Translations under genes and position numbers: made by a program
The notes under the pieces: model-generated
The model's database searches: none
What the model saw: the letters and a program-made list of their open reading frames with translations, nothing else
What the model was told of the DNA's origin: nothing
Shown: positions 1-61,668 of the stretch, piece after piece
How positions within the stretch are numbered: position 1 is the first letter of the stretch
How the letters are laid out: each line of letters opens with the position of its first letter
DNA from: Planctomycetota bacterium
Lineage (GTDB): Bacteria > Planctomycetota > Phycisphaerae > Phycisphaerales > SM1A02
NCBI GenBank assembly: GCA_016872915.1
Contig: VGYQ01000007.1
Location: 1 to 61,668 of the forward strand
Length of the DNA stretch: 61,668 nucleotides
Direction of reading: 5' to 3'

Positions 1-2
1 CA

Positions 3-3000
3 TCTGCTGGCGCTCAACAAGCCGTGTCACGGAACACCGAGGTGCGGGGCGGCTCCTCCCTCGCGTTCGACCCGTGGCTCCTCGTCGGTGCGCTGTGGCT
101 CGTCGGCACCATGCTCATCGTCGGCATTTCCATTGCTCGCGTCATGCGGTTCCGGCGTGGACTGCTCGTCCATTGCAGTCCTGCGGGTCACGAAATCCGT
201 GATGTCGCGAGTCGCGTGGCTGCCGAACTCGGCGTGCGGCGGAGGTTCAAGGTGCTCGTCGCTCGGTCAAACGCGGTCCCGTTCGTCTGGGGCGGCTTCG
301 GTGGCCCGATCATCGTGCTCCCGGCGGCGCTGGCCGCGGATGCGGATGCGCCAAGCCTTCGGCTGATCCTTATGCACGAACTGTCACACATCCGACGCCG
401 AGATGACCTCGTCCGATGGCTCGACTGGGCGGTCATGGCGTGGCTCTGGTGGAATCCGCTTGCGTGGATCGCGCGCCGCGGGCTGAGGTCGTCCGAGGAG
501 CTCGCGTGCGATGCGCTCGTCCTGCGCACCTGCGGGGCGTCAACACGCGAGTACGGCGCCTGCCTCGTGGCGGCCGCGGAGTCATTGGCGGGGTCGGCGT
601 TCCGCACGCCGGCACAGGCATGCACCATGGGCGACGGCGGATCGCTCGAGCAAAGGATCACGATCATCATGTCAGGATCGCTTCAGCGTCGCCCCTCCGT
701 TCCGCTTCGTGTCATCGCCGCCGGACTCGCGGCGGCCTGCCTCATGTCAGGCCTGACGACCACGGCGGGCGCCCAGTCGCCGCCGAACGCCCCGGCCAGG
801 GGTCGATCCTTCTTCGATGGCCGCGGCAAGCCCAGCATCGTGGACACCGCGATTGCGGCCAAGTTCCAGACGCTCGTCGCCGCCGTGGAGGCGGCTGGGC
901 TCTCCGATCTTCTTCGTTCGGAGGGCCCGTTCACGGTGTTCGCGCCGAGCGACGAGGCATTCGCGGCACTGCCTGCCGGAACGCTCGAGTCGCTGCTGCT
1001 TCCCGAGAACAAGGAGAAGCTGCGGAGCATCATTGCCCATCATGTGGTGCCCGGCCGACTCCTCTCGATGGAGGTCGGCAACATCGAGGATCCGCAGATG
1101 GCCCGCACCGCGGCGGGCGACCGCGAGACGATCGCCGCTGACCGCAAGGGTTTCCGTTTCGGCGCGGCAGAGGTCGTGCAGCCCGACATTCTCTGTGGAA
1201 ATGGCGTGATCCACGCCATCGATCGGGTGGTGCTGCCGAAGCCCGCCCGCTCGGAGGATTCGATGGGCATGGGCATGAAGGAAGCGGCGTCGGCCGACCT
1301 GCTCGATGCGTTGCGCAAGGTTCCGGACGGTCGCTTCTCAACCTTCATTGCGGCCGTTGAGGCGAGTGGTCGCGAACAGGACTGGGCGCAGCCCGCACCC
1401 GACCGCAGCTGGACGGTCTTCGTGCCGACGAACGATGCCTTTGCGCGGCTCTCCGAGCAGGAGCGCTCCACGCTCCTCGACCCGAAGAACCGGGAAGCGC
1501 TCCGCGCCGTGCTCGACTGGCACGCGCTGCCGAAGCTCCAGATCTGGAGCTTCGACCTGAATGGCGGCGGCCGCGCGCCTGTGATGATCTCGGAGAACAA
1601 GGATCGGTTCGTGCTTGACGTGCTCGCGAACGGAGCGGTCTTCGTGTACCGCATGCGGTCGATGCGCGATCGCTCGCTCGAGGAGCCCTTCAAGGCGCGG
1701 ATCATCGCCGGCGACATCGCCGTCGGCTCGAGCGTCGTGCATGTGGTCGACCGCGTGCTCATCCCGCCGCAGTACGAGAACACGCTCATTGCGTCGCAGG
1801 CCTACCGCGAGAAGGATGTCAAGGAATCGGCAATGGCCGCCGACTCGCAGTTCATGGCGGCGTACGAGTTGCGCGGCACCATGAAGCAGGCCGAGTCCAT
1901 GGAGGACGCCGCCGCCATCGCGGTCTATCGCATGGGGCTCCGGATGCTTGAGGAGGTGGTGCCCCTCGATCGGGACGGCATGGTCATCATGGGCGACGAG
2001 CAGTCGAATGACCGCACCGTGCTTCGTGACCGCCTGCGGGCGCGGATCGACGATCTCGATCGCGTCTGGTACGCCAAGTTCATGAAGGGCAGCCCGCCCA
2101 CGACGAGCCTCTCGGAGCCCGCTTCTGGAGGCGCTGTGCCTGCGGGCGATGCCGCTCCCGCCGCTCCCGTCGCGGCCCCGCCCGCAGCGCCGACCGTGCG
2201 CGGTTCCGCGAACGCCGCCGAGGCCGTGATGCCGGCGTCTGCGCCGAAAACGGAAGCCGTCCGTGCGCCGGCATCGCTCGAGTGGTGCGAGGTCATCGAG
2301 AAGGACTGCGACCCCAAGGTCGTGACGGACGCAGTGCTGCGTGAGGCCATCGTGCGTACCGGTCTGCCGTGGCGCGTGCGGGACCGGTCGACGGGCATCG
2401 AGATGCTGCTCGTGCCGCCGGGACAGTTCACGATGGGAAAGAGCGCGGGCGACGCCGAGGCGCTCGCAAACGAGGTCCCGGCCCATTCCGTCACGCTCAC
2501 GCAGGCCTTCTACCTCGGTCGCTACGAGGTGACGAAGGAGCAGTTGGCGAAGGTCATCGGCGGCGATGCGCGCACCGGCGCGGAGCGCGTCGAACCCGGT
2601 GTGCAGGGCGTGCAGGTCGATGCAGGTGGGGGCCGAACGGTCATCGTGAGCGGCGGCGTCGGACTCGTCGATGCAAAGGGCAACCCGTTACCCACGCGCC
2701 AGACCGCGGAGCCGGGGCCCGACGGCACCATCGTCTTCACCACCACCCCCGCGGAAGCCGGGCCCGCGGCCGCTCCGGATACGCGCAGCGGCCTGCCCGC
2801 TCTTGCCAGCTGGCCCAAGACCGCCGAGTTCTGCCGCAAGGCGGGGCTCCGGCTCCCGACCGAGGCCGAGTGGGAGTACGCATGCCGCGCGGGCTCGCAG
2901 GCTCCGCGCTACGGAGAGCTCGACGCGATCGCGTGGCACCGTGGCAACTCGAATGGTCGCAAGCACCCCGTGGGCACGAAGGCCGCGAACGCGCTCGGCT

Positions 3001-3224
3001 TGCACGACATGATCGGCAATGCTTGGGAGTGGGTGAGCGACTGGTACGGCGACTACACGCGAAGCGCCAAGACCGACCCGACCGGCCCGGAGACCGGAAC
3101 GTCCCGCATCGCACGCGGCAGCTACTTCAACTACGAGGACGGCTTCTCCCGCGCGTCGCGGCGGTACGAGATGCAGGCCGTCGAGTTCGACAGCACGGGC
3201 TTCCGTGTCGCGCGCAATCCGTGA
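3..3224 (+). CDS. M56 (BlaR1-like) membrane protease fused to two FAS1 domains and an FGE-like domain, 5' partial
   Basis: The frame is open to the left edge, so the true start and probably the first two membrane helices lie outside the window. Counting from the GTG at base 24, a membrane helix lies near residues 18-40, the M56 zinc motif HELSH is at about 118-122 and the third ligand region EELACDAL near 158-165. A further membrane segment at about 228-250 is followed by two fasciclin (FAS1) domains at roughly 265-405 and 430-590. The C-terminus from about 795 is a sulfatase-modifying-factor (FGE/SUMF1-like) domain with GLRLPTEAEWEYACRAG and GNAWEWVSDWYG. That domain carries an insertion of about 70 residues rich in Gly, Pro and Thr and lacks the paired catalytic cysteines of true formylglycine-generating enzymes. 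BlaR1 proteins pass an extracellular signal to a cytoplasmic protease that cleaves a BlaI-type repressor; here FAS1 and FGE-like domains would be the sensor (inference). A BlaI gene would be expected just upstream, outside the window. Confidence 0.85.
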   Translation, partial: SAGAQQAVSRNTEVRGGSSLAFDPWLLVGALWLVGTMLIVGISIARVMRFRRGLLVHCSPAGHEIRDVASRVAAELGVRRRFKVLVARSNAVPFVWGGFGGPIIVLPAALAADADAPSLRLILMHELSHIRRRDDLVRWLDWAVMAWLWWNPLAWIARRGLRSSEELACDALVLRTCGASTREYGACLVAAAESLAGSAFRTPAQACTMGDGGSLEQRITIIMSGSLQRRPSVPLRVIAAGLAAACLMSGLTTTAGAQSPPNAPARGRSFFDGRGKPSIVDTAIAAKFQTLVAAVEAAGLSDLLRSEGPFTVFAPSDEAFAALPAGTLESLLLPENKEKLRSIIAHHVVPGRLLSMEVGNIEDPQMARTAAGDRETIAADRKGFRFGAAEVVQPDILCGNGVIHAIDRVVLPKPARSEDSMGMGMKEAASADLLDALRKVPDGRFSTFIAAVEASGREQDWAQPAPDRSWTVFVPTNDAFARLSEQERSTLLDPKNREALRAVLDWHALPKLQIWSFDLNGGGRAPVMISENKDRFVLDVLANGAVFVYRMRSMRDRSLEEPFKARIIAGDIAVGSSVVHVVDRVLIPPQYENTLIASQAYREKDVKESAMAADSQFMAAYELRGTMKQAESMEDAAAIAVYRMGLRMLEEVVPLDRDGMVIMGDEQSNDRTVLRDRLRARIDDLDRVWYAKFMKGSPPTTSLSEPASGGAVPAGDAAPAAPVAAPPAAPTVRGSANAAEAVMPASAPKTEAVRAPASLEWCEVIEKDCDPKVVTDAVLREAIVRTGLPWRVRDRSTGIEMLLVPPGQFTMGKSAGDAEALANEVPAHSVTLTQAFYLGRYEVTKEQLAKVIGGDARTGAERVEPGVQGVQVDAGGGRTVIVSGGVGLVDAKGNPLPTRQTAEPGPDGTIVFTTTPAEAGPAAAPDTRSGLPALASWPKTAEFCRKAGLRLPTEAEWEYACRAGSQAPRYGELDAIAWHRGNSNGRKHPVGTKAANALGLHDMIGNAWEWVSDWYGDYTRSAKTDPTGPETGTSRIARGSYFNYEDGFSRASRRYEMQAVEFDSTGFRVARNP

Positions 3225-3440
3225 CGCCAAGGTTGGAATTGACGTCGTCTCGATTGACCGCCTGATCTCGGAAGGCTGTTAACCAGTTCAGAGAGCGCGC
3301 GAGATCAAGGCGGGGTTTCGCCCGTTTCGTCGCCGTTCGGATCAGGGCCCGTGGTTCCCAATTGGGCTCTCTCCAAAAACGCGAGAGCGCCGAACCCCGC
3401 CACGGCGCGGCAGCAGGGGGTTTCGGCGGGGTCAGCCTGT

Positions 3441-3477
3441 AAACAAACCGGTCGACCTCGCGAGAGGCCGACCGGTT
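3441..3477 (-). terminator. Rho-independent terminator of tRNA-Asn
   Basis: On the minus strand, four bases after the tRNA 3' end, bases 3477-3469 pair with 3454-3446 (9 bp), followed by one mismatch, a 4-bp inner stem and a 4-base loop. The RNA then runs into TTTGTTT. The position directly behind the tRNA fits a dedicated terminator. Confidence 0.8.
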
Positions 3478-3480
3478 GAA

Positions 3481-3552
3481 CTCCCCCAGCTGGACTCGAA
3501 CCAGCAACCTGGCGGTTAACAGCCGCCCGCTCTACCATTGAGCTATAGGGGA
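3481..3552 (-). tRNA. tRNA-Asn (GTT)
   Basis: The minus strand folds into a complete cloverleaf: the 7-bp acceptor TCCCCTA pairs with TGGGGGA, the anticodon stem GGCGG/CCGCC encloses loop CTGTTAA with anticodon GTT (3520-3518), and the T arm is GCTGG-TTCGAGT-CCAGC. The discriminator base is G, as usual for tRNA-Asn. CCA is not encoded. The gene has its own promoter and terminator, so it is a single-gene transcription unit. Confidence 0.95.
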
Positions 3553-3563
3553 AAGGAACGAAA

Positions 3564-3591
3564 ATAGTAACGGGGTAGCCCTCATCGTCAA
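3564..3591 (-). promoter_or_regulatory. Sigma70-type promoter of tRNA-Asn
   Basis: The minus strand reads TTGACG (3591-3586), a 16-base spacer and TACTAT (3569-3564). A start about seven bases downstream would fall near 3557, just before the mature tRNA 5' end at 3552. It is one of the best promoter matches in the window and shows that a canonical sigma70 signal works here. Confidence 0.7.
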
Positions 3592-3652
3592 GCGAAGCCT
3601 GTTTCTGCAAAGTTCTAGGTTTGAATTGGCAATAACCCCGCACCTCCCCCGC

Positions 3653-3680
3653 TTGCATTGTCGGGCAGTTGGCGTAGACT
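3653..3680 (+). promoter_or_regulatory. Probable rpmE promoter
   Basis: TTGCAT (3653-3658), a 16-base spacer and TAGACT (3675-3680) precede rpmE. The predicted mRNA start near 3687 leaves a leader of about 20 bases that includes GGAG at 3696-3699 as ribosome binding site. Confidence 0.55.
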
Positions 3681-3706
3681 CTTCGACTCGGCACGGAGCC
3701 ACCATC

Positions 3707-3967
3707 ATGAAGCAAGACATCCATCCAAAGTATTACCCAGAGTGCAAGGTGAACTTCCGCGGCGAAGTGGTGATGACCGTCGGCGCGACTGTTCCTGAAC
3801 TCAACGTCGAAGTGTGGTCCGGATCCCACCCGTTCTACACGGGTCAGAAGACCTTCATCGACACGGCGGGCCGCGTCGAGCGGTTCCAGCGCAAGTTCGC
3901 GGGTGACTACTTCGGCAAGGACAAGTCCAAGTCGAAGGGTGCAGCGAAGCCTGACGCGAAGAAGTAG
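3707..3967 (+). CDS. rpmE: 50S ribosomal protein L31
   Basis: This 86-residue protein begins MKQDIHPKYYPECKVNFRGE and contains the L31 signature around GSHPFYTGQKTFIDTAGRVERF, followed by a lysine-rich tail. L31 sits on the central protuberance of the large subunit and helps bridge it to the small subunit. Only one of the zinc-binding cysteines of the C+ type is present, so this is a zinc-free (C-) variant. The ATG at 3707 was chosen because homology begins there and GGAG lies eight to ten bases upstream. It is followed by a terminator and then prfA, the usual rpmE-prfA order. Confidence 0.95.
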   Translation: MKQDIHPKYYPECKVNFRGEVVMTVGATVPELNVEVWSGSHPFYTGQKTFIDTAGRVERFQRKFAGDYFGKDKSKSKGAAKPDAKK

Positions 3968-3991
3968 AGCCCTCCATCTCAAAACACTGTT

Positions 3992-4026
3992 CACCGTGCT
4001 CTCCCAAGGAGCACGGTGTTTTGTTT
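3992..4026 (+). terminator. Rho-independent terminator after rpmE
   Basis: CACCGTGCTC (3992-4001) pairs perfectly with GAGCACGGTG (4009-4018) across a 7-base loop and is followed by TTTTGTTT. It sits just before prfA, so prfA is expressed by read-through or from a promoter overlapping the hairpin. Confidence 0.8.
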
Positions 4027-4035
4027 CCCCTGCGC

Positions 4036-5115
4036 ATGAATGAACCGGCTGCCAATCTCATCCGAAGGCTCGAGGAAATCGAGAGCGAGTATGGTCGCAT
4101 CGAGAGCCAGTTGAACGATCCCGCAGTGCTCGTCCAGCACACGCAGGTTCGTGCGTTCATGATTCGCCGCACAACGATCAGCGCAACGGTCGATGCGTGG
4201 ACGCGTTGGAAGAGCCTTCGGCATGAGATGCAGTCCGCGGCGACTTTGGCGAGCGATGCCGATGCAGCAATCGCGGCGCTTGCTCGCGAGGAGATCCGCA
4301 GCGCCGAACAGGAGTGCGATGCCCTGCTCGCACAACTCGTGCATGAACTGGTGACCGCCGATGACCGAGCCGTCACGCGACTCATCCTGGAAGTTCGCGC
4401 CGGCGTCGGTGGCGATGAGGCAAGCCTCTGGGCGGGCGACCTCATCAACATGTACGGCCGCTACTGCAAGTCCCGCGGTTGGCAGGTGGAGGAGATGGAG
4501 TCGAAGGCGGGTGATGTTGGCGGAGTCACGCATGCGGTCCTTGGGATCACGGGCGCCGGCGCATGGAGCGCACTTGGCTACGAGGGCGGCACACACCAAG
4601 TGAAGCGTGTCCCCGCCACGGAGGCACAGGGGCGCATTCACACGTCGACCGCCACCGTCGCCGTGCTGCCCGAACCCGAGTCGATCGATGAGAGCATCGA
4701 TCCATCGGAGGTCCGCGAGACCGTCACCACTGCACAGGGTCCGGGCGGGCAGAATGTGAACAAGGTTTCGACGGCCGTTCATCTGGTGCACACGCCGACG
4801 GGAATCGAAGTACGGATGCAGGAGACGCGCAGTCAGTTGCAGAACCGCGACAAGGCGTGGCGGTTGCTGCGAGCGCGCGTCTTGGAGCGACGAAGCGCCG
4901 AAGCGCACGCGCGCCGCGCCACCGAGCGAAGCGCGATGATCGGTTCGGGCGACCGAGCGGAAAAGATTCGCACCTACCGCGCGAAGGAAAACATCGCGGT
5001 CGATCACCGCATCGAGCAGTCATTCGCGCTCGATGCGCTGCTCGCAGGGGACATGCAGCCGCTGGTGGACGCACTCGTGATCAAAGACATCGCAGACCGT
5101 GTTCAGCAGCTCTGA
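4036..5115 (+). CDS. prfA: Peptide chain release factor 1
   Basis: This 359-residue class I release factor reads UAA and UAG and triggers peptidyl-tRNA hydrolysis. The GGQ loop is in the stretch TTAQGPGGQNVNKVSTAVH. The anticodon-like PxT tripeptide is PAT in KRVPATEAQGRIHTS, which marks RF1 rather than RF2. The C-terminal domain has GSGDRAEKIRTYRAKE. ATG at 4036 gives the normal N-terminus (MNEPAANLIRRLEEIE); an in-frame TTG at 4021 lies inside the rpmE terminator tail and was not used. AGGAG at 4007-4011 is too far upstream to act as a ribosome binding site, so the initiation signal is weak. It lies next to rpmE as in many bacteria, but no prmC follows. Confidence 0.95.
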   Translation: MNEPAANLIRRLEEIESEYGRIESQLNDPAVLVQHTQVRAFMIRRTTISATVDAWTRWKSLRHEMQSAATLASDADAAIAALAREEIRSAEQECDALLAQLVHELVTADDRAVTRLILEVRAGVGGDEASLWAGDLINMYGRYCKSRGWQVEEMESKAGDVGGVTHAVLGITGAGAWSALGYEGGTHQVKRVPATEAQGRIHTSTATVAVLPEPESIDESIDPSEVRETVTTAQGPGGQNVNKVSTAVHLVHTPTGIEVRMQETRSQLQNRDKAWRLLRARVLERRSAEAHARRATERSAMIGSGDRAEKIRTYRAKENIAVDHRIEQSFALDALLAGDMQPLVDALVIKDIADRVQQL

Positions 5116-5147
5116 CGAGCGAAGCACACATCACGCACCGCACGCGA

Positions 5148-6284
5148 TCAGCGCACGGAAAGCACCGCTTCAACATCCGCGGCGCGCGGACCCGCGCGCA
5201 CGGCGATCGGCACCGTGATGATGCCGCTGATCCCCGCACGCGGCGTGATGCGGACCGACACTGCGGTTCCATCTTCCGCGCCCGGCGCGGTTGCTGCCAG
5301 CTCGACGGTCGCATCGGGCGATGTGGTCGTCACTGAATCCACCTTCATGTCCTTGAGCTTGAAGACGAAGGTCGCAGTTCCACTTGTCCCTGCCGCAACA
5401 CGACCCAAGTTCAGTCGCTGCTCGATGACCGGGATCTTGGGCTTCTGCGGCGCACGTGTGCTGCGGACGCGCACATCCACGACCCCCGCGCCTGCCGCAT
5501 CGGTCTCGAACAGCAGATACGGGGGAAGGGCTGCGCCCTCCGCGGTGCCGGTGACGTCGTACGTCACAACCCACGACGCGCGCGGCGCGTCCTCGGAACC
5601 ATCGCCGTACTGAATCACCATCTGCGCCCCCGACATCGAAAGAATCTTGAACGGCTTGCCATCGATCGACTCAAGCACCAACCGACCGATGAGGTTCTTG
5701 CCCTCCACGGCGTTCACGTAGGGAGGAACGCATCGCACCGGCAGCGTCACTTCCGCTCGCACGGGAATGTCGAGCGCGCGAGTAAACCCATCGACCATGA
5801 TCTTGACGCTTGAGTTTCGCGGACCGACTGCCGGCGCGCCATCGAGTTTCAACTTCATCTCGATCGACTTGCCCGGCTCGATGACCTTGCCCACGAGATC
5901 GTTTGGTGTCGTGCACTTGCACGAGGGCTGTACCCCTGTGATGGTGAGCGGCGTGCTGCCCGTGTTGCGGATTTGCACCGTTCCCTCCCCCGCCTTGTTG
6001 GGGGCAAGAAAGCCCAGGTCGGCGATCGGCGGCTCGGCTGCGAGCGGGGGCGCCGGCGCACCGGTGCGCGGCTGCACTGGCGTTGCACCTTCGCGCCCGC
6101 GGGCAGGCTGCTTCGATGTGTCTGCTGGCGGCGGTGCTGCTTGCCCCTCCACAGGTGGTGCAGCCGTGATCGGGACCACACTGCAACATATTGCGGCAGC
6201 GAGAGATCGCAGATATTGGTGGGGGCTCGAGGTTCGCAGAAAGCGTTTCAAGTTGAATCCTTTGCTCGATCCGTTGCCGTTCAT
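5148..6284 (-). CDS. Exported DUF1573 protein
   Basis: This 378-residue protein has an N-terminal signal or anchor segment (RSLAAAICCSVVPITAAPP, about residues 26-44), a Pro/Ala-rich linker to about 90, and a DUF1573 domain from about 92 with NTGSTPLTITGVQPSCKCTT. DUF1573 is an immunoglobulin-like fold common in exported proteins of Bacteroidetes and Planctomycetes; its function is not established. A second beta-rich region follows to the end. The start is supported by TAATGT six bases upstream, which predicts a leaderless mRNA. It is transcribed alone, convergent with prfA. Confidence 0.8.
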   Translation of the reverse strand: MNGNGSSKGFNLKRFLRTSSPHQYLRSLAAAICCSVVPITAAPPVEGQAAPPPADTSKQPARGREGATPVQPRTGAPAPPLAAEPPIADLGFLAPNKAGEGTVQIRNTGSTPLTITGVQPSCKCTTPNDLVGKVIEPGKSIEMKLKLDGAPAVGPRNSSVKIMVDGFTRALDIPVRAEVTLPVRCVPPYVNAVEGKNLIGRLVLESIDGKPFKILSMSGAQMVIQYGDGSEDAPRASWVVTYDVTGTAEGAALPPYLLFETDAAGAGVVDVRVRSTRAPQKPKIPVIEQRLNLGRVAAGTSGTATFVFKLKDMKVDSVTTTSPDATVELAATAPGAEDGTAVSVRITPRAGISGIITVPIAVRAGPRAADVEAVLSVR

Positions 6285-6290
6285 CTGTGG

Positions 6291-6296
6291 ACATTA
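6291..6296 (-). promoter_or_regulatory. -10-like element of the DUF1573 gene
   Basis: TAATGT on the minus strand is separated from the ATG at 6284 by six bases. There is no Shine-Dalgarno sequence, so transcription would begin at or next to the start codon. Confidence 0.4.
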
Positions 6297-6408
6297 CCCC
6301 GTCCAATGGGCGCATCGGCAACGAACTGTCCAAAGACATTCAAGGAAGGCCGATTCATTATGCGAATGCAGTAATTTCAGCAGATTGGCAAAATCTTTCC
6401 ACTGCAAT

Positions 6409-6436
6409 TTTACATCCCCCAAATTGGGGCTATGTT
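6409..6436 (+). promoter_or_regulatory. Promoter with a palindromic operator in the spacer
   Basis: TTTACA (6409-6414), a 16-base spacer and TATGTT (6431-6436) form a good sigma70 match. The spacer contains the perfect inverted repeat CCCCAA-A-TTGGGG (6417-6429), placed where a dimeric repressor would block or reshape RNA polymerase binding. Transcription would begin near 6443, the first base of a structured RNA. Confidence 0.55.
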
Positions 6437-6442
6437 GAGAAC

Positions 6443-6542
6443 GCAGATGAAAGTCTGCATCAGCGAGCCGAAATGGTTGGCTGATCAAACAAGCCCTTTT
6501 CCCTCCCTCCGCCTCCGAGCCTTGTGCTCGGGGGTTTTTTTT
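6443..6542 (+). ncRNA. Candidate small RNA of about 100 nt upstream of efp
   Basis: The segment is bounded by a promoter and an intrinsic terminator. Hairpin 1 is GCAGA/TCTGC with a 6-base loop (6443-6458). Hairpin 2 is ATCAGC/GCTGAT with a G-G mismatch and inner stem AGCC/GGTT around a GAAAT loop (6459-6485). A single-stranded pyrimidine stretch follows (CCCTCCCTCCGCCTCC, 6501-6516), which is complementary to Shine-Dalgarno-type GGAGG sequences. The terminator pairs 6512-6520 with 6526-6534 around CTTGT, then eight T. No open reading frame here looks coding. It may be a trans-acting regulator; alternatively it is a terminated leader of efp, whose start is 90 bases further on. No known RNA family was recognised. 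Confidence 0.6.
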
Positions 6543-6631
6543 CGGCAATGCTGGGCTTGGCTATCCTCCGACGCTTTGCGCGACGACGCGTCCTCGTCTG
6601 TTCTCTCTCACCGCTCTCGAAACACGCCAAC

Positions 6632-7186
6632 ATGAATTCCACCGACCTTCGTCCCGGCATGGCCATCAAACTCGATGGCCGCATGTATGTGATCACGCAA
6701 TACACCCATGTCACGCCCGGCAACCTGCGCGCCTTCGTGCAGATCAAGATCAAGGACATCGAAAAGGGCACGCTGCTCGAAAAGCGGCTTCGCTCGGGCG
6801 AAGCTGTGGAGCAGGTGGAACTCGATCGCCGCCCGATGCAATACCTGTATGCGCAGGGCAAGCAGCACGTGTTCATGGACAACCAGAACTACGAGCAGTT
6901 CGAACTCGACCCGGATGTGGTTGGCGAGATGCCGCTCTACGTGCTGCCCGACAAGGAAGTGGTTGTGCTTTGGTGCGATGGAAAGCCGGTGAGCATCGAG
7001 ATGCCCAACGTCGTCGAACTTCTGGTGACGGACACGCCGCCCGGTATCAAGGGTGCCACCGCGACCAACCAACTGAAAGAAGCGACGCTTGAAACAGGTC
7101 TGAAGACGCGCGTGCCGCCGTTCATCACGACCGGCGAGCGCGTGCGCATCAATACAACCGACGGGTCCTACGCGAGCCGCGCCTAA
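6632..7186 (+). CDS. efp: Elongation factor P with an atypical tip loop
   Basis: This 184-residue protein has the three beta-barrel domains of EF-P and the C-terminal signature around TLETGLKTRVPPFITTGERV. EF-P enters the ribosomal E site and rescues polyproline stalls. In E. coli the functional Lys34 sits in PGKG; here the aligned loop reads HVTPGNLRAF, placing Asn31 at that position and Arg at 33. The lysine needed for beta-lysylation or hydroxylation is therefore absent, and no epmA, epmB or earP is in the window. ATG 6632 matches the family N-terminus. The gene follows a terminated small RNA; its own promoter is not obvious. Confidence 0.92.
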   Translation: MNSTDLRPGMAIKLDGRMYVITQYTHVTPGNLRAFVQIKIKDIEKGTLLEKRLRSGEAVEQVELDRRPMQYLYAQGKQHVFMDNQNYEQFELDPDVVGEMPLYVLPDKEVVVLWCDGKPVSIEMPNVVELLVTDTPPGIKGATATNQLKEATLETGLKTRVPPFITTGERVRINTTDGSYASRA

Positions 7187-7210
7187 ACGCGCGCAGCATG
7201 GACGCACCGC

Positions 7211-8524
7211 TCAGTGCGGCAGCGGGAATCGATTGCAGAAACTGCGGATTTCCTGCCGCACGCTTTCGCAGGTGGTGGCATCGCCCTTCGACCCCATCAC
7301 ACGGTCAAGCCACTCCGCGACGAGCGCCATCTCCTTCTCGCCGAGTCCGCGCGTGGTGAGCGCTGGCGTGCCCAGACGCAGCCCACTGGTCACCATGGGT
7401 GGCCGCGGATCATTGGGGATGCCGTTCTTGTTGCAGATGATGCCCGCGCGCTCGAGCCACTTCTCCGCATCGGCACCTGTCAGATCCGCGCTGCGCGCGC
7501 GCAGATCCACGAGCATCAGATGGTTGTCCGTCCCACCCGTACAGAGGCGGTAGCCGCGCTGCGTCAGCCCGGCCGCGAGCGCCTTTGCGTTTCGCACGAC
7601 TTGCGCGCAGTAATCAGCGAACTCTGGACGCAGCGCTTCGCCGAACGCGAGTGCCTTCGCAGCGATGATGTGCATCAACGGTCCACCCTGCGAACCCGGA
7701 AAGACCTTGCGGTCGATCTTCGTGGCAATCTCCTCGTCGTTGGTGAGGACCAGTCCGCCGCGCGGCCCACGAAGCGTCTTGTGCGTCGTGGTCGTCACGA
7801 CATGGGCGTGTGGGAATGGCGATGGGTGAACGCCTGTCGCGCAAAGTCCTGCGATGTGGGCAACATCCGCCATCAAAAGCGCGCCCACCTCGTCGGCGAT
7901 CGCGCGGAATCGCGCGAAGTCGATCGTGCGCGGATACGCGGAGAATCCGCAGATGATCAGCTTGGGCTTGTGCGTTCTCGCGAGCGCGCCGATCTCGTCG
8001 TAGTCAAGTCGCTCGGTCTCCGGATGCAATCCGTAGTCCACAATTTTGTAGAAGGTTCCACTGAAGTTTGGCTTCAGTCCGTGGCTGAGATGACCACCCG
8101 CCTTGATCGGCAGACTCAAGACTGTATCGCCCGGATTCATGAGAGCCATGAACGCCGCAATGTTTGCATTCGCGCCTGAGTGCGGTTGCACATTGGCGAA
8201 GTGGCAACCAAACAGTTGCTTGGCGCGTGTGCGCGCGAGTTCCTCGACTTGATCATGGAACTCGCAGCCACCGTAGTACCGCTTGCCCGGGTAGCCCTCC
8301 GCGTACTTGTTCGTCATCCAACTGCCGGCGGCGTGCATGACCGCTGTACTCACATGATTCTCGCTCGCGATGAGTTCGAGCGTGTGCTCTTGGCGATCAC
8401 GTTCACTCGCGAGAATGCGGGCAAGATCTGGATCGCTGGAACGCACGAGATCGAGCAGGCGATCGCCCGCGTCGGACGCGTCCGTCGCGGCGTGTGAATG
8501 CGTACGCGCTGGTGCAGTCGTCAT
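7211..8524 (-). CDS. glyA: Serine hydroxymethyltransferase
   Basis: This 437-residue PLP enzyme interconverts serine and glycine while charging tetrahydrofolate with a one-carbon unit. Family motifs are [36 protein letters not shown] and the PLP-lysine segment [14 protein letters not shown]. The N-terminus has about 25 extra residues compared with E. coli GlyA. ATG 8524 is preceded by TAGCAT at six bases, so the mRNA is probably leaderless. It is divergent from ogt. Other one-carbon genes in the window (folD, folE) are unlinked. Confidence 0.96.
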
Positions 8525-8530
8525 GCTTTC

Positions 8531-8536
8531 ATGCTA
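8531..8536 (-). promoter_or_regulatory. -10-like element of glyA
   Basis: TAGCAT on the minus strand is six bases before the glyA ATG, with no Shine-Dalgarno sequence between. On the plus strand, TATCGT (8553-8558) is ten bases before ogt, so the 44-base gap holds two divergent start signals. Confidence 0.4.
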
Positions 8537-8568
8537 GCCCGACCGACCGCGATATCGTGCTCCGGTCC

Positions 8569-9129
8569 ATGGAATCCCTCTGCGTTCCGATGTGCGGTGC
8601 CGTCCTTCACCTGGTGGCGCACGATGGCATGCTTCGCGTCCAGTGGCGTGCAACGGCCGGCCGGGCAATCCAGGCGCACCGGCCGAAGGATGCACCACTG
8701 CTTCGGATCGGGCTCCATTTGCTGCAACTCTGGCGGCGAGAGGGTCATGTCAACCCCCGCAGACTGGCATCCCTGCTTCCTCCAGCGGGCAGTTTCACCA
8801 CTGCGTGTTGGCTGGCGGCGGCGAGTATTCCACGCGGCTCGACGTGCACCTACGGGCAGTTGGCCGCCCGTGCAGGGCGAGAGGGCGCGGCACGAGCAGC
8901 CGCGTCTGCGATGGCGCGCAATCCCCTGCCGCCATTCATCCCCTGTCACCGAGTGGTGGCGCGGGGCGGCCTCGGCGGATTCTGTGGGGTCGAATCGAAG
9001 CGACGGCGGCACTGGGCAATCCGACTGAAGTGCGCTCTCCTGGAGAGCGAGGGCGTGAGTGCTTCGTACACTTCGCCCTCCGCACCGCGGAAGACGGTTC
9101 GAACGACACAAAGAAGGAGTCATCCATGA
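8569..9129 (+). CDS. ogt: Methylated-DNA--protein-cysteine methyltransferase
   Basis: This 186-residue suicide enzyme removes alkyl groups from O6-alkylguanine in DNA onto its own cysteine. The active site is PCHRV with Cys126, preceded by the helix-turn-helix region IPRGSTCTYGQLAARAG and followed by GLGGFCG. About 25 extra residues follow the usual end. ATG 8569 was preferred over upstream in-frame codons because homology begins near it and TATCGT lies ten bases upstream. The stop overlaps the ugd start (ATGA), so the two are translationally coupled, although no functional link between them is known. Confidence 0.88.
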   Translation: MESLCVPMCGAVLHLVAHDGMLRVQWRATAGRAIQAHRPKDAPLLRIGLHLLQLWRREGHVNPRRLASLLPPAGSFTTACWLAAASIPRGSTCTYGQLAARAGREGAARAAASAMARNPLPPFIPCHRVVARGGLGGFCGVESKRRRHWAIRLKCALLESEGVSASYTSPSAPRKTVRTTQRRSHP

Positions 9130-11072
9130 AGGTCACGATGGTTGGAACGGGCTATGTCGGGCTGGTGACTGGCGCATGCTTCGCAGATATGGGGAATACG
9201 GTCACCTGCCTTGATGTGGATGCTTCCAAGATCGAGACGCTCAAGCGCGGCGAGAGCCCGATTTACGAACCCGGACTTTCCGAGATGATCCAACGGAACG
9301 CCCACGCGCATCGCCTCCACTTCACGACGGACAAGTGGGAGGCCTACCGAGATGCGCGCATCATCTTCATCTGCGTGGGAACCCCCAGCAGTGATGATGG
9401 AAGCGCCGATCTGAAGTATGTGCTTCGGGTGGCAGAAGACATTGCTGATGCGATCGAACGCGTTGGTTCGGGCGGCGAACCAAAGACGGTCGTTGTGAAG
9501 AGCACCGTGCCCGTTGGAACGAGCCACAAGGTGCGGGATGCGATTCGCGCCAAGACGAAGGTGCCCTTCCATATCGCGGACAACCCCGAGTTTCTGAAGG
9601 AGGGCGATGCCATCAATGACTTCATGAAGCCCGACCGCGTGGTGTGCGGTGTCGACGATGCCAAGACGGGTGAACTGATGCGCACGCTGTACGACCCGTT
9701 CGTTCGTCAAGGCAATCCCATCTTTGTGATGGATGTTCGCAGCGCAGAGATGGTGAAGTACGCGAGCAACGCGATGCTTGCCTGCAAGATCTCGTTCATC
9801 AACGAGATTGCCAACCTGTGCGAGCGAACAGGCGCAGACATCAACTCCGTGCGCGAGGGCATGTGTTCGGACAAGCGCATCGGCAACCAGTTCCTCTACC
9901 CCGGCCTCGGCTATGGCGGCAGTTGCCTGCGCGGATCACATCTTGTGCGTATCCGGGATGACCATGGGGAGAGCACGCTCCGACTGGATGAGCTCTTCAC
10001 GGGTGCGAGCGATGGCATGCATCCACTGCCCGGTGTTGAAGTGCTCTCGTGGTCGCCAAGTGATCGACCCGCTGCATTCCGCCCCGCCGCCGGGATCAGC
10101 CGCCGTACCTACGAGGGACGCGGCGTGGAGATGAAAACCTCATGTGGAACCACCATCGTGATGACTGCCGATCACCCTGTTGTGGTGCTTCGCCAGGGTG
10201 CCGATCCACTGGTTTTTCCGGCAAGCGTCGTCTGCAGAGGCGATCGGGTGCCCCATGTTGCCGGGGCCACTCTGGGTTCCTGGACGGGTGAAAATGGCGG
10301 TTCGGACCCTGTTTCGGATGGCGGTTCGAGGGCCTGCCTCTCTCCTGCTGCTGCCCTGTTGCGCCCCACCATGGCCCTCCCCACCCCCCAAGGAGGCTCA
10401 GTTTCTGCTGTTTCTCAAGGAATTGGCTGGGTGACCGTGGCCTCGGTCCGCCAGATCGACCTCTTGGAACCCGTGTATTCGGTTGAAGTTCCGGGCGCGC
10501 ACACCTTCGTCACGTGCGGCGGCGTGGTGGTTCACAACTGTTTCCCCAAGGACACACAGGCCGTCGTTTCCATGGGGCGTGAACTCGGATTCCCGTGCAA
10601 ACTGAATGCCGCCGTTCATGAGGTCAACCAGGATCAGCGAGCGCACTTCTGGTCCAAAGTGGAACAGGAGATTGGGTCGGACCTACGCGGTAAGTCATTG
10701 GCATTCTGGGGGGTTGCGTTCAAGCCGAAGACAGATGACATACGCGAAGCACCAAGCCTGACTCTGATGGAAAGGGCGATCAAGGCTGGAGCAAAGGTGC
10801 GGGCGTACGACCCGGTTGCCCTCGATCATCTTGCCCATGAGATGCCCGCCGTGGGTCGCGCGGAGGACATGTATGCCGCCCTCGATGGCGCCGAAGCGCT
10901 CATCATCTGCACGGAGTGGGCGGAGTTCCGTGCACCCGACTTCGCCGAGATCCGAAAGCGGCTGGCGCGCCCGATCATCTTCGATGGAAGAAACCTCTTC
11001 CGGCGGGCGCAAATGCAGGAGGCAGGATTCACCTACGCCTCCGTTGGACGCACCACGGTGCGCCCGAAGTGA
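9126..11072 (+). CDS. ugd: UDP-glucose 6-dehydrogenase precursor containing an intein
   Basis: The precursor is 648 residues; removal of a 205-residue intein leaves a 443-residue enzyme, the normal family length. The enzyme oxidises UDP-glucose to UDP-glucuronate with two NAD+, feeding polysaccharide synthesis. The N-terminal nucleotide-binding domain starts MKVTMVGTGYVGLVTGACFA; other motifs are STVPVGTS, NPEFLKEGDAINDF and KYASNAMLACKISF. The usual catalytic segment GYGGSCFPKDTQA is split after GYGGS (residue 266) and resumes as CFPKDTQA at residue 472. AAGAAGGAG just before ATG 9126 is a strong ribosome binding site. No other nucleotide-sugar genes are nearby. Confidence 0.95.
   Translation: MKVTMVGTGYVGLVTGACFADMGNTVTCLDVDASKIETLKRGESPIYEPGLSEMIQRNAHAHRLHFTTDKWEAYRDARIIFICVGTPSSDDGSADLKYVLRVAEDIADAIERVGSGGEPKTVVVKSTVPVGTSHKVRDAIRAKTKVPFHIADNPEFLKEGDAINDFMKPDRVVCGVDDAKTGELMRTLYDPFVRQGNPIFVMDVRSAEMVKYASNAMLACKISFINEIANLCERTGADINSVREGMCSDKRIGNQFLYPGLGYGGSCLRGSHLVRIRDDHGESTLRLDELFTGASDGMHPLPGVEVLSWSPSDRPAAFRPAAGISRRTYEGRGVEMKTSCGTTIVMTADHPVVVLRQGADPLVFPASVVCRGDRVPHVAGATLGSWTGENGGSDPVSDGGSRACLSPAAALLRPTMALPTPQGGSVSAVSQGIGWVTVASVRQIDLLEPVYSVEVPGAHTFVTCGGVVVHNCFPKDTQAVVSMGRELGFPCKLNAAVHEVNQDQRAHFWSKVEQEIGSDLRGKSLAFWGVAFKPKTDDIREAPSLTLMERAIKAGAKVRAYDPVALDHLAHEMPAVGRAEDMYAALDGAEALIICTEWAEFRAPDFAEIRKRLARPIIFDGRNLFRRAQMQEAGFTYASVGRTTVRPK
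9924..10538 (+). other. Mini-intein inserted at the UGD catalytic cysteine
   Basis: The 205-residue insert starts with Cys1 (CLRGSHLVRIRDD, block A) and has the block B motif TADH at 81-84. It ends with the block F/G region VYSVEVP...THFV-type strand, then GGVVVHN with penultimate His204 and terminal Asn205. The first extein residue after it is cysteine, completing the set needed for class 1 splicing. No LAGLIDADG or HNH endonuclease motif is visible; residues 90-175 are a Gly/Ser/Pro/Ala-rich linker in the place where an endonuclease usually sits. The frame is open throughout and all splice-junction residues are intact, so splicing is probably active. Extra cysteines at 74, 104, 138 and 198 could allow disulfide control of splicing (inference). 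Confidence 0.92.
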
Positions 11073-11138
11073 TGGCCGAGGCGTTCGCGACACCGATCTA
11101 AAACATCGGAAAATCATGTCTTTTTTGCTTGCCACACC

Positions 11139-11168
11139 TTGCGGCGGGGCTGGCAATCGATCTACATT
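11139..11168 (+). promoter_or_regulatory. Probable promoter of the HU-like gene
   Basis: TTGCGG (11139-11144) and TACATT (11163-11168) are 18 bases apart, giving a leader of about 75 bases. The half-sites TTGCCA (11129-11134) and TGGCAA (11151-11156) form an inverted repeat flanking the -35 element and may be an operator. Confidence 0.4.
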
Positions 11169-11248
11169 CTCCGCGTCGCACGCTTTGTGCGACTGGGAGC
11201 GAGACCAGTTTTCTCGGCATGGATTGTCTTAGAAAGGACAGTGAACAG

Positions 11249-11641
11249 ATGGCAACGATGACCAAGAAGTCGCCCAAGAAGACGGCGACAAAGACCACGA
11301 AGACCACGAAGAAGGCCTTCAAGCCCACCACGACGACCAAGCAGCGCTCGCGCAGCCAGGTCATCGGTGAACTCGCTGCAGCGAGCGAGCTGAAGCGTGG
11401 CACCGTGAAGGAGATCTTCGAAAACCTCATGACGATGATCGGCACCGATCTCGGCAGCCGTGGTCCTGGCGTCTTCTCCTTCATGGGTCTTGCGAAGTTC
11501 AAGACTGTGAAGAAGCCCGCCACCAAGGAGCGAACCGGCGTGAACCCATTCACGGGCGAGCAGCAGGTCTTCAAGGCGAAGCCAGCAAGCAAGAAGGTCC
11601 GAATCCGCGCGACCAAGAATCTGAACGCGCTCGTCAGCTGA
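11249..11641 (+). CDS. HU/IHF-family DNA-binding protein with a lysine-rich N-terminal tail
   Basis: This 130-residue protein has an N-terminal tail of about 35 residues made almost only of Lys, Thr, Ala and Pro, then an HU/IHF fold from about residue 36 (SRSQVIGELAAASELKRGTV) and the DNA-binding arm region TGVNPFTGEQQVFKAKPASK. HU proteins bend and compact DNA as dimers. The tail resembles eukaryotic histone H1 tails and similar extended HU proteins in actinobacteria and planctomycetes. ATG 11249 has AGAAAGGA at a suitable distance. A strong terminator follows, so it is transcribed alone. Confidence 0.88.
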   Translation: MATMTKKSPKKTATKTTKTTKKAFKPTTTTKQRSRSQVIGELAAASELKRGTVKEIFENLMTMIGTDLGSRGPGVFSFMGLAKFKTVKKPATKERTGVNPFTGEQQVFKAKPASKKVRIRATKNLNALVS

Positions 11642-11721
11642 TTTTTAGAAGATCCCTTCGAAGACATCTCCGCGAAGCGCTGCATGCAGCGACTGAGCGG
11701 CTGTTTGAGAAAGCGACAATC

Positions 11722-11760
11722 GCGCGCCCCTGCAATGTTTGCAGGGGCGCGCTTCTTTTT
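11722..11760 (+). terminator. Strong rho-independent terminator
   Basis: Bases 11722-11735 pair perfectly with 11739-11752 (14 bp) across a 3-base loop and are followed by TTCTTTTT. It ends the HU-like transcript and separates it from convergent murQ. Confidence 0.9.
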
Positions 11761-11854
11761 CGCAGAAAGCATTCAGACCGGTATCGCATCCGCTTGCATG
11801 GTGTGCAATGATTCGCCACACGCATGGCTCGCACATGCGGCGCGTGCGTCGTCC

Positions 11855-12772
11855 CTACCTGCCCGAGGCAAGTGCCGCGCGGAGTACACCATCCACCTTT
11901 GCAAGTCGCGCGACGGCCTCGTCTCGCGAAAGCCCGCGCACATGCATCAGGATCGCGACCTTGAGCCGACCACCCGCCGCTCCGAGGAGGGCGGATGCAT
12001 CCTCGCGCACGAGTCCAGGGTCGACCATGCGCAATGTGCGGATGGCACGGTCCACCAGCTTGTCGTTTGTCGCCGCAAGATCGACCATCAAGTTCCCATG
12101 CACTTTCCCAAGCCGCGTGAAGGCCACCGTACTGATGCAATTCAGCGCGAGTTTCGTGGCGGAACCTGCCTTGAGCCGCGTCGAACCTGTCAGCACCTCG
12201 GGGCCCGTCGCGAGCATGATCAGGTGATCACACACCACCGGGCGTGCGAGCGGCGAACAGACCAGGAAGGCCGTGAGCCCCCCGCGTTGGCGCGCCAGTT
12301 CGATCGCTCCGATGGCGTAGGGCGTCGTCCCCCCCGCTGCGATCGCCACGAGCGCATCTCCTGCGCCGAATGAGTGATGATCGAGTTCGGCCTGAATCCC
12401 CTGCGGGTCATCCTCGCGTCGTTCACTGCTGCGCCGAAGCGCTGCATCGCCGCCCGCGATGATCCCAATCACCTGCGATGGATCACTGCAGAACGTGGGC
12501 GGGCACTCCGCTGCATCGAGCACGCCAAGTCGCCCAGAGGTGCCTGCACCACAATAGAACAGCCGACCGCCGCCGCGCATGCGCGGGACCAGCGCATCGA
12601 TGAATGCCGCGATCGCCGGCGAGGCATCATGCACACTTCGGTGCACCGCCGCGTGATCCTCCGCCATGAGTTGCACCTGCTCGAGGGTCGAACGCAGATC
12701 GAAGTCCTCGCTGCGGTTGTTGCGCTGCTCCGTTGCAACATGACTGCGATCTGGTGGCAGTGCGTGCGTCAT
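11855..12772 (-). CDS. murQ: N-acetylmuramic acid 6-phosphate etherase
   Basis: This 305-residue SIS-domain protein cleaves the lactyl ether of MurNAc-6-phosphate to give GlcNAc-6-phosphate and D-lactate during peptidoglycan recycling. The signature FYCGAGTSGRLGVLDAAECP (residues about 72-91) is unmistakable, and GSATKLALNCIS follows. It is the last gene of a four-gene operon; its ATG overlaps the stop of the S9 peptidase (ATGA). No murP or murR is present. Its presence implies that this organism makes and recycles murein. Confidence 0.95.
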   Translation of the reverse strand: MTHALPPDRSHVATEQRNNRSEDFDLRSTLEQVQLMAEDHAAVHRSVHDASPAIAAFIDALVPRMRGGGRLFYCGAGTSGRLGVLDAAECPPTFCSDPSQVIGIIAGGDAALRRSSERREDDPQGIQAELDHHSFGAGDALVAIAAGGTTPYAIGAIELARQRGGLTAFLVCSPLARPVVCDHLIMLATGPEVLTGSTRLKAGSATKLALNCISTVAFTRLGKVHGNLMVDLAATNDKLVDRAIRTLRMVDPGLVREDASALLGAAGGRLKVAILMHVRGLSRDEAVARLAKVDGVLRAALASGR

Positions 12773-14976
12773 GGCGCATCGGCCCCCTGATCATCCTCGC
12801 CACTTGGACCGCCCTCACCATTGTGCCCCGTTCGACTTCGATCGCTTTCGATCGCATTCGGCAGCGGAAGTGGCACTGCCTTCAACTCGCGTACAAAGAA
12901 GGACCAAGTCGCCGAACGCTCAGCGCCACCGAAACCGCCATGGCCGGCCCTTGGAAAAAGGAGCATGTCAAAGGGAAAGTCGCGGTCGTACAACTTCTGC
13001 GAGAGCGCCCACGCATTCGAGGGATGGACATTGTCATCCTCCATGCCGTGAATCAGCAGGAGACGACCGCGCAGTTTGTCCGCATGAAGAACAGCGCTCC
13101 CGGCGTCATACCCCTCGCGATTCTCTGCCGGCGTTCGCATGAAACGCTCGGTGTAAATCGAGTCGTACTGCCGCCAGTCCACAGGGGCGGCGCGCGCAAC
13201 GGAAACGCTGAAGACCTCCGGATGACGAACCAGCGCCAGCGCAGCCAGATAGCCGCCGTATGACATGCCCGTGATACCGATGCGCTTGGGATCGATCCCG
13301 GGTCGTTGCGCCACTTGCCGCGCAGCAGCAGCTTGATCGTCGAGATCGGGACCGCCGAGTTTCATGTACGTCGCATCTTCGAATGCCTTGCCCCGCCCGG
13401 GTGTTCCGCGGTTGTCCACTTGCAGGACCGCAAAGCCGAGTTCGCATTCCTCACGGGGCTCGCTGAAACGGTTGAAGACTGTCGCGAAATAGGGACCGCC
13501 ATACACATCAACGACGAGTGGAACGGGGCGCTCAGGCGAAAAGCCGCTCGGCAGATGAAGGATGCCGTAGAGATCCGTGACGCCATCGGCGGCCTTGAGC
13601 GTCAAGAGTTCAGGCGGAGAAACGCCTGACTTCGCCCACGGATCCTCCACCTCACCTTGCAGTGCGATTGTGCGGCTGCCATCCATCGCATGCAGTCTCG
13701 CCAGCGGCGGGCGCACCAGCGTCTCTTCGGTTGCCACGAACCATGTGCCATCTGGCGAGATGTCAAATCGTGAGTACTGGAGATCACTCGGTGTCAGGCG
13801 CCGTTGTCCGGCACCGTCGAGTCCGACGCGCATGAGCTGGGTGTTGATGCGCGTTTCGCTTGCACACGCCGTGTAATAGAGCACGCCCGCGTTCTCATCG
13901 ACCTGAACAATGCGTCCCGCCGGGAACGCACCGTTCGTCAGCGGCACGACTCGCCCATCATCGAGTGAGCGCAGTTCATACTGCTTGAATCCCGAGGCTT
14001 CAGAGGCCCAGATGAAGCGTCGGCCATCCGAGAGGAATCGAAGTTCGGGATCGTGATGGTTCCACCGTGGCTGCACCTCACGGACCACTGTGCGAACCTG
14101 CAGCGACTTCGAATCCGCCGCACACCACTCCAGCACATCGTGCCGGCGGTTGAGGCGGTGAAAGAGCAACTCGCGCCCCGATGGCGACCACTCAATTCCG
14201 TAGATGTACTGATCGGCTGTACCAACATCGATCGTGCGAACATGCGCCGCCGCATCGCCCTTCGGATCCGCGCAGAATGCAGCGACATCGAGCACCTGCA
14301 GCCCAGCGATCGGATTGGGATCGCCGGGTTTGGGATAGCGCTCCGATTCCACCTTTGGGCGCAGCCCCGTCAGACCTGACAGCAGCGTGTACTCGGGCAC
14401 CTTGCTGTCATCGAATCGATAGAACGCAAGTTGCGAACCGTCGGGACTCCACCACATCCCGGTCGTCTGATCCAGTTCTTCGCCATACACCCAACTCGCC
14501 GTGCCGTAACGGAGCCCACCGCCACCATCGGTCGTCACCGCACGCGAATCCCTACCCGCACACGCCACCAAAACATTTCCCCCCTTCGACTCGGCACGCA
14601 TGGAACCATCGACCGACATGGAGACGGCCTGCTGACGCCCGCGCGCTGGCGCCATCACGCGCCGCGGTGGGCGATCGCTGCGCGGCGCGCGCTCGGGCGG
14701 CGCAGCGTTCTCTGGAGCATTGGAGATGGTTCCCGCCTGAAGATCGGCCATGCGCCACTTCCCCCCAACCATCACCCATGCCTTGCCCTGCCCCACATCC
14801 CAACGAATCTCGCGGAATCCTTGGCGACGTTCCTTCGAAAATGCGGCGGATTGTCTGGCACCCTGCGCGGCACCCGGAAGTTCATCAAACGGAACCCAAT
14901 CGGCATGTGCGCTGCGTGCGGCGACCAACCCCGTGCACAGCACGACCGCCAACAAGCTCAGCGCGCGCCCTGCCAT
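12769..14976 (-). CDS. S9 family (dipeptidyl peptidase IV-like) serine peptidase
   Basis: This 735-residue protein has a signal peptide (residues about 1-25), a beta-propeller domain to about 470 and an alpha/beta-hydrolase domain. The catalytic Ser is in TGMSYGGYLAAL, Asp in HGMEDDNVHPSN and His in FPRAGHGGFGG. DPP-IV-type enzymes release dipeptides from N-termini, mostly after proline or alanine, and this one is likely exported. A low-complexity Arg/Pro segment lies at 90-115 and an acidic Gly-rich tail ends the protein. Its ATG overlaps the PfkB stop by one base (TGATG) and its stop overlaps murQ. Coupling to murQ suggests a role in salvage of cell-wall or exported peptides, but this is inference. 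Confidence 0.93.
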   Translation of the reverse strand: MAGRALSLLAVVLCTGLVAARSAHADWVPFDELPGAAQGARQSAAFSKERRQGFREIRWDVGQGKAWVMVGGKWRMADLQAGTISNAPENAAPPERAPRSDRPPRRVMAPARGRQQAVSMSVDGSMRAESKGGNVLVACAGRDSRAVTTDGGGGLRYGTASWVYGEELDQTTGMWWSPDGSQLAFYRFDDSKVPEYTLLSGLTGLRPKVESERYPKPGDPNPIAGLQVLDVAAFCADPKGDAAAHVRTIDVGTADQYIYGIEWSPSGRELLFHRLNRRHDVLEWCAADSKSLQVRTVVREVQPRWNHHDPELRFLSDGRRFIWASEASGFKQYELRSLDDGRVVPLTNGAFPAGRIVQVDENAGVLYYTACASETRINTQLMRVGLDGAGQRRLTPSDLQYSRFDISPDGTWFVATEETLVRPPLARLHAMDGSRTIALQGEVEDPWAKSGVSPPELLTLKAADGVTDLYGILHLPSGFSPERPVPLVVDVYGGPYFATVFNRFSEPREECELGFAVLQVDNRGTPGRGKAFEDATYMKLGGPDLDDQAAAARQVAQRPGIDPKRIGITGMSYGGYLAALALVRHPEVFSVSVARAAPVDWRQYDSIYTERFMRTPAENREGYDAGSAVLHADKLRGRLLLIHGMEDDNVHPSNAWALSQKLYDRDFPFDMLLFPRAGHGGFGGAERSATWSFFVRELKAVPLPLPNAIESDRSRTGHNGEGGPSGEDDQGADAP

Positions 14977-15890
14977 CAGCCGATCCGAACACTCCGCTGA
15001 AATTCTTCGAGACGCTTCTGTATTTCCGCGGTCTCGAGCGAGCGCATCCGATCGAGCCCAAACGATTCCAGCGCGAAACTCGCGACGACCGTTCCATATC
15101 CCATCGCAGACTGCAGCGTCGCAAAGTCGCTCGATCCTGTCCGCGCGACATGCGCCATAAATCCACCTGCGAAGCTGTCGCCCGCACCCGTCGGATCAAC
15201 CACGCGCGCCTCTTCCACAGGAAACGCAGGCACGAGTGCAGTGCCGTGGGGATGGAACAGGATTGCACCATGCTCGCCTTTCTTCACAACGGCAAACTTT
15301 GGGCCCATCTCAAGGATTCGCCGACCTGCGCTGACTGCATTGCGAAATCCAGTCAATTCCGTCGCTTCGCTGTCGTTCACAATGACGCCATCGACGCGAC
15401 GCAGCAACTGATCGAGATCGCCGCGCGCAGATCGGATCCACAAGTCCATGGTGTCGGCGACCACCAACTGCTTCTTTGGAAACTGATCGAGGAATCCAAG
15501 CTGCACCCCCGGGTGCGTGTTGCCAAGGAACACGAAGGTGCTGTCGCGAAACGCATCCGGAACTTTCGGCGGCGCCTCCTGGAGCACGCCCACTTCCGTG
15601 AAGAGCGTCTCGCGGCGATTGACGTCGTCGAAGTAGCGACCACCCCACGCAAACGTGCGCGAGCCCGGGCGCGTCTCGAGCCCGTCGAGACAAACCCCCG
15701 GCAGACTGCTCAAGATGCGGCGGTGCTCTTCCGGCCAGTCTCCGCCGACCACGGCGACGACGCGCACGGGCGTCAGACGACTTGCAGCTGCGGCGAAGTA
15801 TGCAGCACTCCCGCCCGAGACGCCCTCGCGGCGATCTCGCGGAGTTTGCACGGTGTCAATCCCGATAGTTCCAGTGACGACGAGGCTCAC
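14976..15890 (-). CDS. PfkB-family sugar or nucleoside kinase
   Basis: This 304-residue ribokinase-fold protein carries the family signature VDPTGAGDSFAGGFM with the catalytic Asp, and the N-terminal GGSAAYFAAAAS substrate region. The substrate cannot be told from sequence. The GTG at 15890 was chosen because it forms a GTGA overlap with the upstream stop and gives the typical N-terminus MSLVVTGTIGIDTV; a more upstream ATG at 15929 would overlap the previous gene by 43 bases. It is the second gene of the operon that ends in murQ. Confidence 0.9.
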   Translation of the reverse strand: MSLVVTGTIGIDTVQTPRDRREGVSGGSAAYFAAAASRLTPVRVVAVVGGDWPEEHRRILSSLPGVCLDGLETRPGSRTFAWGGRYFDDVNRRETLFTEVGVLQEAPPKVPDAFRDSTFVFLGNTHPGVQLGFLDQFPKKQLVVADTMDLWIRSARGDLDQLLRRVDGVIVNDSEATELTGFRNAVSAGRRILEMGPKFAVVKKGEHGAILFHPHGTALVPAFPVEEARVVDPTGAGDSFAGGFMAHVARTGSSDFATLQSAMGYGTVVASFALESFGLDRMRSLETAEIQKRLEEFQRSVRIG

Positions 15891-16765
15891 GACGTCATCG
15901 TATCGCTGCGCTTGAAGCTGCGCGCCCAACCAATGCCTATTGCAACACCGATCAGCGCACCCGAGACGATATCGAGCGGCATCATGCGCGCGAGCGGTGA
16001 AAGTGAACCCACGGCGAACTGTGCATCAATCTGTGCGCGGACTTCGCTCGCCGTGATGATCTGCGCCACACCCGTCAGGAGGATCGGCGTGATGAACGCA
16101 AGGACGGGCTGGACCGCGCCCGCCACAAGACGAAAGACGAGTCCAACCGCGACACCACCGAGGAAGGCCCCGCCAATCGCCTGACCCTTCATCATGGTTC
16201 GAACCACGAACCACGCGGTCAACGGAAGCAACAGCCCCGCGACACCACCGCGCAGCGCTTCCACGTCGAAGTACTCCCGCCAGAGCGATGCTTCTGGATC
16301 GCGGGGTGGAATATCAAGCAGCGCTCCGGACCAGCGAAACACGATCACCGCAGCAACTGCCGTCACGACCCCCCACAGCAGCGTTTCCATACCGATGAGC
16401 CGCAGCGATGAATTCAGAAAGACCACATCGGATGCACTGCCACCCGCCATGCTGAAGACCATCAACCCCCAACCCAGCACGAAGAGGCCAACGACAGCAT
16501 TGATGGAACGCCCCACGACCGCCGCCAAAACCGTCAGCGCTGCGAAGGTGCCGAGCATCACCCCTGCCGTTGCCAGCGGCGACTGCGACAGTCCGACGGT
16601 TGTCGCCGGTATGCCGAGTCCATCACGTGTCAGTGAGGGTGCTGTGAAGCCGATCGCAGTCGCAGCAAGAAGCCCCACCGCCAAAACGAGGCCACGCGCA
16701 AAAACGCGGTCACCGTCAGCGCGCGGACCTGCGTGCGGATGGGAAGCGCTCGCGTGCGGGTTCAC
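15887..16765 (-). CDS. Polytopic membrane protein of unknown function
   Basis: This 292-residue protein has about six hydrophobic segments: near residues 25-45, 65-85, 88-108, 135-155, 180-200 and 205-235. No known motif was recognised. It is first in the four-gene operon with a PfkB kinase, S9 peptidase and murQ. The GTG at 16765 was chosen because TACACC lies exactly six bases upstream, the leaderless pattern seen elsewhere here; an ATG at 16783 is the alternative and would put the -10-like element inside the gene. Confidence 0.7.
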   Translation of the reverse strand: MNPHASASHPHAGPRADGDRVFARGLVLAVGLLAATAIGFTAPSLTRDGLGIPATTVGLSQSPLATAGVMLGTFAALTVLAAVVGRSINAVVGLFVLGWGLMVFSMAGGSASDVVFLNSSLRLIGMETLLWGVVTAVAAVIVFRWSGALLDIPPRDPEASLWREYFDVEALRGGVAGLLLPLTAWFVVRTMMKGQAIGGAFLGGVAVGLVFRLVAGAVQPVLAFITPILLTGVAQIITASEVRAQIDAQFAVGSLSPLARMMPLDIVSGALIGVAIGIGWARSFKRSDTMTS

Positions 16766-16771
16766 GGCACA

Positions 16772-16849
16772 GGTGTATCGCATCCCGCTTCACTTCGCAA
16801 CGCACCCGCACTCGGTGGCGCCCCGCCAGTGACCACACAGGGGTATTCT
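16772..16849. promoter_or_regulatory. Divergent leaderless start signals between the murQ operon and hutH
   Basis: On the minus strand TACACC (16777-16772) is six bases before GTG 16765. On the plus strand TATTCT (16844-16849) is six bases before GTG 16856. Neither has a Shine-Dalgarno sequence at normal spacing or a clear -35 match. Confidence 0.4.
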
Positions 16850-16855
16850 CGCGCC

Positions 16856-18403
16856 GTGGCCTCTGCGCTTCCGAGCGTCAATCTGGACGGTCGACCGCTC
16901 ACGCTCCTGGAGGTGCGCGCGGTGGCAGACGGCACTTCGGCACACCTCGCCCCGGCGGCACGGGATCGAATGCATGCAGTGCGCAGCGCGATGCTCTCGA
17001 AGGTCGCAGCGGGCGATGCTTTCTACGGCATCAATACGGGTTTCGGCAGCTTTGCGCATGTGCGGCTCGGTGCGGAACAACTGCACCAACTGCAGACGAA
17101 TCTGATTCGGTCGCATGCGAGTGGTGTTGGCGATCTTCTGCCGACGGAATGTGTTCGTGCCACGATGATCGTGCTCGCCGCGAGCCTCGCGCGCGGACAC
17201 TCAGGCGTTCGCCCCGAGTTAGTCGAACGCATCTTGGCGCTGCTGAACGCAGGCATCGAGCCCTGCATCCCTTCGCGCGGTTCGGTCGGCGCATCTGGCG
17301 ATCTGGCGCCGCTCGCTCACCTGGCACTCGCGCTGCTTGGCGAGGGCAATGTGCGTGTGCGCGGCGCGACAACCGATGCGAGGAGTGCGCTGCATGCTGC
17401 CGGTATCGCGCCCATTGAACTGGAAGCGAAGGAAGGACTCGCGCTGATCAACGGCACGCACATGATGGCCGGCATCGGCGCGCTCGTGGCACATGGTGCC
17501 CTCCACCTGTTCCATGCGGCAGTCTGCGCAAATGCGATGGCAATCGATGCATGCCGCGCCTCGGTCGCGCCGCTCGATGAACGTATCCATGCCGCTCGGA
17601 ACCAACTCGGGCAATCGCGCATTGCCACGGCACTTTCGTCGCTGCTCGATGGATCCACGATCGTTCCATCGCATGCAACCGATGATCCGCGCGTCCAAGA
17701 TCCTTACTCACTGCGTGCATCACCTCAGGTGCTCGGCGCCGTACTCGATGCCACGCTGCATGCCACCGGTGTCATCGAGGCCGAACTCGGTGCAGTCACC
17801 GACAACCCTCTTGTCTTCGTGGAGGGCAGTGAGTGTGCAATCCTGTCGGGCGCGAACTTTCACGGCATGCCGCTCGCGATCTCCCTCGATGTCCTGCGTC
17901 TTGCGCTCTGTCATCTCGCAGGTATTGCCGAGCGCCGCATCTACTGGGCGTTGTCGGGACACGACCGAGAGAGTCAGCTGCCAGCACACCTGGCCGCGGA
18001 TGGCGGTTTGCAGAGCGGGCTCATGGTGGTGCAGTACGCGGCGGCAGCGTGCTGCAATGAACTGCGAACTCTTGCCTATCCATCCAGCGTCGGGAATATT
18101 TCCACGTGCGCGGGTGTTGAGGATTACAACAGCATGGGCGCGACAAGCGCGCTCCACACCGCCGATGCACTGCGACTGGCGCGCGATGTCGTGGCGTGCG
18201 AACTGCTCGTGATGAGTCAGTCGCTTGAGCATCAGCGTCCGCTCACCAGCGGACGCGGTGTCGAACGCGCACATGCGATCGTCCGCGAATGTGCAAGGCC
18301 GCTCACGCAGGACCGTCCGCCAGCGCCTGATATCGCGGCGATTTCAGCGCGTGTTGCACTGGGGGCCTTTCGCGTGCCCGCGCTCGACTTGCCTGGTGTC
18401 TGA
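16856..18403 (+). CDS. hutH: Histidine ammonia-lyase
   Basis: This 515-residue enzyme deaminates L-histidine to urocanate. The MIO cofactor forms from Ala-Ser-Gly in GSVGASGDLAPLAHLAL; other motifs are YGINTGFGSFAHV near the N-terminus and AVTDNPLVF. GTG 16856 gives the standard length and is six bases after a TATTCT hexamer; an ATG at 16733 would add 41 residues overlapping the divergent gene. hutU follows 33 bases later, so the first two steps of histidine degradation are adjacent. hutG is 23 kb away and hutI is not in the window. Confidence 0.95.
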   Translation: MASALPSVNLDGRPLTLLEVRAVADGTSAHLAPAARDRMHAVRSAMLSKVAAGDAFYGINTGFGSFAHVRLGAEQLHQLQTNLIRSHASGVGDLLPTECVRATMIVLAASLARGHSGVRPELVERILALLNAGIEPCIPSRGSVGASGDLAPLAHLALALLGEGNVRVRGATTDARSALHAAGIAPIELEAKEGLALINGTHMMAGIGALVAHGALHLFHAAVCANAMAIDACRASVAPLDERIHAARNQLGQSRIATALSSLLDGSTIVPSHATDDPRVQDPYSLRASPQVLGAVLDATLHATGVIEAELGAVTDNPLVFVEGSECAILSGANFHGMPLAISLDVLRLALCHLAGIAERRIYWALSGHDRESQLPAHLAADGGLQSGLMVVQYAAAACCNELRTLAYPSSVGNISTCAGVEDYNSMGATSALHTADALRLARDVVACELLVMSQSLEHQRPLTSGRGVERAHAIVRECARPLTQDRPPAPDIAAISARVALGAFRVPALDLPGV

Positions 18404-18423
18404 GTTCTGCAGGCTCGGCGACC

Positions 18424-18429
18424 TACACT
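18424..18429 (+). promoter_or_regulatory. -10-like element of hutU
   Basis: TACACT ends seven bases before the hutU ATG, with no Shine-Dalgarno sequence. It lies in the 33-base hutH-hutU gap and would give a leaderless hutU mRNA independent of hutH. Confidence 0.4.
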
Positions 18430-18436
18430 CTGAGTC

Positions 18437-20101
18437 ATGAGCACTGTCCAAGAACGTGTGATTCGTGCGCCGAGGGGAACCGCCCTGACATGCAAAACAT
18501 GGGCTGCTGAGGCAGCGCTTCGGATGCTCATGAACAACCTTGATCCCGAAGTCGCGGAGCGCCCCGACGATCTGATCGTGTACGGAGGCCGAGGGCAGGC
18601 CGCGCGCTCGTGGCCCGCGTTCGATGCGATTTGTGCAAGCCTGCGTTCACTGGCGCCTGATGAGACGCTGCTTGTGCAAAGCGGCAAGCCCGTGGGCATC
18701 GTGCGCACGCACACCGATGCGCCGCGCGTGTTGATCGCCAACTCCAATCTCGTCCCGCACTGGGCCACGCAGCAGCACTTCGATGAACTCTGCGCGCGCG
18801 GCCTGATGATGTTTGGGCAGATGACCGCTGGCAGCTGGATCTACATCGGCACGCAGGGCATTCTGCAGGGAACCTTCGAGACATTCGCGGAGTGCGCACG
18901 GCAGCACTTCGGTGGCACGCTCAAGGGAACGCTGAATGTCACCGCCGGCTGCGGCGGCATGGGTGGCGCACAACCGCTGGCCATCACGATGAATGAGGGC
19001 ACCTGTCTCATCGCAGACATCTGCCGCGAGCGGCTCGAAAAGCGCGTGCATGATCGGTACCTCGACGAATGGCACACGGACCTCGATACGGCCATCGACC
19101 GTGCGGTGGAACTGAAGCGCCGCGGCGAGGGAATCTCCGTGGGTGTGCTCGCGAATGCAGTCGACCTGCTGCAGCGGCTTGCCGACCGTGCGATCATTCC
19201 AGAGACGCTCACCGACCAAACCAGCGCGCACGATCCTCTCGAGGGGTACTACCCGCAGGGACTCACGCGCGAAGCGGCGGACTTGCTTCGGACGCAGGAT
19301 CCGATGCGCTACCAGGAACTGAGCAACGCCAGCATGGAGCGGCATGTGCGGCTGATGGTGGACTTCCTTCGCGCAGGCAGCAAGGTGTTCGACTACGGGA
19401 ACAACATCCGCCAGCGCGCGCTCGACCATGGTTTCACGGATGCGTTTGCATTCCCCGGCTTTGTCCCCGCCTACATCCGCCCGCAGTTCTGCACAGGGCG
19501 TGGGCCGTTCCGCTGGGTCGCCCTCTCAGGCGATCCCGAGGACATTCGTGTCACTGATGAGGCCGTCCTCGAACTCTTCCCGAAGGATGAGAGCTTGCGG
19601 CGGTGGATCCGAATGGCGCAGAAGCGCGTCGCGTTCCAGGGGCTTCCGGCGCGCATCTGTTGGCTCGGTCTTGGTGAGCGTCACCGCGCAGGCCTTCGCT
19701 TCAATGAACTCGTCGCGCAGGGGAAGGTCAAGGCGCCGATTGTCATCGGGCGCGATCATCTCGACTGTGGCAGCGTGGCAAGCCCCAACCGTGAGACCGA
19801 GGCAATGAAGGACGGCACCGATGCAGTCAGCGATTGGGCGCTCCTGAATTTCGCAGTGAATATCGCGAGCGGCGCATCGTGGACGAGTTTCCATCACGGC
19901 GGCGGTGTCGGCATCGGCTTCAGTCAGCACGCAGGACAAGTGATCGTGGCGGATGGATCGCCCGAAGCCGCGAAGCGTTTGGAGCGCGTGCTCACGAACG
20001 ATCCCATGATGGGCGTGTTCCGCCACGCGGATTCAGGTGAGGAGATCGCGCAGCGATGCGCGGATGCATTGGCAGTCAAGATTCCAATGCGCGATTGGTG
20101 A
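18437..20101 (+). CDS. hutU: Urocanate hydratase
   Basis: This 554-residue enzyme uses tightly bound NAD+ as electrophile to hydrate urocanate to imidazolonepropionate. The NAD-binding segment is [14 protein letters not shown], and the family motif [17 protein letters not shown] lies near the C-terminus. Length equals the family norm. It lies directly after hutH in the same direction. Confidence 0.97.
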
Positions 20102-20113
20102 ACGCCCCTCGAT

Positions 20114-21079
20114 CTAAGCCGACGTCGCACGCATCAGGCGATCCTGGACGGCAGACCACACCCCGCCCTTGCCCTCGGGGCGTTCCACCACGATTCGCTC
20201 GCAACCACAGTTGTCGGCGCGCCGAAGCACCCCATACAGCGCAGCGGCATATTGATCCCCCGCCGCTGGCATCTCGAGCCGAACATGAAGGGCAGGCACT
20301 TCGGTGCCTGGAAGGCAGATCACTGCCGCTGGCCCGCCGCGGTTCAGTTCATCCGCAAGCTCTTGCCGTGAAACGATCACGGCGGGCAACTTGGGCGCGT
20401 AATGACGGAGCGATGTGCCGGGACTGTGGCCCTGCTCGACGGCCACATCGACCTCGATCGGCCCGAGCAACTCTGAGATTCTTTCGATCGTGATCGATCC
20501 GAGGCGGCGCACGACAGGCTTGGATTCTGTGAGATCGATCACGGTCGACTCGATGCCGACATTGCACGGCCCCCCGTCGAGCACGATGAGACTGGTCTGA
20601 TCCTGATAGTCGTCCGCCACATGTTGCGCCGTGGTCGGCGAAACGCCGCCGCTTCGATTCGCGCTCGGAGCGCTGATGGGCGCGCCGAGCGCGTACAGAA
20701 GGCTGCGTGCGAGTGGATGCCGAGGACTCCGGATCGCGATCGTGTCATACCCCCCTGTTGCCGAGGCAGGCACCTCTGGTCGGCGCGGCAGAATGATCGT
20801 GAGCGGTCCTGGCCAGCATGCGCCAATCAGACGCAGCGAACGGCGCGTCCAACCTGTGGACACCAGCTTCGCCGCGGCGAGATCAACGACATGCGCAATC
20901 AGCGGATTTCCGACAGGGCGCTGCTTCAGTTCGTAGACACGAGCGATCGCGCGTTCGTTGAAGGTGTCCGCTCCAAGTCCGTACACCGTTTCCGTGGCGA
21001 ATGCCACAGCCGATCCGCCGCGCAGTTCACTCGCGGCGAGCGCGATACTGGCATCCGTGTAAGGAAGAATCGCGGCCAT
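20114..21079 (-). CDS. L-threonylcarbamoyladenylate synthase (Sua5 type)
   Basis: This 321-residue protein makes threonylcarbamoyl-AMP from threonine, bicarbonate and ATP for t6A37 modification of ANN-decoding tRNAs. The YrdC domain (about residues 5-200) has ETVYGLGADTFN, KQRPVGNPL and SAPSANRSGGVSPTT. A C-terminal Sua5 domain follows (SPGTSLRHYAPKLP), so this is the long Sua5 form rather than short TsaC. ATG 21079 lies four bases after the upstream TolC stop; a longer start at 21109 would overlap that gene. Confidence 0.93.
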   Translation of the reverse strand: MAAILPYTDASIALAASELRGGSAVAFATETVYGLGADTFNERAIARVYELKQRPVGNPLIAHVVDLAAAKLVSTGWTRRSLRLIGACWPGPLTIILPRRPEVPASATGGYDTIAIRSPRHPLARSLLYALGAPISAPSANRSGGVSPTTAQHVADDYQDQTSLIVLDGGPCNVGIESTVIDLTESKPVVRRLGSITIERISELLGPIEVDVAVEQGHSPGTSLRHYAPKLPAVIVSRQELADELNRGGPAAVICLPGTEVPALHVRLEMPAAGDQYAAALYGVLRRADNCGCERIVVERPEGKGGVWSAVQDRLMRATSA

Positions 21080-21083
21080 ACGT

Positions 21084-22871
21084 TTAGGGCGCCACCTCGA
21101 TGACGGCAAGGTCGATGCGATTCATGTCGAGTCCCGTACCCATGGCGTTGTAGAGGCGTGCCAACGCACTGTTGTATCCGACTTTCGCATCGATCTCGGC
21201 CAACCATGCGGCCGCCAGACGGTCTTGCGCCACAAACTTGGTCTGCAGGAACTCTGGCGTCAGCAGGGCCAGTGTTTCTTGCAGCGCAGCAAGCGAGCGG
21301 ACACTCTCGGCAGCGGCGATACGGCTGGCACGTGTCTGCTCGATCAACTCAAAGCTTGCAACCACCGATCGAAGCGATGTCTTCACCGTGAACACCGCAT
21401 TCTCGATCGCAGACTGGTAGGCGATCACTGCGCCCGAGCGCGCGAGCCGCGCCCGGCGATACTCCGCTTCAGCCGCACGGTTTCCGATCGGTTGGCTGAA
21501 CGCCAACTGCCCGAGATAGGACACGAAACTTGCATCGGCGATCTCATTCATCGCTCCCCCGAACGACCCGGATCCCGCATTCGTGTCCTGCCCTGTGAGC
21601 GTAACGCCCGCCTGCAACCCGAGCTGCGGAAGCCGCCCGTTGTCGGCAACCACCATCCCAATCGACGCATCATCGATCCGCAGCAGCGCCGTGGCGATCG
21701 ACGGGTTCTGCTCCATCGTTGACACAAGCGCCTCGCGCAGGTTGTAACGGATGGCCTCCTGACACATCGTGTCCACGGGCACCAGCACCGTTTCCGAGCC
21801 GACGGATGCCGCCGGGTCGTTCATCAAAAGTTTCAGGCGGTCGCTCTCATCTCGCGCACGCAGACAGGCACGGATGAGTGTTGATTTGCGCTGCTCCACG
21901 ATTGCGACTGCGAGCGCATAGTCGGCGACCGTCGCATCGAAATTCATGCGGCGCTCGAGCACGCTGCGGACATCTTCGCCGACCTTCACCAACCACGCCG
22001 ATGCCACGACCTGCTGCCGCGCGGACACGAGCGTCCAGTACTGCGTCTCGACCTGTGCGACAAGATCGAGCAGCGTCTTTCGCAGTGCCACCACTGAAGC
22101 ACGGTCACGATTTTGCGCAAGACGTATCTGTGCTTCGTTGACATCACTGCCAAACCCCTGCAGCAATGGCTGGTTGATGTTGAAGTTGACCGAGTTGGTC
22201 CAGTAATTCGCGGGGTTGTAAATGCTCTGGACGGTCTGCTGGGTGTAGTTCGTATTGACGGACGCATTGAGCGTTCCACCAGACACCAGACGCTTCTGAA
22301 TTCCGGTGGACGCAGTCGTCTGCGAGTTCTCCTGAGCAAATGCGTTGTTCAATCCACCCTGAATGTTGATTGGCGGCGGCGGAACTTTGCTGAGCTGATA
22401 CCCGGTGCCCGCAAGCAGCACCGCATCGAAGGCGGCTTCCGCCTTGACGACATCCGCCTCGGCGACCGCCTGCTCTATGCGAGCCCCCTGCAGCGAGAGG
22501 TTGTTTCGGACCGCGGCCAGCATCGCCGAGCGCAGGCTGACCTGGACCACGGGATCCGGACCGTCGGACACATCGACTCCCAGCGAGAGGTCCGCCCCGC
22601 CATCCCGCGCCTGAGGACCCAGCCCATCGAGTTCCGCGAGTCTTGAAGCGAGCTTTTCAACAATTTTGCTCGTGTCTTGGGTGACCGGACGAAGCGGCAT
22701 GGCTTCGCCAGGTGCCGGTGGCGCCGCCTCTTGCCGTGCAATCGCCGCCTCGATGGCGCCGCGCAATTGGTCGTCACCACGGTCGGACCCAAGGGGAGCC
22801 TCGCAGCCCGTCAGCAGCAGTACGACAGCCGCCGCGCTCCAAGCCCGTGCCCTCCAGCGCACAGACAACAC
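21084..22871 (-). CDS. TolC-family outer membrane channel lipoprotein
   Basis: This 595-residue protein begins with a lipoprotein signal (SAAAVVLLLTGC), and the rest has the long helical repeats of OEP/TolC proteins (RSAMLAAVRNNLSLQGARIE; internal repeat near 420-590). TolC proteins form trimeric outer membrane ducts for type I secretion or efflux. No inner membrane partner is in the window. GTG 22871 was chosen because GAAGGAA lies nine bases upstream and the signal peptide starts there; the longer frame to 22958 would run into the divergent SH3 gene. It is co-oriented with the Sua5 gene. Confidence 0.87.
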   Translation of the reverse strand: MLSVRWRARAWSAAAVVLLLTGCEAPLGSDRGDDQLRGAIEAAIARQEAAPPAPGEAMPLRPVTQDTSKIVEKLASRLAELDGLGPQARDGGADLSLGVDVSDGPDPVVQVSLRSAMLAAVRNNLSLQGARIEQAVAEADVVKAEAAFDAVLLAGTGYQLSKVPPPPINIQGGLNNAFAQENSQTTASTGIQKRLVSGGTLNASVNTNYTQQTVQSIYNPANYWTNSVNFNINQPLLQGFGSDVNEAQIRLAQNRDRASVVALRKTLLDLVAQVETQYWTLVSARQQVVASAWLVKVGEDVRSVLERRMNFDATVADYALAVAIVEQRKSTLIRACLRARDESDRLKLLMNDPAASVGSETVLVPVDTMCQEAIRYNLREALVSTMEQNPSIATALLRIDDASIGMVVADNGRLPQLGLQAGVTLTGQDTNAGSGSFGGAMNEIADASFVSYLGQLAFSQPIGNRAAEAEYRRARLARSGAVIAYQSAIENAVFTVKTSLRSVVASFELIEQTRASRIAAAESVRSLAALQETLALLTPEFLQTKFVAQDRLAAAWLAEIDAKVGYNSALARLYNAMGTGLDMNRIDLAVIEVAP

Positions 22872-22919
22872 TTGAAAAATTCCTTCAGGCACTCGGGGAT
22901 GGTATCCGATAAAAACAGA

Positions 22920-24251
22920 ATGGAGAGAGCACCAACTACGACCGTCCTGTTCACGCACGCACTCATCGTCTCATCGCTGCTGCTTCCATGCGCAGCGGCG
23001 TCTGCAGTTCCCCTGCAGGATGCAACAGCGACGGCAGCGTCCAAATCGACACCGCACTTTGCGGCGGTGACCGCCGACAACGTGTATGTCCGCAGCGGGC
23101 CGAGTGTGCAAAGTTCCTATCCCTTCGGCAAGATGGATCGCGGCGATGTCGTACGCGTGATGGAAGAAAACTTTGGATGGGCGCGCGTGCAAACAGGCGG
23201 CCGTGCATTCTCCGATTCATTCGGCTACGTGACCGTCGACGATCGCGTGCAGATGTCAACCGATGGTTCGACCATCACGGCGAGTGCGGTCACAGAAGTG
23301 CGTGCCCCAAACATCAGCACGGATGCAACACCAGACAGTTCATGGAAACAGATCGCGCGGCTTGAGGCGGGCGCAACGCTGCCTGTCGTTCAACGGATCG
23401 ACACCGAACGTGGGTCGGTCTGGTCTGTTCGTCTGCCAGAGAGCGGCGAGGGATGGATCAACTCGAACTTCCTTCGCCGTGCAACGGCGGATGAGGCACG
23501 TGGCTACGACCAGGAGATCGCGGCAACCTCACCCGCTGGGAGCGTGCAGCCCGCAGCCGCGCAGAGCAGCGGCGAAGTGGTGACGGAGTCCGTCACCGAC
23601 GAGACACTGACGATCGACGGTTCGCGTGAGATCGAAGTCAAGACCGTGGAGACCGCGGAAGTTGTCGAGGCAGCCGCCCCCGTCAAGACCGAAGAGCAGA
23701 TCGCAGCAGAACGGCGGCGTGCGCTGTTTGCTGAACTCGAGGGGAAGTGGCTTGTCATGAAGGGGCAGCCGATCGATTCCGCAGAACTCACCGCGCTGTA
23801 CGCGGGCTACATGACGCTTGCAGCCGAGCCTGATCTGGAGCGAACGATCAAAGCCACCGCCGCAACTCGCCTCGAGCAAATCGAAGTACAGCAGAGCGTG
23901 CAGGAGCGCATCGCGCAGCTCAAGCAGACCAAGGCACGCCTTTCACAGGAGTGCGAGCAGATCAACGGTGTGGCATCCGCGATTGAGGCCCGCAGCGAGT
24001 ACACCGCCGTAGGCGTCCTGAACGCGTCGATCGTGTACGACGGCAAGACACTGCCGCTGCTGTTCCGCCTGCAGGATCCCGCGAGCGGTCAAACCGTTGC
24101 GTATGTCACGCCCGGCGACGGATTCCAACTGTCGACCATGGTCGGAACGCTCATCGGCGTCAAAGGCGACACCGCTTACGACGACGCGCTGAAACTTGAC
24201 ACGATCACGCCGCGCACCATCGACTTCCTCAGCGCGAAGCAGGGCAACTGA
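22920..24251 (+). CDS. Exported protein with two SH3-like domains
   Basis: This 443-residue protein has a signal peptide (residues 1-25) and an SH3b domain at about 45-110 (ADNVYVRSGPSVQSSYPFGK, the classic start). A second SH3-like region lies at about 120-190 ending GWINSNFLRRA, followed by a charged, Glu-rich and probably coiled-coil segment (about 250-360). Bacterial SH3 domains often bind peptidoglycan or peptides. ATG 22920 is six bases after GATAAA, the leaderless pattern; an ATG at 22899 would add seven residues. It is divergent from the TolC-type gene. Confidence 0.8.
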   Translation: MERAPTTTVLFTHALIVSSLLLPCAAASAVPLQDATATAASKSTPHFAAVTADNVYVRSGPSVQSSYPFGKMDRGDVVRVMEENFGWARVQTGGRAFSDSFGYVTVDDRVQMSTDGSTITASAVTEVRAPNISTDATPDSSWKQIARLEAGATLPVVQRIDTERGSVWSVRLPESGEGWINSNFLRRATADEARGYDQEIAATSPAGSVQPAAAQSSGEVVTESVTDETLTIDGSREIEVKTVETAEVVEAAAPVKTEEQIAAERRRALFAELEGKWLVMKGQPIDSAELTALYAGYMTLAAEPDLERTIKATAATRLEQIEVQQSVQERIAQLKQTKARLSQECEQINGVASAIEARSEYTAVGVLNASIVYDGKTLPLLFRLQDPASGQTVAYVTPGDGFQLSTMVGTLIGVKGDTAYDDALKLDTITPRTIDFLSAKQGN

Positions 24252-24313
24252 ACGCCAGCGCCTCGCGCACTGATTCGCTGACTTCGCTACCATCTCCCGT
24301 TCGACTGCAGATA

Positions 24314-24386
24314 GGGGCGTTAGCTCAATTGGGAGAGCGCCGCCTTTGCAAGGCGGAGGTTATCGGTTCGACCCCGATACGCTCCA
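24314..24386 (+). tRNA. tRNA-Ala (TGC)
   Basis: The cloverleaf is complete: acceptor GGGGCGT pairs with ACGCTCC and includes a G3-U70 wobble, the main identity element of tRNA-Ala. The anticodon stem CCGCC/GGCGG encloses TTTGCAA with anticodon TGC, and the T arm is ATCGG-TTCGACC-CCGAT. Discriminator is A and CCA is not encoded. It lies alone between the SH3 gene and rsmE, not in an rRNA operon. Confidence 0.96.
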
Positions 24387-24416
24387 TTCCCCTCGCTGCA
24401 CAGAGGCTCGCGCGGA

Positions 24417-25151
24417 TCACTCCGCGCTGCGCCCGAGGCGCAAGAGCGCGGCGGCACAACTCGCCGCCAACTCCATTCGCAGGATCGAGTCACCAAGCGA
24501 AATGCGGCTCGCGCCAGACGCGCACGCATCGCTGATCTCCTCGGAGCTGAAACCACCCTCTGGGCCGATCAAGACCATCACACCCGCCGAGCCCTCCGAA
24601 AGAGAAACGCCGTGCAGTTCCTGCGCTGCTCCCTCGGGGGGATGGGCAAGGAGAACGCGCATCGAGCGGGCGCGCGCATCTTCGCAGCACTCCGCCACAC
24701 TCCGTACAGCGGCGATCTGCGGCACGAACGGCTGCTTCGACTGCTTGCACGCTGCGATGAGAACTCGCTGCGACCGCTGCGCGAGTGCCGGGGAGAAGTG
24801 GACGACTGAGTGACGGCATTCGAGCGGCGTCCACGTGGCAACCGCAAGCGGCGCGATCGACTCGAGCAGCGTCGCCAACCGATCGCCCTTTGGAACGGCA
24901 CTCGCAATCTCGATGCGAGGCGCACATGGCGTCCGACGTTCCACTGCAGCGAACTCCGCATGAACGTCGGCACCAGTACCCACGCGCAGATGCGCGGCCG
25001 CCACACTCCCCTGTCCATCAAAGAGGGTCACGGCATCCCCGTCACGTAAACGTCGACTCCCCGCTGCATGACGCGCCTCGTCCGGACTGATCGCGATGCT
25101 TCCAGCACCGGAGCAAGGAAGTCCAGGAACATGGATCCACGGCGCGCTCAT
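24417..25151 (-). CDS. rsmE: 16S rRNA (uracil1498-N3)-methyltransferase
   Basis: This 244-residue SPOUT-fold methyltransferase has a PUA-like N-terminal domain and a C-terminal trefoil knot. The SAM-binding knot is marked by VLIGPEGGFSSEEI and LGDSILRMELA. It methylates U1498 of 16S rRNA in the decoding region. Its ATG overlaps the stop of the upstream rsmJ-like gene (ATGA), making a coupled pair of small-subunit rRNA methyltransferases. Confidence 0.93.
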   Translation of the reverse strand: MSAPWIHVPGLPCSGAGSIAISPDEARHAAGSRRLRDGDAVTLFDGQGSVAAAHLRVGTGADVHAEFAAVERRTPCAPRIEIASAVPKGDRLATLLESIAPLAVATWTPLECRHSVVHFSPALAQRSQRVLIAACKQSKQPFVPQIAAVRSVAECCEDARARSMRVLLAHPPEGAAQELHGVSLSEGSAGVMVLIGPEGGFSSEEISDACASGASRISLGDSILRMELAASCAAALLRLGRSAE

Positions 25152-25822
25152 GCCGCGTTCTCCCGCAGCACACGCAGTCCCCGCCCAGCACCCACATAGA
25201 TGTCGTATCGAACAAGCTTGCTCTTGATCTGTGCGTCTGGTGGACAGAGCAGGCTTGGCGCGTCGTGCGGTCGCTTGACCACGATGCGCCGCGTCCCCGT
25301 TGCTGCGGCGGCGAGCAGGAGTTCATCTGCATCACCGTCATCGCCCACTGCAGCGCGCACCAAACGAATCGACTTCTGCGCGAGCGCACTGCCCTGCTTG
25401 GGCGGATACATCGGATCGAGATAGATGGCCGACCACTCGCCGTGAAGAGTCGGCAAGAGCCGGATCGCATTGCCGCCGTGCAATGCGATTCGCGTCGCGA
25501 TCTCCGACATCTTTGCATCGCTGCGTGCGCGCTGCAGCCCATCCGCCAGTACCTGCCGTACGGTGGTCGAACGCTCGATTGCAAGCACATCGCTGCCCGC
25601 AGCTGCAAGCAGCCACGCGTCACCGCCCAGCCCTGCCGTTGCGTCGATGATTCTCCCGCGCCCCCCGCACGCACGCACGAGCGCCACCTTCGCGACACCG
25701 CGCAGCGACACACGGCGAAAGTCGACACAGACCCCGCGCCCACATGGATCGTCCGGCCATGCCATTTCCATCCGTCCATCCGGATCGATGCGTGTCACGA
25801 CCGTCCTGTCAGCTGCAACCAT
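25148..25822 (-). CDS. rsmJ: RsmJ-like 16S rRNA (guanine-N2) methyltransferase
   Basis: This 224-residue Rossmann-fold methyltransferase has motif I DATAGLGGDAWLLAAAG, the acidic motif AIERS and the catalytic-type motif YLDPMYPPKQGSA, followed by RRIVVKRPHDAPSL. This series matches RsmJ of E. coli, which methylates G1516 of 16S rRNA. ATG 25822 has a -10-like hexamer six bases upstream; a longer frame to 25909 would overlap cbs. Pairing with rsmE supports an rRNA role. RsmJ is best known from gammaproteobacteria, so another guanine target is possible. Confidence 0.82.
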   Translation of the reverse strand: MVAADRTVVTRIDPDGRMEMAWPDDPCGRGVCVDFRRVSLRGVAKVALVRACGGRGRIIDATAGLGGDAWLLAAAGSDVLAIERSTTVRQVLADGLQRARSDAKMSEIATRIALHGGNAIRLLPTLHGEWSAIYLDPMYPPKQGSALAQKSIRLVRAAVGDDGDADELLLAAAATGTRRIVVKRPHDAPSLLCPPDAQIKSKLVRYDIYVGAGRGLRVLRENAA

Positions 25823-25828
25823 GCCTGC

Positions 25829-25839
25829 AGTATTACACT
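25829..25839. promoter_or_regulatory. Overlapping divergent -10-like elements of rsmJ and cbs
   Basis: Minus-strand AATACT (25834-25829) is six bases before rsmJ and plus-strand TACACT (25834-25839) is six bases before cbs. The two hexamers share a base, so polymerase can occupy only one direction at a time. Confidence 0.4.
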
Positions 25840-25845
25840 CGGAGC

Positions 25846-27231
25846 ATGCCGACTGCCACGACCGCCCCCGTTTACAGCAGCATCCTCGACACCATCGGCA
25901 ACACGCCACTGCTGAAGATCCACCGGATGGACACGGGGCCGTGCGAGCTTTTCGTCAAACTCGAAAACCTCAACCCTGGTCAGTCCATCAAGGATCGCAT
26001 CGCGCTCACCATGATCGCGGCAGCGGAGCGCGAGGGCCGGCTGCGCCCCGGCGGTCACATCATTGAAGCCACGGCAGGAAACACGGGCATCGCGTTGGCG
26101 CTCATTGCCGCCGTACGGGGGTACAGACTGACGGTCGTGATGCCGGACAAAATGAGCGAAGAGAAGATGGCCCACCTGCGCGCGATGGGTGCGGAGGTCG
26201 TGCTGACCCGTTCCGATGTGGAGAAGGGGCATCCCGAGTACTACCAAGACATGGCGGAGCGGATGGCATCGAACGATCCGAACGCTTTTTATGTCAATCA
26301 GTTCGGCAACCCGAACAATGTGTCGGCACACTTCGACGGAACCGGCCCGGAGATCTGGGAGCAGATGGGTGGTCACATCGATGCCTTTGTGGCGGGCGTT
26401 GGATCGGGCGGCACGATCGCCGGAGTGGGTGCGTTCTTGAAGACGCGCAACCCATCTTGCGAGATCGTGCTTGCGGATCCCGTTGGATCCATTCTTGCTC
26501 CCCTTGTCAACGAGGGAAAGACCGTGAAGCCCGGCTCTTGGCTCGTGGAAGGTATTGGCGAGGACTTTGTCCCACCGATTCTTGATCTCAAGGTGGTGGA
26601 CAGCGCCATTGCCGTTTCCGACGCAGAGGCATTTGCATCGGTGCGCGAACTGCTCCGAGCGGAGGGGATTCTCGCGGGGTCGAGCGTCGGCGTGCTGATG
26701 CATGCGGCACTGACCTACTGTCGTCGGCAACGTGCCCCGAAGCGAGTGGTCACCTTGATCTGCGACAGTGGCGCGAAGTATCTGTCGAAGATGTACAACG
26801 ACTTTTGGATGCGTGATCAGGGGTTCCTTGGGCGCACGCCCACGGGCGATCTGCGCGATCTCATCGCGCGGCGCCACGATCTCTGCGAGGACTTTGTCCT
26901 TCAGCCGACCGTTCCACTTTCGATTGCCATCCGCCGCATGCGACTCTTTGGCGTCAGCCAACTCGCGGTGCTCGATGCCAAAGACACGTTGGTAGGAATC
27001 ATGGATGAAAGCGATGTACTGCTCGCGCTCGCGCAGCGAGCAAAGGCGGCAGACGCGCCCGTGTCGGAGTACATGGTGACCCGCGTTGAAACGATCGCTC
27101 CTTCGAAACCGATCAGCGATCTGTTCCCGATTTTCCGAGCGGATCGCGTGGCAGTGGTGCATGACGGCGACCGGTTCTACGGACTGATCACCAAGATCGA
27201 CCTTATCAACCACTTGCGAAAGCAGGGTTGA
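25846..27231 (+). CDS. cbs: Cystathionine beta-synthase
   Basis: This 461-residue PLP enzyme condenses serine and homocysteine to cystathionine. The catalytic domain (residues about 10-330) has the PLP-lysine motif NPGQSIKDRIA, the substrate loop EATAGNTGIALAL and the phosphate-binding GVGSGGTIAGVG. Two CBS domains at about 350-460 probably bind an adenosine ligand for regulation. The architecture equals eukaryotic CBS without the heme domain and excludes plain cysteine synthase. The start is six bases after TACACT; GGAG touches the ATG too closely to be a useful Shine-Dalgarno. Confidence 0.93.
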   Translation: MPTATTAPVYSSILDTIGNTPLLKIHRMDTGPCELFVKLENLNPGQSIKDRIALTMIAAAEREGRLRPGGHIIEATAGNTGIALALIAAVRGYRLTVVMPDKMSEEKMAHLRAMGAEVVLTRSDVEKGHPEYYQDMAERMASNDPNAFYVNQFGNPNNVSAHFDGTGPEIWEQMGGHIDAFVAGVGSGGTIAGVGAFLKTRNPSCEIVLADPVGSILAPLVNEGKTVKPGSWLVEGIGEDFVPPILDLKVVDSAIAVSDAEAFASVRELLRAEGILAGSSVGVLMHAALTYCRRQRAPKRVVTLICDSGAKYLSKMYNDFWMRDQGFLGRTPTGDLRDLIARRHDLCEDFVLQPTVPLSIAIRRMRLFGVSQLAVLDAKDTLVGIMDESDVLLALAQRAKAADAPVSEYMVTRVETIAPSKPISDLFPIFRADRVAVVHDGDRFYGLITKIDLINHLRKQG

Positions 27232-27260
27232 CCGACAGGCCAGCCAGTCGCGCCCGCGGC

Positions 27261-27289
27261 TTGCACTGCAGAGCGGTTTGTGCGATACT
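27261..27289 (+). promoter_or_regulatory. Possible rplI promoter
   Basis: TTGCAC (27261-27266) and GATACT (27284-27289) are 17 bases apart; the leader would be about 118 bases. CTCCCC and GGGGA (27296-27311) can pair around GAAACT in this leader, but there is no T tract. Confidence 0.35.
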
Positions 27290-27413
27290 TCTGGGCTCCC
27301 CGAAACTGGGGAAACATCTTCTGCCCGCCTTGCCTCCGCGCGCGCGGGGGCACTCATCGCTGGGGTTCACAGGCGGCACCCCTAACTCTCTCCACGTGAA
27401 AGGACAGCGACTC

Positions 27414-28040
27414 ATGGCACGCAACTACGAACTCCTCCTGCTCGAAACGATCGAGAACCTCGGTCTTGTTGGCGATGTGGTCAAAGTACGACCAGGATTT
27501 GCACGTAACTATCTCCTCCCCAATGGGATGGCCGAAACACCGACCACCGAGAAGATCGAAGCGCTGAAGGAAGCGCGGGCGATCGCCGAGGCACAGGTTG
27601 CCAAGCAGCGCGCGGACCGCGAGGCACTGATTGCCCGCATGTCAGGGATCTCGATCACGCTCGTGCGTGCCTGCAACGATCAGGGCATCCTCTACGGAGC
27701 TGTGACGCAGCGCGACATCAGCGATCAACTCATCAGCGACGGCTACGGCGTTGATATGCGCGCTGTTCGCCTGAACAATCCCATCCGGCGTGTCAGCACG
27801 GAAAGCGTCACTATTCAGTTTGGACGCGATTTGATTGCAGAAATCACCGTGATCGTGAAGCCCGACCGCATCATCGAACTCGAAACTCCGGCAAACACGC
27901 CGAGCAGCAACGAGCCATCGGCGGATGCGCAGCCGAGCGATGAGGCAAACGCGGCAGCGAGCGGTGAAGACAAGTCGGACGGCAAGTCCGCCGGCAAGTC
28001 GGGCGGCAAGCGCCGCAACAAAGCAGCCGCAGCCGAGTGA
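27414..28040 (+). CDS. rplI: 50S ribosomal protein L9
   Basis: This 208-residue protein has the L9 N-terminal signature (LLLLETIENLGLVGDVVKVRPG, FARNYLLPNG), the long connecting helix and the C-terminal rRNA-binding domain. About 55 additional residues rich in Ser, Ala, Gly, Asp and Lys extend the C-terminus beyond the family end. ATG 27414 has AAAGGACA upstream. The usual neighbours rpsF and rpsR are absent, so rplI stands alone. Confidence 0.95.
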   Translation: MARNYELLLLETIENLGLVGDVVKVRPGFARNYLLPNGMAETPTTEKIEALKEARAIAEAQVAKQRADREALIARMSGISITLVRACNDQGILYGAVTQRDISDQLISDGYGVDMRAVRLNNPIRRVSTESVTIQFGRDLIAEITVIVKPDRIIELETPANTPSSNEPSADAQPSDEANAAASGEDKSDGKSAGKSGGKRRNKAAAAE

Positions 28041-28206
28041 CGCCATCGGCCTTCCGTGGGCCGAGAAATCTCCCGACAGGAAATCCGTAGACCGATTGCG
28101 CGGATGGTCGATGACCACTAACGCCGCTTGGCATGCACGGCGCCGCGGCAGCCGATCTGTCGGTGTCGAAGCCGCTGCAGAGCGCACGACAGGGAGATTT
28201 TCAGCC

Positions 28207-28587
28207 ATGGGCCTGAGCAGCGCCGGACCGCGACGAGAAGTACTTCCAGAAACACGCCAGTCCACGACACACAAGTTCTCGATCCAGAACTACGAGGGCT
28301 ACCTCACGATCGGGCTCTTTCCCGATGGTCGACCTGGCGAAATCTTCATCAAGATGAGCAAGGAAGGGTCCACGCTCTCGGGACTCATTCAAGGCTTCTG
28401 CCGCGCGTTCAGTTTGTCTCTCCAGCATGGTCTGCCGCTGCGTGACGCGATCGAACGCTTCCGTGGGATGCGTTTCGAACCGCATGGCTGTACCAGCAAC
28501 CCTGAAATTCCAGAATGCTCCAGCATCCTCGACTATGTGGCTCGGTACCTCGAGTTGCACTACGTCGAACGCCGCCGGGCAGCCTGA
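28207..28587 (+). CDS. Stand-alone homologue of the NrdJ (B12-dependent RNR) C-terminal domain
   Basis: This 126-residue protein consists almost only of the domain found at the end of adenosylcobalamin-dependent class II ribonucleotide reductases: NYEGYLTIGLFPDGRPGEIF, IKMSKEGSTLSGLIQGF and FEPHGCTSNPEIPECSSILD. No catalytic barrel precedes it and the preceding 166 bases show no RNR fragment. AGGGAG lies about 11 bases before ATG 28207. Its end overlaps the end of mfd on the other strand by 28 bases. Function is unknown; it might bind the RNR or act as a regulatory or assembly module. Confidence 0.8.
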   Translation: MGLSSAGPRREVLPETRQSTTHKFSIQNYEGYLTIGLFPDGRPGEIFIKMSKEGSTLSGLIQGFCRAFSLSLQHGLPLRDAIERFRGMRFEPHGCTSNPEIPECSSILDYVARYLELHYVERRRAA

Positions 28588-31500
28588 TCCGGCGGAGTCG
28601 GTCCGCGCAACCGCTTCAACAGATCGCCCAGCAGCGTGCGCGGCTGGGGCATCTCGTCGGGACGCCAATACACATCTGTCAGCCCGGCTTCATCCGCTGT
28701 ACCCACGACACGCACCGACCCGCGCGCACGGCGCAAGAGCCCTTGAACGCCCGTGGGATCCTGCGTCCGAAAGATGAGATCACCCTCGCGGCGAAGCAGC
28801 GCACGCACGCCAATCATCGTCAGCCGCAACCGAACCTCTGACAGCACAAACAAATCCAGAACCTCTTCTGGGGGATCGCCATAGGCGCTCCGCAGATCGG
28901 CGATCGCCTTCTCCAGTTCCTCTGGGCTCGCGGCATCGGTCAATCGTCGGTGTCCCTCCAGTCGGCGGCGATCGCTCGGGATGTACGCGCGCGGGAGCGA
29001 TCCACGCAGCCCAACATCCACCATCGTGTCGATCGAAATCACGGTCGGCTCTGCGCGAAGGATGCGCACCTCATGATCAAGAAGCCTGCAGTACATCTCA
29101 TATCCGACCGATGTGATATGCCCGCTTTGCTCCCGCCCGAGCAAGTTGCCCGCTCCGCGTAACTCCAGATCTCGTACGGCAATCTTGAATCCGGCGCCGA
29201 GCATCGAACAGTCCTCCAGTGCGCTCAGGCGCTTCATCGCTTCAGGAGTGACCGTGCGATCATGCGGGAGGAGCAGATAGCAGTAGGCACGGTGACTGGA
29301 TCGACCAACGCGCCCACGCAGCTGATGCAATTCCGACAGACCAAAGCGATGTGCATCATCGATGATCATGGTGTTCGCGCTCGGAATGTCGATGCCACTT
29401 TCGATGATCGTGGTCGAGACAAGAATGTCCGCCTCGTGCCGCATGAAGCGGCGCATGACATCCTCGAGTTCTCCATCACTCATCTGGCCATGCCCCACCA
29501 CGATGCGCGCCTGCGGTGCAAGTCGCCGAACCTCATCCGCAGCCGAAAGAATGTCATGCACGCGATTGTGCACCCAGAACACCTGCCCATCACGCGCCAA
29601 TTCTCGTGCAAGAGCCGATGCGAGGCGCTCACGTTGATAGGCCATCACCTCCGTCACAATCGCACGTCGATCAGGCGGCGGAGTTGTCAAGCTGGAGATG
29701 TCCCTGAGGCCCAGCATCGCCATGTGCAGGGTGCGAGGAATCGGCGTGGCTGTCAGCGTCAAGACATCGGCCGTCAGGCGAAACTCAAAGAGCCGCTGCT
29801 TGTGCTCCACACCGAATCGCTGCTCCTCATCGATGATGACAAGTCCAAGTTCACGGAAGCGCACATCCGCCGAGAGCAGTCGATGCGTACCGATCACGAT
29901 GTCCACCTGCCCGGCGGCGAGACGTTCGAGGATGTCGCGAATCTCTCCATCGCTGCGAAAGCGGCTGATGGACTCGATGACAAAGGGAAATGCCCCCATG
30001 CGACTTCGGAAGGTGCGTTCATGCTGTTCCGCAAGCACCGTGGTCGGCACGAGAAGTGCCACTTGCCGCCCCGCCTGCGCGCACTTGAAGGCAGCACGCA
30101 GCGCCACCTCCGTCTTTCCGAAACCGACATCGCCGCAGACCAGACGATCCATCGGCCGCGTGTCCTCCATGTCGCGCTTCACCGCGGCGATTGCCGTGAC
30201 TTGGTCATCCGTCTCCGTAAAGGGAAACGCATCCTCGAACTCCACTTGCCACTGGGAGTCTTCAGCGCACGAGACACCAATCGTCGAATTGCGCACCGCT
30301 TGGACGCGCAGCAGTTCGCCGGCCAAGTCGCGCACCGCCTCGGCCACCTCCTCCTTCTGCCTCTTCCAACGCTTGCTCCCAAGCCCGCTGAGTTTCGGGC
30401 GCGCAACACCTGCACCGACATAACGCTGCACGAGCGCGACCTTGCTCGCCGGCACATGCAGAATCGTTTTGCCGTCGAACTCCAACTTCAGATGCTCTTC
30501 GTCCACGCCATCACCAGAAGCAGACGGCATCTGCACGAGTCCGTGATAGAGCGCGATGCCATGATCGCGGTGCACGACTGCATCTCCCGGATCGAAACTG
30601 AGGAATGCCTCGCGCGACCTGCCGCCGAGTGCAGCAGAGGGAGGCTTTCGGCTGCGAATCCCAAATCGGTGAAGCAGTTCATGCCATGGAATCACCGCAA
30701 GTCCGCGTGGCCCATCCTGCCAGAGAAAGCCACGGTGCAAATGCTGTTGCTCCAGTCGCAGCGCATTCTCGCGTTCGGGGAGAAGTTCACTGGCGCGCTG
30801 CAGATCGCCTGATGTCTCGCACAGCACAACAACATCCGTCTGTTCCGTGGTCGACTGCACCTGCGCGATCGCCTCGGGAAGCGCCTCCGCGAACATGGGC
30901 AGCGGCACTGCCGGAACATCGATCGCCGTCGCTTCATCAAGCGACTGCACAAGCACACCCACTTCCATCGTCGCGTGGCAGTGTCTCACCAGTGCGCGCA
31001 GCGAATCGGACCATGGGAACACACCTGCGCCATCCGTGATGCGGTCGAGATAGGCCCGAGACTGTTCCGCAATCTCTGCTGTCTCAGCAAGCATCAGCAC
31101 ACTCTCGTGCGGCACTCGGGGCGCAAACGCTTCAAGCTTCTTTGGCTCAAACAGCGTGTGGACGCACAGAAGATCCACTGCGTCCAGCTTGCGATCCGTC
31201 GCTTGCGTGGCCGGGTCGACCTCGAACAGCCCCTCCAGCTCATCCCCAAAGAAGTCCAAACGCACTGGTGCCAATGCCCCGGCAGGAAACACATCCATCA
31301 CCCCGCCCCGCACCGCGAAAGATGCAGGCTGCTCCGCACTCAGCAAGCGGTCATATCCGGCGCGCGTGAGCCACTCGATGAGAGCCTCGCGTGGTTGAGG
31401 CAATCCCAGGCGAACCGTGCGCATCATCGCATCCATTGAGGACTCCGGGGGCACTCCCTGCATGAGTGCGGGAACGGGTGCAACGATTACGCATGGCATC

Positions 31501-31901
31501 TTCGCAGCGTGTGGCTGGTGTCCAGTCTCCGCAGCGTCCGCTGCATCCATGGTGCGCAGTAGGCGCATCCGTTGCGTCTGAAGTTCAGCAGCTTCCTGTC
31601 CATCGGGTGCACCCTCCAGGGCGGGAAAGAGCAGGACAGGCACACGCAACGATTCAAGTTCCGCGGCCGCCTCATCCGCTTCATCGCGATGCGCAGTCAC
31701 CAACACGATTGGACGATTCGTGGCAAGGCAGACGGCACCCGCAAGGACCGCCGAACTGGAACCCGCTGCACCTCGGAGCGCGATGGGTCCGCTGTCCCGC
31801 TTTAGTGCAATGCGCTGCGCAATCTGCGCCACAGTCTTCGACGAAGCAATGCGCCGGAACCACGGCGGACGGGGCGGGTTCACGGTTCTGACACGCTGCA
31901 C
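28560..31901 (-). CDS. mfd: Transcription-repair coupling factor
   Basis: This 1113-residue protein removes stalled RNA polymerase from DNA lesions and recruits UvrA. The N-terminal UvrB-like module, the CarD-like RNA polymerase interaction domain (about 445-515, FDPGDAVVHRDHGIALYHGL) and the SF2 translocase (Walker A GDVGFGKTEVA at about 587, DEEQ at about 689, TATPIPRTLHMAM) are in the standard order, followed by the TRCF C-terminal domain. Its start overlaps the ComEA-like gene by 22 bases, and the three genes from 33762 down form one operon. Confidence 0.96.
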   Translation of the reverse strand: MQRVRTVNPPRPPWFRRIASSKTVAQIAQRIALKRDSGPIALRGAAGSSSAVLAGAVCLATNRPIVLVTAHRDEADEAAAELESLRVPVLLFPALEGAPDGQEAAELQTQRMRLLRTMDAADAAETGHQPHAAKMPCVIVAPVPALMQGVPPESSMDAMMRTVRLGLPQPREALIEWLTRAGYDRLLSAEQPASFAVRGGVMDVFPAGALAPVRLDFFGDELEGLFEVDPATQATDRKLDAVDLLCVHTLFEPKKLEAFAPRVPHESVLMLAETAEIAEQSRAYLDRITDGAGVFPWSDSLRALVRHCHATMEVGVLVQSLDEATAIDVPAVPLPMFAEALPEAIAQVQSTTEQTDVVVLCETSGDLQRASELLPERENALRLEQQHLHRGFLWQDGPRGLAVIPWHELLHRFGIRSRKPPSAALGGRSREAFLSFDPGDAVVHRDHGIALYHGLVQMPSASGDGVDEEHLKLEFDGKTILHVPASKVALVQRYVGAGVARPKLSGLGSKRWKRQKEEVAEAVRDLAGELLRVQAVRNSTIGVSCAEDSQWQVEFEDAFPFTETDDQVTAIAAVKRDMEDTRPMDRLVCGDVGFGKTEVALRAAFKCAQAGRQVALLVPTTVLAEQHERTFRSRMGAFPFVIESISRFRSDGEIRDILERLAAGQVDIVIGTHRLLSADVRFRELGLVIIDEEQRFGVEHKQRLFEFRLTADVLTLTATPIPRTLHMAMLGLRDISSLTTPPPDRRAIVTEVMAYQRERLASALARELARDGQVFWVHNRVHDILSAADEVRRLAPQARIVVGHGQMSDGELEDVMRRFMRHEADILVSTTIIESGIDIPSANTMIIDDAHRFGLSELHQLRGRVGRSSHRAYCYLLLPHDRTVTPEAMKRLSALEDCSMLGAGFKIAVRDLELRGAGNLLGREQSGHITSVGYEMYCRLLDHEVRILRAEPTVISIDTMVDVGLRGSLPRAYIPSDRRRLEGHRRLTDAASPEELEKAIADLRSAYGDPPEEVLDLFVLSEVRLRLTMIGVRALLRREGDLIFRTQDPTGVQGLLRRARGSVRVVGTADEAGLTDVYWRPDEMPQPRTLLGDLLKRLRGPTPPDQAARRRST

Positions 31902-32242
31902 ACGGCATGCGGCTCGACGGCGGCGAGCGTGGCTGGACCGATCCCCTTCACACGCCTGAGGTCGGCGACCCGCGCGAACAGCCCCTGCGTCTCACGCGAA
32001 TCGATGATGCGCCGGGCTACGGCGGGACCGATCTCCGGCAGCAGACAGAGTTGTGCGGCATCAGCTGTGTTGAGGTCGATGCGTGCTTCACGCACGGCGA
32101 CGTTTGTGCAAGGGTGCGTGCGCATCAGATCCACTGCGAGCCCTGCGATCAGCACGGCCACACCAACAGCAATGACCTGCCGTGCGCGCTGGCTCGATCG
32201 CTTTCGGCTTGATCCCACGCCAACCAACGCGTCCACGTTCAT
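31880..32242 (-). CDS. ComEA-like helix-hairpin-helix protein
   Basis: This 120-residue protein has one membrane helix (about 24-42) and two helix-hairpin-helix motifs (IDLNTADAAQLCLLPEIGPA and LRRVKGIGPATLAAVEPHA). ComEA proteins bind incoming DNA at the cell surface during natural transformation. The membrane anchor suggests an extracytoplasmic DNA-binding role, but no comEC or pilin genes are nearby. Its ATG overlaps the stop of the GH10-like gene (ATGA) and its end overlaps mfd. Confidence 0.8.
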   Translation of the reverse strand: MNVDALVGVGSSRKRSSQRARQVIAVGVAVLIAGLAVDLMRTHPCTNVAVREARIDLNTADAAQLCLLPEIGPAVARRIIDSRETQGLFARVADLRRVKGIGPATLAAVEPHAVCSVSEP

Positions 32243-33762
32243 GGATCACCCCCTCCAGTCGCCGCCGCCTGCGACTTCGCCTGCTTCTCGGGTGCTGCGA
32301 CCCATGGTCCAAGGGGCTTGGAAAGACGTCGCCGCGCCTTCACCAAACCCTCCAGCGCGGGCTTGGGCATCCCATCGCATGTTGTCAACCCGCGCACGGC
32401 GCGACTTGACACATCATCCGCGAGGGTATTCCAGAGGATCGTCGCAACATGTCCCTTGCTCAGCGCCACCTGAAACATGTGCAGCGCCCAGATCGACTGC
32501 GACTTGGCAGACCATGGAGCGCGCCAATACCCGACATTGGGCTCGCTCGGACCACTCGGCACATCCATCGAAACGAAGAGTGTCTTGCGAAGTGCACGCA
32601 GTGCATCAAGCGCAGCACTCACTTCGAGGAGATCCCGCGTGAGATGATCGGCCCCCATCTGTCCCATGCAGAACTTCACGAGCACACAGTCGATGCCGAC
32701 GCCCTCAGTGCCGAGCGTGTCGACAAGTGTGGACGGCGTGACTGCATGCGAGAGTGATCCGACACCTTCGGCAAAGGGCCGAGGGACCTCGAGCATGATC
32801 GGCACTTCGCGGCGCGCCTTGCGCAGTCCGACGGCGATGCGCCGTGTGATCTCCACCATCTGCTCCAGCTTGAGCGGCCACCAAGCGCTGTCGTTGATCC
32901 CGGATGCGACATTCCACATGCCAGTCCGTGACCCAACCAACTCGCCAACCGCTTCTGCATATCGCCAGACGGCGGTGCGCAGCGCGTCAAAATCGCCGCA
33001 GCGTGTTCGGAGCCACTCCGGCAGCGCTTGCTCGCGCAGATCGAGCAGCGGTCCGACCACCGTCACCTTGCCCTGCGACGCCGACCAATCCAGCCACGGC
33101 TCCACCGACGAGAAGTCGAATCGCCCCTCCTGCCGCTCGATCACGCTCCAGTCGAGCGGAATCTGCAACAGGTCAAACCCACCCGCTGCAGCAGCGATCC
33201 CCCGCTCACCCGATCGACCAGTCACCCGAGCACCCAGCGTGACGCGCCCTGCAGCACGCGTTTCGTAACGGCGGTGCAGCGAAACTCGTGCGTGTGCGAT
33301 TGCCAGACGCTCACCAGCCTCCAGACCCTTCACCAGTGCCTGTGCAGCCATGCGATCAGCCTCGACGTGATCAGCCGTCGTCATCGACGCGGTGAAGTCA
33401 GTGCGCGCATCGTTCCACTGTGCGATGGCACCCGTACACGCAGGGTGATCCCAGACCTGCCACTCTTCGCACTTGGCGATGAACAGTTTGATGCGATGAC
33501 GCGCCAACTCCTGCAAGAGTGAGTAGCGCTCCTGCCGCTGTTGCAACAGACAGGTCGACAGCGACAGTCTGCCCATCGATTGCGTCTCGCACTCGACACT
33601 CACAGCGAGGGCACTCTCGAGTTCACTCTCGCAGTCAAGCTTGCCCGGTCGAAGCGAAAGAACACCCGCCACGGACAGATCGTTCGCCCCGAGCAAGTAG
33701 CCGTGGCTCGCATCGACCCGCACGGGCGGCTCGTCCATCTTCTCGAACGCAAAGCGAAGCAT
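32239..33762 (-). CDS. GH10-like TIM-barrel protein without the catalytic glutamates
   Basis: This 507-residue protein has an N-terminal beta-rich domain (about 1-170) and a TIM barrel reminiscent of GH10 xylanases (LDWSVIERQEGRFDFSS, then GMWNVASGINDSAWWPL and KTLFVSMDVPSG). In GH10 enzymes the aligned strand-4 and strand-7 segments read WDVVNEA and ITELDV with the acid/base and nucleophile Glu; here both positions are non-acidic. It is therefore probably a carbohydrate-binding or structural protein rather than a xylanase. No signal peptide is evident. ATG 33762 was chosen; the open frame upstream to 34374 runs through purC and is not coding. TACACT lies 11 bases before the start. Confidence 0.6.
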   Translation of the reverse strand: MLRFAFEKMDEPPVRVDASHGYLLGANDLSVAGVLSLRPGKLDCESELESALAVSVECETQSMGRLSLSTCLLQQRQERYSLLQELARHRIKLFIAKCEEWQVWDHPACTGAIAQWNDARTDFTASMTTADHVEADRMAAQALVKGLEAGERLAIAHARVSLHRRYETRAAGRVTLGARVTGRSGERGIAAAAGGFDLLQIPLDWSVIERQEGRFDFSSVEPWLDWSASQGKVTVVGPLLDLREQALPEWLRTRCGDFDALRTAVWRYAEAVGELVGSRTGMWNVASGINDSAWWPLKLEQMVEITRRIAVGLRKARREVPIMLEVPRPFAEGVGSLSHAVTPSTLVDTLGTEGVGIDCVLVKFCMGQMGADHLTRDLLEVSAALDALRALRKTLFVSMDVPSGPSEPNVGYWRAPWSAKSQSIWALHMFQVALSKGHVATILWNTLADDVSSRAVRGLTTCDGMPKPALEGLVKARRRLSKPLGPWVAAPEKQAKSQAAATGGGDP

Positions 33763-33842
33763 TGACCCGTGCGAGTGTAGCGGTCGCAGGGTCTCTCCTC
33801 GCACAATTGCGCTTCTGCCTGCGCGCTTTTGAGGTCTCTTCC

Positions 33843-33848
33843 TACACT
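33843..33848 (+). promoter_or_regulatory. -10-like element of purC
   Basis: TACACT ends seven bases before a GTG (33856) and ten before the adjacent in-frame ATG (33859). No Shine-Dalgarno sequence is visible. Confidence 0.4.
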
Positions 33849-33858
33849 GCCGCACGTG

Positions 33859-34830
33859 ATGCACACGCACGCTTGCGATTCGCTCTTCCAGACGCAGCTT
33901 TCGCTGCCAGGGCGCCGCGCGGGCAAGGTGCGGGACCTCTACGCGCTGCCCGCCGACCAGGGCGCACCACGGATGCTGCTCGTGGCGACCGACCGAATCT
34001 CTGCGTTTGATGTGGTGATGCCAACACCGATTCCAGGAAAGGGCCGACTCCTCACTGCTATCTCGGCAGGCTGGTTCGGGCTCATTCGACGGGCGAATCT
34101 CGTGGATGATCATGTACTCAGTTTGGATGTACCAAGTTGCACCGGCATCGATCCCACCCAGCGCGACGCACTGGAGGGGCGCACCATGGTCTGTCGCGCC
34201 GCACAGGTGGTGCCGATTGAGTGCGTGGCACGCGGCTACCTCGCTGGCAGCGGATGGAACGAGTACCGCACCGCGCAGCAAGTGTGCGGCGTGTCTCTCC
34301 CAGCTGGACTGCGGCAGTGCGAGCGGCTGCCGAAACCCATCTTCACTCCAGCCACGAAGGCCACCGAAGGACATGACGAGAACATTTCCTTGGAACGCGC
34401 CGCCGCGTTGGTGGGGTCATCCCTGATGGAGCGTCTGCGCGATCTGACCCTCCGCATCTACTCGCTTGCCGCTGAGCATGCGCTTGCGTGCGGGATGATC
34501 CTGGCCGATACGAAGTTCGAATTCGGCTTTGAACTCGGCGCCGATGGACGGCCGACCGATCGCCTGCTGCTGGTGGACGAGGTCCTCACGCCTGACTCGA
34601 GCCGCTACTGGCCACTCGATGGATATGAAGCAGGGCGCGACCAACAGAGTTTCGACAAGCAGTTCCTGCGGAACTGGCTGCTCGAGCGTGTCGCGTCGGG
34701 TTGCTGGGACAAGACACCCCCGGGACCTGCGATCCCCGCAGACGTTGTGGACGGAACTGCCGCACGTTATCGCGAAGCGCTCACGCGGCTGTTCGGCGCG
34801 CGTTCGCCTGCTGATCTTCTGCGAGTGTGA
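33859..34830 (+). CDS. purC: Phosphoribosylaminoimidazole-succinocarboxamide synthase
   Basis: This 323-residue enzyme ligates aspartate to CAIR in purine synthesis, using ATP. Signatures are GKVRDLYAL, ATDRISAFDVVMPTPIPGKG, ECVARGYLAGSGW and ILADTKFEFGFE. ATG 33859 is used; the immediately preceding GTG at 33856 would give one more residue and fits the leaderless spacing slightly better. No other pur genes are in the window; folD follows convergently. Confidence 0.95.
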   Translation: MHTHACDSLFQTQLSLPGRRAGKVRDLYALPADQGAPRMLLVATDRISAFDVVMPTPIPGKGRLLTAISAGWFGLIRRANLVDDHVLSLDVPSCTGIDPTQRDALEGRTMVCRAAQVVPIECVARGYLAGSGWNEYRTAQQVCGVSLPAGLRQCERLPKPIFTPATKATEGHDENISLERAAALVGSSLMERLRDLTLRIYSLAAEHALACGMILADTKFEFGFELGADGRPTDRLLLVDEVLTPDSSRYWPLDGYEAGRDQQSFDKQFLRNWLLERVASGCWDKTPPGPAIPADVVDGTAARYREALTRLFGARSPADLLRV

Positions 34831-34854
34831 TGCGCGACCGTCCGCGCGGGGGGT

Positions 34855-35697
34855 TCAGCGAAGCGCAGCCTCTGCCACGTTGCGCAGCAACATGGCCACT
34901 GTCATCGGGCCAACCCCACCGGGCACGGGGCTCATCCAACCCGCCACAGTTGCCACATCTGGATGGACATCCCCGACGGTCACCTGCTTCCCGTCCTTTC
35001 CAACGACGCGATTGATGCCGACGTCGATCACGACGGCACCCGGCTTGATCCACTCAGGCGTGACCAGCGCAGGAACCCCAGCAGCCGCAACCACGATGTC
35101 GGCCTCGCGCGCAATCTTCGGCAGTTCGTGGGTAAAGCGATTCGCACTGATCACCGTCGCCTCCGCACGCATCAAAAGGACTGCGATAGGTTTGCCCACG
35201 ATGTTGCTTGCACCGACGATCACGCAGCGGGCGCCGCGCAGCGTGGTGCCCGTGTGCTCGATCATTTCGAGGACGGCGAGAGCCGTGCACGGCACAAGGC
35301 TGCGGCGCCCGTACACGACATTGCCGATATTGGCGGGATTGACCCCTTCCACATCCTTTTCCGGGGCAATCAGCGACTGCACGCGTTCCGTATCGACCCC
35401 CTTGGGCAGCGGCAGGTGCAGCATCATCGCGGCCACCGACTCATCGGTGTTCATCAGCAGAACACGTCCGGCGATCTCTTCATATCCGCTGGAGGACGAG
35501 AGCCGATGCAGCTGATACTGCATGCCAGCCTCCTCGCAGGTACGCGCCTGATTGTGTGCGTAGATCGAGGCTGCACCGTCATCGCCAACGAGAATCGCAT
35601 CCAACCTCACGGAACGACCGCTCCGCGCGATGCGTTCCCGCAGCGATGCACGCACCGCGGCGCCGAGCTGTTTGCCATCGATGATGCGCGCTCCCAT
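34855..35697 (-). CDS. folD: Methylenetetrahydrofolate dehydrogenase/cyclohydrolase
   Basis: This 280-residue bifunctional enzyme converts 5,10-methylene-THF to 10-formyl-THF. The catalytic region has the conserved YxxxK-like position altered to SIYAHNQARTCEE, where the family Lys aligns with Asn or Gln; this deserves checking. NADP-binding motifs are VIVGASNIVGKPIAVLLM and VIDVGIN, and the end PGGVGPMTVAMLLRN is typical. ATG 35697 lies six bases after TACGCT on the minus strand, the leaderless pattern. Confidence 0.93.
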   Translation of the reverse strand: MGARIIDGKQLGAAVRASLRERIARSGRSVRLDAILVGDDGAASIYAHNQARTCEEAGMQYQLHRLSSSSGYEEIAGRVLLMNTDESVAAMMLHLPLPKGVDTERVQSLIAPEKDVEGVNPANIGNVVYGRRSLVPCTALAVLEMIEHTGTTLRGARCVIVGASNIVGKPIAVLLMRAEATVISANRFTHELPKIAREADIVVAAAGVPALVTPEWIKPGAVVIDVGINRVVGKDGKQVTVGDVHPDVATVAGWMSPVPGGVGPMTVAMLLRNVAEAALR

Positions 35698-35703
35698 GCG
35701 GGC

Positions 35704-35726
35704 AGCGTAGCGGTTGCACGTATGCT
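35704..35726. promoter_or_regulatory. Divergent -10-like elements of folD and the thioredoxin-fold gene
   Basis: Minus-strand TACGCT (35709-35704) is six bases before the folD ATG. Plus-strand TATGCT (35721-35726) would start a leader of about 40 bases for the next gene. Confidence 0.35.
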
Positions 35727-35773
35727 TGCCCCAGCCCAACGCGTTCAGCAGTCACTCCCCCTCGGACACCATC

Positions 35774-36901
35774 ATGATGACACTGACCCTCACTCTGCCG
35801 TTTGCTGCCCTCCTGCTCGGTCAAACGGTTCCTGCAACTCCCATCACGCCGCCAAAGGATGGACCCAAGATGACCGCCAAAGCTCCAGAGGTCACGGAGC
35901 CGACGCTTGTGCCAGGTTCTCCCGCCCCGTTCCCGCAGATCGAGAAGTTCGTCAAGGGAGAGCAAATCTCATCGTTTGGCGCCGGCAACACCTACGTGAT
36001 CGAATTCTGGGCAACATGGTGTGGCCCATGCAAGTCGAGCATGCCGCATCTCAGCGAAGTACAGGAAAAGTATGCGGACAAGGGCGTTCGCATCATCAGC
36101 ATCAGCGACGAGAAGATCGATACGGTCACGAAGTTTCTGGATGATCCAAACTGGGCAGCGAAGACGCGCTACACGCTCTGTGCAGATCCAGACCGATCGG
36201 CGCATGATCAGTACATGAAGCCCGCCATGCAGTCGGGCATCCCCTGCGCGTTCATTGTGAAGGATGGAACCGTGCAGTGGATCGGACACCCCATGCAGAT
36301 GGACAAGCCGCTCGAGAGCGTGGTGGCCGGATCTTGGAATGTCAATGATGCGAAGGCTTCGTTCCTGGATACCGCGCAGGCCAAGAAGGCGCAGCGCCGA
36401 CTTTCGGGCGCACTTCGTGATGCCAACAAGAGCGGCGACTTCACGGAGTTCATGGTGATGCTCGATGACGCCATCGCGAAAGCGGATGCAGAATCTGCGA
36501 TGAGCATGCGTATGCAGAAGTTCCAGCTTCTCCTCGGCCCCATCAATCAACCCGAGAAGGGCTATGAAGTCGGACGCGCACTCGCCTCGGACTTCACGGA
36601 AAAGAAGGAAGCCATGGGGCTGAACCAGCTGGCGTGGTATGTGCTCGATGCGCCGACAGTCAAGCAGCGCGATCTCGCATTCGCGCTCTCCACCGCGGAG
36701 GCTGCGGTCGCGGCGAGCAACGGCGAAGACGGTGCGATCCTCGACACACTCGCTCGCGCGCAGTTTGAGTCGGGCAAAGTTGCGGAAGCGGTTGCGACGC
36801 AGAAGCGCGCCATGGCCAAGACTCCCCCGGGCGACATGCTCGATGAGATGAAGGTCACTCTGCAGAAGTATGAGAACGGCGGAAGCTCGAAGTCGAAGTG
36901 A
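35774..36901 (+). CDS. Exported thioredoxin-fold (TlpA/redoxin-like) protein
   Basis: This 375-residue protein begins with a short signal peptide (MMTLTLTLPFAALLLG). A thioredoxin-like domain at about 50-190 has the redox motif EFWATWCGPCKSSMPHL and the cis-Pro region GIPCAFIV. A C-terminal helical domain of about 180 residues resembles tetratricopeptide-like segments. Such proteins act as periplasmic thiol-disulfide oxidoreductases. It is transcribed alone and ends 15 bases from the convergent oxidoreductase gene. Confidence 0.87.
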   Translation: MMTLTLTLPFAALLLGQTVPATPITPPKDGPKMTAKAPEVTEPTLVPGSPAPFPQIEKFVKGEQISSFGAGNTYVIEFWATWCGPCKSSMPHLSEVQEKYADKGVRIISISDEKIDTVTKFLDDPNWAAKTRYTLCADPDRSAHDQYMKPAMQSGIPCAFIVKDGTVQWIGHPMQMDKPLESVVAGSWNVNDAKASFLDTAQAKKAQRRLSGALRDANKSGDFTEFMVMLDDAIAKADAESAMSMRMQKFQLLLGPINQPEKGYEVGRALASDFTEKKEAMGLNQLAWYVLDAPTVKQRDLAFALSTAEAAVAASNGEDGAILDTLARAQFESGKVAEAVATQKRAMAKTPPGDMLDEMKVTLQKYENGGSSKSK

Positions 36902-36916
36902 TCGAAGCAGAGGGCT

Positions 36917-37993
36917 TTACCGAACCTCTGTCTCGCGCCCGAGCGCCGCACTCTCATAGAACGCCGCGAGAATCCGCTGCAGTTCGCGGCCTTCGCGCGC
37001 CGTTGCAGCAGCCGCACCGCGCCCGTGGACCAACTCACCGAAGCAGCGGTACTGCGCGTCCCATGCCGCATCCCATCCAAATGGCGACGGCACTGCCGCG
37101 ACCTCATCCCGCAGTTCGCCATCTCGCTCCACCACGCTGCGCACTTCGGAACCGAAGATCTCGAAGTGAATACCCGCCCTCGCCCCACGCAGCAGTAGAC
37201 CATCGCGTGCAACACCTTCCGGGATGTTCGTTGCCCACGCCACATCAATCTCGATCGACAGTCCACCCTCACAACGCAGCAGTGCAATGGCAGCGTCCTC
37301 CACATCAAACGTTCCATCCACCTTGGGTGGCCCGCCCCACATCTCGGCAGATCGGTACTGGGCAATGGGTGAACCAAATCGTGATGCAGCGCATGCACTC
37401 ACGCGCAGCACGCGCGGCCAACCGGCCAGATGCAATGCCAAGTCCATCAGATGCACCCCCACATCGATCATGCATCCGCCTCCCGATCGACTGCGCGTTG
37501 TAAACCAGCCGCCAAGCCCTGGAATGCCGCGGCGCCGTACTCCTCGCGCCTGAATGAAGTCGAGGGGGCCCATTGTTCCAGCATGCACCAGACGCGCCAC
37601 ATGCTGCGATGTCGGCGAGGAGCGACACACGAGGCCCATTTGAAGCCGACCTCTCGACTTGTCCGCGGCAGCGCAGATCGTGTCGCACTCCGCGACCGTC
37701 AGAGCCATCGGCTTCTCAAGCAGCAGGTGTTTGTCCGCTGCGAGGACCGCTTGCGCACAAGACGCATGCGCGTCCGTCGGTACGGCCACCGCGACAGCGT
37801 TCACATCCGGATGCGCCAGCAGCGACTCGAGGCTCTTCGAAGCGGTTGCACCCACCTTTGAAGCGAGCGCAGCCGCACGCTGGGGCTGCGAATCCCAGCA
37901 AGCCACCACACGGAAGCCGCTCCGCCGCGCCGCGTCCGCGTGAACACTGGCAATCCCACCGCAGCCGACAATCCCGAGCCCAATCTCGATCAT
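36917..37993 (-). CDS. Gfo/Idh/MocA family oxidoreductase
   Basis: This 358-residue protein has an N-terminal NAD(P)-binding fold (LGIVGCGGIASVHADAA), the EKPMALT motif at about 92-98 with the conserved Lys-Pro, and GCMIDVGVHLMDLALHLAGW typical of the C-terminal substrate domain. Members oxidise or reduce sugars, inositols and related compounds; the substrate is unknown. This family is expanded in planctomycetes. Its start shares overlapping -10-like elements with the divergent FAD oxidoreductase gene. Confidence 0.9.
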   Translation of the reverse strand: MIEIGLGIVGCGGIASVHADAARRSGFRVVACWDSQPQRAAALASKVGATASKSLESLLAHPDVNAVAVAVPTDAHASCAQAVLAADKHLLLEKPMALTVAECDTICAAADKSRGRLQMGLVCRSSPTSQHVARLVHAGTMGPLDFIQARGVRRRGIPGLGGWFTTRSRSGGGCMIDVGVHLMDLALHLAGWPRVLRVSACAASRFGSPIAQYRSAEMWGGPPKVDGTFDVEDAAIALLRCEGGLSIEIDVAWATNIPEGVARDGLLLRGARAGIHFEIFGSEVRSVVERDGELRDEVAAVPSPFGWDAAWDAQYRCFGELVHGRGAAAATAREGRELQRILAAFYESAALGRETEVR

Positions 37994-37997
37994 TCCC

Positions 37998-38004
37998 TAG
38001 CATA
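37998..38004. promoter_or_regulatory. Nearly superimposed divergent -10-like elements
   Basis: The near-palindrome CTAGCATAG reads TAGCAT (37998-38003) toward the FAD oxidoreductase (nine bases before its ATG) and TATGCT (38004-37999) toward the Gfo/Idh gene (five bases before its ATG). The two genes must compete for one polymerase binding site. Confidence 0.4.
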
Positions 38005-38012
38005 GAGGGGCG

Positions 38013-39287
38013 ATGAGCAGCACCAGGACGGTGATCATTGGCGCAGGGATCGTCGGGCTCTGCACCGCGTACGAACTCCTGCAGCGTGGCCGCGATGTCA
38101 TCGTGCTTGACCGCGAGTCCACGCTGGACGGCGCCTCCGCCGGCAATGCAGGACTCTTCTCGATTGGGCACGCGCCCCTGACCAAGCCAGGCGCATCGTG
38201 GCGTGGTCTGCGCTGGATGTTTGATAGCCGCTCACCACTTTGGATCCGTCCGAGTCTCTCCCCCGCACTGCTGCATTGGCTGTGGACATTCCATCGTCAC
38301 TGCACACCCGATCATCTCGAGCGCGCCACACGCACACTCTGCGCGCTTGGTTGGCGGACTGCGCAAGCACTCGAGCGCATACTCGACCGTGAGGGAATCG
38401 ACTGCTTTTACAAGCGCTGCGGCTGGATGGATCTCATCCTTGACGAACGCAACCTCGCTGCTGCGCAGCGCGAGGGTCGATCGCTCGCGCCCTATGGGTA
38501 TCGCACGGACGCTATCAGCGGCAGAGAACTTCGGCGCCGTGATCCGGCGTACCGCGACGAGGTTGCAGGTGCGATTCATTATCTTGATAGCGCAATCCTG
38601 CATCCGGGACTGCTGCTGCGCGGACTTGCGAACGCCGTCCGATCCCACGGGGGTGAGGTGCGACTGGGATGCGAAGTCGCCGGATTCGTGCGGGCGACCG
38701 ACGGTCGGTGCATCGGGGCGCGACTCACGAGCGGCGAGATCTTGGAGGGCGACAGTGTGGTGCTCGCCGCAGGCATCTGGTCCGATCCGTTGGCGGCACA
38801 ACTCGGTATCGCCGTTCCCATGCAAGCTGCGCGCGGATACCACGTGCAACTCGAGGGGACAGGCGTGTTGCCGCTGCATGGCGGCGTCATGCATGAGACA
38901 TTTGTGGCTTACAACCCGATGGGATCACAACTTCGGCTCGCAGGAACGCTGGAAATCGGACCGACGGGACGCCCCTGGATGCGCAAGCGTCTGCATGCGC
39001 TGACTGCCGCGGCACGTCGATATCTGCACGGCATCGACCGTGCGCATGTCACGGCTGAGTGGGCTGGCTATCGGCCCTGTACTGCCGATGGCATGCCAGT
39101 CATCGGGCCTGTCCCGACCATCCCAGGTCTCTTCATCGGCACAGGACACGCGATGATGGGGCTGATGCTCGGTCCTGTCACAGGTCGCATTCTCTGCGCG
39201 GACATCTGCCGCACACAGCAGGAAATCGATCCGAATCTGATCGATTGCATGCGCCCACGACGACTTCGCACGTCTCGCGCTGCCTAG
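38013..39287 (+). CDS. DadA-like FAD-dependent D-amino acid dehydrogenase
   Basis: This 424-residue flavoprotein has the N-terminal dinucleotide-binding motif VIIGAGIVGLCTAYELLQRG, DGASAGNAGLFSIG after it, and the C-terminal FAD-contacting region YRPCTADGMPVIGPVP and GTGHAMMGLMLGPVTG. This is the DAO/DadA family, which oxidises D-amino acids, glycine or N-substituted amino acids; the exact substrate is unclear. Its 3' end overlaps the convergent ROK gene by four bases. Confidence 0.87.
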   Translation: MSSTRTVIIGAGIVGLCTAYELLQRGRDVIVLDRESTLDGASAGNAGLFSIGHAPLTKPGASWRGLRWMFDSRSPLWIRPSLSPALLHWLWTFHRHCTPDHLERATRTLCALGWRTAQALERILDREGIDCFYKRCGWMDLILDERNLAAAQREGRSLAPYGYRTDAISGRELRRRDPAYRDEVAGAIHYLDSAILHPGLLLRGLANAVRSHGGEVRLGCEVAGFVRATDGRCIGARLTSGEILEGDSVVLAAGIWSDPLAAQLGIAVPMQAARGYHVQLEGTGVLPLHGGVMHETFVAYNPMGSQLRLAGTLEIGPTGRPWMRKRLHALTAAARRYLHGIDRAHVTAEWAGYRPCTADGMPVIGPVPTIPGLFIGTGHAMMGLMLGPVTGRILCADICRTQQEIDPNLIDCMRPRRLRTSRAA

Positions 39288-40183
39288 GCCAAGGTCAGCC
39301 GTGCCGCGCCACGCACACCGCTCGCATCGCCATGCGCAGCACCACGAATCGGTGTCGTGAACGCATCCGAGAACAGCTGGTTTCCGATCAGTGCGGGGAC
39401 ACGCTCATAGATCTCGCGAATATTGCTCAGACCACCGCCAAGCACGATCACATCGGGATCGATGAGATGGACGACACTGACTAGTGCGTCGGCGAGTCGT
39501 GTGCACAGAAGATCGATCACTGCCTGAGCACGCTCTTCACCCGCCGCTGCACGCTCAGCGATCATGGACATGGACGCTGCATCTCCCCCAAGCGCCGCGT
39601 ACTCGCGCTCGAGGGCCGGTCCCGCGAGAAATTGTTCGGTACAGCCAAACAATCCGCAGTAGCAAGGCCGCGAGCGCCTTTGTGCCGCATCTATGCCCGG
39701 CATGTGCGTGTGCCCCCACTCTCCGGCGATTGCATTTCGCCCGACCAAGATACGACCATCGACCACCACTCCTCCTCCGATGCCCGTCCCAAGAATCGCC
39801 GCAAAGACAATCTGCGCACCGGCGGCCGCACCATCATGCGCCTCGCTGAGGGCAAGGCAGTTGGCATCGTTCGCTCCGCGCACCGTTCGGCGAAGCAGCC
39901 TCGAAAGATCCCCCATGAGATCCCGCCCATTGAGGCACGTGGAATTCGCATTCCGATGCAAGCCTGTTCGAGGCGACACACTTCCGGGATATCCGATGCC
40001 GACCGGACACTCGCACTTGGCCACCGCATCGAGTTGCTCGACCAATTGCGCGACGGCCGCAAGCGTGGCTGCGTAATCACCTTGGGGAGTCAAGACACGC
40101 GGGCGTTCCACCTCGTGTCCCGACGCATCGAGGAGACATGCAGCGATCTTCGTGCCACCGAGGTCGATGCCGATGCGCATCAT
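39284..40183 (-). CDS. ROK-family sugar kinase
   Basis: This 299-residue kinase begins MMRIGIDLGGTKIAACLLD (phosphate loop) and has the zinc motif CYCGLFGCTEQ with the upstream EWGHTHM histidine, and LGTGIGGGVV. These fit a glucokinase, fructokinase or N-acetylglucosamine kinase without DNA-binding domain. The ATG at 40183 overlaps the hutG stop (ATGA), giving a hutG-kinase pair with no obvious shared pathway. Confidence 0.9.
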   Translation of the reverse strand: MMRIGIDLGGTKIAACLLDASGHEVERPRVLTPQGDYAATLAAVAQLVEQLDAVAKCECPVGIGYPGSVSPRTGLHRNANSTCLNGRDLMGDLSRLLRRTVRGANDANCLALSEAHDGAAAGAQIVFAAILGTGIGGGVVVDGRILVGRNAIAGEWGHTHMPGIDAAQRRSRPCYCGLFGCTEQFLAGPALEREYAALGGDAASMSMIAERAAAGEERAQAVIDLLCTRLADALVSVVHLIDPDVIVLGGGLSNIREIYERVPALIGNQLFSDAFTTPIRGAAHGDASGVRGAARLTLA

Positions 40184-41133
40184 GATGGAACGGGCAGTGC
40201 ACGGATCACGCAATCCAGCAACGCAGCGCCGAGTCGTGCAGTGCGTCCGCCGATGTCGAGCGGCGGCGAACACTCCGCGAGTTCGATGCCCGCCACTTTC
40301 CCGCTTCCGCCGATCCGCCGCAGCACGCTTCGCAGCATCGCATCGGGCAGAATGCCCATGGGCGATGGCGCACTCACGCCCGGCGCGCTTGATGCGAGAA
40401 AGACATCAAGATCAATGCTGAGGCAAACAAGGTCGACCGACGAGAGAAATCGATCGATGATGACCGCCAACGCAGACTCCTGGGATGGCGAAAACGCATC
40501 GGCATCCACAATGTGTGCGCCATGCGCGGCTGCCGACTGCAACAGCGCGGGCGTATTGTGGGCGGGCTGCATGCCGAGCAGCAGATAGCGAAACGGCGAA
40601 CCAATCAGTGTGCTGTGCCCGTGAACCTGAAGGAATGGTGAACCCGAGTGAGGATGCCCTTGCGAAAGTGGCCTCATATCGACATGTGCATCGATGTTGA
40701 TGCATCCGACCACCGAACCCCTCGAAGCTGCCTGCGCCACGCCAAGCCAGTGCCCAAATGCCTGATCGTGACCGCCACCAAACACGAGCGGGATTCCACC
40801 GCCCACCCGCACCGCGGCAACGGCAGCCGCCAGCGCGCGCTGCCATGCGAGCACATCATCTTTGGCAGCCGACACATCTCCTGCATCAAAGAGCGCGAAC
40901 GCAGCCGGTGCAGGCAAGTTTGAGCAAGCAGTCCGCAGGGCGCTCGGCCCTTCTGCGGCGCCGGGTCTGCCGTGATTAGCTCGAACGCCCGCGTCCGATG
41001 GATATCCAATCACAACAAGGGGACGCCGACGATGCCGCTGCGCAGGTTCGGCATCCCATGCGTCCATCGCCTGATGCCATCGCTGTGCCTCGGGCTGCGG
41101 TCCATCGTCTCGGCCTCGCCACTGCCACACCAT
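40180..41133 (-). CDS. hutG: Formimidoylglutamase-like ureohydrolase
   Basis: This 317-residue arginase-fold protein has the manganese ligands in FGGGHDQAF, INIDAHVDMRP and LSIDLDVFLAS. The segment HPHSGSPFLQV resembles the (S/T)GTPF region of HutG rather than the guanidino-binding loop of arginase, which supports hydrolysis of formimidoylglutamate to glutamate and formamide. It would complete the route started by hutH and hutU 23 kb away. TAGGAT lies seven bases before ATG 41133. Arginase or agmatinase activity cannot be excluded. Confidence 0.78.
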   Translation of the reverse strand: MVWQWRGRDDGPQPEAQRWHQAMDAWDAEPAQRHRRRPLVVIGYPSDAGVRANHGRPGAAEGPSALRTACSNLPAPAAFALFDAGDVSAAKDDVLAWQRALAAAVAAVRVGGGIPLVFGGGHDQAFGHWLGVAQAASRGSVVGCINIDAHVDMRPLSQGHPHSGSPFLQVHGHSTLIGSPFRYLLLGMQPAHNTPALLQSAAAHGAHIVDADAFSPSQESALAVIIDRFLSSVDLVCLSIDLDVFLASSAPGVSAPSPMGILPDAMLRSVLRRIGGSGKVAGIELAECSPPLDIGGRTARLGAALLDCVIRALPVPS

Positions 41134-41140
41134 GGCGGCG

Positions 41141-41146
41141 ATCCTA
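41141..41146 (-). promoter_or_regulatory. -10-like element of hutG
   Basis: TAGGAT on the minus strand is seven bases before the ATG at 41133, again without a Shine-Dalgarno sequence. Confidence 0.35.
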
Positions 41147-41184
41147 CGGTTGCAGCATGAACGCTGCGCAGTCGTTCGACGCCC

Positions 41185-42039
41185 CTACTTGCCGTTTCCG
41201 TCAAAAATTGACTTGAATGCGTCTCCGACCTTTTGCAGTTGGTCACCAATCGCGGAGCCACCCTGCTGGAGGAAACCGCTGATCTGCGATGAGGCTGACT
41301 GCAGACCACTTGCGATTGACGTGGGCAATCCCTCAATCTGTGCCTTCGCGAGTGCCAAGATCAGTTGATCCATGAGTTGCGCCGAGAGTTGTGCAGCCAC
41401 CTGATCCACTGTGGTCTTGGTGCCAATGTCCTTCACCACGATGTCTGGAATGGTCGCGTCCAGCACTTTGCCCGAGGCGAGTGCGTTCTCAAGCCGTGCC
41501 TTGACTCGAATGCCGGTGATACGGAGTTCGCGAATGGTCACTGTGGTGCCGGGGGAGTTTGCGGGCGTCGTCGCTGTGGGCGCAGCTCCCTGATTGGAAG
41601 AAACATGGTCCACGACGACCTGCAGATTGATCCGACCATTCAGTTCCGAGAGATCAACGGAAATACCGCTGATCACAAGCTCCTCAATCACAATGACATC
41701 GCCCAGCAGTTCAGTCAATCCCGCCTTGACCTCGATGCGGTCCACCACAAGCATCGGATCCCCTGCGTACCCCTGCGGCTGCGCCACAACAAGCCCGTTC
41801 ACGGTGGATGATTCGGACAGCAATCCGAGATGGACTGATCGAACGGTAGTGCTCACGCCAAGGACTCGGGTCCCCGCGGTCGACACGATGCGCGCCGCCA
41901 CCGCATCTATGAACAGCACTGCAGTAACGACCGTCGCCATCACCAGGACAGCGACACCGATAACAACTTTCTTTACGATCGATGATTGCGAGGCAGCCGA
42001 ACCTCCGGGCACGTGATGTGCGGACTTCGGATCACCCAT
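41185..42039 (-). CDS. AsmA-like membrane-anchored protein
   Basis: This 284-residue protein has one N-terminal membrane helix (about 25-47) and then a beta-rich repeat region resembling AsmA-type domains (VVDRIEVKAGLTELLGDVIV, IEELVISGISVDL). The C-terminal 80 residues are helical and Gln/Ser-rich. AsmA-like proteins are thought to help lipid or protein transport across the periplasm; function here is unknown. ATG 42039 follows TAGGCT at eight bases; an ATG at 42057 would overlap folE's promoter. Confidence 0.65.
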   Translation of the reverse strand: MGDPKSAHHVPGGSAASQSSIVKKVVIGVAVLVMATVVTAVLFIDAVAARIVSTAGTRVLGVSTTVRSVHLGLLSESSTVNGLVVAQPQGYAGDPMLVVDRIEVKAGLTELLGDVIVIEELVISGISVDLSELNGRINLQVVVDHVSSNQGAAPTATTPANSPGTTVTIRELRITGIRVKARLENALASGKVLDATIPDIVVKDIGTKTTVDQVAAQLSAQLMDQLILALAKAQIEGLPTSIASGLQSASSQISGFLQQGGSAIGDQLQKVGDAFKSIFDGNGK

Positions 42040-42047
42040 GGGGCCCA

Positions 42048-42057
42048 AGCCTATCAT
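42048..42057. promoter_or_regulatory. Overlapping divergent -10-like elements of folE and the AsmA-like gene
   Basis: Plus-strand TATCAT (42052-42057) is eight bases before folE and minus-strand TAGGCT (42053-42048) is eight bases before the AsmA-like gene. Only 26 bases separate the two start codons, which leaves no room for conventional leaders. Confidence 0.45.
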
Positions 42058-42065
42058 TCTTCCCC

Positions 42066-42674
42066 ATGGACCGGAACGCTCCTCTTGACGCCGAGGCCAC
42101 CGCAGCACTCGATCACGTTCGCGCCCTCCTCGAGTACATCGGAGAGGATCCAAATCGCGAGGGGCTTGTGGACACACCGCGCCGAGTAGCCCTTGCACTG
42201 CGAGAGCATTTTATTGGCTACACGATGGATCCCGCGAAGGAATTGGCGCGCACATTCTCGGAGATTGAGGGGTACGACCAAATGGTGCTGCTCACAGGAA
42301 TCGATGTTCACAGCCACTGCGAACATCACATGGTTCCGTTTGTCGGCAAGGCACACGTTGCCTACATCCCGAGCGGACGCGTTGTCGGTCTCTCGAAACT
42401 GGCGAAAGTTGTGGAGATCTTTGCCAAGCGACTCCAAGTGCAGGAGAAGTTGACCGCACAAATCGCCAACAGCATTCAAGAGCATCTCCAGCCGCTGGGC
42501 GTCGCGGTGGTTGTTCAGGCGCGACACTTCTGTATGTGCTACCGCGGCGTACGCCAACCACATGCGTGGACGACGACGAGCAAGTTGACGGGGGTTTTCT
42601 TGGAAGACCCGGCCACGCGCAGCGAGTTCTTGCGGCTCATCTCGATCGGCCAAGAGCCAGCCACTGGCTTCTGA
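42066..42674 (+). CDS. folE: GTP cyclohydrolase I
   Basis: This 202-residue enzyme makes dihydroneopterin triphosphate from GTP, the first step of folate synthesis. Zinc and catalytic motifs are SHCEHHMVPFVGKAHVAYIP and QARHFCMCYRGV, and VGLSKLAKVVEIFAKRLQVQE follows the family exactly. ATG 42066 is preceded by TATCAT at eight bases and no Shine-Dalgarno. Confidence 0.97.
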   Translation: MDRNAPLDAEATAALDHVRALLEYIGEDPNREGLVDTPRRVALALREHFIGYTMDPAKELARTFSEIEGYDQMVLLTGIDVHSHCEHHMVPFVGKAHVAYIPSGRVVGLSKLAKVVEIFAKRLQVQEKLTAQIANSIQEHLQPLGVAVVVQARHFCMCYRGVRQPHAWTTTSKLTGVFLEDPATRSEFLRLISIGQEPATGF

Positions 42675-42687
42675 GTTCGACCGCAGG

Positions 42688-43650
42688 TCACCCTGCGCGA
42701 CCGACCGCATCGACTGCGATGCACTCGAAGGCCACGTGCGCCGCAAGCAGCGCAGTGATGCCCGCCCCATCGCGCGCGGGACAGACCTCCACCACGTCCG
42801 CCCCGACGAGTTGCGCGCCGGCGAACGCGCGGAGCTGCCCCAACAGCACTCCCGAGGAAAGCCCGCCAGAAACGGGGGTACCCGTGCCGGGCGCGAAGGC
42901 AGGATCCGCACAATCCACATCGCACGAGATGTAGAGCGGCGCATCACCCACACGGCGCCGAAAGGACTGCACGTTCGCCGCAGCTTCAGCGGCATCAGCG
43001 TGGAACGCCGCGGCGGGGATCACTGTCATCCCCTTGTCGCGCGCGAAAGCAAGATCTTCCAGCGTGTTCAGCCCACCGCGCTGACCAATCAGCAGCGTGC
43101 GCGAGGGATCGATGCATCCATCCTCGACTGCGCGCCGCAGAAATGACGCGTGACTGAAGGGCTCATTCCACACGCGGTCCACCGTGTCGATGTGCGCATC
43201 GAACACGACCAGCGCAAGTCCGCTTGCCGGTCGCCCGCACCGTTCCCATGCGGCGCGAATATTGGCGAGCGAAACGGAGTGATCTCCGCCGAGCGCCAAG
43301 AGATGGGCACCAGCGCCGCCGAGCGTCTTGGCGAAGTCCGTGACCAGATCGAGATTGTCCGCGCAGGAAAATGGTGCGACAGGTGCATCTCCTGCGTCCG
43401 CGAGCGAGAACACCTGCGCGATATCCACCTGCAACTCGCTGCTTGCCGGCTTCACATACTGGCTCGCCTCGCGTACTGCACGCGGACCGAAGCGCGCACC
43501 AGGATGGAAAGTCGTGCCGCCATCGAAGGGGATGCCGTAGACAATCCAGTCGTGCTCTCCGCCGGCATCATCCAAGCGAGGAAAGCGCATGAATGTTTCG
43601 AGCCCAGCGAACCGCGGCTGAACTCTTCCGCTCGGCAGTTCTGTCGGCAT
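42688..43650 (-). CDS. speB: Agmatinase/arginase-family ureohydrolase
   Basis: This 320-residue manganese enzyme has the ligands in ALGGDHSVSLANI, VVFDAHIDTVDR and SCDVDCADPAFAPGTGTP. The PGTGTP motif and SHASFLRRAVEDG (guanidino-binding loop) fit agmatinase or related guanidino hydrolases. It lies 24 bases after astD on the same strand but has its own TATCCT six bases before the ATG. Given the adjacent succinyltransferase genes, arginine to ornithine plus urea is an attractive activity (inference). Confidence 0.85.
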   Translation of the reverse strand: MPTELPSGRVQPRFAGLETFMRFPRLDDAGGEHDWIVYGIPFDGGTTFHPGARFGPRAVREASQYVKPASSELQVDIAQVFSLADAGDAPVAPFSCADNLDLVTDFAKTLGGAGAHLLALGGDHSVSLANIRAAWERCGRPASGLALVVFDAHIDTVDRVWNEPFSHASFLRRAVEDGCIDPSRTLLIGQRGGLNTLEDLAFARDKGMTVIPAAAFHADAAEAAANVQSFRRRVGDAPLYISCDVDCADPAFAPGTGTPVSGGLSSGVLLGQLRAFAGAQLVGADVVEVCPARDGAGITALLAAHVAFECIAVDAVGRAG

Positions 43651-43674
43651 GGGCGGAGGATAAGCGGACGCGGA

Positions 43675-45180
43675 TCAGAAGGGATCCATGCCGGGCGGCA
43701 GTGGAGCAGCGTCGGTGCGTTCTTCCAAATGAGCGACAGGGAACGCACATGAGTCCACGCTGAACGCTGCGGCCGGACGGTGATTGCCCGAAAGTCCCAG
43801 TCCACCGAAGGGAAGCCGGCTGCTCGCGCCCGCCGTGCCGACATTCCAGTTCACACAGCCAGCGCGGAGCCGCGGCGCAATCGACTGCCAGCGCGCAGCA
43901 TCCGCCGTGAACACTGCCGCAGCCAAGCCGAAGCGCGTGGCGTTGGCCTGCTCCACCGCCTCGTCATCGCTGTCCACGACCGCCACCTGCAGCAGTGGAC
44001 CGAAGACTTCCTCGTCTGCCTCCCGACTGAAGCGATCGACACGAAGCACTCCAGGAGTCAGGAACCATCCCTCGCGAGCGGGCGCGCGCGCTGCGAGCAG
44101 CGACACGCACCCTTCGCGTACTCGCCGTGACTGGAAAGCGATCACCGCCTCACGCGCAGCTTCACTGATCAGCGGTCCCATGAACACGCCTGCCTCATCA
44201 CCGCCGCCAACACGAAGCCGCGATGAGACCTCCACGATCAAACGCACGAACGCATCGGCGATGCCGCGCTGCACGATCACGCGGCGCGTGCAGGTACAGC
44301 GCTGACCCGCGGTCGCGAACGCGGAGCGCACGCACTCCACCACCGCCTGTTTGAGATGGGAATCATCGAGCACGATTGCAGGATTGCTGCCGCCCATCTC
44401 CAGTGCGACGATGCGCCCGGGACGATCGAGATTCGCCTGCAGGATTCGCCGACCCACCGGCCACGATCCTGTGAACAAGATTCCATCGACGTGCTCGTGC
44501 GCGGCAAGCGCTGCCGCGCCTCCAGCACACGCTTGCACCACATTGAAGACGCCCGGCGGAAATCCTGCGGCGTCCGCGAGCTCGGCGAGCAGCTGCCCGA
44601 CCGCTGGCGTGCGTTCACTCGGCTTGAGTACCACCGTGTTGCCAAGCAGCAGCGCGGGCACGAAGTGACCGTTGGGCAGGTGGGCAGGAAAGTTGAACGG
44701 TCCGAAGACTGCCATCACGCCATGCGGACGAAAGGCGCAGACACCGCGCCGCGTCGGCGACAGATCGATGCCAAAACCACGCACGCGATCGAGTGTGCGT
44801 TCCTCGACCGTGATAGTCACTTTTTCTGCGAGCGCCTTCGCCTCGAGCAGCGCCTCACCACGCGTCTTGCCCGCCTCAAGCACCAACAGATCCGCGATAC
44901 GCGCCTCGTTCGCCGCCACGACATCACGCCATCGCAACAGCGCAGCGTGCCTTTCCTGCACTGGCGCGCACGCCCACGCTTGCGCTGCCGAGCGCGCAGC
45001 GGCGACCGCACGGTCAATGTGAACGCGCACGGGTGCCGCACTCCACACGGTGGTATTCGGCTGCGAGGGATCTGCGCTGCGGATCAGCTCCTCCCCTGCC
45101 GCGGGAAGCGTGTGCCAAGAACCGGCGATGAAGTCTGCAGGAGCCTGGCGCAGGAACCCGCGCCGCACCGCCTCGCTCAT
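43675..45180 (-). CDS. astD: N-succinylglutamate 5-semialdehyde dehydrogenase
   Basis: This 501-residue aldehyde dehydrogenase has the general-base motif VALEMGGSNPAIVLDD and the catalytic Cys in ATAGQRCTCTRRVIV. The segments FGPFNFPAHLPNGHFVPALL and FTGSWPVGRRI match AstD/AruD specifically. It would oxidise N-succinylglutamate semialdehyde to N-succinylglutamate. Its ATG overlaps the astA stop (ATGA), and it is the last gene of the operon that starts at 51371. Confidence 0.92.
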   Translation of the reverse strand: MSEAVRRGFLRQAPADFIAGSWHTLPAAGEELIRSADPSQPNTTVWSAAPVRVHIDRAVAAARSAAQAWACAPVQERHAALLRWRDVVAANEARIADLLVLEAGKTRGEALLEAKALAEKVTITVEERTLDRVRGFGIDLSPTRRGVCAFRPHGVMAVFGPFNFPAHLPNGHFVPALLLGNTVVLKPSERTPAVGQLLAELADAAGFPPGVFNVVQACAGGAAALAAHEHVDGILFTGSWPVGRRILQANLDRPGRIVALEMGGSNPAIVLDDSHLKQAVVECVRSAFATAGQRCTCTRRVIVQRGIADAFVRLIVEVSSRLRVGGGDEAGVFMGPLISEAAREAVIAFQSRRVREGCVSLLAARAPAREGWFLTPGVLRVDRFSREADEEVFGPLLQVAVVDSDDEAVEQANATRFGLAAAVFTADAARWQSIAPRLRAGCVNWNVGTAGASSRLPFGGLGLSGNHRPAAAFSVDSCAFPVAHLEERTDAAPLPPGMDPF

Positions 45181-46265
45181 GCGCGACTCCGACGGCGAGG
45201 CGCTGTCCCGCCGCGACGCCGCGTGCCCATCAGTGGCACGGCGCGCCCCTGTGCATCGAACGCTGTGAGCGCGATCTTCGTGCCCTTCGATGCGCCCAGT
45301 GCTTCGATGACTCGCTCAGGAAGCAGCACCTTCCCTGCTTTCACCGAGAATCCGCTTCGTATCGCGCGGAATCCTTGCGTGCCTGAACAGGAGACGATCC
45401 CTCGCTGCGACCCGCTCGAACCCGCACCGCCGAGCGGCAGCATCGCTGATGCCTCCACGATCGGAATGTTTGCCGTCACAGCCTCTAGGTAAGGACCACC
45501 GTCGAACGGATCGACATGCTCCTGCGGATGGAATCCGAGCTTCGTCAGCATGTGCAGCGCAGGCAGCGTTTCATCACCCACTTTGCCGACCAATTGACGC
45601 GCTTCGGGTGGCAGCAGCGATGTGTAGATCTCGACCGACGGGAACAACTTGAGGATGAACTCCTTGCTCCGCTGATTGAAAGTGTCCGCCTCGGTGTAGG
45701 AGAGATTGATGAAACGGCGTCCGAGGTAGTCCCACAGCGTGGATCGACTGTCCGGCGTCAGCGCACCCATCATCTCCGCGATGATGCGCTTCTGAAACTG
45801 CTGGGGGCGCGCAGCCATGAACTGAAAACGCGTGTGCGAGAGGAATGCGCCCAGCTTCTGCGGATGGCCACGGTAGCCCGGCGCGAGAATGAGTCCACCA
45901 ATCTCGCTCGGCCCGCTCTCATCGGTATCCAACTGGATCGTCACATGCACCTGACCCGTCCCGAGGTCCTTGCTGTAATGCTCCCGGCGTCGCACGCGGA
46001 AAAACAAGTGCGGGTGACCGGGCCATGAAATCCGCGAATACACCGTGCTGGTACCGATCACCGACCCCGAGTCGGTGTCCTCCAGCACGAAGACGAACTC
46101 TCGTCCGCGTGCATCCCGCACCGAGCCAGCAAAGGCGCGGCGGCTGCGATCCAACTTCGCCGCGAGCGCATCGCGGTCCTGCGGAAGATTGAAAGAGTGC
46201 ACGAGCCGCGCAAGCTTCAGCAGCTGCGGCATGTCCTCGATGGTCGCTTCACGAATGACGAACAT
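45177..46265 (-). CDS. astA: Arginine/ornithine N-succinyltransferase
   Basis: This 362-residue protein matches AstA/AruF/AruG: MFVIREATIEDMPQLLKLA at the N-terminus, then VHVTIQLDTDESGPSEIGGL, LSYTEADTFNQRSKEFILKL and FHPQEHVDPFDGGPYLEA. It transfers succinyl from succinyl-CoA to the alpha-amino group of arginine (and of ornithine in pseudomonads). ATG 46265 gives the standard N-terminus and follows the aminotransferase stop by one base. A basic tail of about 15 residues ends the protein. AstB, the succinylarginine dihydrolase, is missing nearby. Confidence 0.92.
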   Translation of the reverse strand: MFVIREATIEDMPQLLKLARLVHSFNLPQDRDALAAKLDRSRRAFAGSVRDARGREFVFVLEDTDSGSVIGTSTVYSRISWPGHPHLFFRVRRREHYSKDLGTGQVHVTIQLDTDESGPSEIGGLILAPGYRGHPQKLGAFLSHTRFQFMAARPQQFQKRIIAEMMGALTPDSRSTLWDYLGRRFINLSYTEADTFNQRSKEFILKLFPSVEIYTSLLPPEARQLVGKVGDETLPALHMLTKLGFHPQEHVDPFDGGPYLEAVTANIPIVEASAMLPLGGAGSSGSQRGIVSCSGTQGFRAIRSGFSVKAGKVLLPERVIEALGASKGTKIALTAFDAQGRAVPLMGTRRRGGTAPRRRSRA

Positions 46266-46266
46266 G

Positions 46267-47730
46267 TCACGCCACCTTCCCCAGCGCACGCTCCACGATT
46301 TCGAAGACCGGACCAAACTGCGCGGGCTCCATCACGCCGATGGGAGGCAGCAATCGCAAGTGATAGGGACCATGACCACACGTGAGCGCAATCACACCTT
46401 CGTCAAACATGGCCTTCAGCAGACTGTTGAGGCGTTCCTTGCTGCCGCCCAAAGGCGAGAGGCGCATCATGCCGCCCGTGCCGCCGACATGGGAGGGCTG
46501 CGGTCGTCCAAAACTGTCGAGCACCGGCGGGAAGAACTCGGGGCGTCTGCGCACCAGGTCCTCGGCCCGTTCGCGAAAGGCGCGGTGGAGCGCGGCGATT
46601 CGACCATTCGGCCCGTAATAGCCGCCGTCGCGCAGCGTTTCGAGTGCACGCCGGCCGACATGAAACGCACTTGTGCTCGAACTGAACGTGCCTGCGAGCA
46701 GCCCCGGCTGCGGATTGAACTCCTCACGAAAGAGGCACGCACACACCTGACTCAGTTTCCCGACTGTCGCGACATCGATGTATTCACCAAGACCAAGTGT
46801 CTCGAACGCGAACATGCATTCGGTGCGGCCGAACGATTGAACTTCATCCGCCCAAACAGGAATGCCGCTTTCGCGGCAGATACGCATCAGCGCCTCCAAG
46901 TACGAACGCGGCGCGACGCGGAAGCCGCCCTCCCCCTGTACCAGTTCCATCACGAAGCACGCGTGCTGCTTCGGGTACCTCGCGACCAATTGCTTCAAAT
47001 GCCACACGGCGATCTCCGTCGAACGCGCCCCGAGCGACTCGTCGTAGTACGGCATGTAGTCCACCAGGATGTTCTGCACGAGGCCCTGTCGATACCCGGC
47101 CGTATCACCGATCTGACTCATGGTGGTCGAGCGCCCCATAAAGCAGTCTGCGAAGGCGATGATGCGCGGCGCACTGCCTGTCTTCTGCTGGCACACCTTC
47201 AGCGCATTCTCATTCGCCATGCAACCGGAGTTGGTGATGAAGCAGTGGCGCAGCGCGCTTGTGCGAGCCGCTTCCGTCTGCAGGATGTCGGCCACAGCGA
47301 GCACATCGGCATTCGGCTGCAGGTGACCGCCCATGCAAATGTCCGAGAGCGCGCCGACCACGGCGGCCTCCACCATGCGCGCATCGGAGTGGCCAAACAT
47401 ATGAACGCCAATGCCACTGATCATGTCCCACTTGACGCTGCCGTCGGCCAGTTGCACCAATGCTCCATTGCCGATGCCCGCGCCGATGTAGGGGTACATC
47501 GTGGGTCGCCCGCGTAGCGCGTTATGTCGCTGCAGCCACGCCGCGGCAGCCGATGCCCGTGCCGGATCTGCAGGCCGAACGTCGGTGATGCCATCTTGGA
47601 AACGGCGCAGCTCCACGAGGATTGCATCGACCGCGGCACGGACCGCTGGCACCCGCATCAGTGGTGGTGTCGCATCGAGTGCGCCGCCAGTCGCAGCCAT
47701 CGCAGCGTTTTGGGGAGGCGCGGAGGTCAT
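46267..47730 (-). CDS. Class III aminotransferase, probable succinylornithine transaminase
   Basis: This 487-residue PLP enzyme has VWADEVQSFGRT (PLP-binding Asp), the probable Schiff-base Lys in DVATVGKLSQVCAC, and FITNSGCMANENALK. It is longer than typical AstC/ArgD (about 400 residues) and resembles the larger lysine or ornithine omega-aminotransferases. Position next to astA and astD suggests conversion of N-succinylornithine to N-succinylglutamate semialdehyde. ATG 47730 overlaps the M20 stop (ATGA). Confidence 0.83.
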   Translation of the reverse strand: MTSAPPQNAAMAATGGALDATPPLMRVPAVRAAVDAILVELRRFQDGITDVRPADPARASAAAAWLQRHNALRGRPTMYPYIGAGIGNGALVQLADGSVKWDMISGIGVHMFGHSDARMVEAAVVGALSDICMGGHLQPNADVLAVADILQTEAARTSALRHCFITNSGCMANENALKVCQQKTGSAPRIIAFADCFMGRSTTMSQIGDTAGYRQGLVQNILVDYMPYYDESLGARSTEIAVWHLKQLVARYPKQHACFVMELVQGEGGFRVAPRSYLEALMRICRESGIPVWADEVQSFGRTECMFAFETLGLGEYIDVATVGKLSQVCACLFREEFNPQPGLLAGTFSSSTSAFHVGRRALETLRDGGYYGPNGRIAALHRAFRERAEDLVRRRPEFFPPVLDSFGRPQPSHVGGTGGMMRLSPLGGSKERLNSLLKAMFDEGVIALTCGHGPYHLRLLPPIGVMEPAQFGPVFEIVERALGKVA

Positions 47731-48953
47731 GTTTGGCATGGTACGGCCAGGCGTTCCATGATCCGCTGCATGAGCAGCGCAAGAATCGAAGCTCGCTCAC
47801 ACAGGCTGTTCACCACCACAAACTCATCCGTCCGGTGCAAGTTGCCGCCGCGGACACCAAGCCCATCGAGGCAAGGCAAACCCACATGCTGCAGCACATT
47901 TGCATCGCTCACGCCACCCGTCGATACCGCACTGCACGCTGATCCAACCTTCGCCGCGCATTCCACTGCACACGCAGCGAGCGCTTGGACCGCTGCAGTC
48001 GCCGGCTTTGCCGGGCGGTTGTGCAGCGCCTCGACTGTCACACGCGGCAACGCATCTTCGCTCGTCACAATCGAACGCAACACTTCGTCCACACGCGCGC
48101 GCGCGGATGCCGTGAAATAGCGGGCGTTCCCCCACGCTGCCGCAGCGGCAGGCACAATGTTGGTTGCATCGCCGCCCTCGAGCGGACCAATGTTCAGAAT
48201 GCAGCCGTTCGCGGGATCGTTCGCCGCAAGCACGGTGCAGATGGACTGCGCGAGCGCATGCACCGCCGACACCCCGCGCGCCGCGTCACGCCCCGCATGC
48301 GCGGCACGCCCCTTCACATCGATACGAAACTGCGCAGACCCAGGTCGTTCCACGACGAAGTCGCTGCCCACCGCGGGCTCAAGCACGAGTCCGACATCAC
48401 ACTCCTGCGCCACGCGCTCCAAGATCGCCGTGCTTCGGAAACTTCCCGTCTCCTCGTCCGCGTTCAGCAGGAAAGTCCAGTGTGGGTGCACGCCGACCTC
48501 CGCAAGCGACTCGAGCGCCCCGAGTGCCACGATCAGACCACCCTTCATGTCCGCTGCGCCAGGACCCTCGCGCATGCCCCCCTGCTCCGCGCCCAGTGAT
48601 CGGAACGCTCCGAAGGGATCATGCACCGTGTCAAGATGACCGCTGAGCAGCAGTTTCGGCCCGCCCGAGCTGCCACCGCTCCGCGCGATGAGCACATCAC
48701 CCTCATCATCGCCCAAGACGCCGTCGCGCAGCCACTGCGGACGAGCCCCGCCCTTCACGCGTTCCACACGCGCACCGAGCGCCTCGAGCCGGGTACGCAT
48801 CCACACGCGCGCCGCATCAAGCCCCGCCCGATGACCGCAACCTGTCGGCATCGCCACCAACGTCGCAAGATCTGCCTCCATCGATCCCCGCCGTCGATGC
48901 GCCGCATCGATCACGCGCTGCTCGGCAGCGGTGACCCGCGCATCACCGCCCAT
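47727..48953 (-). CDS. M20 family metallopeptidase, candidate succinylglutamate desuccinylase
   Basis: This 408-residue di-zinc hydrolase has the ligand and catalytic motifs LLLSGHLDTVHDP, REGPGAADMKGGL, NADEETGSF and LHRTDEFVVV, and the dimerisation-domain motif GGDATNIVPAAAAA. The order and wording resemble carboxypeptidase G2, which releases glutamate from N-acyl conjugates. In an operon with astA and astD it is a natural candidate to split N-succinylglutamate, the job of unrelated AstE elsewhere. ATG 48953 overlaps dapF by 11 bases. ArgE/DapE-like activity is the main alternative, given dapF next door. Confidence 0.85.
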   Translation of the reverse strand: MGGDARVTAAEQRVIDAAHRRRGSMEADLATLVAMPTGCGHRAGLDAARVWMRTRLEALGARVERVKGGARPQWLRDGVLGDDEGDVLIARSGGSSGGPKLLLSGHLDTVHDPFGAFRSLGAEQGGMREGPGAADMKGGLIVALGALESLAEVGVHPHWTFLLNADEETGSFRSTAILERVAQECDVGLVLEPAVGSDFVVERPGSAQFRIDVKGRAAHAGRDAARGVSAVHALAQSICTVLAANDPANGCILNIGPLEGGDATNIVPAAAAAWGNARYFTASARARVDEVLRSIVTSEDALPRVTVEALHNRPAKPATAAVQALAACAVECAAKVGSACSAVSTGGVSDANVLQHVGLPCLDGLGVRGGNLHRTDEFVVVNSLCERASILALLMQRIMERLAVPCQT

Positions 48954-49914
48954 GACACACCTCCAACGCACCACCCCAGACACCATCGAATGCATGCGTG
49001 GCTGGTCCTCGCATTCGAACGGCGCCGCTCTCCGAGTCCCACTCGATCCGGAGCCGCCCGCCCGGCAGGTCGATGTTCGCCGACCGTGTGCATCGATCCT
49101 CAAGAACCCCCGCCACCAGAACGGCACTCGCTCCGGTCCCGCACGCGAGCGTGATGCCTGAGCCGCGTTCCCATGTACGCATGCGCAGGTGATCGCGCCC
49201 GCAGACCGCCGCGAAGTGCACATTGATGCGCTGGGGGAAGAACGCATGATGCTCAATCGCCGCGCCCACACGCTCCAGCGGAACACGATCGGGATCGCCG
49301 CACCAGAACACGATGTGCGGATTCCCCATCGACACCAGCGTCGCATTGGGCTCGGTACGGGAGGCACTCCACCACGCAAGATCACTTTCCGCGTGCATGC
49401 CGACACGAGCAGCATGCACCGCGATCGCCTCGCGCCACATCGGGAGATCAAACGGAACACCGACGAGCCGATCATCGGGCGACGCGCCGGGCCACCGCGC
49501 ACCGATCTGCGAGAGGGACAACATCGGCGCCCCCATATCGACTTCGGCCTCGCACACGAACCCATCGGCGCCGCGCCACCACCGGACCGACAGCACGCCG
49601 CGTCCCGTTTCAATGCGGAGTGGATTCGCGGCGGACATCCCGCGGTCCACCACGAACTTGGCGACGCACCGAAGTCCATTACCGCACATCTGCGCCTCAC
49701 TGCCATCCGCATTGAAGATTCGCATGCGCGCATCGGCTGCACACCCCTCACTCGGGCGAGCCACCAGAATCACTCCATCACCACCGATGGCCGTGTGCCG
49801 ATCGCTGACCGCGCGCGCAAGCGCAGCCGGATCCGGCACGTGCTCTGCATCGGCATCGACGTACACGTAGTCGTTGCCAATGCCGTGCATCTTGCTGAAG
49901 CGAATGGGGTTCAT
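48943..49914 (-). CDS. dapF: Diaminopimelate epimerase
   Basis: This 323-residue cofactor-free epimerase converts LL- to meso-diaminopimelate for lysine and peptidoglycan synthesis. The two catalytic cysteines are in FNADGSEAQMCGNGLRC and TLACGTGASAVL; HGIGNDYVYVDA marks the N-terminus. It is about 45 residues longer than E. coli DapF, mainly in the middle. Its ATG overlaps the upstream stop (ATGA). Its presence supports meso-DAP murein in this organism. Confidence 0.95.
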   Translation of the reverse strand: MNPIRFSKMHGIGNDYVYVDADAEHVPDPAALARAVSDRHTAIGGDGVILVARPSEGCAADARMRIFNADGSEAQMCGNGLRCVAKFVVDRGMSAANPLRIETGRGVLSVRWWRGADGFVCEAEVDMGAPMLSLSQIGARWPGASPDDRLVGVPFDLPMWREAIAVHAARVGMHAESDLAWWSASRTEPNATLVSMGNPHIVFWCGDPDRVPLERVGAAIEHHAFFPQRINVHFAAVCGRDHLRMRTWERGSGITLACGTGASAVLVAGVLEDRCTRSANIDLPGGRLRIEWDSESGAVRMRGPATHAFDGVWGGALEVCHGR

Positions 49915-51371
49915 GCGTCAGGCCGTATCACTTCGCCAAGATCAATCACCACCTTGCCACGGCGATAGAAGTCTGCATTGATTCGATCGCGATCAATGAA
50001 GGTAAAGACAAGCCCATTCACGCCTGTCGCATCCGCGTAGGCGAAGTCGCCCCAGTGCGGGCCTGCATAGCGTCGATTGTCATACGCCTGTGCATGGTTA
50101 TGGAAATGGAAGAGCGCGTCGTAGCCCGCTTCGAACATGTCGTTCGATGCCTCGAATCGCACATCGCTGCCCACTTGGACGGGCGCGAACTCCACAATCT
50201 CAAATCGCCCCTGCGCATCGAGTCGCAGCAAACCGCCGTACTCGGTGCGGCGGTCCGCCTGATCCCGATCGGCGATCTCGAACAGATGCGCCCGAAGCGG
50301 CGGCTGTCGCAGCGCATCACGCGCCACCAGCACTGCTGCGCAGTCACCCCAATCGAGGTTCGGCGCATGCGCACGAGGCGTCTCTGCCAGTTCCGTTCCA
50401 TACCCCTCGAACGATGCGCTGTAGCGACGCTCACTTTGCGCCGCGAGCGCAGCTGAAACATCTGCAAAGAGTTCATCACGCGATCGCGTCAGCAGCGCTG
50501 GCTGCATGCGCGCCACAGCCACCAGCACGGCAATATCCCGTGGCTCAAGCGAAGTGCGAACATCCGGCGGCAGTTTCGCTGCGGCGGCACGCGCCTCATC
50601 CCAGAACGCACGCTTCTCCGGCTTCAGCAGCGCGCGCATCCAGAGGATCTCCTCACGGTTCGATGGGATCACGCCAAGATCATTGGCGCAGCGGCGCATG
50701 TCGAGCACAAAGGAGTCGGTCGTCGCCAACGACTGGTCCGCGAGTACATCCAGTATGCGTTGGCGTTCACCGGTGGCCAGCAGCAGCTCCCAGCAGCGTG
50801 CGCGAAGGTTCGCCTCCTTGATCGGATCACTGCGAAGCAGCAGGTCAAGGAGCACTTGCGGCACCCGCTCCTTCCCCCAGAGCTTGCAGAGCGCGTGATA
50901 TTCGGGGCGATCGTAAAGTTTGACGGCAAGAATCGGCAGCGGGACCGCCCACGCGCGTACGAGCGTCTGCGTCATGTCCTTCCAGCCGAGCAGTGCGATG
51001 CGGCGACACACCTCGGTGCGCCACTCGTACTGCAGCATGCGTGGCAGGTTGAGTTCGAGCACCGACTTGAGACCCTCCGGGTCGTAGCGAATCAACCGCT
51101 CCCAGGCTTCATCCCTCAGCGCACGCACATAGTCCGGCTGCACCACGATGCGACGCAGTGCCTTCAGATAGGCGGGATCGGTGGGATCTGCGTCGAGCAA
51201 TTGCATCGCCGCGAGTTGCCGTGCAGGCACGAGATCCGTCCGCCCGAGCGACTCGAGTGGATCGCCCGCTGGTGTTGCTGCGCACGATGCCATCCACAGG
51301 CACGAGGTTGTCAGAAGCGCTCGCCACACTCGGCGCAGCAGCCGCGGGCACGTGCCTTCCGTGGCGTTCAT
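49911..51371 (-). CDS. Lipoprotein with alpha-helical (HEAT-like) repeats and a possible JAMM-like C-terminus
   Basis: This 486-residue protein has a lipoprotein signal (LLTTSCLWMASC, Cys30). Residues about 45-330 are predicted helical repeats of HEAT style. The C-terminal 130 residues are beta-rich and contain FHFHNHAQAYDNRRYAGPHW followed by GDFAYAD, which loosely matches the HxH...D metal pattern of JAMM proteases; the upstream Glu is not certain. It is first in the operon that includes dapF and the ast-like genes. TACACT lies six bases before the ATG. Function is unknown. Confidence 0.7.
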   Translation of the reverse strand: MNATEGTCPRLLRRVWRALLTTSCLWMASCAATPAGDPLESLGRTDLVPARQLAAMQLLDADPTDPAYLKALRRIVVQPDYVRALRDEAWERLIRYDPEGLKSVLELNLPRMLQYEWRTEVCRRIALLGWKDMTQTLVRAWAVPLPILAVKLYDRPEYHALCKLWGKERVPQVLLDLLLRSDPIKEANLRARCWELLLATGERQRILDVLADQSLATTDSFVLDMRRCANDLGVIPSNREEILWMRALLKPEKRAFWDEARAAAAKLPPDVRTSLEPRDIAVLVAVARMQPALLTRSRDELFADVSAALAAQSERRYSASFEGYGTELAETPRAHAPNLDWGDCAAVLVARDALRQPPLRAHLFEIADRDQADRRTEYGGLLRLDAQGRFEIVEFAPVQVGSDVRFEASNDMFEAGYDALFHFHNHAQAYDNRRYAGPHWGDFAYADATGVNGLVFTFIDRDRINADFYRRGKVVIDLGEVIRPDA

Positions 51372-51377
51372 GGCTGC

Positions 51378-51401
51378 AGTGTAAGGAGTTCGATCTACAC
51401 T
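51378..51401. promoter_or_regulatory. Divergent TACACT elements between the ast-like operon and the NFU gene
   Basis: Minus-strand TACACT (51383-51378) is six bases before ATG 51371, and plus-strand TACACT (51396-51401) is ten bases before ATG 51412. The whole divergent control region is about 40 bases. Confidence 0.45.
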
Positions 51402-51411
51402 TCACCCCTTC

Positions 51412-51693
51412 ATGGCATCGGCACGAGGCAACCGAAGCGAAGAACCCGCCGAAGGCGGCTGCAGCGATGCATTGCTGCCTCGAGTCCGCGCTGTCGTGGA
51501 CTTGATGCGGCCAGACATCCAGGCGGATGGCGGGGATGTGGAAGTCGTCGCGGTTGAGGCGGGAGTCGTTCAGGTACGGCTGCACGGCGCCTGTGTGGGA
51601 TGTCCCTCAAGTCGCATGACATTGCAGGATGGACTCGCGCGCCTGCTTCGGGAGCGGATCCCAGAGGTTTCTGGGGTCGCAGCAGTCAAATAG
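51412..51693 (+). CDS. NFU domain protein (iron-sulfur cluster carrier)
   Basis: This 93-residue protein is a single NifU C-terminal domain: PDIQADGGDVEVVAVE and the cluster-binding CxxC motif HGACVGCPSSRMTLQ. Such proteins bind a 4Fe-4S cluster at a dimer interface and hand it to target apoproteins. No isc or suf genes are in the window. The short leader after TACACT leaves no room for a Shine-Dalgarno. Confidence 0.9.
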   Translation: MASARGNRSEEPAEGGCSDALLPRVRAVVDLMRPDIQADGGDVEVVAVEAGVVQVRLHGACVGCPSSRMTLQDGLARLLRERIPEVSGVAAVK

Positions 51694-51711
51694 AGCGGGC
51701 TCGGAGGGCGT

Positions 51712-51945
51712 TCAGGCGCCGCCTTCAGCGGGCCGAATCTGTCCAATGACGTTCTTGGTGGGGTCGACGGCGCCGGCGAGAATCTGCTCCGCGACTTCCT
51801 TGCGGTGGACCGCGACTTCGCGCGGAAACTCGAAGGCAATGCGAACACGGTCGCCCTTGATGGAAGCGATACGAACGATGCCGATCGGGGACGCAGGGTT
51901 CCCGATAACGACCTCTTCGCCTTCTCGTCGAGTGATGACCAGCAT
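51712..51945 (-). CDS. csrA: Carbon storage regulator CsrA
   Basis: This 77-residue protein begins MLVITRREGEEVVIG and has the RNA-binding strand PREVAVHRKEV with the critical Arg, as in E. coli CsrA. CsrA dimers bind GGA motifs in hairpin loops of mRNAs, usually over the Shine-Dalgarno sequence. A C-terminal extension of about 20 residues follows. AGGAGG (51960-51955) lies nine bases before the ATG, one of the few strong Shine-Dalgarno sequences here and itself a potential CsrA site. The leader and the next RNA element upstream are rich in GGA hairpins. No flagellar genes are nearby, so the classical fliW partner is absent. Confidence 0.95.
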   Translation of the reverse strand: MLVITRREGEEVVIGNPASPIGIVRIASIKGDRVRIAFEFPREVAVHRKEVAEQILAGAVDPTKNVIGQIRPAEGGA

Positions 51946-51998
51946 GCCGTCGGACCTCCTGCCCTGATGCAGCGGGGCTTCACCCGCTGACTTGGTCG

Positions 51999-52035
51999 GT
52001 TCGCCTCCGGCGCACCATGCGCCTTCCCTGCGAAC
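51999..52035 (-). promoter_or_regulatory. Structured csrA leader with GGA-containing internal loop
   Basis: In the minus-strand RNA, GTTCGC (52035-52030) pairs with GCGAAC (52004-51999) and GGCGCA (52023-52018) pairs with TGCGCC (52014-52009) around TGG. The internal loop exposes AGGGAA on one side and GGAG on the other. Together with AGGAGG at the ribosome binding site it could allow CsrA autoregulation. A weak promoter, TTGGTT (52088-52083) and GATGCT (52065-52060) with 17-base spacing, would produce this leader. Confidence 0.45.
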
Positions 52036-52150
52036 AACTTGGACGAGTGTCATCGACCAAGCATCCGACCTACTTGAAGGGTAACCAAGATGGACCCAAA
52101 GACGATGAAACTGCAGCAAAACAGGCGAAAATTGCCCGTTATCGGAGCAT

Positions 52151-52186
52151 AAAAAAAGCCCCCGCGTCGGGCCAGTGACGCGGGGG
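52151..52186 (-). terminator. Rho-independent terminator after mraZ and the GGA-hairpin RNA
   Basis: On the minus strand GACGCGGGGG-type pairing joins 52186-52177 with 52168-52159 (10 bp, 8-base loop), then one C and seven T (52157-52151). It ends transcription that enters from mraZ, 180 bases upstream. Confidence 0.88.
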
Positions 52187-52380
52187 GCGCAATAACAGTG
52201 GCTCCGCGCCGACTGTCCGTGCCTGTCGCCGTCCTGGCTGCGGCACGCCCGAGGGCCATCCGTGGCCCGAAGTTCGTGCTTCGGCGATGCGTCCCTGCAG
52301 CGCCCAAGCGTTGTCGATTCGCGCCCGCATCCTTGCGTGCGCGCGAGGTCTACTGAGCGTGGCGATCCTTCACCGCGCTC
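52151..52380 (-). ncRNA. Candidate CsrB-like CsrA-sequestering RNA between mraZ and csrA
   Basis: The minus-strand RNA carries a row of hairpins with GGA in the loop. Hairpin 1 (52380-52355): GAGCG-C-GGTG, loop AAGGAT, CGCC-A-CGCTC. Hairpin 2 (52343-52320): CGCGC-A-CGC, loop AAGGAT, GCG-G-GCGCG. Hairpin 3 (52304-52283): GGCG-C-TGC, loop AGGGAC, GCA-T-CGCC. Hairpin 4 (52268-52253): GGGCC, loop ACGGAT, GGCCC. All four loops fit ANGGAN, the CsrA/RsmE consensus, and three share the same one-base internal mismatch. Weaker GGA loops follow at 52238-52228, 52228-52210 and 52210-52200, then the terminator. Hairpin 1 begins in the last codons of mraZ and no separate promoter was found, so the RNA may be a 3' UTR-derived product of mraZ mRNA. 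csrA is the next gene on the same strand. Confidence 0.65.
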
Positions 52381-52840
52381 CCCCTTGTCTTGCGTTCATC
52401 AACTGATTGGCCTGTTGCCACAGCGATGCTGTGGACGCAGTCCTGTCCCTCGCCCCGGCCTTCCATGCCGCGGATGCGATGAGTTCGAGATGATCGCGCA
52501 CGCCGAGAATCACGATGGATCCTGCCAAGCCAAAGCGCGTCAAAAGCCGATCTGGAATTCGCACGCGGCCAGCCGTGTCGAGCGGGCAGCGCGCGGCCTG
52601 GCTGTAGAACGATCGCTCGAAGCGGCGCAGCACATCGTCGCCGATCAACGATCCCTCTTGACTCATTGCCAGACGCTCGAATGTCTTGCTCGGCCACAGC
52701 GTCAGCACGTCGTCCGCTCCCGGCACTGCGACAAAATGGTCGCCATTCACTGCTGGATTGAGCACCTCTCGCAGTTCGCTCGGAATGGCGAGGCGCTGCT
52801 TTGCATCGAGACTGTGTTCGTATTCGCCGAGAAAGAGCAT
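52370..52840 (-). CDS. mraZ: Transcriptional regulator MraZ
   Basis: This 156-residue protein has two AbrB-like MraZ domains: MLFLGEYEHSLDAKQRLAIP at the start and ARCPLDTAGRVRIPDRLL near residue 80. MraZ forms an octameric or dodecameric ring and represses its own promoter and the cell-division cluster in many bacteria. Here it is not followed by rsmH or fts/mur genes. ATG 52840 matches the family start; the frame extends to 52888 but that part overlaps the promoter. The C-terminus is Gln/Ala-rich. Its mRNA continues into the GGA-hairpin RNA. Confidence 0.94.
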   Translation of the reverse strand: MLFLGEYEHSLDAKQRLAIPSELREVLNPAVNGDHFVAVPGADDVLTLWPSKTFERLAMSQEGSLIGDDVLRRFERSFYSQAARCPLDTAGRVRIPDRLLTRFGLAGSIVILGVRDHLELIASAAWKAGARDRTASTASLWQQANQLMNARQGGAR

Positions 52841-52867
52841 CGGTGCGGTCCATGAGTGACTGCATGC

Positions 52868-52895
52868 ACTATACCCACTATGCCCCACCTTGCAA
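52868..52895 (-). promoter_or_regulatory. mraZ promoter with MraZ-type operator repeats
   Basis: TTGCAA (52895-52890), a 16-base spacer and TATAGT (52873-52868) form a good sigma70 promoter. The spacer contains TGGGG (52887-52883) and TGGGT (52877-52873) with a 10-base period, the arrangement (TGGGN repeats with 5-base spacers) to which MraZ binds in other bacteria. Transcription would begin near 52861, 20 bases before the ATG. This predicts autorepression. Confidence 0.65.
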
Positions 52896-53029
52896 CACTT
52901 TTCAACAAAAATTGAATTTTACGCCACACATTGAACTGCAAAATGGAGGTCCGAGAAGAAAAAATTTCACATCATCGAACCATAAGTGATTGAAAAACCA
53001 ATAGTTGTGGACAAAGCTCTTTATCGCCC
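52896..53029. other. AT-rich intergenic segment between mraZ and the flavin reductase-like gene
   Basis: This 134-base stretch is much richer in A and T than its surroundings (for example 52960-53010). It contains one imperfect DnaA-box-like site, TTGTGGACAA at 53005-53014, and TGGACA (53008-53013) that can serve as a -35 element 16 bases before TACACT (53030-53035). No gene was found in it. Confidence 0.4.
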
Positions 53030-53035
53030 TACACT
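53008..53035 (+). promoter_or_regulatory. Promoter of the flavin reductase-like gene
   Basis: TGGACA (53008-53013), a 16-base spacer and TACACT (53030-53035) give a start near 53042 and a leader of about 31 bases containing GGAG (53058-53061) before ATG 53073. Confidence 0.5.
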
Positions 53036-53072
53036 CGGATCGACCGGAAAGATTTTTGGAGACGCATCTCGC

Positions 53073-53639
53073 ATGCAGACTGACAGGCCAGCAGCCATTC
53101 GTTCGAGCGTTGCACATGTGCTTGATCTTGTGCCCGCGTCGTCGTTCCTGTTGACGGCCGCATTCGGTGAACTTCGAAGCGCGGTCATGGTCCGTCTCGT
53201 GCAGCAAGTCGCCACGCAACCGCCGATGCTGCTCATCGCCATGGAAAAGGGGCAAACTCTTTCGCCGATCATCCGAGACGCGCGCAACTTCGCGCTCTGT
53301 GTTCTTGATCGGCAGGAGCGGGTTCTACCTCGTCTTTTTGCGCAGTCACCTGACCAAGGTGTCGATGCATTTCTCACGGTGCCGCACCTGACGGTGCCTG
53401 GTGGCGCACCCGTGCCCACGCGTGCGATCGGCTACATCGCGTGCGAGGTGGTACGCCATCTCGACATCGAAGCAGACTACGAGGTCTACATCGGCATGGT
53501 GCATCATGCTGCGCTGCTCGATTCGAGCCGCAGCAAGGGGCCGCGACCGGGCGGATCAGGGGCGCATCGCTCCGCGGCGAAACGCTCGAAGCGAAAGGCG
53601 CGCGTCACGCGCGTAGCATCTCGGCGCCGCGGCGGGTGA
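53073..53639 (+). CDS. Flavin reductase-like domain protein
   Basis: This 188-residue protein has the FMN-binding split-barrel pattern: SSFLLTAAFGELRSAVMVRL, QPPMLLIAMEKGQTLSPIIR, NFALCVLD and YIACEVVRHLDIEADYEVYI. Relatives reduce flavins with NAD(P)H or bind FMN for other redox chemistry. The last 35 residues are strongly basic (Arg/Lys-rich) and may bind nucleic acid. GGAG lies 11 bases before the ATG. It is probably co-transcribed with the amidohydrolase that follows after 61 bases. Confidence 0.8.
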   Translation: MQTDRPAAIRSSVAHVLDLVPASSFLLTAAFGELRSAVMVRLVQQVATQPPMLLIAMEKGQTLSPIIRDARNFALCVLDRQERVLPRLFAQSPDQGVDAFLTVPHLTVPGGAPVPTRAIGYIACEVVRHLDIEADYEVYIGMVHHAALLDSSRSKGPRPGGSGAHRSAAKRSKRKARVTRVASRRRGG

Positions 53640-53700
53640 ACGCGCGCGGCGAAGCCGCACGACCTGAGTCTGCACGCACCGCGCCCCCCCCACTGCTTCG

Positions 53701-54861
53701 ATGACTGCGCATGATTCCAACCTCTTTGCGTGGGATTACCGCGCGCGGGCGGGGGAACTCGGCGCTCCACTCGTGCCGATCATCGATGCACACGCGCATG
53801 TGGCGGGACTCGATGCTGCGCCGATCCTGAAGGAGGCCATGGACCTCTACGGGATCGAACAGATCTGGAGCATGACATCGAACATCGATGAAGTCGATGG
53901 ACTTCGCAGGATCCTCGGCGAGCGCATCGCGTTCATCGCCATCCCCAACTGGCGTGCGCCCGATCTGCGCGAGAGCCACGGCCACGGCTATGCGCAGCAG
54001 ATCCGCAGATACCACGCCCTCGGCGCGCGCATCGCAAAGTTCTGGGCAGCTCCGCGTGGTATCGACATGGGAACGCAAGCAGGCGATCCGGCGCTCATGC
54101 GTCTGGACAATCCCGTGCGCGTTGCAGCGATCCAGACGGCGGTTGAACTTCGCATGACACTCATGGTGCATGTCGCAGATCCAGACACATGGTTTGCCAC
54201 GAAGTACGCCAACGCTGCGACTTACGGCAGCAAGCGCCAACAGTACGAACCGTTCGAGTCGCTGATGGATCGCTTTCCTGTGCAGTGGATTGCGGCCCAC
54301 ATGGGAGGTTGGCCCGAAGATTTGGAGTTCCTGGATGGACTGCTCGAGCGGCATCCGAACCTCGTGCTCGATGCGAGTGCTACGAAGTGGATCGTTCGGG
54401 AGATATCTCGCCATCCACGCGAGCGTGTCCTGCAGTTCTTCACGCGCTGGCGCGAGAGACTGCTCTTCGGTTCAGACATCGTCACAAGCAACGCGCATCT
54501 CTCCGAAACACCAGGTGGCACGGAAATGGATTCGAAGGCGCAGAGCCGAGAGAGCGCGTTCGATCTGTACGCGAGTCGCTACTGGGCGCTGCGAACGCTC
54601 TGGGAAACGAACTGGGTGGGACGCAGCCCCATCGCGGATGGTGATCTCGCGCTCGTCGATCCGAGCCGCTCGCCGAAGGATTCGCCGACGCTCCGCGGGA
54701 TGAAACTACCGCGCGAGTTGCTCCTTCCATTTTTCCGAGAGAATGCGCAGCGAATACTTCGCGAAGCCGTTCAGCGCAGTGCAGATCATCGGACGATGCA
54801 GCGAGAATCACTCCACGCAAGCAGCCAACGCACGAGTGCCAGTCGATCCTCGGGCGCGTAG
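53701..54861 (+). CDS. Amidohydrolase-2 type metal-dependent hydrolase
   Basis: This 386-residue TIM-barrel protein has the metal motif IDAHAHV at about 29-35, LMVHVADPD, WIAAHMGGWPEDLEFLDGLL and the late Asp in LLFGSDIVTS. Such enzymes hydrolyse or decarboxylate cyclic and aromatic substrates; the substrate here is unknown. The C-terminal 30 residues are Ser/Arg-rich, and the last 76 bases overlap the convergent glycosyltransferase-like gene. Confidence 0.82.
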   Translation: MTAHDSNLFAWDYRARAGELGAPLVPIIDAHAHVAGLDAAPILKEAMDLYGIEQIWSMTSNIDEVDGLRRILGERIAFIAIPNWRAPDLRESHGHGYAQQIRRYHALGARIAKFWAAPRGIDMGTQAGDPALMRLDNPVRVAAIQTAVELRMTLMVHVADPDTWFATKYANAATYGSKRQQYEPFESLMDRFPVQWIAAHMGGWPEDLEFLDGLLERHPNLVLDASATKWIVREISRHPRERVLQFFTRWRERLLFGSDIVTSNAHLSETPGGTEMDSKAQSRESAFDLYASRYWALRTLWETNWVGRSPIADGDLALVDPSRSPKDSPTLRGMKLPRELLLPFFRENAQRILREAVQRSADHRTMQRESLHASSQRTSASRSSGA

Positions 54862-55700
54862 CAACCTGCAGCGCCTGCACCCCGAAAGCAGGAAGCGTGC
54901 ACCAGGTCTGCGCCCGCAGCGAGCGCCCACCAACCGCAGTGACCCCACCACGCGAGTGGCGCACCTGCAACCGGTCGCTGCAGCAGCGCGATGTCTGCGG
55001 CTCGCCACAGGGCACTGGGCGTTCCGCATGTCTCGGACACGATCAAACGATCCTCCATGCCGGAGCCTCGTGCATGCCGCTGTGTTTCGACAACCCAGCG
55101 TGCCGATGCCGGGACCATGAGTACGAGGTCGGCACCGGCAAGCACTGCGCGTCCGACTGCTGCAAAGGCTTCTGCTGCATCGATTGCACTTGGCCGATCC
55201 CCGATGGCGATGCACAATCCCGTTGCATCGGCAAGCCCAAGATCTGCGCGCAACGACGAACGCGCATCTGTGTCGGGCGCACACTGCGAATCGGCAGGCT
55301 GTGCGAAGAGCGCTGCAGCCGACTCGCTGCAACGAAGCGCAAATCCAGCCGCGGGCTGCGCTGACACGGCACACGCAACCTCACCAAGAGCACTCCGCAC
55401 CAAAGCAGCAACTCTCGGTCCGTGGCAGTGCACCTCACGCGGCAGCACACCACGCGAACGCACCCAGTCGCGCAACCGACGCGCAGCAAGCGATGCGATC
55501 CCCAGCGGAGGAACGATCACGCTCGGCACACAGCCACGCACAAGCGATGCCATCGCACCACGACCCTCCGTACCGATCAGCGCGCACGACTGGACATCAG
55601 CTGGCAGCGCAGCCGCTGCACTCCAGCCCACGGGCGCCGTCGCCTGCACCACATGTAGCACGCCGCTGCGCGGCAAGTGCGCCAGCGACCCCGCACCCAT
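54786..55700 (-). CDS. Glycosyltransferase-like protein (GT-B type, tentative)
   Basis: This 304-residue protein has the alternating hydrophobic pattern of a GT-B fold: LHVVQATAPVGWSAAAALPA at the start, VHCHGPRVAALVRSAL, then a second domain with DLVLMVPAS and ALWRAADIALLQRPVAGAP. The phosphate-binding glycines and the terminal Glu of GT4 enzymes are not clear, so the call is weak. ATG 55700 forms a TGATG overlap with the upstream stop; GTG 55703 is the alternative. It is last in the operon with two lipoproteins and a DUF2752 protein. Confidence 0.5.
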   Translation of the reverse strand: MGAGSLAHLPRSGVLHVVQATAPVGWSAAAALPADVQSCALIGTEGRGAMASLVRGCVPSVIVPPLGIASLAARRLRDWVRSRGVLPREVHCHGPRVAALVRSALGEVACAVSAQPAAGFALRCSESAAALFAQPADSQCAPDTDARSSLRADLGLADATGLCIAIGDRPSAIDAAEAFAAVGRAVLAGADLVLMVPASARWVVETQRHARGSGMEDRLIVSETCGTPSALWRAADIALLQRPVAGAPLAWWGHCGWWALAAGADLVHASCFRGAGAAGCYAPEDRLALVRWLLAWSDSRCIVR

Positions 55701-56362
55701 CACTTCTTCACGCCCAGCCGTCCACCGAGTTCGCGGCGCGGATGCTCATAAAACAGCTTGGCCACATCCTCACCGATCTGTGCGGCGAGTTTGTCCTCGA
55801 CCTCGCGTCGGCCCGCGCTCGTTTCGAGCAGCGTCGGATTGATGTCGAGCAGATCACTCTGAACCGCCTGCATGCCCACCGTTGGCCAGAGGCGCTTTCC
55901 ATTTGCCGTATCGATCACCTTGACCAATACGACCGCCTCAGGGCCACCTTCGCTGCGACCGCCCGCGAGCACGAACTCGTCGATCTCCACATAGATGACC
56001 TGCTCCGCACCAAGCGACTCTCCGATGCGCTGGATGGATACAGGCTTCGCGGCAGTATCGAGCCGCCGCGCGAGCGCTACGGAATCGCGCGTCGAGATCA
56101 CCTCCGGCACCACATCGTTCTCAAGCAACTCGGTACCCGTTGCATCGCCGATCTCCACGCGCAGCGCGACACGGGACATGCGGTTCTGCTTGTCATCCAC
56201 GATCACGATCGTCTTGCGTGGCTCCAGCGCGTACGCCGCGGGCTCCTTGGGTGGACCCTGAAGGATGTAGTTGGCTGGAATGATGTAGTTACAGCCTGCC
56301 ACGATCAGCATTGCACAGAGCAGCGCAGAGAGAGGGCGAAAGGAAGAGCATGCACCTTTCAT
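55700..56362 (-). CDS. Putative lipoprotein of unknown function (1)
   Basis: This 220-residue protein has a lipoprotein signal ending at LLCAMLIVAGC (Cys24). The mature part has alternating strands and helices with IVIVDDKQNRMSRVALRVEI and QVIYVEIDEFVLAGG and no recognised domain. Its overall plan resembles the next gene upstream, suggesting that the two were duplicated or form a complex. Its ATG overlaps the stop of that gene (ATGA). Confidence 0.75.
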   Translation of the reverse strand: MKGACSSFRPLSALLCAMLIVAGCNYIIPANYILQGPPKEPAAYALEPRKTIVIVDDKQNRMSRVALRVEIGDATGTELLENDVVPEVISTRDSVALARRLDTAAKPVSIQRIGESLGAEQVIYVEIDEFVLAGGRSEGGPEAVVLVKVIDTANGKRLWPTVGMQAVQSDLLDINPTLLETSAGRREVEDKLAAQIGEDVAKLFYEHPRRELGGRLGVKK

Positions 56363-57054
56363 TTGCGCTTGATTCCTCGGTCGGGGTACTTGTCTTCGAT
56401 GTGGTCGTAGAACAAATACGCGACCATGTCGACGAACGTCTTCTGCAAACCGATCTCAATCTCACGCGGGCCCGCCTGTGCTTTGCCAATGCCCTCCATG
56501 TCGGGAAACTTCGCGATGATCTGAAACTCCTCCGCGTAGGAATCTGGATCGATGCCATCACGCTCCACAATGCCGACATTGGCAGCGGCCACGCCATCCC
56601 AGAGGAAACTGTTGCCAGGCGGATTCAGTCTGTACTCATAGATATCGACGACCACCACACGGTCGACATCGAGCTCATTGGCAAGGTCCGCAAGCGGTGC
56701 AGTGGGCCAGCCCGGTGTCTGATGCATCCACGTGATGGAAAACCGAGGATCCATCACGCGAACCCCTGCCACATTCTGGGTCAGTTCACTCGCGACATTG
56801 CCGACCACATTCGAGATCGCTGTGGGATACTCGTAAGCGGTGCGCTGGTCCGTGTGCGCAAGCACGGCGACCGACTTGTTCTCGAGCCCGCGGTACTTCG
56901 CGAGCACCTCGATCTCCTTGTTCTTTTCGATGTTCGCGCCGACGGCACTCGCGATGCCCGCTGCGATGCAGCCATCGCCTGCCGCGATCACCGAACCGGC
57001 GAGCAGCATGGCGGCGAGGCCACGCACGCCACGAAGTGTGCCGCGGCGTTCCAT
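56359..57054 (-). CDS. Putative lipoprotein of unknown function (2)
   Basis: This 231-residue protein has a signal ending GSVIAAGDGC (about Cys29). The mature region contains KSVAVLAHTDQRTAYEYPTA, DRVVVVDIYEYRLNPPGN and a C-terminal QKTFVDMVAYLFYDHIEDKY that parallels the end of its neighbour. The VVVDIYEYR strand matches YVEIDEFVL of the next protein in position. ATG 57054 overlaps the DUF2752 stop by one base (TGATG). It may be part of an envelope complex; function unknown. Confidence 0.75.
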   Translation of the reverse strand: MERRGTLRGVRGLAAMLLAGSVIAAGDGCIAAGIASAVGANIEKNKEIEVLAKYRGLENKSVAVLAHTDQRTAYEYPTAISNVVGNVASELTQNVAGVRVMDPRFSITWMHQTPGWPTAPLADLANELDVDRVVVVDIYEYRLNPPGNSFLWDGVAAANVGIVERDGIDPDSYAEEFQIIAKFPDMEGIGKAQAGPREIEIGLQKTFVDMVAYLFYDHIEDKYPDRGIKRK

Positions 57055-57530
57055 CAAAGCATCCCCCGCATCACAAGGATCTTGTAGCCCCACGCGCCGA
57101 CGGCGAACGCACCGAGCGCCCACCAACCCTTCGCACCAATCATGCCCCAGAGAGTGCTGACGGTGCGTGCGCCCGTGACGGCAGAATGCGCACTTGCGAT
57201 GGCGAGTGCAGCGGCACCGATGGCAAGCAGCAGTCCAAGCGGCTGCGCGTGAAAGGCGTCAAGCAGTCGACCATCGGCAGCCAACGCGAACGCCGTCGTC
57301 ATCCCGCAACTTGGGCAGGGAATACCCATCGTTGCCGGCCAAGAGCACGACGGCAATCCAAGCTGCCGGTGCGTTCCAAATCCTGCCGCCGCTGGCTGTA
57401 GCCACGCAGCGACTCCAAGCAGCGCAGCACATACCAGCGCCACGAGCGCCATCACGGCGCGTTCACCGCGCGGCAGTCGATCCTGCATCACGATGGGCAC
57501 AGCAGCAAGTGTGGGGGCAGCAACTCTCAT
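57054..57530 (-). CDS. DUF2752 membrane protein
   Basis: This 158-residue protein has two or three membrane helices (about 25-47, 90-108, 135-152) and the DUF2752 signature PATMGIPCPSCGMTTAFALA with two cysteines, followed by AFHAQPLGLLLA. The function of DUF2752 is unknown; the Cys-Pro-Ser-Cys motif could bind metal or form a disulfide. ATG 57530 lies ten bases after TACGAT; ATG 57542 is an alternative. It is first in the lipoprotein operon. Confidence 0.8.
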   Translation of the reverse strand: MRVAAPTLAAVPIVMQDRLPRGERAVMALVALVCAALLGVAAWLQPAAAGFGTHRQLGLPSCSWPATMGIPCPSCGMTTAFALAADGRLLDAFHAQPLGLLLAIGAAALAIASAHSAVTGARTVSTLWGMIGAKGWWALGAFAVGAWGYKILVMRGML

Positions 57531-57627
57531 GCGGCAGACCATCGTAATCGACCGAAACCCCCCAAAGGACTGCAACATCGCGCACGCGTCAGGCCCCCAA
57601 AGTTGCGGAACTGCAGCGCAGCCCTTG

Positions 57628-57633
57628 TAGTCT
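57628..57633 (+). promoter_or_regulatory. -10-like element of the M19 dipeptidase gene
   Basis: TAGTCT ends eight bases before ATG 57642. TTGCGG (57603-57608) lies 19 bases upstream as a weak -35 element. Confidence 0.35.
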
Positions 57634-57641
57634 CTGTGCGA

Positions 57642-58691
57642 ATGCAACCTTGGATCGATGGGCATCTCGATCTGGCATATATCCATCAGGCCTGCGGCGA
57701 TATCCGCCGCGCGCCTGCGACGACCGAGAACCGATGCGTCAGCCTCCCAGCGCTCCAGGAGGGCGGTTTCGGCGTCGTCGCGGCCACGATCTTTCTCGAG
57801 CCTGGAGTCGACGCCTCGTCGCACCCGTGGGGATACGCAGGACCGCAAGATCTCGCCGGCGCGCAGCGCGCCGCGCTCGCGCAGTTGGCGATCTACGAGT
57901 CGCTGGAATGCGATGGGTTGCTGCGCATCATTCGCACGGCTGCGGATCTGCACGCGCGCGGACCGCTTGGCGTTGTGCTGCTCATGGAGGGCGCAGATGC
58001 GATCGCCGATGCGGCGGACGCTGCTCGTTGGTACTCGCGCGGCATCCGCATGTGCGGACTCACTTGGGCAAAGGGAACGCGTCACGCGGGCGGGAACGCC
58101 GAGGGCGCAGGGCTCACCGCCAGTGGCCGCGAGCTCATCACCGCCTTCGATGAACTCGGGATTCTGCACGACGCGAGTCATCTCTCGGACGCTGCGTTCG
58201 ACGATCTGCTCGCGCACACCACGCGCCGAGTGGTCGCGTCACACTCGAACGCCCGCACGCTGCTCGGTGGCGGACAGCGGCACATCACCGATGCGCAGAT
58301 CCGCGAAGTCGCACGGCGCGGCGGCGTCATCGGACTGAACCTCTACGGCAAGTTCCTGGCAGCAGGACGCGCAGCAACGATCGATGACGCGATCGCGCAC
58401 ATCGATCATGTTGCCGCGACCGCCGGGACACGCGCTGCTTGCGCTTTCGGATCCGATTTCGACGGCGGCTTTACGCCCATGGATGTGCCCGAAGGACTCC
58501 GATCGCCGCAGCAGGTTCATGCGCTGCTGCCACGGCTGCGCGCGCGCGGGTGGAGCGATCAGGATTGCAACGGCTTCGCGCACGGCAACTGGCTTCGAGT
58601 GCTTGATGCGTCGCTCAGCATGAGCGGTCAGAGCGCATCAGCGGCGGCGGACAACATCAGCGCGCCGGCGCCGCGTTCTGCTCGTTGTTGA
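57642..58691 (+). CDS. M19 (renal dipeptidase-like) peptidase
   Basis: This 349-residue di-zinc TIM-barrel enzyme has the metal ligands in IDGHLDLAY (HxD), LLMEGADAI (bridging Glu), DASHLSD and ASHSNAR (His) and FGSDFDGG (Asp). M19 enzymes cleave dipeptides, including some with a D-residue, and related bacterial members act on D-amino acid dipeptides. No signal peptide is seen, so it is probably cytoplasmic. Its last 35 bases overlap the convergent gene. Confidence 0.9.
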   Translation: MQPWIDGHLDLAYIHQACGDIRRAPATTENRCVSLPALQEGGFGVVAATIFLEPGVDASSHPWGYAGPQDLAGAQRAALAQLAIYESLECDGLLRIIRTAADLHARGPLGVVLLMEGADAIADAADAARWYSRGIRMCGLTWAKGTRHAGGNAEGAGLTASGRELITAFDELGILHDASHLSDAAFDDLLAHTTRRVVASHSNARTLLGGGQRHITDAQIREVARRGGVIGLNLYGKFLAAGRAATIDDAIAHIDHVAATAGTRAACAFGSDFDGGFTPMDVPEGLRSPQQVHALLPRLRARGWSDQDCNGFAHGNWLRVLDASLSMSGQSASAAADNISAPAPRSARC

Positions 58692-59988
58692 GATCGATTC
58701 GCCGCCGTACGACGCGCCCGCCGACATCGAAGTCGACCGCCGCATGCAGCAGAACACCGCTGCGGTGCAACCCGACAGCATGCGTGGGATCCGTCAGCAG
58801 CAGATGCTCGGTGATCGCACCACACGCGGCGACTGCAGGCACCGCAGCGCACAGAAGCGCCCAGTTCGCGCGCGCCCAGGCGGCAGCGATCCGCAGATCG
58901 GCAGCGGCCTGCTCACCCGCAAGCAGATGAAGACCGCGCGCATCCGTCGCCAGCAGAACACTTGCCGCATCGGGGCAGCGGAACGCAAGCGGTTGAAGTT
59001 CGGGAAAGAGCGCCGCGGGAACGCTCGCATCTGCGATCACTGCTGCAGTCGCTGGAGCAGCGACTGGTGCCGCGACCGACGCCGCGGGCGGGGCGATCGA
59101 CGCAGTCGCTGGGACAGTCGGCGACAAAGCCGGCGCACTTGCAGCCTGCGCAACTGGCCACGCTGGCTGCGGCGCGTTGGCAGTCCCAGCATCACCGCTG
59201 CGCGGATCATCGATGCGCAGCCGAGGCACATCACGCTCACTGCGGCGCGATGGGTTGCCACGCATCGCCATCGCCACCATCTCGATCGCACTGGGCGCAT
59301 CGAGCGCACCAAGAACGCTCAGGGGCACGGGACCCGACGACTCGACGCGGTCCACACGCTGCGCATGTGCAGCGAGCGTCAGCCGCACGGCGATCGACTT
59401 GCCGCGCGCCCACTCCACGAGCGACTGCACCGCCGACTCTGCCGCGTCATGCGAACAACCAACAAGCGCCAGCCCAAGAGCAAGCACGTTGCCACGAGCA
59501 GCCGACGCGGCGCACAGCGATTCAATCGTGCGGCGCGCACCAGCCATCGCCGTTTCATCGATCCCGCTGAGCAGCACGATTTCACCGCCCGCATCCAATA
59601 CCACTGCCGCGTCGGTCAGCGAATCAAGACAGACGATCCAGCGGCGCGCAAACGCACTCGCCCGTTCCAACCAGGCACTGCCATCGCTCGGCAGCGCACG
59701 CCCCTCGCTGCGGTAGATCTCGCCGCGCGTCGCGGCACCATCCAGCCGAATCAGTGCCACAGGACCATCGGCCCGCGCGCACTGATCCGCGTACTGCGCG
59801 ATCCAGATGCCAGCCAGCGTGGGCACATTTCCTACAAGCAGTACGCGCGGCACAGCGCCCGCAGCCCCCGGGGCGCCCACACCAGATGCTCCGCCTCCCA
59901 CGCTCGCGGGCGCATCGCCGCGGCGCGCCCCACCGCCACTCATGAACAGATCCGCAAGACCATCAAAGTCGTTGGCTCGTCCGCTCAT
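58657..59988 (-). CDS. Unknown protein coupled to parA
   Basis: This 443-residue protein has a flexible Gly/Ala-rich N-terminus, an alpha/beta domain at about 48-250 (RVLLVGNVPTLAGIWIAQYA, WIVCLDSLTDAAVVL, GNVLALGLALVGCS) that looks like a degenerate P-loop or Rossmann fold, an Ala/Pro linker at 275-325, and a C-terminal domain ending VVRRRIDLNNEQ. Its ATG overlaps the parA stop (ATGA), and similar Ala/Pro linkers are found at the end of ParA. The place is where parB often lies, but no ParB features are present. Function is unknown. Confidence 0.7.
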   Translation of the reverse strand: MSGRANDFDGLADLFMSGGGARRGDAPASVGGGASGVGAPGAAGAVPRVLLVGNVPTLAGIWIAQYADQCARADGPVALIRLDGAATRGEIYRSEGRALPSDGSAWLERASAFARRWIVCLDSLTDAAVVLDAGGEIVLLSGIDETAMAGARRTIESLCAASAARGNVLALGLALVGCSHDAAESAVQSLVEWARGKSIAVRLTLAAHAQRVDRVESSGPVPLSVLGALDAPSAIEMVAMAMRGNPSRRSERDVPRLRIDDPRSGDAGTANAPQPAWPVAQAASAPALSPTVPATASIAPPAASVAAPVAAPATAAVIADASVPAALFPELQPLAFRCPDAASVLLATDARGLHLLAGEQAAADLRIAAAWARANWALLCAAVPAVAACGAITEHLLLTDPTHAVGLHRSGVLLHAAVDFDVGGRVVRRRIDLNNEQNAAPAR

Positions 59989-61001
59989 GCGCTGCGGTCC
60001 ATTGGCGTACTTCTCTCCGTACTCGCCGCAGCGCTGCGCAGGCGCGCAGCCACCTCGCCCAGTCTGCCCTCACCAGCGTTTCCTGCGCCGCCTGCATCTG
60101 GCATGTCCACGAGCGGCGGCTCCACGGCGCGCGTCGACGCACGCGGCGCAGCCAACTGCGCCATCAGCGCGGCATCAGGCGATGTATCCGTACTGCCAGC
60201 GGGAACACCACCCGCCCGCTGCACCTGCGCGGCGTTCGCGACGAGCCAGTCCGCAAGACGATCGAAGTCGCGGCGCGCGTCGGATGTGGGCGCGTACTCG
60301 GTCACGGGCTGACCGAACCCCGCCGCCTCGCGCAGCACATCGTGCTCGTGAATCATTGTTGGCAGCACATCGTCACCGAAGTTGCGGCGGATCGAAGCCA
60401 GAATGTCCTGCGAGATTCTGGACGATCCGCGCACGAGCGTCGGCAGAACGCGAATCGCGATCGACCGCCCAAGCCGTTCCGCCACTGTGCGGATTGTCGC
60501 CACCTGCCGCTCCGCAGCGCGCAGCGCGAAGTAGCCAGTCTCAATCGGGATGATCGCCTCATCGCACGCACGCAGCGCGTTGAAGACCAGCAAGCCGATG
60601 TGCGGCGGACAGTCGACCACGCACCACTCGAAGCGCGGCGCAAGCCGATCGAGCAGTGCCGCCAAACGACGGTCACGGTCGGGTGCCTCCTGCAGCGGAC
60701 CTCCCGGCGCCTCGAGCGCAGCCAACTGCACCGTACACGGGGCCAGCGCCAGCCCGGGCGTTGGCTCCCACAGCAGTCCATCATCAAGCAGCGCGGACCC
60801 GGCACCCTGCAGCAGCGCAGACTCGATCCCCGACTCGATCCGAGACACAGGAACCCCAAGCGCCACACCGCAGTGCCCCTGCGGATCCAGGTCGATCAGC
60901 AGCGTCCGCTGTCCGCGCGCGGCGAGCACGGCGGACAGATTGACCGCGGAGGTGGTCTTGCCACTTCCGCCCTTCTGATTCACCACGGCGATAACACGCA
61001 T
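59985..61001 (-). CDS. parA: ParA/Soj-family ATPase
   Basis: This 338-residue protein has the deviant Walker A KGGSGKTT in VIAVVNQKGGSGKTTSAVNL, the A' motif LIDLDPQGHCG and Walker B VVDCPPHIGL. ParA ATPases position chromosomes, plasmids or large complexes by ATP-dependent DNA binding. A poorly conserved Ala/Ser-rich tail of about 85 residues follows the domain. The ATG at 61001 has GGGGG upstream. No parB is adjacent, so this may be an orphan ParA serving a cargo protein, possibly the coupled gene. Confidence 0.92.
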   Translation of the reverse strand: MRVIAVVNQKGGSGKTTSAVNLSAVLAARGQRTLLIDLDPQGHCGVALGVPVSRIESGIESALLQGAGSALLDDGLLWEPTPGLALAPCTVQLAALEAPGGPLQEAPDRDRRLAALLDRLAPRFEWCVVDCPPHIGLLVFNALRACDEAIIPIETGYFALRAAERQVATIRTVAERLGRSIAIRVLPTLVRGSSRISQDILASIRRNFGDDVLPTMIHEHDVLREAAGFGQPVTEYAPTSDARRDFDRLADWLVANAAQVQRAGGVPAGSTDTSPDAALMAQLAAPRASTRAVEPPLVDMPDAGGAGNAGEGRLGEVAARLRSAAASTERSTPMDRSA

Positions 61002-61192
61002 GCTGCCCCCAAAGAATCGACCGACCCGCCCCGAATCCTTGAAGCGGCCGCGAAACTCACTCCGCGCCGACCGCCGCGAACCCGACTCGAAGCAACCGCT
61101 CGTCGGCGCCGCGCACGATCTCCGCCCCGCCTCCACCCTATCAAACCATCGACTCCCCCGAAGCCGCCGCGCGCGAACTGCCGACCGCCCTA

Positions 61193-61300
61193 GCCGACCC
61201 GCGGGCCTAGTGGGCCAAACCGGAAAAGCGCGCCGCGCGCACCGCCTTCAGTGAGCGCCACGCGCGCTCCACCCCCGACCCGCTGGCCCAGTGGACCAAA
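61193..61300 (+). repeat. Imperfect direct repeat, 27 bp, 81 bp apart
   Basis: Copies 61193-61219 and 61274-61300 agree at 23 of 27 positions and stay in one reading frame (DPRA-stop-WAK against DPLAQWTK). The stop TAG in copy 1 corresponds to CAG in copy 2, so a single base change explains the break. This suggests a repeat-containing gene that became a pseudogene. Confidence 0.5.
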
Positions 61301-61492
61301 GCCCTCGGCTAGTCAGTCTTTGACGCCGTGAGGAAAAAACCGTCAAGCCCCCCCACGGCCCCGTCCGACTCAAACTCGGCTGTCTTGGAAAACAACTCGT
61401 CCAGATTCACCCCGCGGATGCCGACTGCCGGAAACTCGCCGAACAGGCGAAGATCTCACCTGCTACAGTTTCCGCCGCTGCTCGTGCCGCTG

Positions 61493-61519
61493 TTGACCCC
61501 GCCCGGTAAAGGTTAGAAT
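61493..61519 (+). promoter_or_regulatory. Promoter of the cupin-like gene
   Basis: TTGACC (61493-61498) and TAGAAT (61514-61519) are 15 bases apart. The ATG at 61527 is seven bases after the -10 element, so the mRNA is predicted to be leaderless. Confidence 0.55.
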
Positions 61520-61526
61520 TTTCTCT

Positions 61527-61668
61527 ATGGTGATTCCTCTTAAATATGTCCGTCTTTTTGTCGATTCCGCCGGTCGTTCGCATTTTGAGGATTGCACCCT
61601 TCCCCTCACCACCCGTGACTTTGCCCCTCCCACCACACCCTTGGAGGCGTCTGACCTGATGCCTGCCT
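61527..61668 (+). CDS. Cupin-like protein, 3' partial
   Basis: The first 47 residues (MVIPLKYVRLFVDSAGRSHF, then EDCTLPLTTRDFAPPTTPLE) are cut by the right edge. This N-terminus resembles small uncharacterised cupin-domain proteins in which a Tyr-Val-Arg-Leu strand and Ser-His-Phe-Glu motif begin the chain. Codon use is richer in T than its neighbours, which may indicate recent transfer. The leaderless promoter just upstream supports the start. Confidence 0.55.
   Translation, partial: MVIPLKYVRLFVDSAGRSHFEDCTLPLTTRDFAPPTTPLEASDLMPA

Follow-up and report, generated by a model that had tools for sequence, protein, structure and literature searches.

An array of hairpins whose loops resemble CsrA-binding sites directly follows mraZ in the planctomycete genome studied here, and we consider it probable, at roughly two chances in three, that this 3′ untranslated region (3′ UTR) of the mraZ mRNA serves as a CsrA sponge. 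Transcription of the array, its binding of CsrA, and its action in trans are what we infer; the reading is well supported by the sites themselves, the conservation of their loops, covariation in the stems of hairpins 2 to 4, the strand on which they lie, a class-wide link to mraZ, and the scarcity of such loops in a family (f16) without detectable CsrA. Throughout, the window denotes the whole 61,668-nucleotide (nt) stretch of DNA that was analyzed. An earlier note on this sequence had proposed a CsrB-like sponge RNA with csrA as its partner. The idea of an array of CsrA sites that would titrate CsrA draws strong support from conservation, covariation, strand, and distribution. A separate gene is less likely, and the conserved neighbor proved to be mraZ, which the loops follow whatever the strand of csrA.

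Hairpins, loops, and fold of the array

The features on which the argument turns are as follows.

52868..52895, minus strand: predicted mraZ promoter, TTGCAA-16-TATAGT, with two GTGGGN repeats at 52888-52873 in the spacer
52370..52840, minus strand: mraZ (PF02381), directly upstream of the array and overlapping hairpin 1
52151..52380, minus strand: CsrA-site array (putative sponge RNA), hairpin 1 through the terminator T-tract
52355..52380, minus strand: hairpin 1, GAGCG-C-GGUG[AAGGAU]CGCC-A-CGCUC, loop at 52370-52365
52320..52343, minus strand: hairpin 2, loop AAGGAU at 52334-52329
52278..52309, minus strand: hairpin 3, long imperfect stem, loop AGGGAC at 52296-52291
52253..52268, minus strand: hairpin 4, GGGCC[ACGGAU]GGCCC, loop at 52263-52258
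52218..52247, minus strand: hairpin 5, apical GCC[AGGAC]GGC, AGGAC at 52235-52231
52200..52210, minus strand: hairpin 6, GGC[GCGGA]GCC, GCGGA at 52207-52203
52151..52186, minus strand: intrinsic terminator, 10-bp stem at 52186-52159, then C and T7
51946..52090, minus strand: structured csrA leader, after the terminator, with the Shine-Dalgarno sequence in a GGGC[AGGAG]GUCC hairpin
51712..51945, minus strand: csrA, the only CsrA gene found in the window's genome

All four ANGGAN hexaloops of the earlier note (AAGGAU, AAGGAU, AGGGAC, and ACGGAU) were located, in hairpins 1 to 4, as was the clean intrinsic terminator that it described; the one-base mismatch said to be common to three hairpins is a 1×1 mismatch below the apical stem of hairpins 1 to 3, as read by eye. 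Two of its three weaker GGA loops (AGGAC and GCGGA) appear in the predicted fold, in which another ACGGA, at 52220-52216, lies outside any hairpin loop. The array does lie on the minus strand where it had been placed, between mraZ and csrA, but it is not cleanly intergenic, because the mraZ stop codon (TGA at 52372-52370) falls within hairpin 1, where its A is the first base of the loop.

The fold and the placement of the loops both depart from chance expectation. The predicted free energy of −116.6 kcal/mol compares with −101.3 ± 4.5 kcal/mol for 200 shuffled sequences, none of which folded as stably (z = −3.39). Four ANGGA hairpin loops stand against a shuffled mean of 0.09, with 0 of 500 shuffles reaching four, and any GGA within hairpin loops of the predicted fold occurs six times versus 0.52 (0 of 500 shuffles). 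Across the window, 4 of the 14 ANGGAN hexaloops (stem of at least 3) fall in the array, and nowhere else in the window did we find a second place with at least three such hexaloops per 230 nt. When the same counter was applied to Escherichia coli RNAs, plain GGA recovered both CsrB (9 versus 1.39) and CsrC (4 versus 0.69); ANGGA gave 1 versus 0.38 for CsrB and 0 versus 0.19 for CsrC and is therefore a stricter measure than CsrB itself satisfies. The loops and their closing pair match the CsrA SELEX consensus RUACARGGAUGU (PMC4347634).

Within the genus, the order mraZ-spacer-csrA is the same in all 18 csrA-bearing genomes (of 19, the window's included). The covariation called for by the earlier note is present: across 18 genus genomes, the A and the GGA of loops 1 to 4 are invariant while the stems compensate. 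When the fixed structure was imposed on the 18 sequences, with the count restricted to hairpins 1 to 4 and the terminator, 95.4% of cells were paired, and 67 cells carried double changes versus 23.8 ± 4.0 in shuffled alignments (0 of 500); sliding the partners by one to three columns lowered pairing to 36 to 48%. Most of the signal comes from hairpin 2 (double changes in 5 of 9 aligned pairs, 91.4% of cells paired), hairpin 3 (6 of 8 lower pairs, 87.5% of cells paired), and hairpin 4 (2 of 5 pairs). Within the genus there is little variation in the inner stem of hairpin 1 or in the terminator, whose stem is 100% paired in all 18 sequences. Among 87 family-level sequences, a set that includes L032-L111, drawn by a CsrA search of genome contigs rather than by taxonomic family, 99 of 177 perfect hexaloop hairpins have ANGGAN loops, versus 0 of 177 on the antisense strand.

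Distribution after mraZ and the possibility of cis-regulation

The RNA belongs to mraZ, not to csrA. Where csrA lies on the strand opposite mraZ, at least two ANGGA hairpin loops follow mraZ in 40 of 41 distinct loci, and at least three do in 39; where csrA shares the strand of mraZ, at least two follow it in 39 of 40 loci. An element anchored to csrA is ruled out by 14 csrA loci with no mraZ nearby (L132-L142 and L149-L151), none of which has a cluster and each of which has at most one ANGGAN hairpin.

CsrA-site-like hairpins after mraZ span one planctomycete class, which we take to be Phycisphaerae, and are densest in the window's own family. One survey of the region after mraZ, extending to the terminator or for 350 nt, covered 134 distinct sequences from 160 mraZ loci (duplicates merged), with 60 shuffles each; four relatives gave no mraZ match (G017, G028, G032, and G053), and four more were left out of the sample (G042, G043, G046, and G047). 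The mean number of ANGGA hairpin loops after the mraZ stop codon was 4.33 in the genus (18 genomes, at least three in all), 3.61 in other genomes of the family (n = 18; at least three in 16), and 2.29 in other families of the order (n = 21, leaving out L128, a second mraZ of family f1; at least three in 8). The rest of the class was represented by the best 30 of 113 MraZ-positive genomes plus 40 picked regions, chosen mostly by E value; with rows from the window's own order and family and repeats moved out, 63 sequences remained, with means of 1.15 (n = 27) and 1.78 (n = 36). Other classes (the best 29 of 125 MraZ-positive genomes by E value) averaged 0.31, with at least three loops in none. 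Control means for these groups were 0.08 to 0.13 in shuffled and 0.00 to 0.07 in antisense sequences.

The scarcity of loops beyond the class is partly explained by CsrA itself: 18 of the 29 outgroup genomes have no detectable CsrA, which makes them a weak control and leaves the class border a limit that is not firm, although the absence of CsrA fits a CsrA-dependent array. Among the 11 outgroup genomes with detectable CsrA, eight have no loop, one has one, and two have two. The latter two belong to family f46 of another class (L226 and L238 of G238 and G252) and have nine CsrA matches each; their two ANGGA loops after mraZ, a number reached by 0 of 40 shuffles, point to convergence or else to an array of wider origin. 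A covariance model built from the genus found 18 of the 19 genus genomes at genome scale and gave only weak matches in 18 other genomes, so it was not used for mapping distribution; full-length matches with E < 0.01 lay downstream of mraZ in 17 of 43 nonwindow sources, although the terminator may supply part of their score. The most sites among the loci compared, seven perfect ANGGAN hairpins within ~500 nt after mraZ, occur at L116 (genome G041).

The genomic setting of mraZ differs between the order and the rest of the class. In the cell-division cluster, mraZ is usually followed by rsmH. In the rest of the class, 53 of 63 sequences show this arrangement, and the hairpins lie mostly in the spacer between the two genes (median, 327 nt); in other classes, 21 of 29 sequences do, with a median spacer of 94 nt. 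Within the order, rsmH was found within 1,200 nt after mraZ in 0 of 93 sequences (the genus loci L001-L019 left out and L128 included); of ten downstream open reading frames scanned there, four match unrelated Pfam families and six match none, while rsmH was found in five of five scanned in the rest of the class. From this distribution, the spacer between mraZ and rsmH seems to be where the array originated, with enlargement where mraZ left the cluster, an order of events that we infer.

These data also bear on a reading in which CsrA, bound to the 3′ region or spacer, controls how stable the mRNA carrying the sites is or how well it is translated (mraZ, and rsmH where it follows), without meaningful titration. 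The sites do lie on the mraZ strand, and those outside the order mostly sit in a long spacer ahead of rsmH, which fits cis-regulation and counts against the sponge. In the six f5 sequences (L115, L117, L119, L122, L124, and L126), moreover, mraZ itself may be a target: all six have a perfect ANGGAN hairpin between −31 and −25 relative to the start of mraZ, versus 0 of 125 non-f5 sequences (131 of the 134 sequences tested, with start positions estimated), which suggests CsrA repression of mraZ translation in f5. Yet the order, in which rsmH was not found within 1,200 nt after mraZ, has more sites, as the other genomes of the family illustrate, and so many well-formed sites past a stop codon exceed what one regulatory site would need. 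We regard cis-regulation without titration as unlikely. Also counting against the sponge reading are the weak arrays of family f4 of the order (0, 1, 2, and 2 loops), the 12 of 63 class sequences outside the order that have no loop (only three of them from f16 genomes), two loops in G077, a genome without detectable CsrA, the weakness of the genus model outside the genus, and the weak outgroup control.

A separate observation concerns the other end of the gene, where the first ten codons of mraZ (52840-52811, minus strand) show 94% synonymous codon identity in the 18 genus sequences, versus 43 to 61% for the rest of the gene.

Proposed transcript and mechanism, and relation to known Csr RNAs

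All 18 genus sequences contain the two GTGGGN repeats upstream of mraZ, which we take to be MraZ-box-like, as do many of the relatives, though not every one. A scan of the minus strand from 51900 to 53050 gave promoter-like matches only upstream of mraZ, with none inside the mraZ coding region or the array; the same scan found no csrA promoter, which makes the lack of matches inside mraZ weak evidence. Because hairpin 1 overlaps the stop codon and promoter-like matches occur only upstream of mraZ, we judge the mraZ 3′ UTR, or a fragment processed from it, a likelier identity for the array than an independent CsrB-like gene. A stand-alone small RNA (sRNA) gene with its own promoter within the 3′ end of mraZ would account for the compact, terminator-closed form of 200 to 230 nt that the array shares with known Csr sRNAs. 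Against such a gene speak the scan just described, a hairpin that takes in the stop codon, and synonymous conservation that is not raised at the mraZ 3′ end (0.43 to 0.56, versus 0.43 to 0.61 in the gene body); we hold this possibility to be doubtful.

If the mraZ 3′ UTR is a CsrA sponge, transcription would begin at the promoter upstream of mraZ, proceed through mraZ and the array, and end at the terminator. The four good and two weaker hairpin sites would bind approximately two to three CsrA dimers, and the array would hold CsrA off mRNA leaders whenever mraZ is transcribed. Rising mraZ expression would lower CsrA activity, with MraZ autoregulation setting the amount, and the active form may be the intact mRNA or a processed 3′ fragment.

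The array would act like CsrB, to which its likeness appears to be one of design and not of homology. It has both the multiple GGA loops and the intrinsic terminator of the CsrB/CsrC/Rsm functional class, and CsrB likewise ends in a terminator. RNAs of this class are also untranslated transcripts with promoters of their own, bind CsrA and lift its repression in trans, and are transcribed under BarA-UvrY/GacS-GacA control. The loops of CsrB are mostly C[AGGAU]G, whereas those of the array are mostly ANGGAN hexaloops, and the array differs further from CsrB and CsrC in lying on the mraZ strand, right after mraZ, and in another phylum. No Rfam Csr family matched the window at the gathering score, and none matched 20 relatives up to an E value of 1; RsmW scored 18.6 bits, with 52 needed. 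Membership in an Rfam Csr/Rsm family by homology is thus rejected. TwoAYGGAY (RF01731) gave no match up to an E value of 5 in 51900-52500 or up to 1 in the 20 relatives, and neither it nor Bacillaceae-1 matched the window at the gathering score.

The literature places the array as follows. As of 2014, gammaproteobacteria were the only group in which CsrB-type RNAs had been identified, apart from two motifs predicted in other bacteria; TwoAYGGAY and Bacillaceae-1 resemble the array in being predictions, based on the CsrA motif, outside the best-known Csr RNAs (PMC4333381), but TwoAYGGAY is listed for the human gut, gammaproteobacteria, and Clostridiales (PMC2864571). A precedent is the flaA mRNA of Campylobacter jejuni, which is both a target and a sponge of CsrA alongside FliW (PMC4894983). 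There, too, a protein-coding mRNA titrates CsrA in a FliW-bearing organism, titration being putative for the array; the flaA sites are in the 5′ leader, while those of the array follow the mraZ stop codon. Among the matches listed in our searches for CsrA/CsrB in planctomycetes or CsrA with mraZ (titles and abstract starts; open-licence texts), the RNA was not described.

CsrA and FliW in genomes with the array

In an alignment of the window's CsrA with solved CsrA/RsmE chains, the TRR and VHR segments, presumably RNA contacts, are both retained; its relatives bear planctomycete names, many of them Phycisphaerales. CsrA was detected in 115 of 120 class genomes. Four of the five exceptions (G070, G079, G085, and G097) make up the entire f16 share of the class sample. 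The spacers after mraZ in these four are long, at 351 to 409 nt, yet hold 0, 0, 1, and 0 loops, versus a mean of 1.59 in the 59 others (Mann-Whitney U test, P = 0.011, a value that overstates independence, because f16 probably represents one evolutionary event). The fifth is G077, an assembly 87% complete in 720 contigs.

CsrA binding to the hairpins is a prediction, and some other protein might recognize them instead. That is highly improbable, given that the loops, with their closing pair, agree with the SELEX consensus for CsrA and are scarce in the family that lacks detectable CsrA. Chance can be dismissed: GGA is frequent in GC-rich DNA and a stable GC-rich RNA might display it, but 0 of 500 shuffles, the covariation, and 99 versus 0 loops on the antisense strand refute such an origin.

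The sponge reading intersects with a second antagonist of CsrA, the protein FliW. Planctomycetes are among the groups possibly using FliW (PMC4682653), antagonism by sRNA and by FliW has been described as mutually exclusive (PMC7366521), and according to a review from 2020, joint action of FliW and sRNAs in any species was still to be determined (PMC7652899). We detected FliW in 39 of 61 relatives, 32 of which have at least two CsrA matches, and in 0 of the 19 genus genomes (G000-G018), in which flagellin was not detected either and in which at most one CsrA match was found, the mraZ-linked one. At least three ANGGA hairpin loops follow mraZ in 21 of 21 FliW-negative genomes with the mraZ region examined. 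Of the 32 FliW-positive genomes so examined, 27 have at least two loops and 19 at least three, which makes the question of joint action directly testable. The six f5 genomes, whose only CsrA is FliW linked, have 4, 1, 2, 2, 1, and 3 loops after mraZ; the array is thus linked to no single CsrA paralogue.

A broader picture, which we put at a little under even odds, is of a class-wide circuit in which a CsrA sponge is a second product of the MraZ promoter and the global activity of CsrA is thereby set by division-linked transcription. Many species would have FliW as well, one family would have a feedback loop through the mraZ leader hairpin, and the array, born in the spacer, would have become larger and terminator closed after mraZ left the division cluster. 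If true, the link to mraZ would couple global posttranscriptional control to cell-division transcription, RNA and protein (FliW) antagonists of CsrA would occur within one genome in many species, and a sponge would exist beyond the group known to have such RNAs.

The csrA leader is itself structured. No promoter was found for csrA in the minus-strand scan, and no Rfam family matched the leader. Its structure is conserved in 15 genus sequences, with 33 predicted pairs, 8 of which carry double changes. Its elements are a branched region, whose GCANGGA internal loop is invariant, one more hairpin, and the hairpin that holds the Shine-Dalgarno sequence; the leader may be a csrA autoregulatory site.
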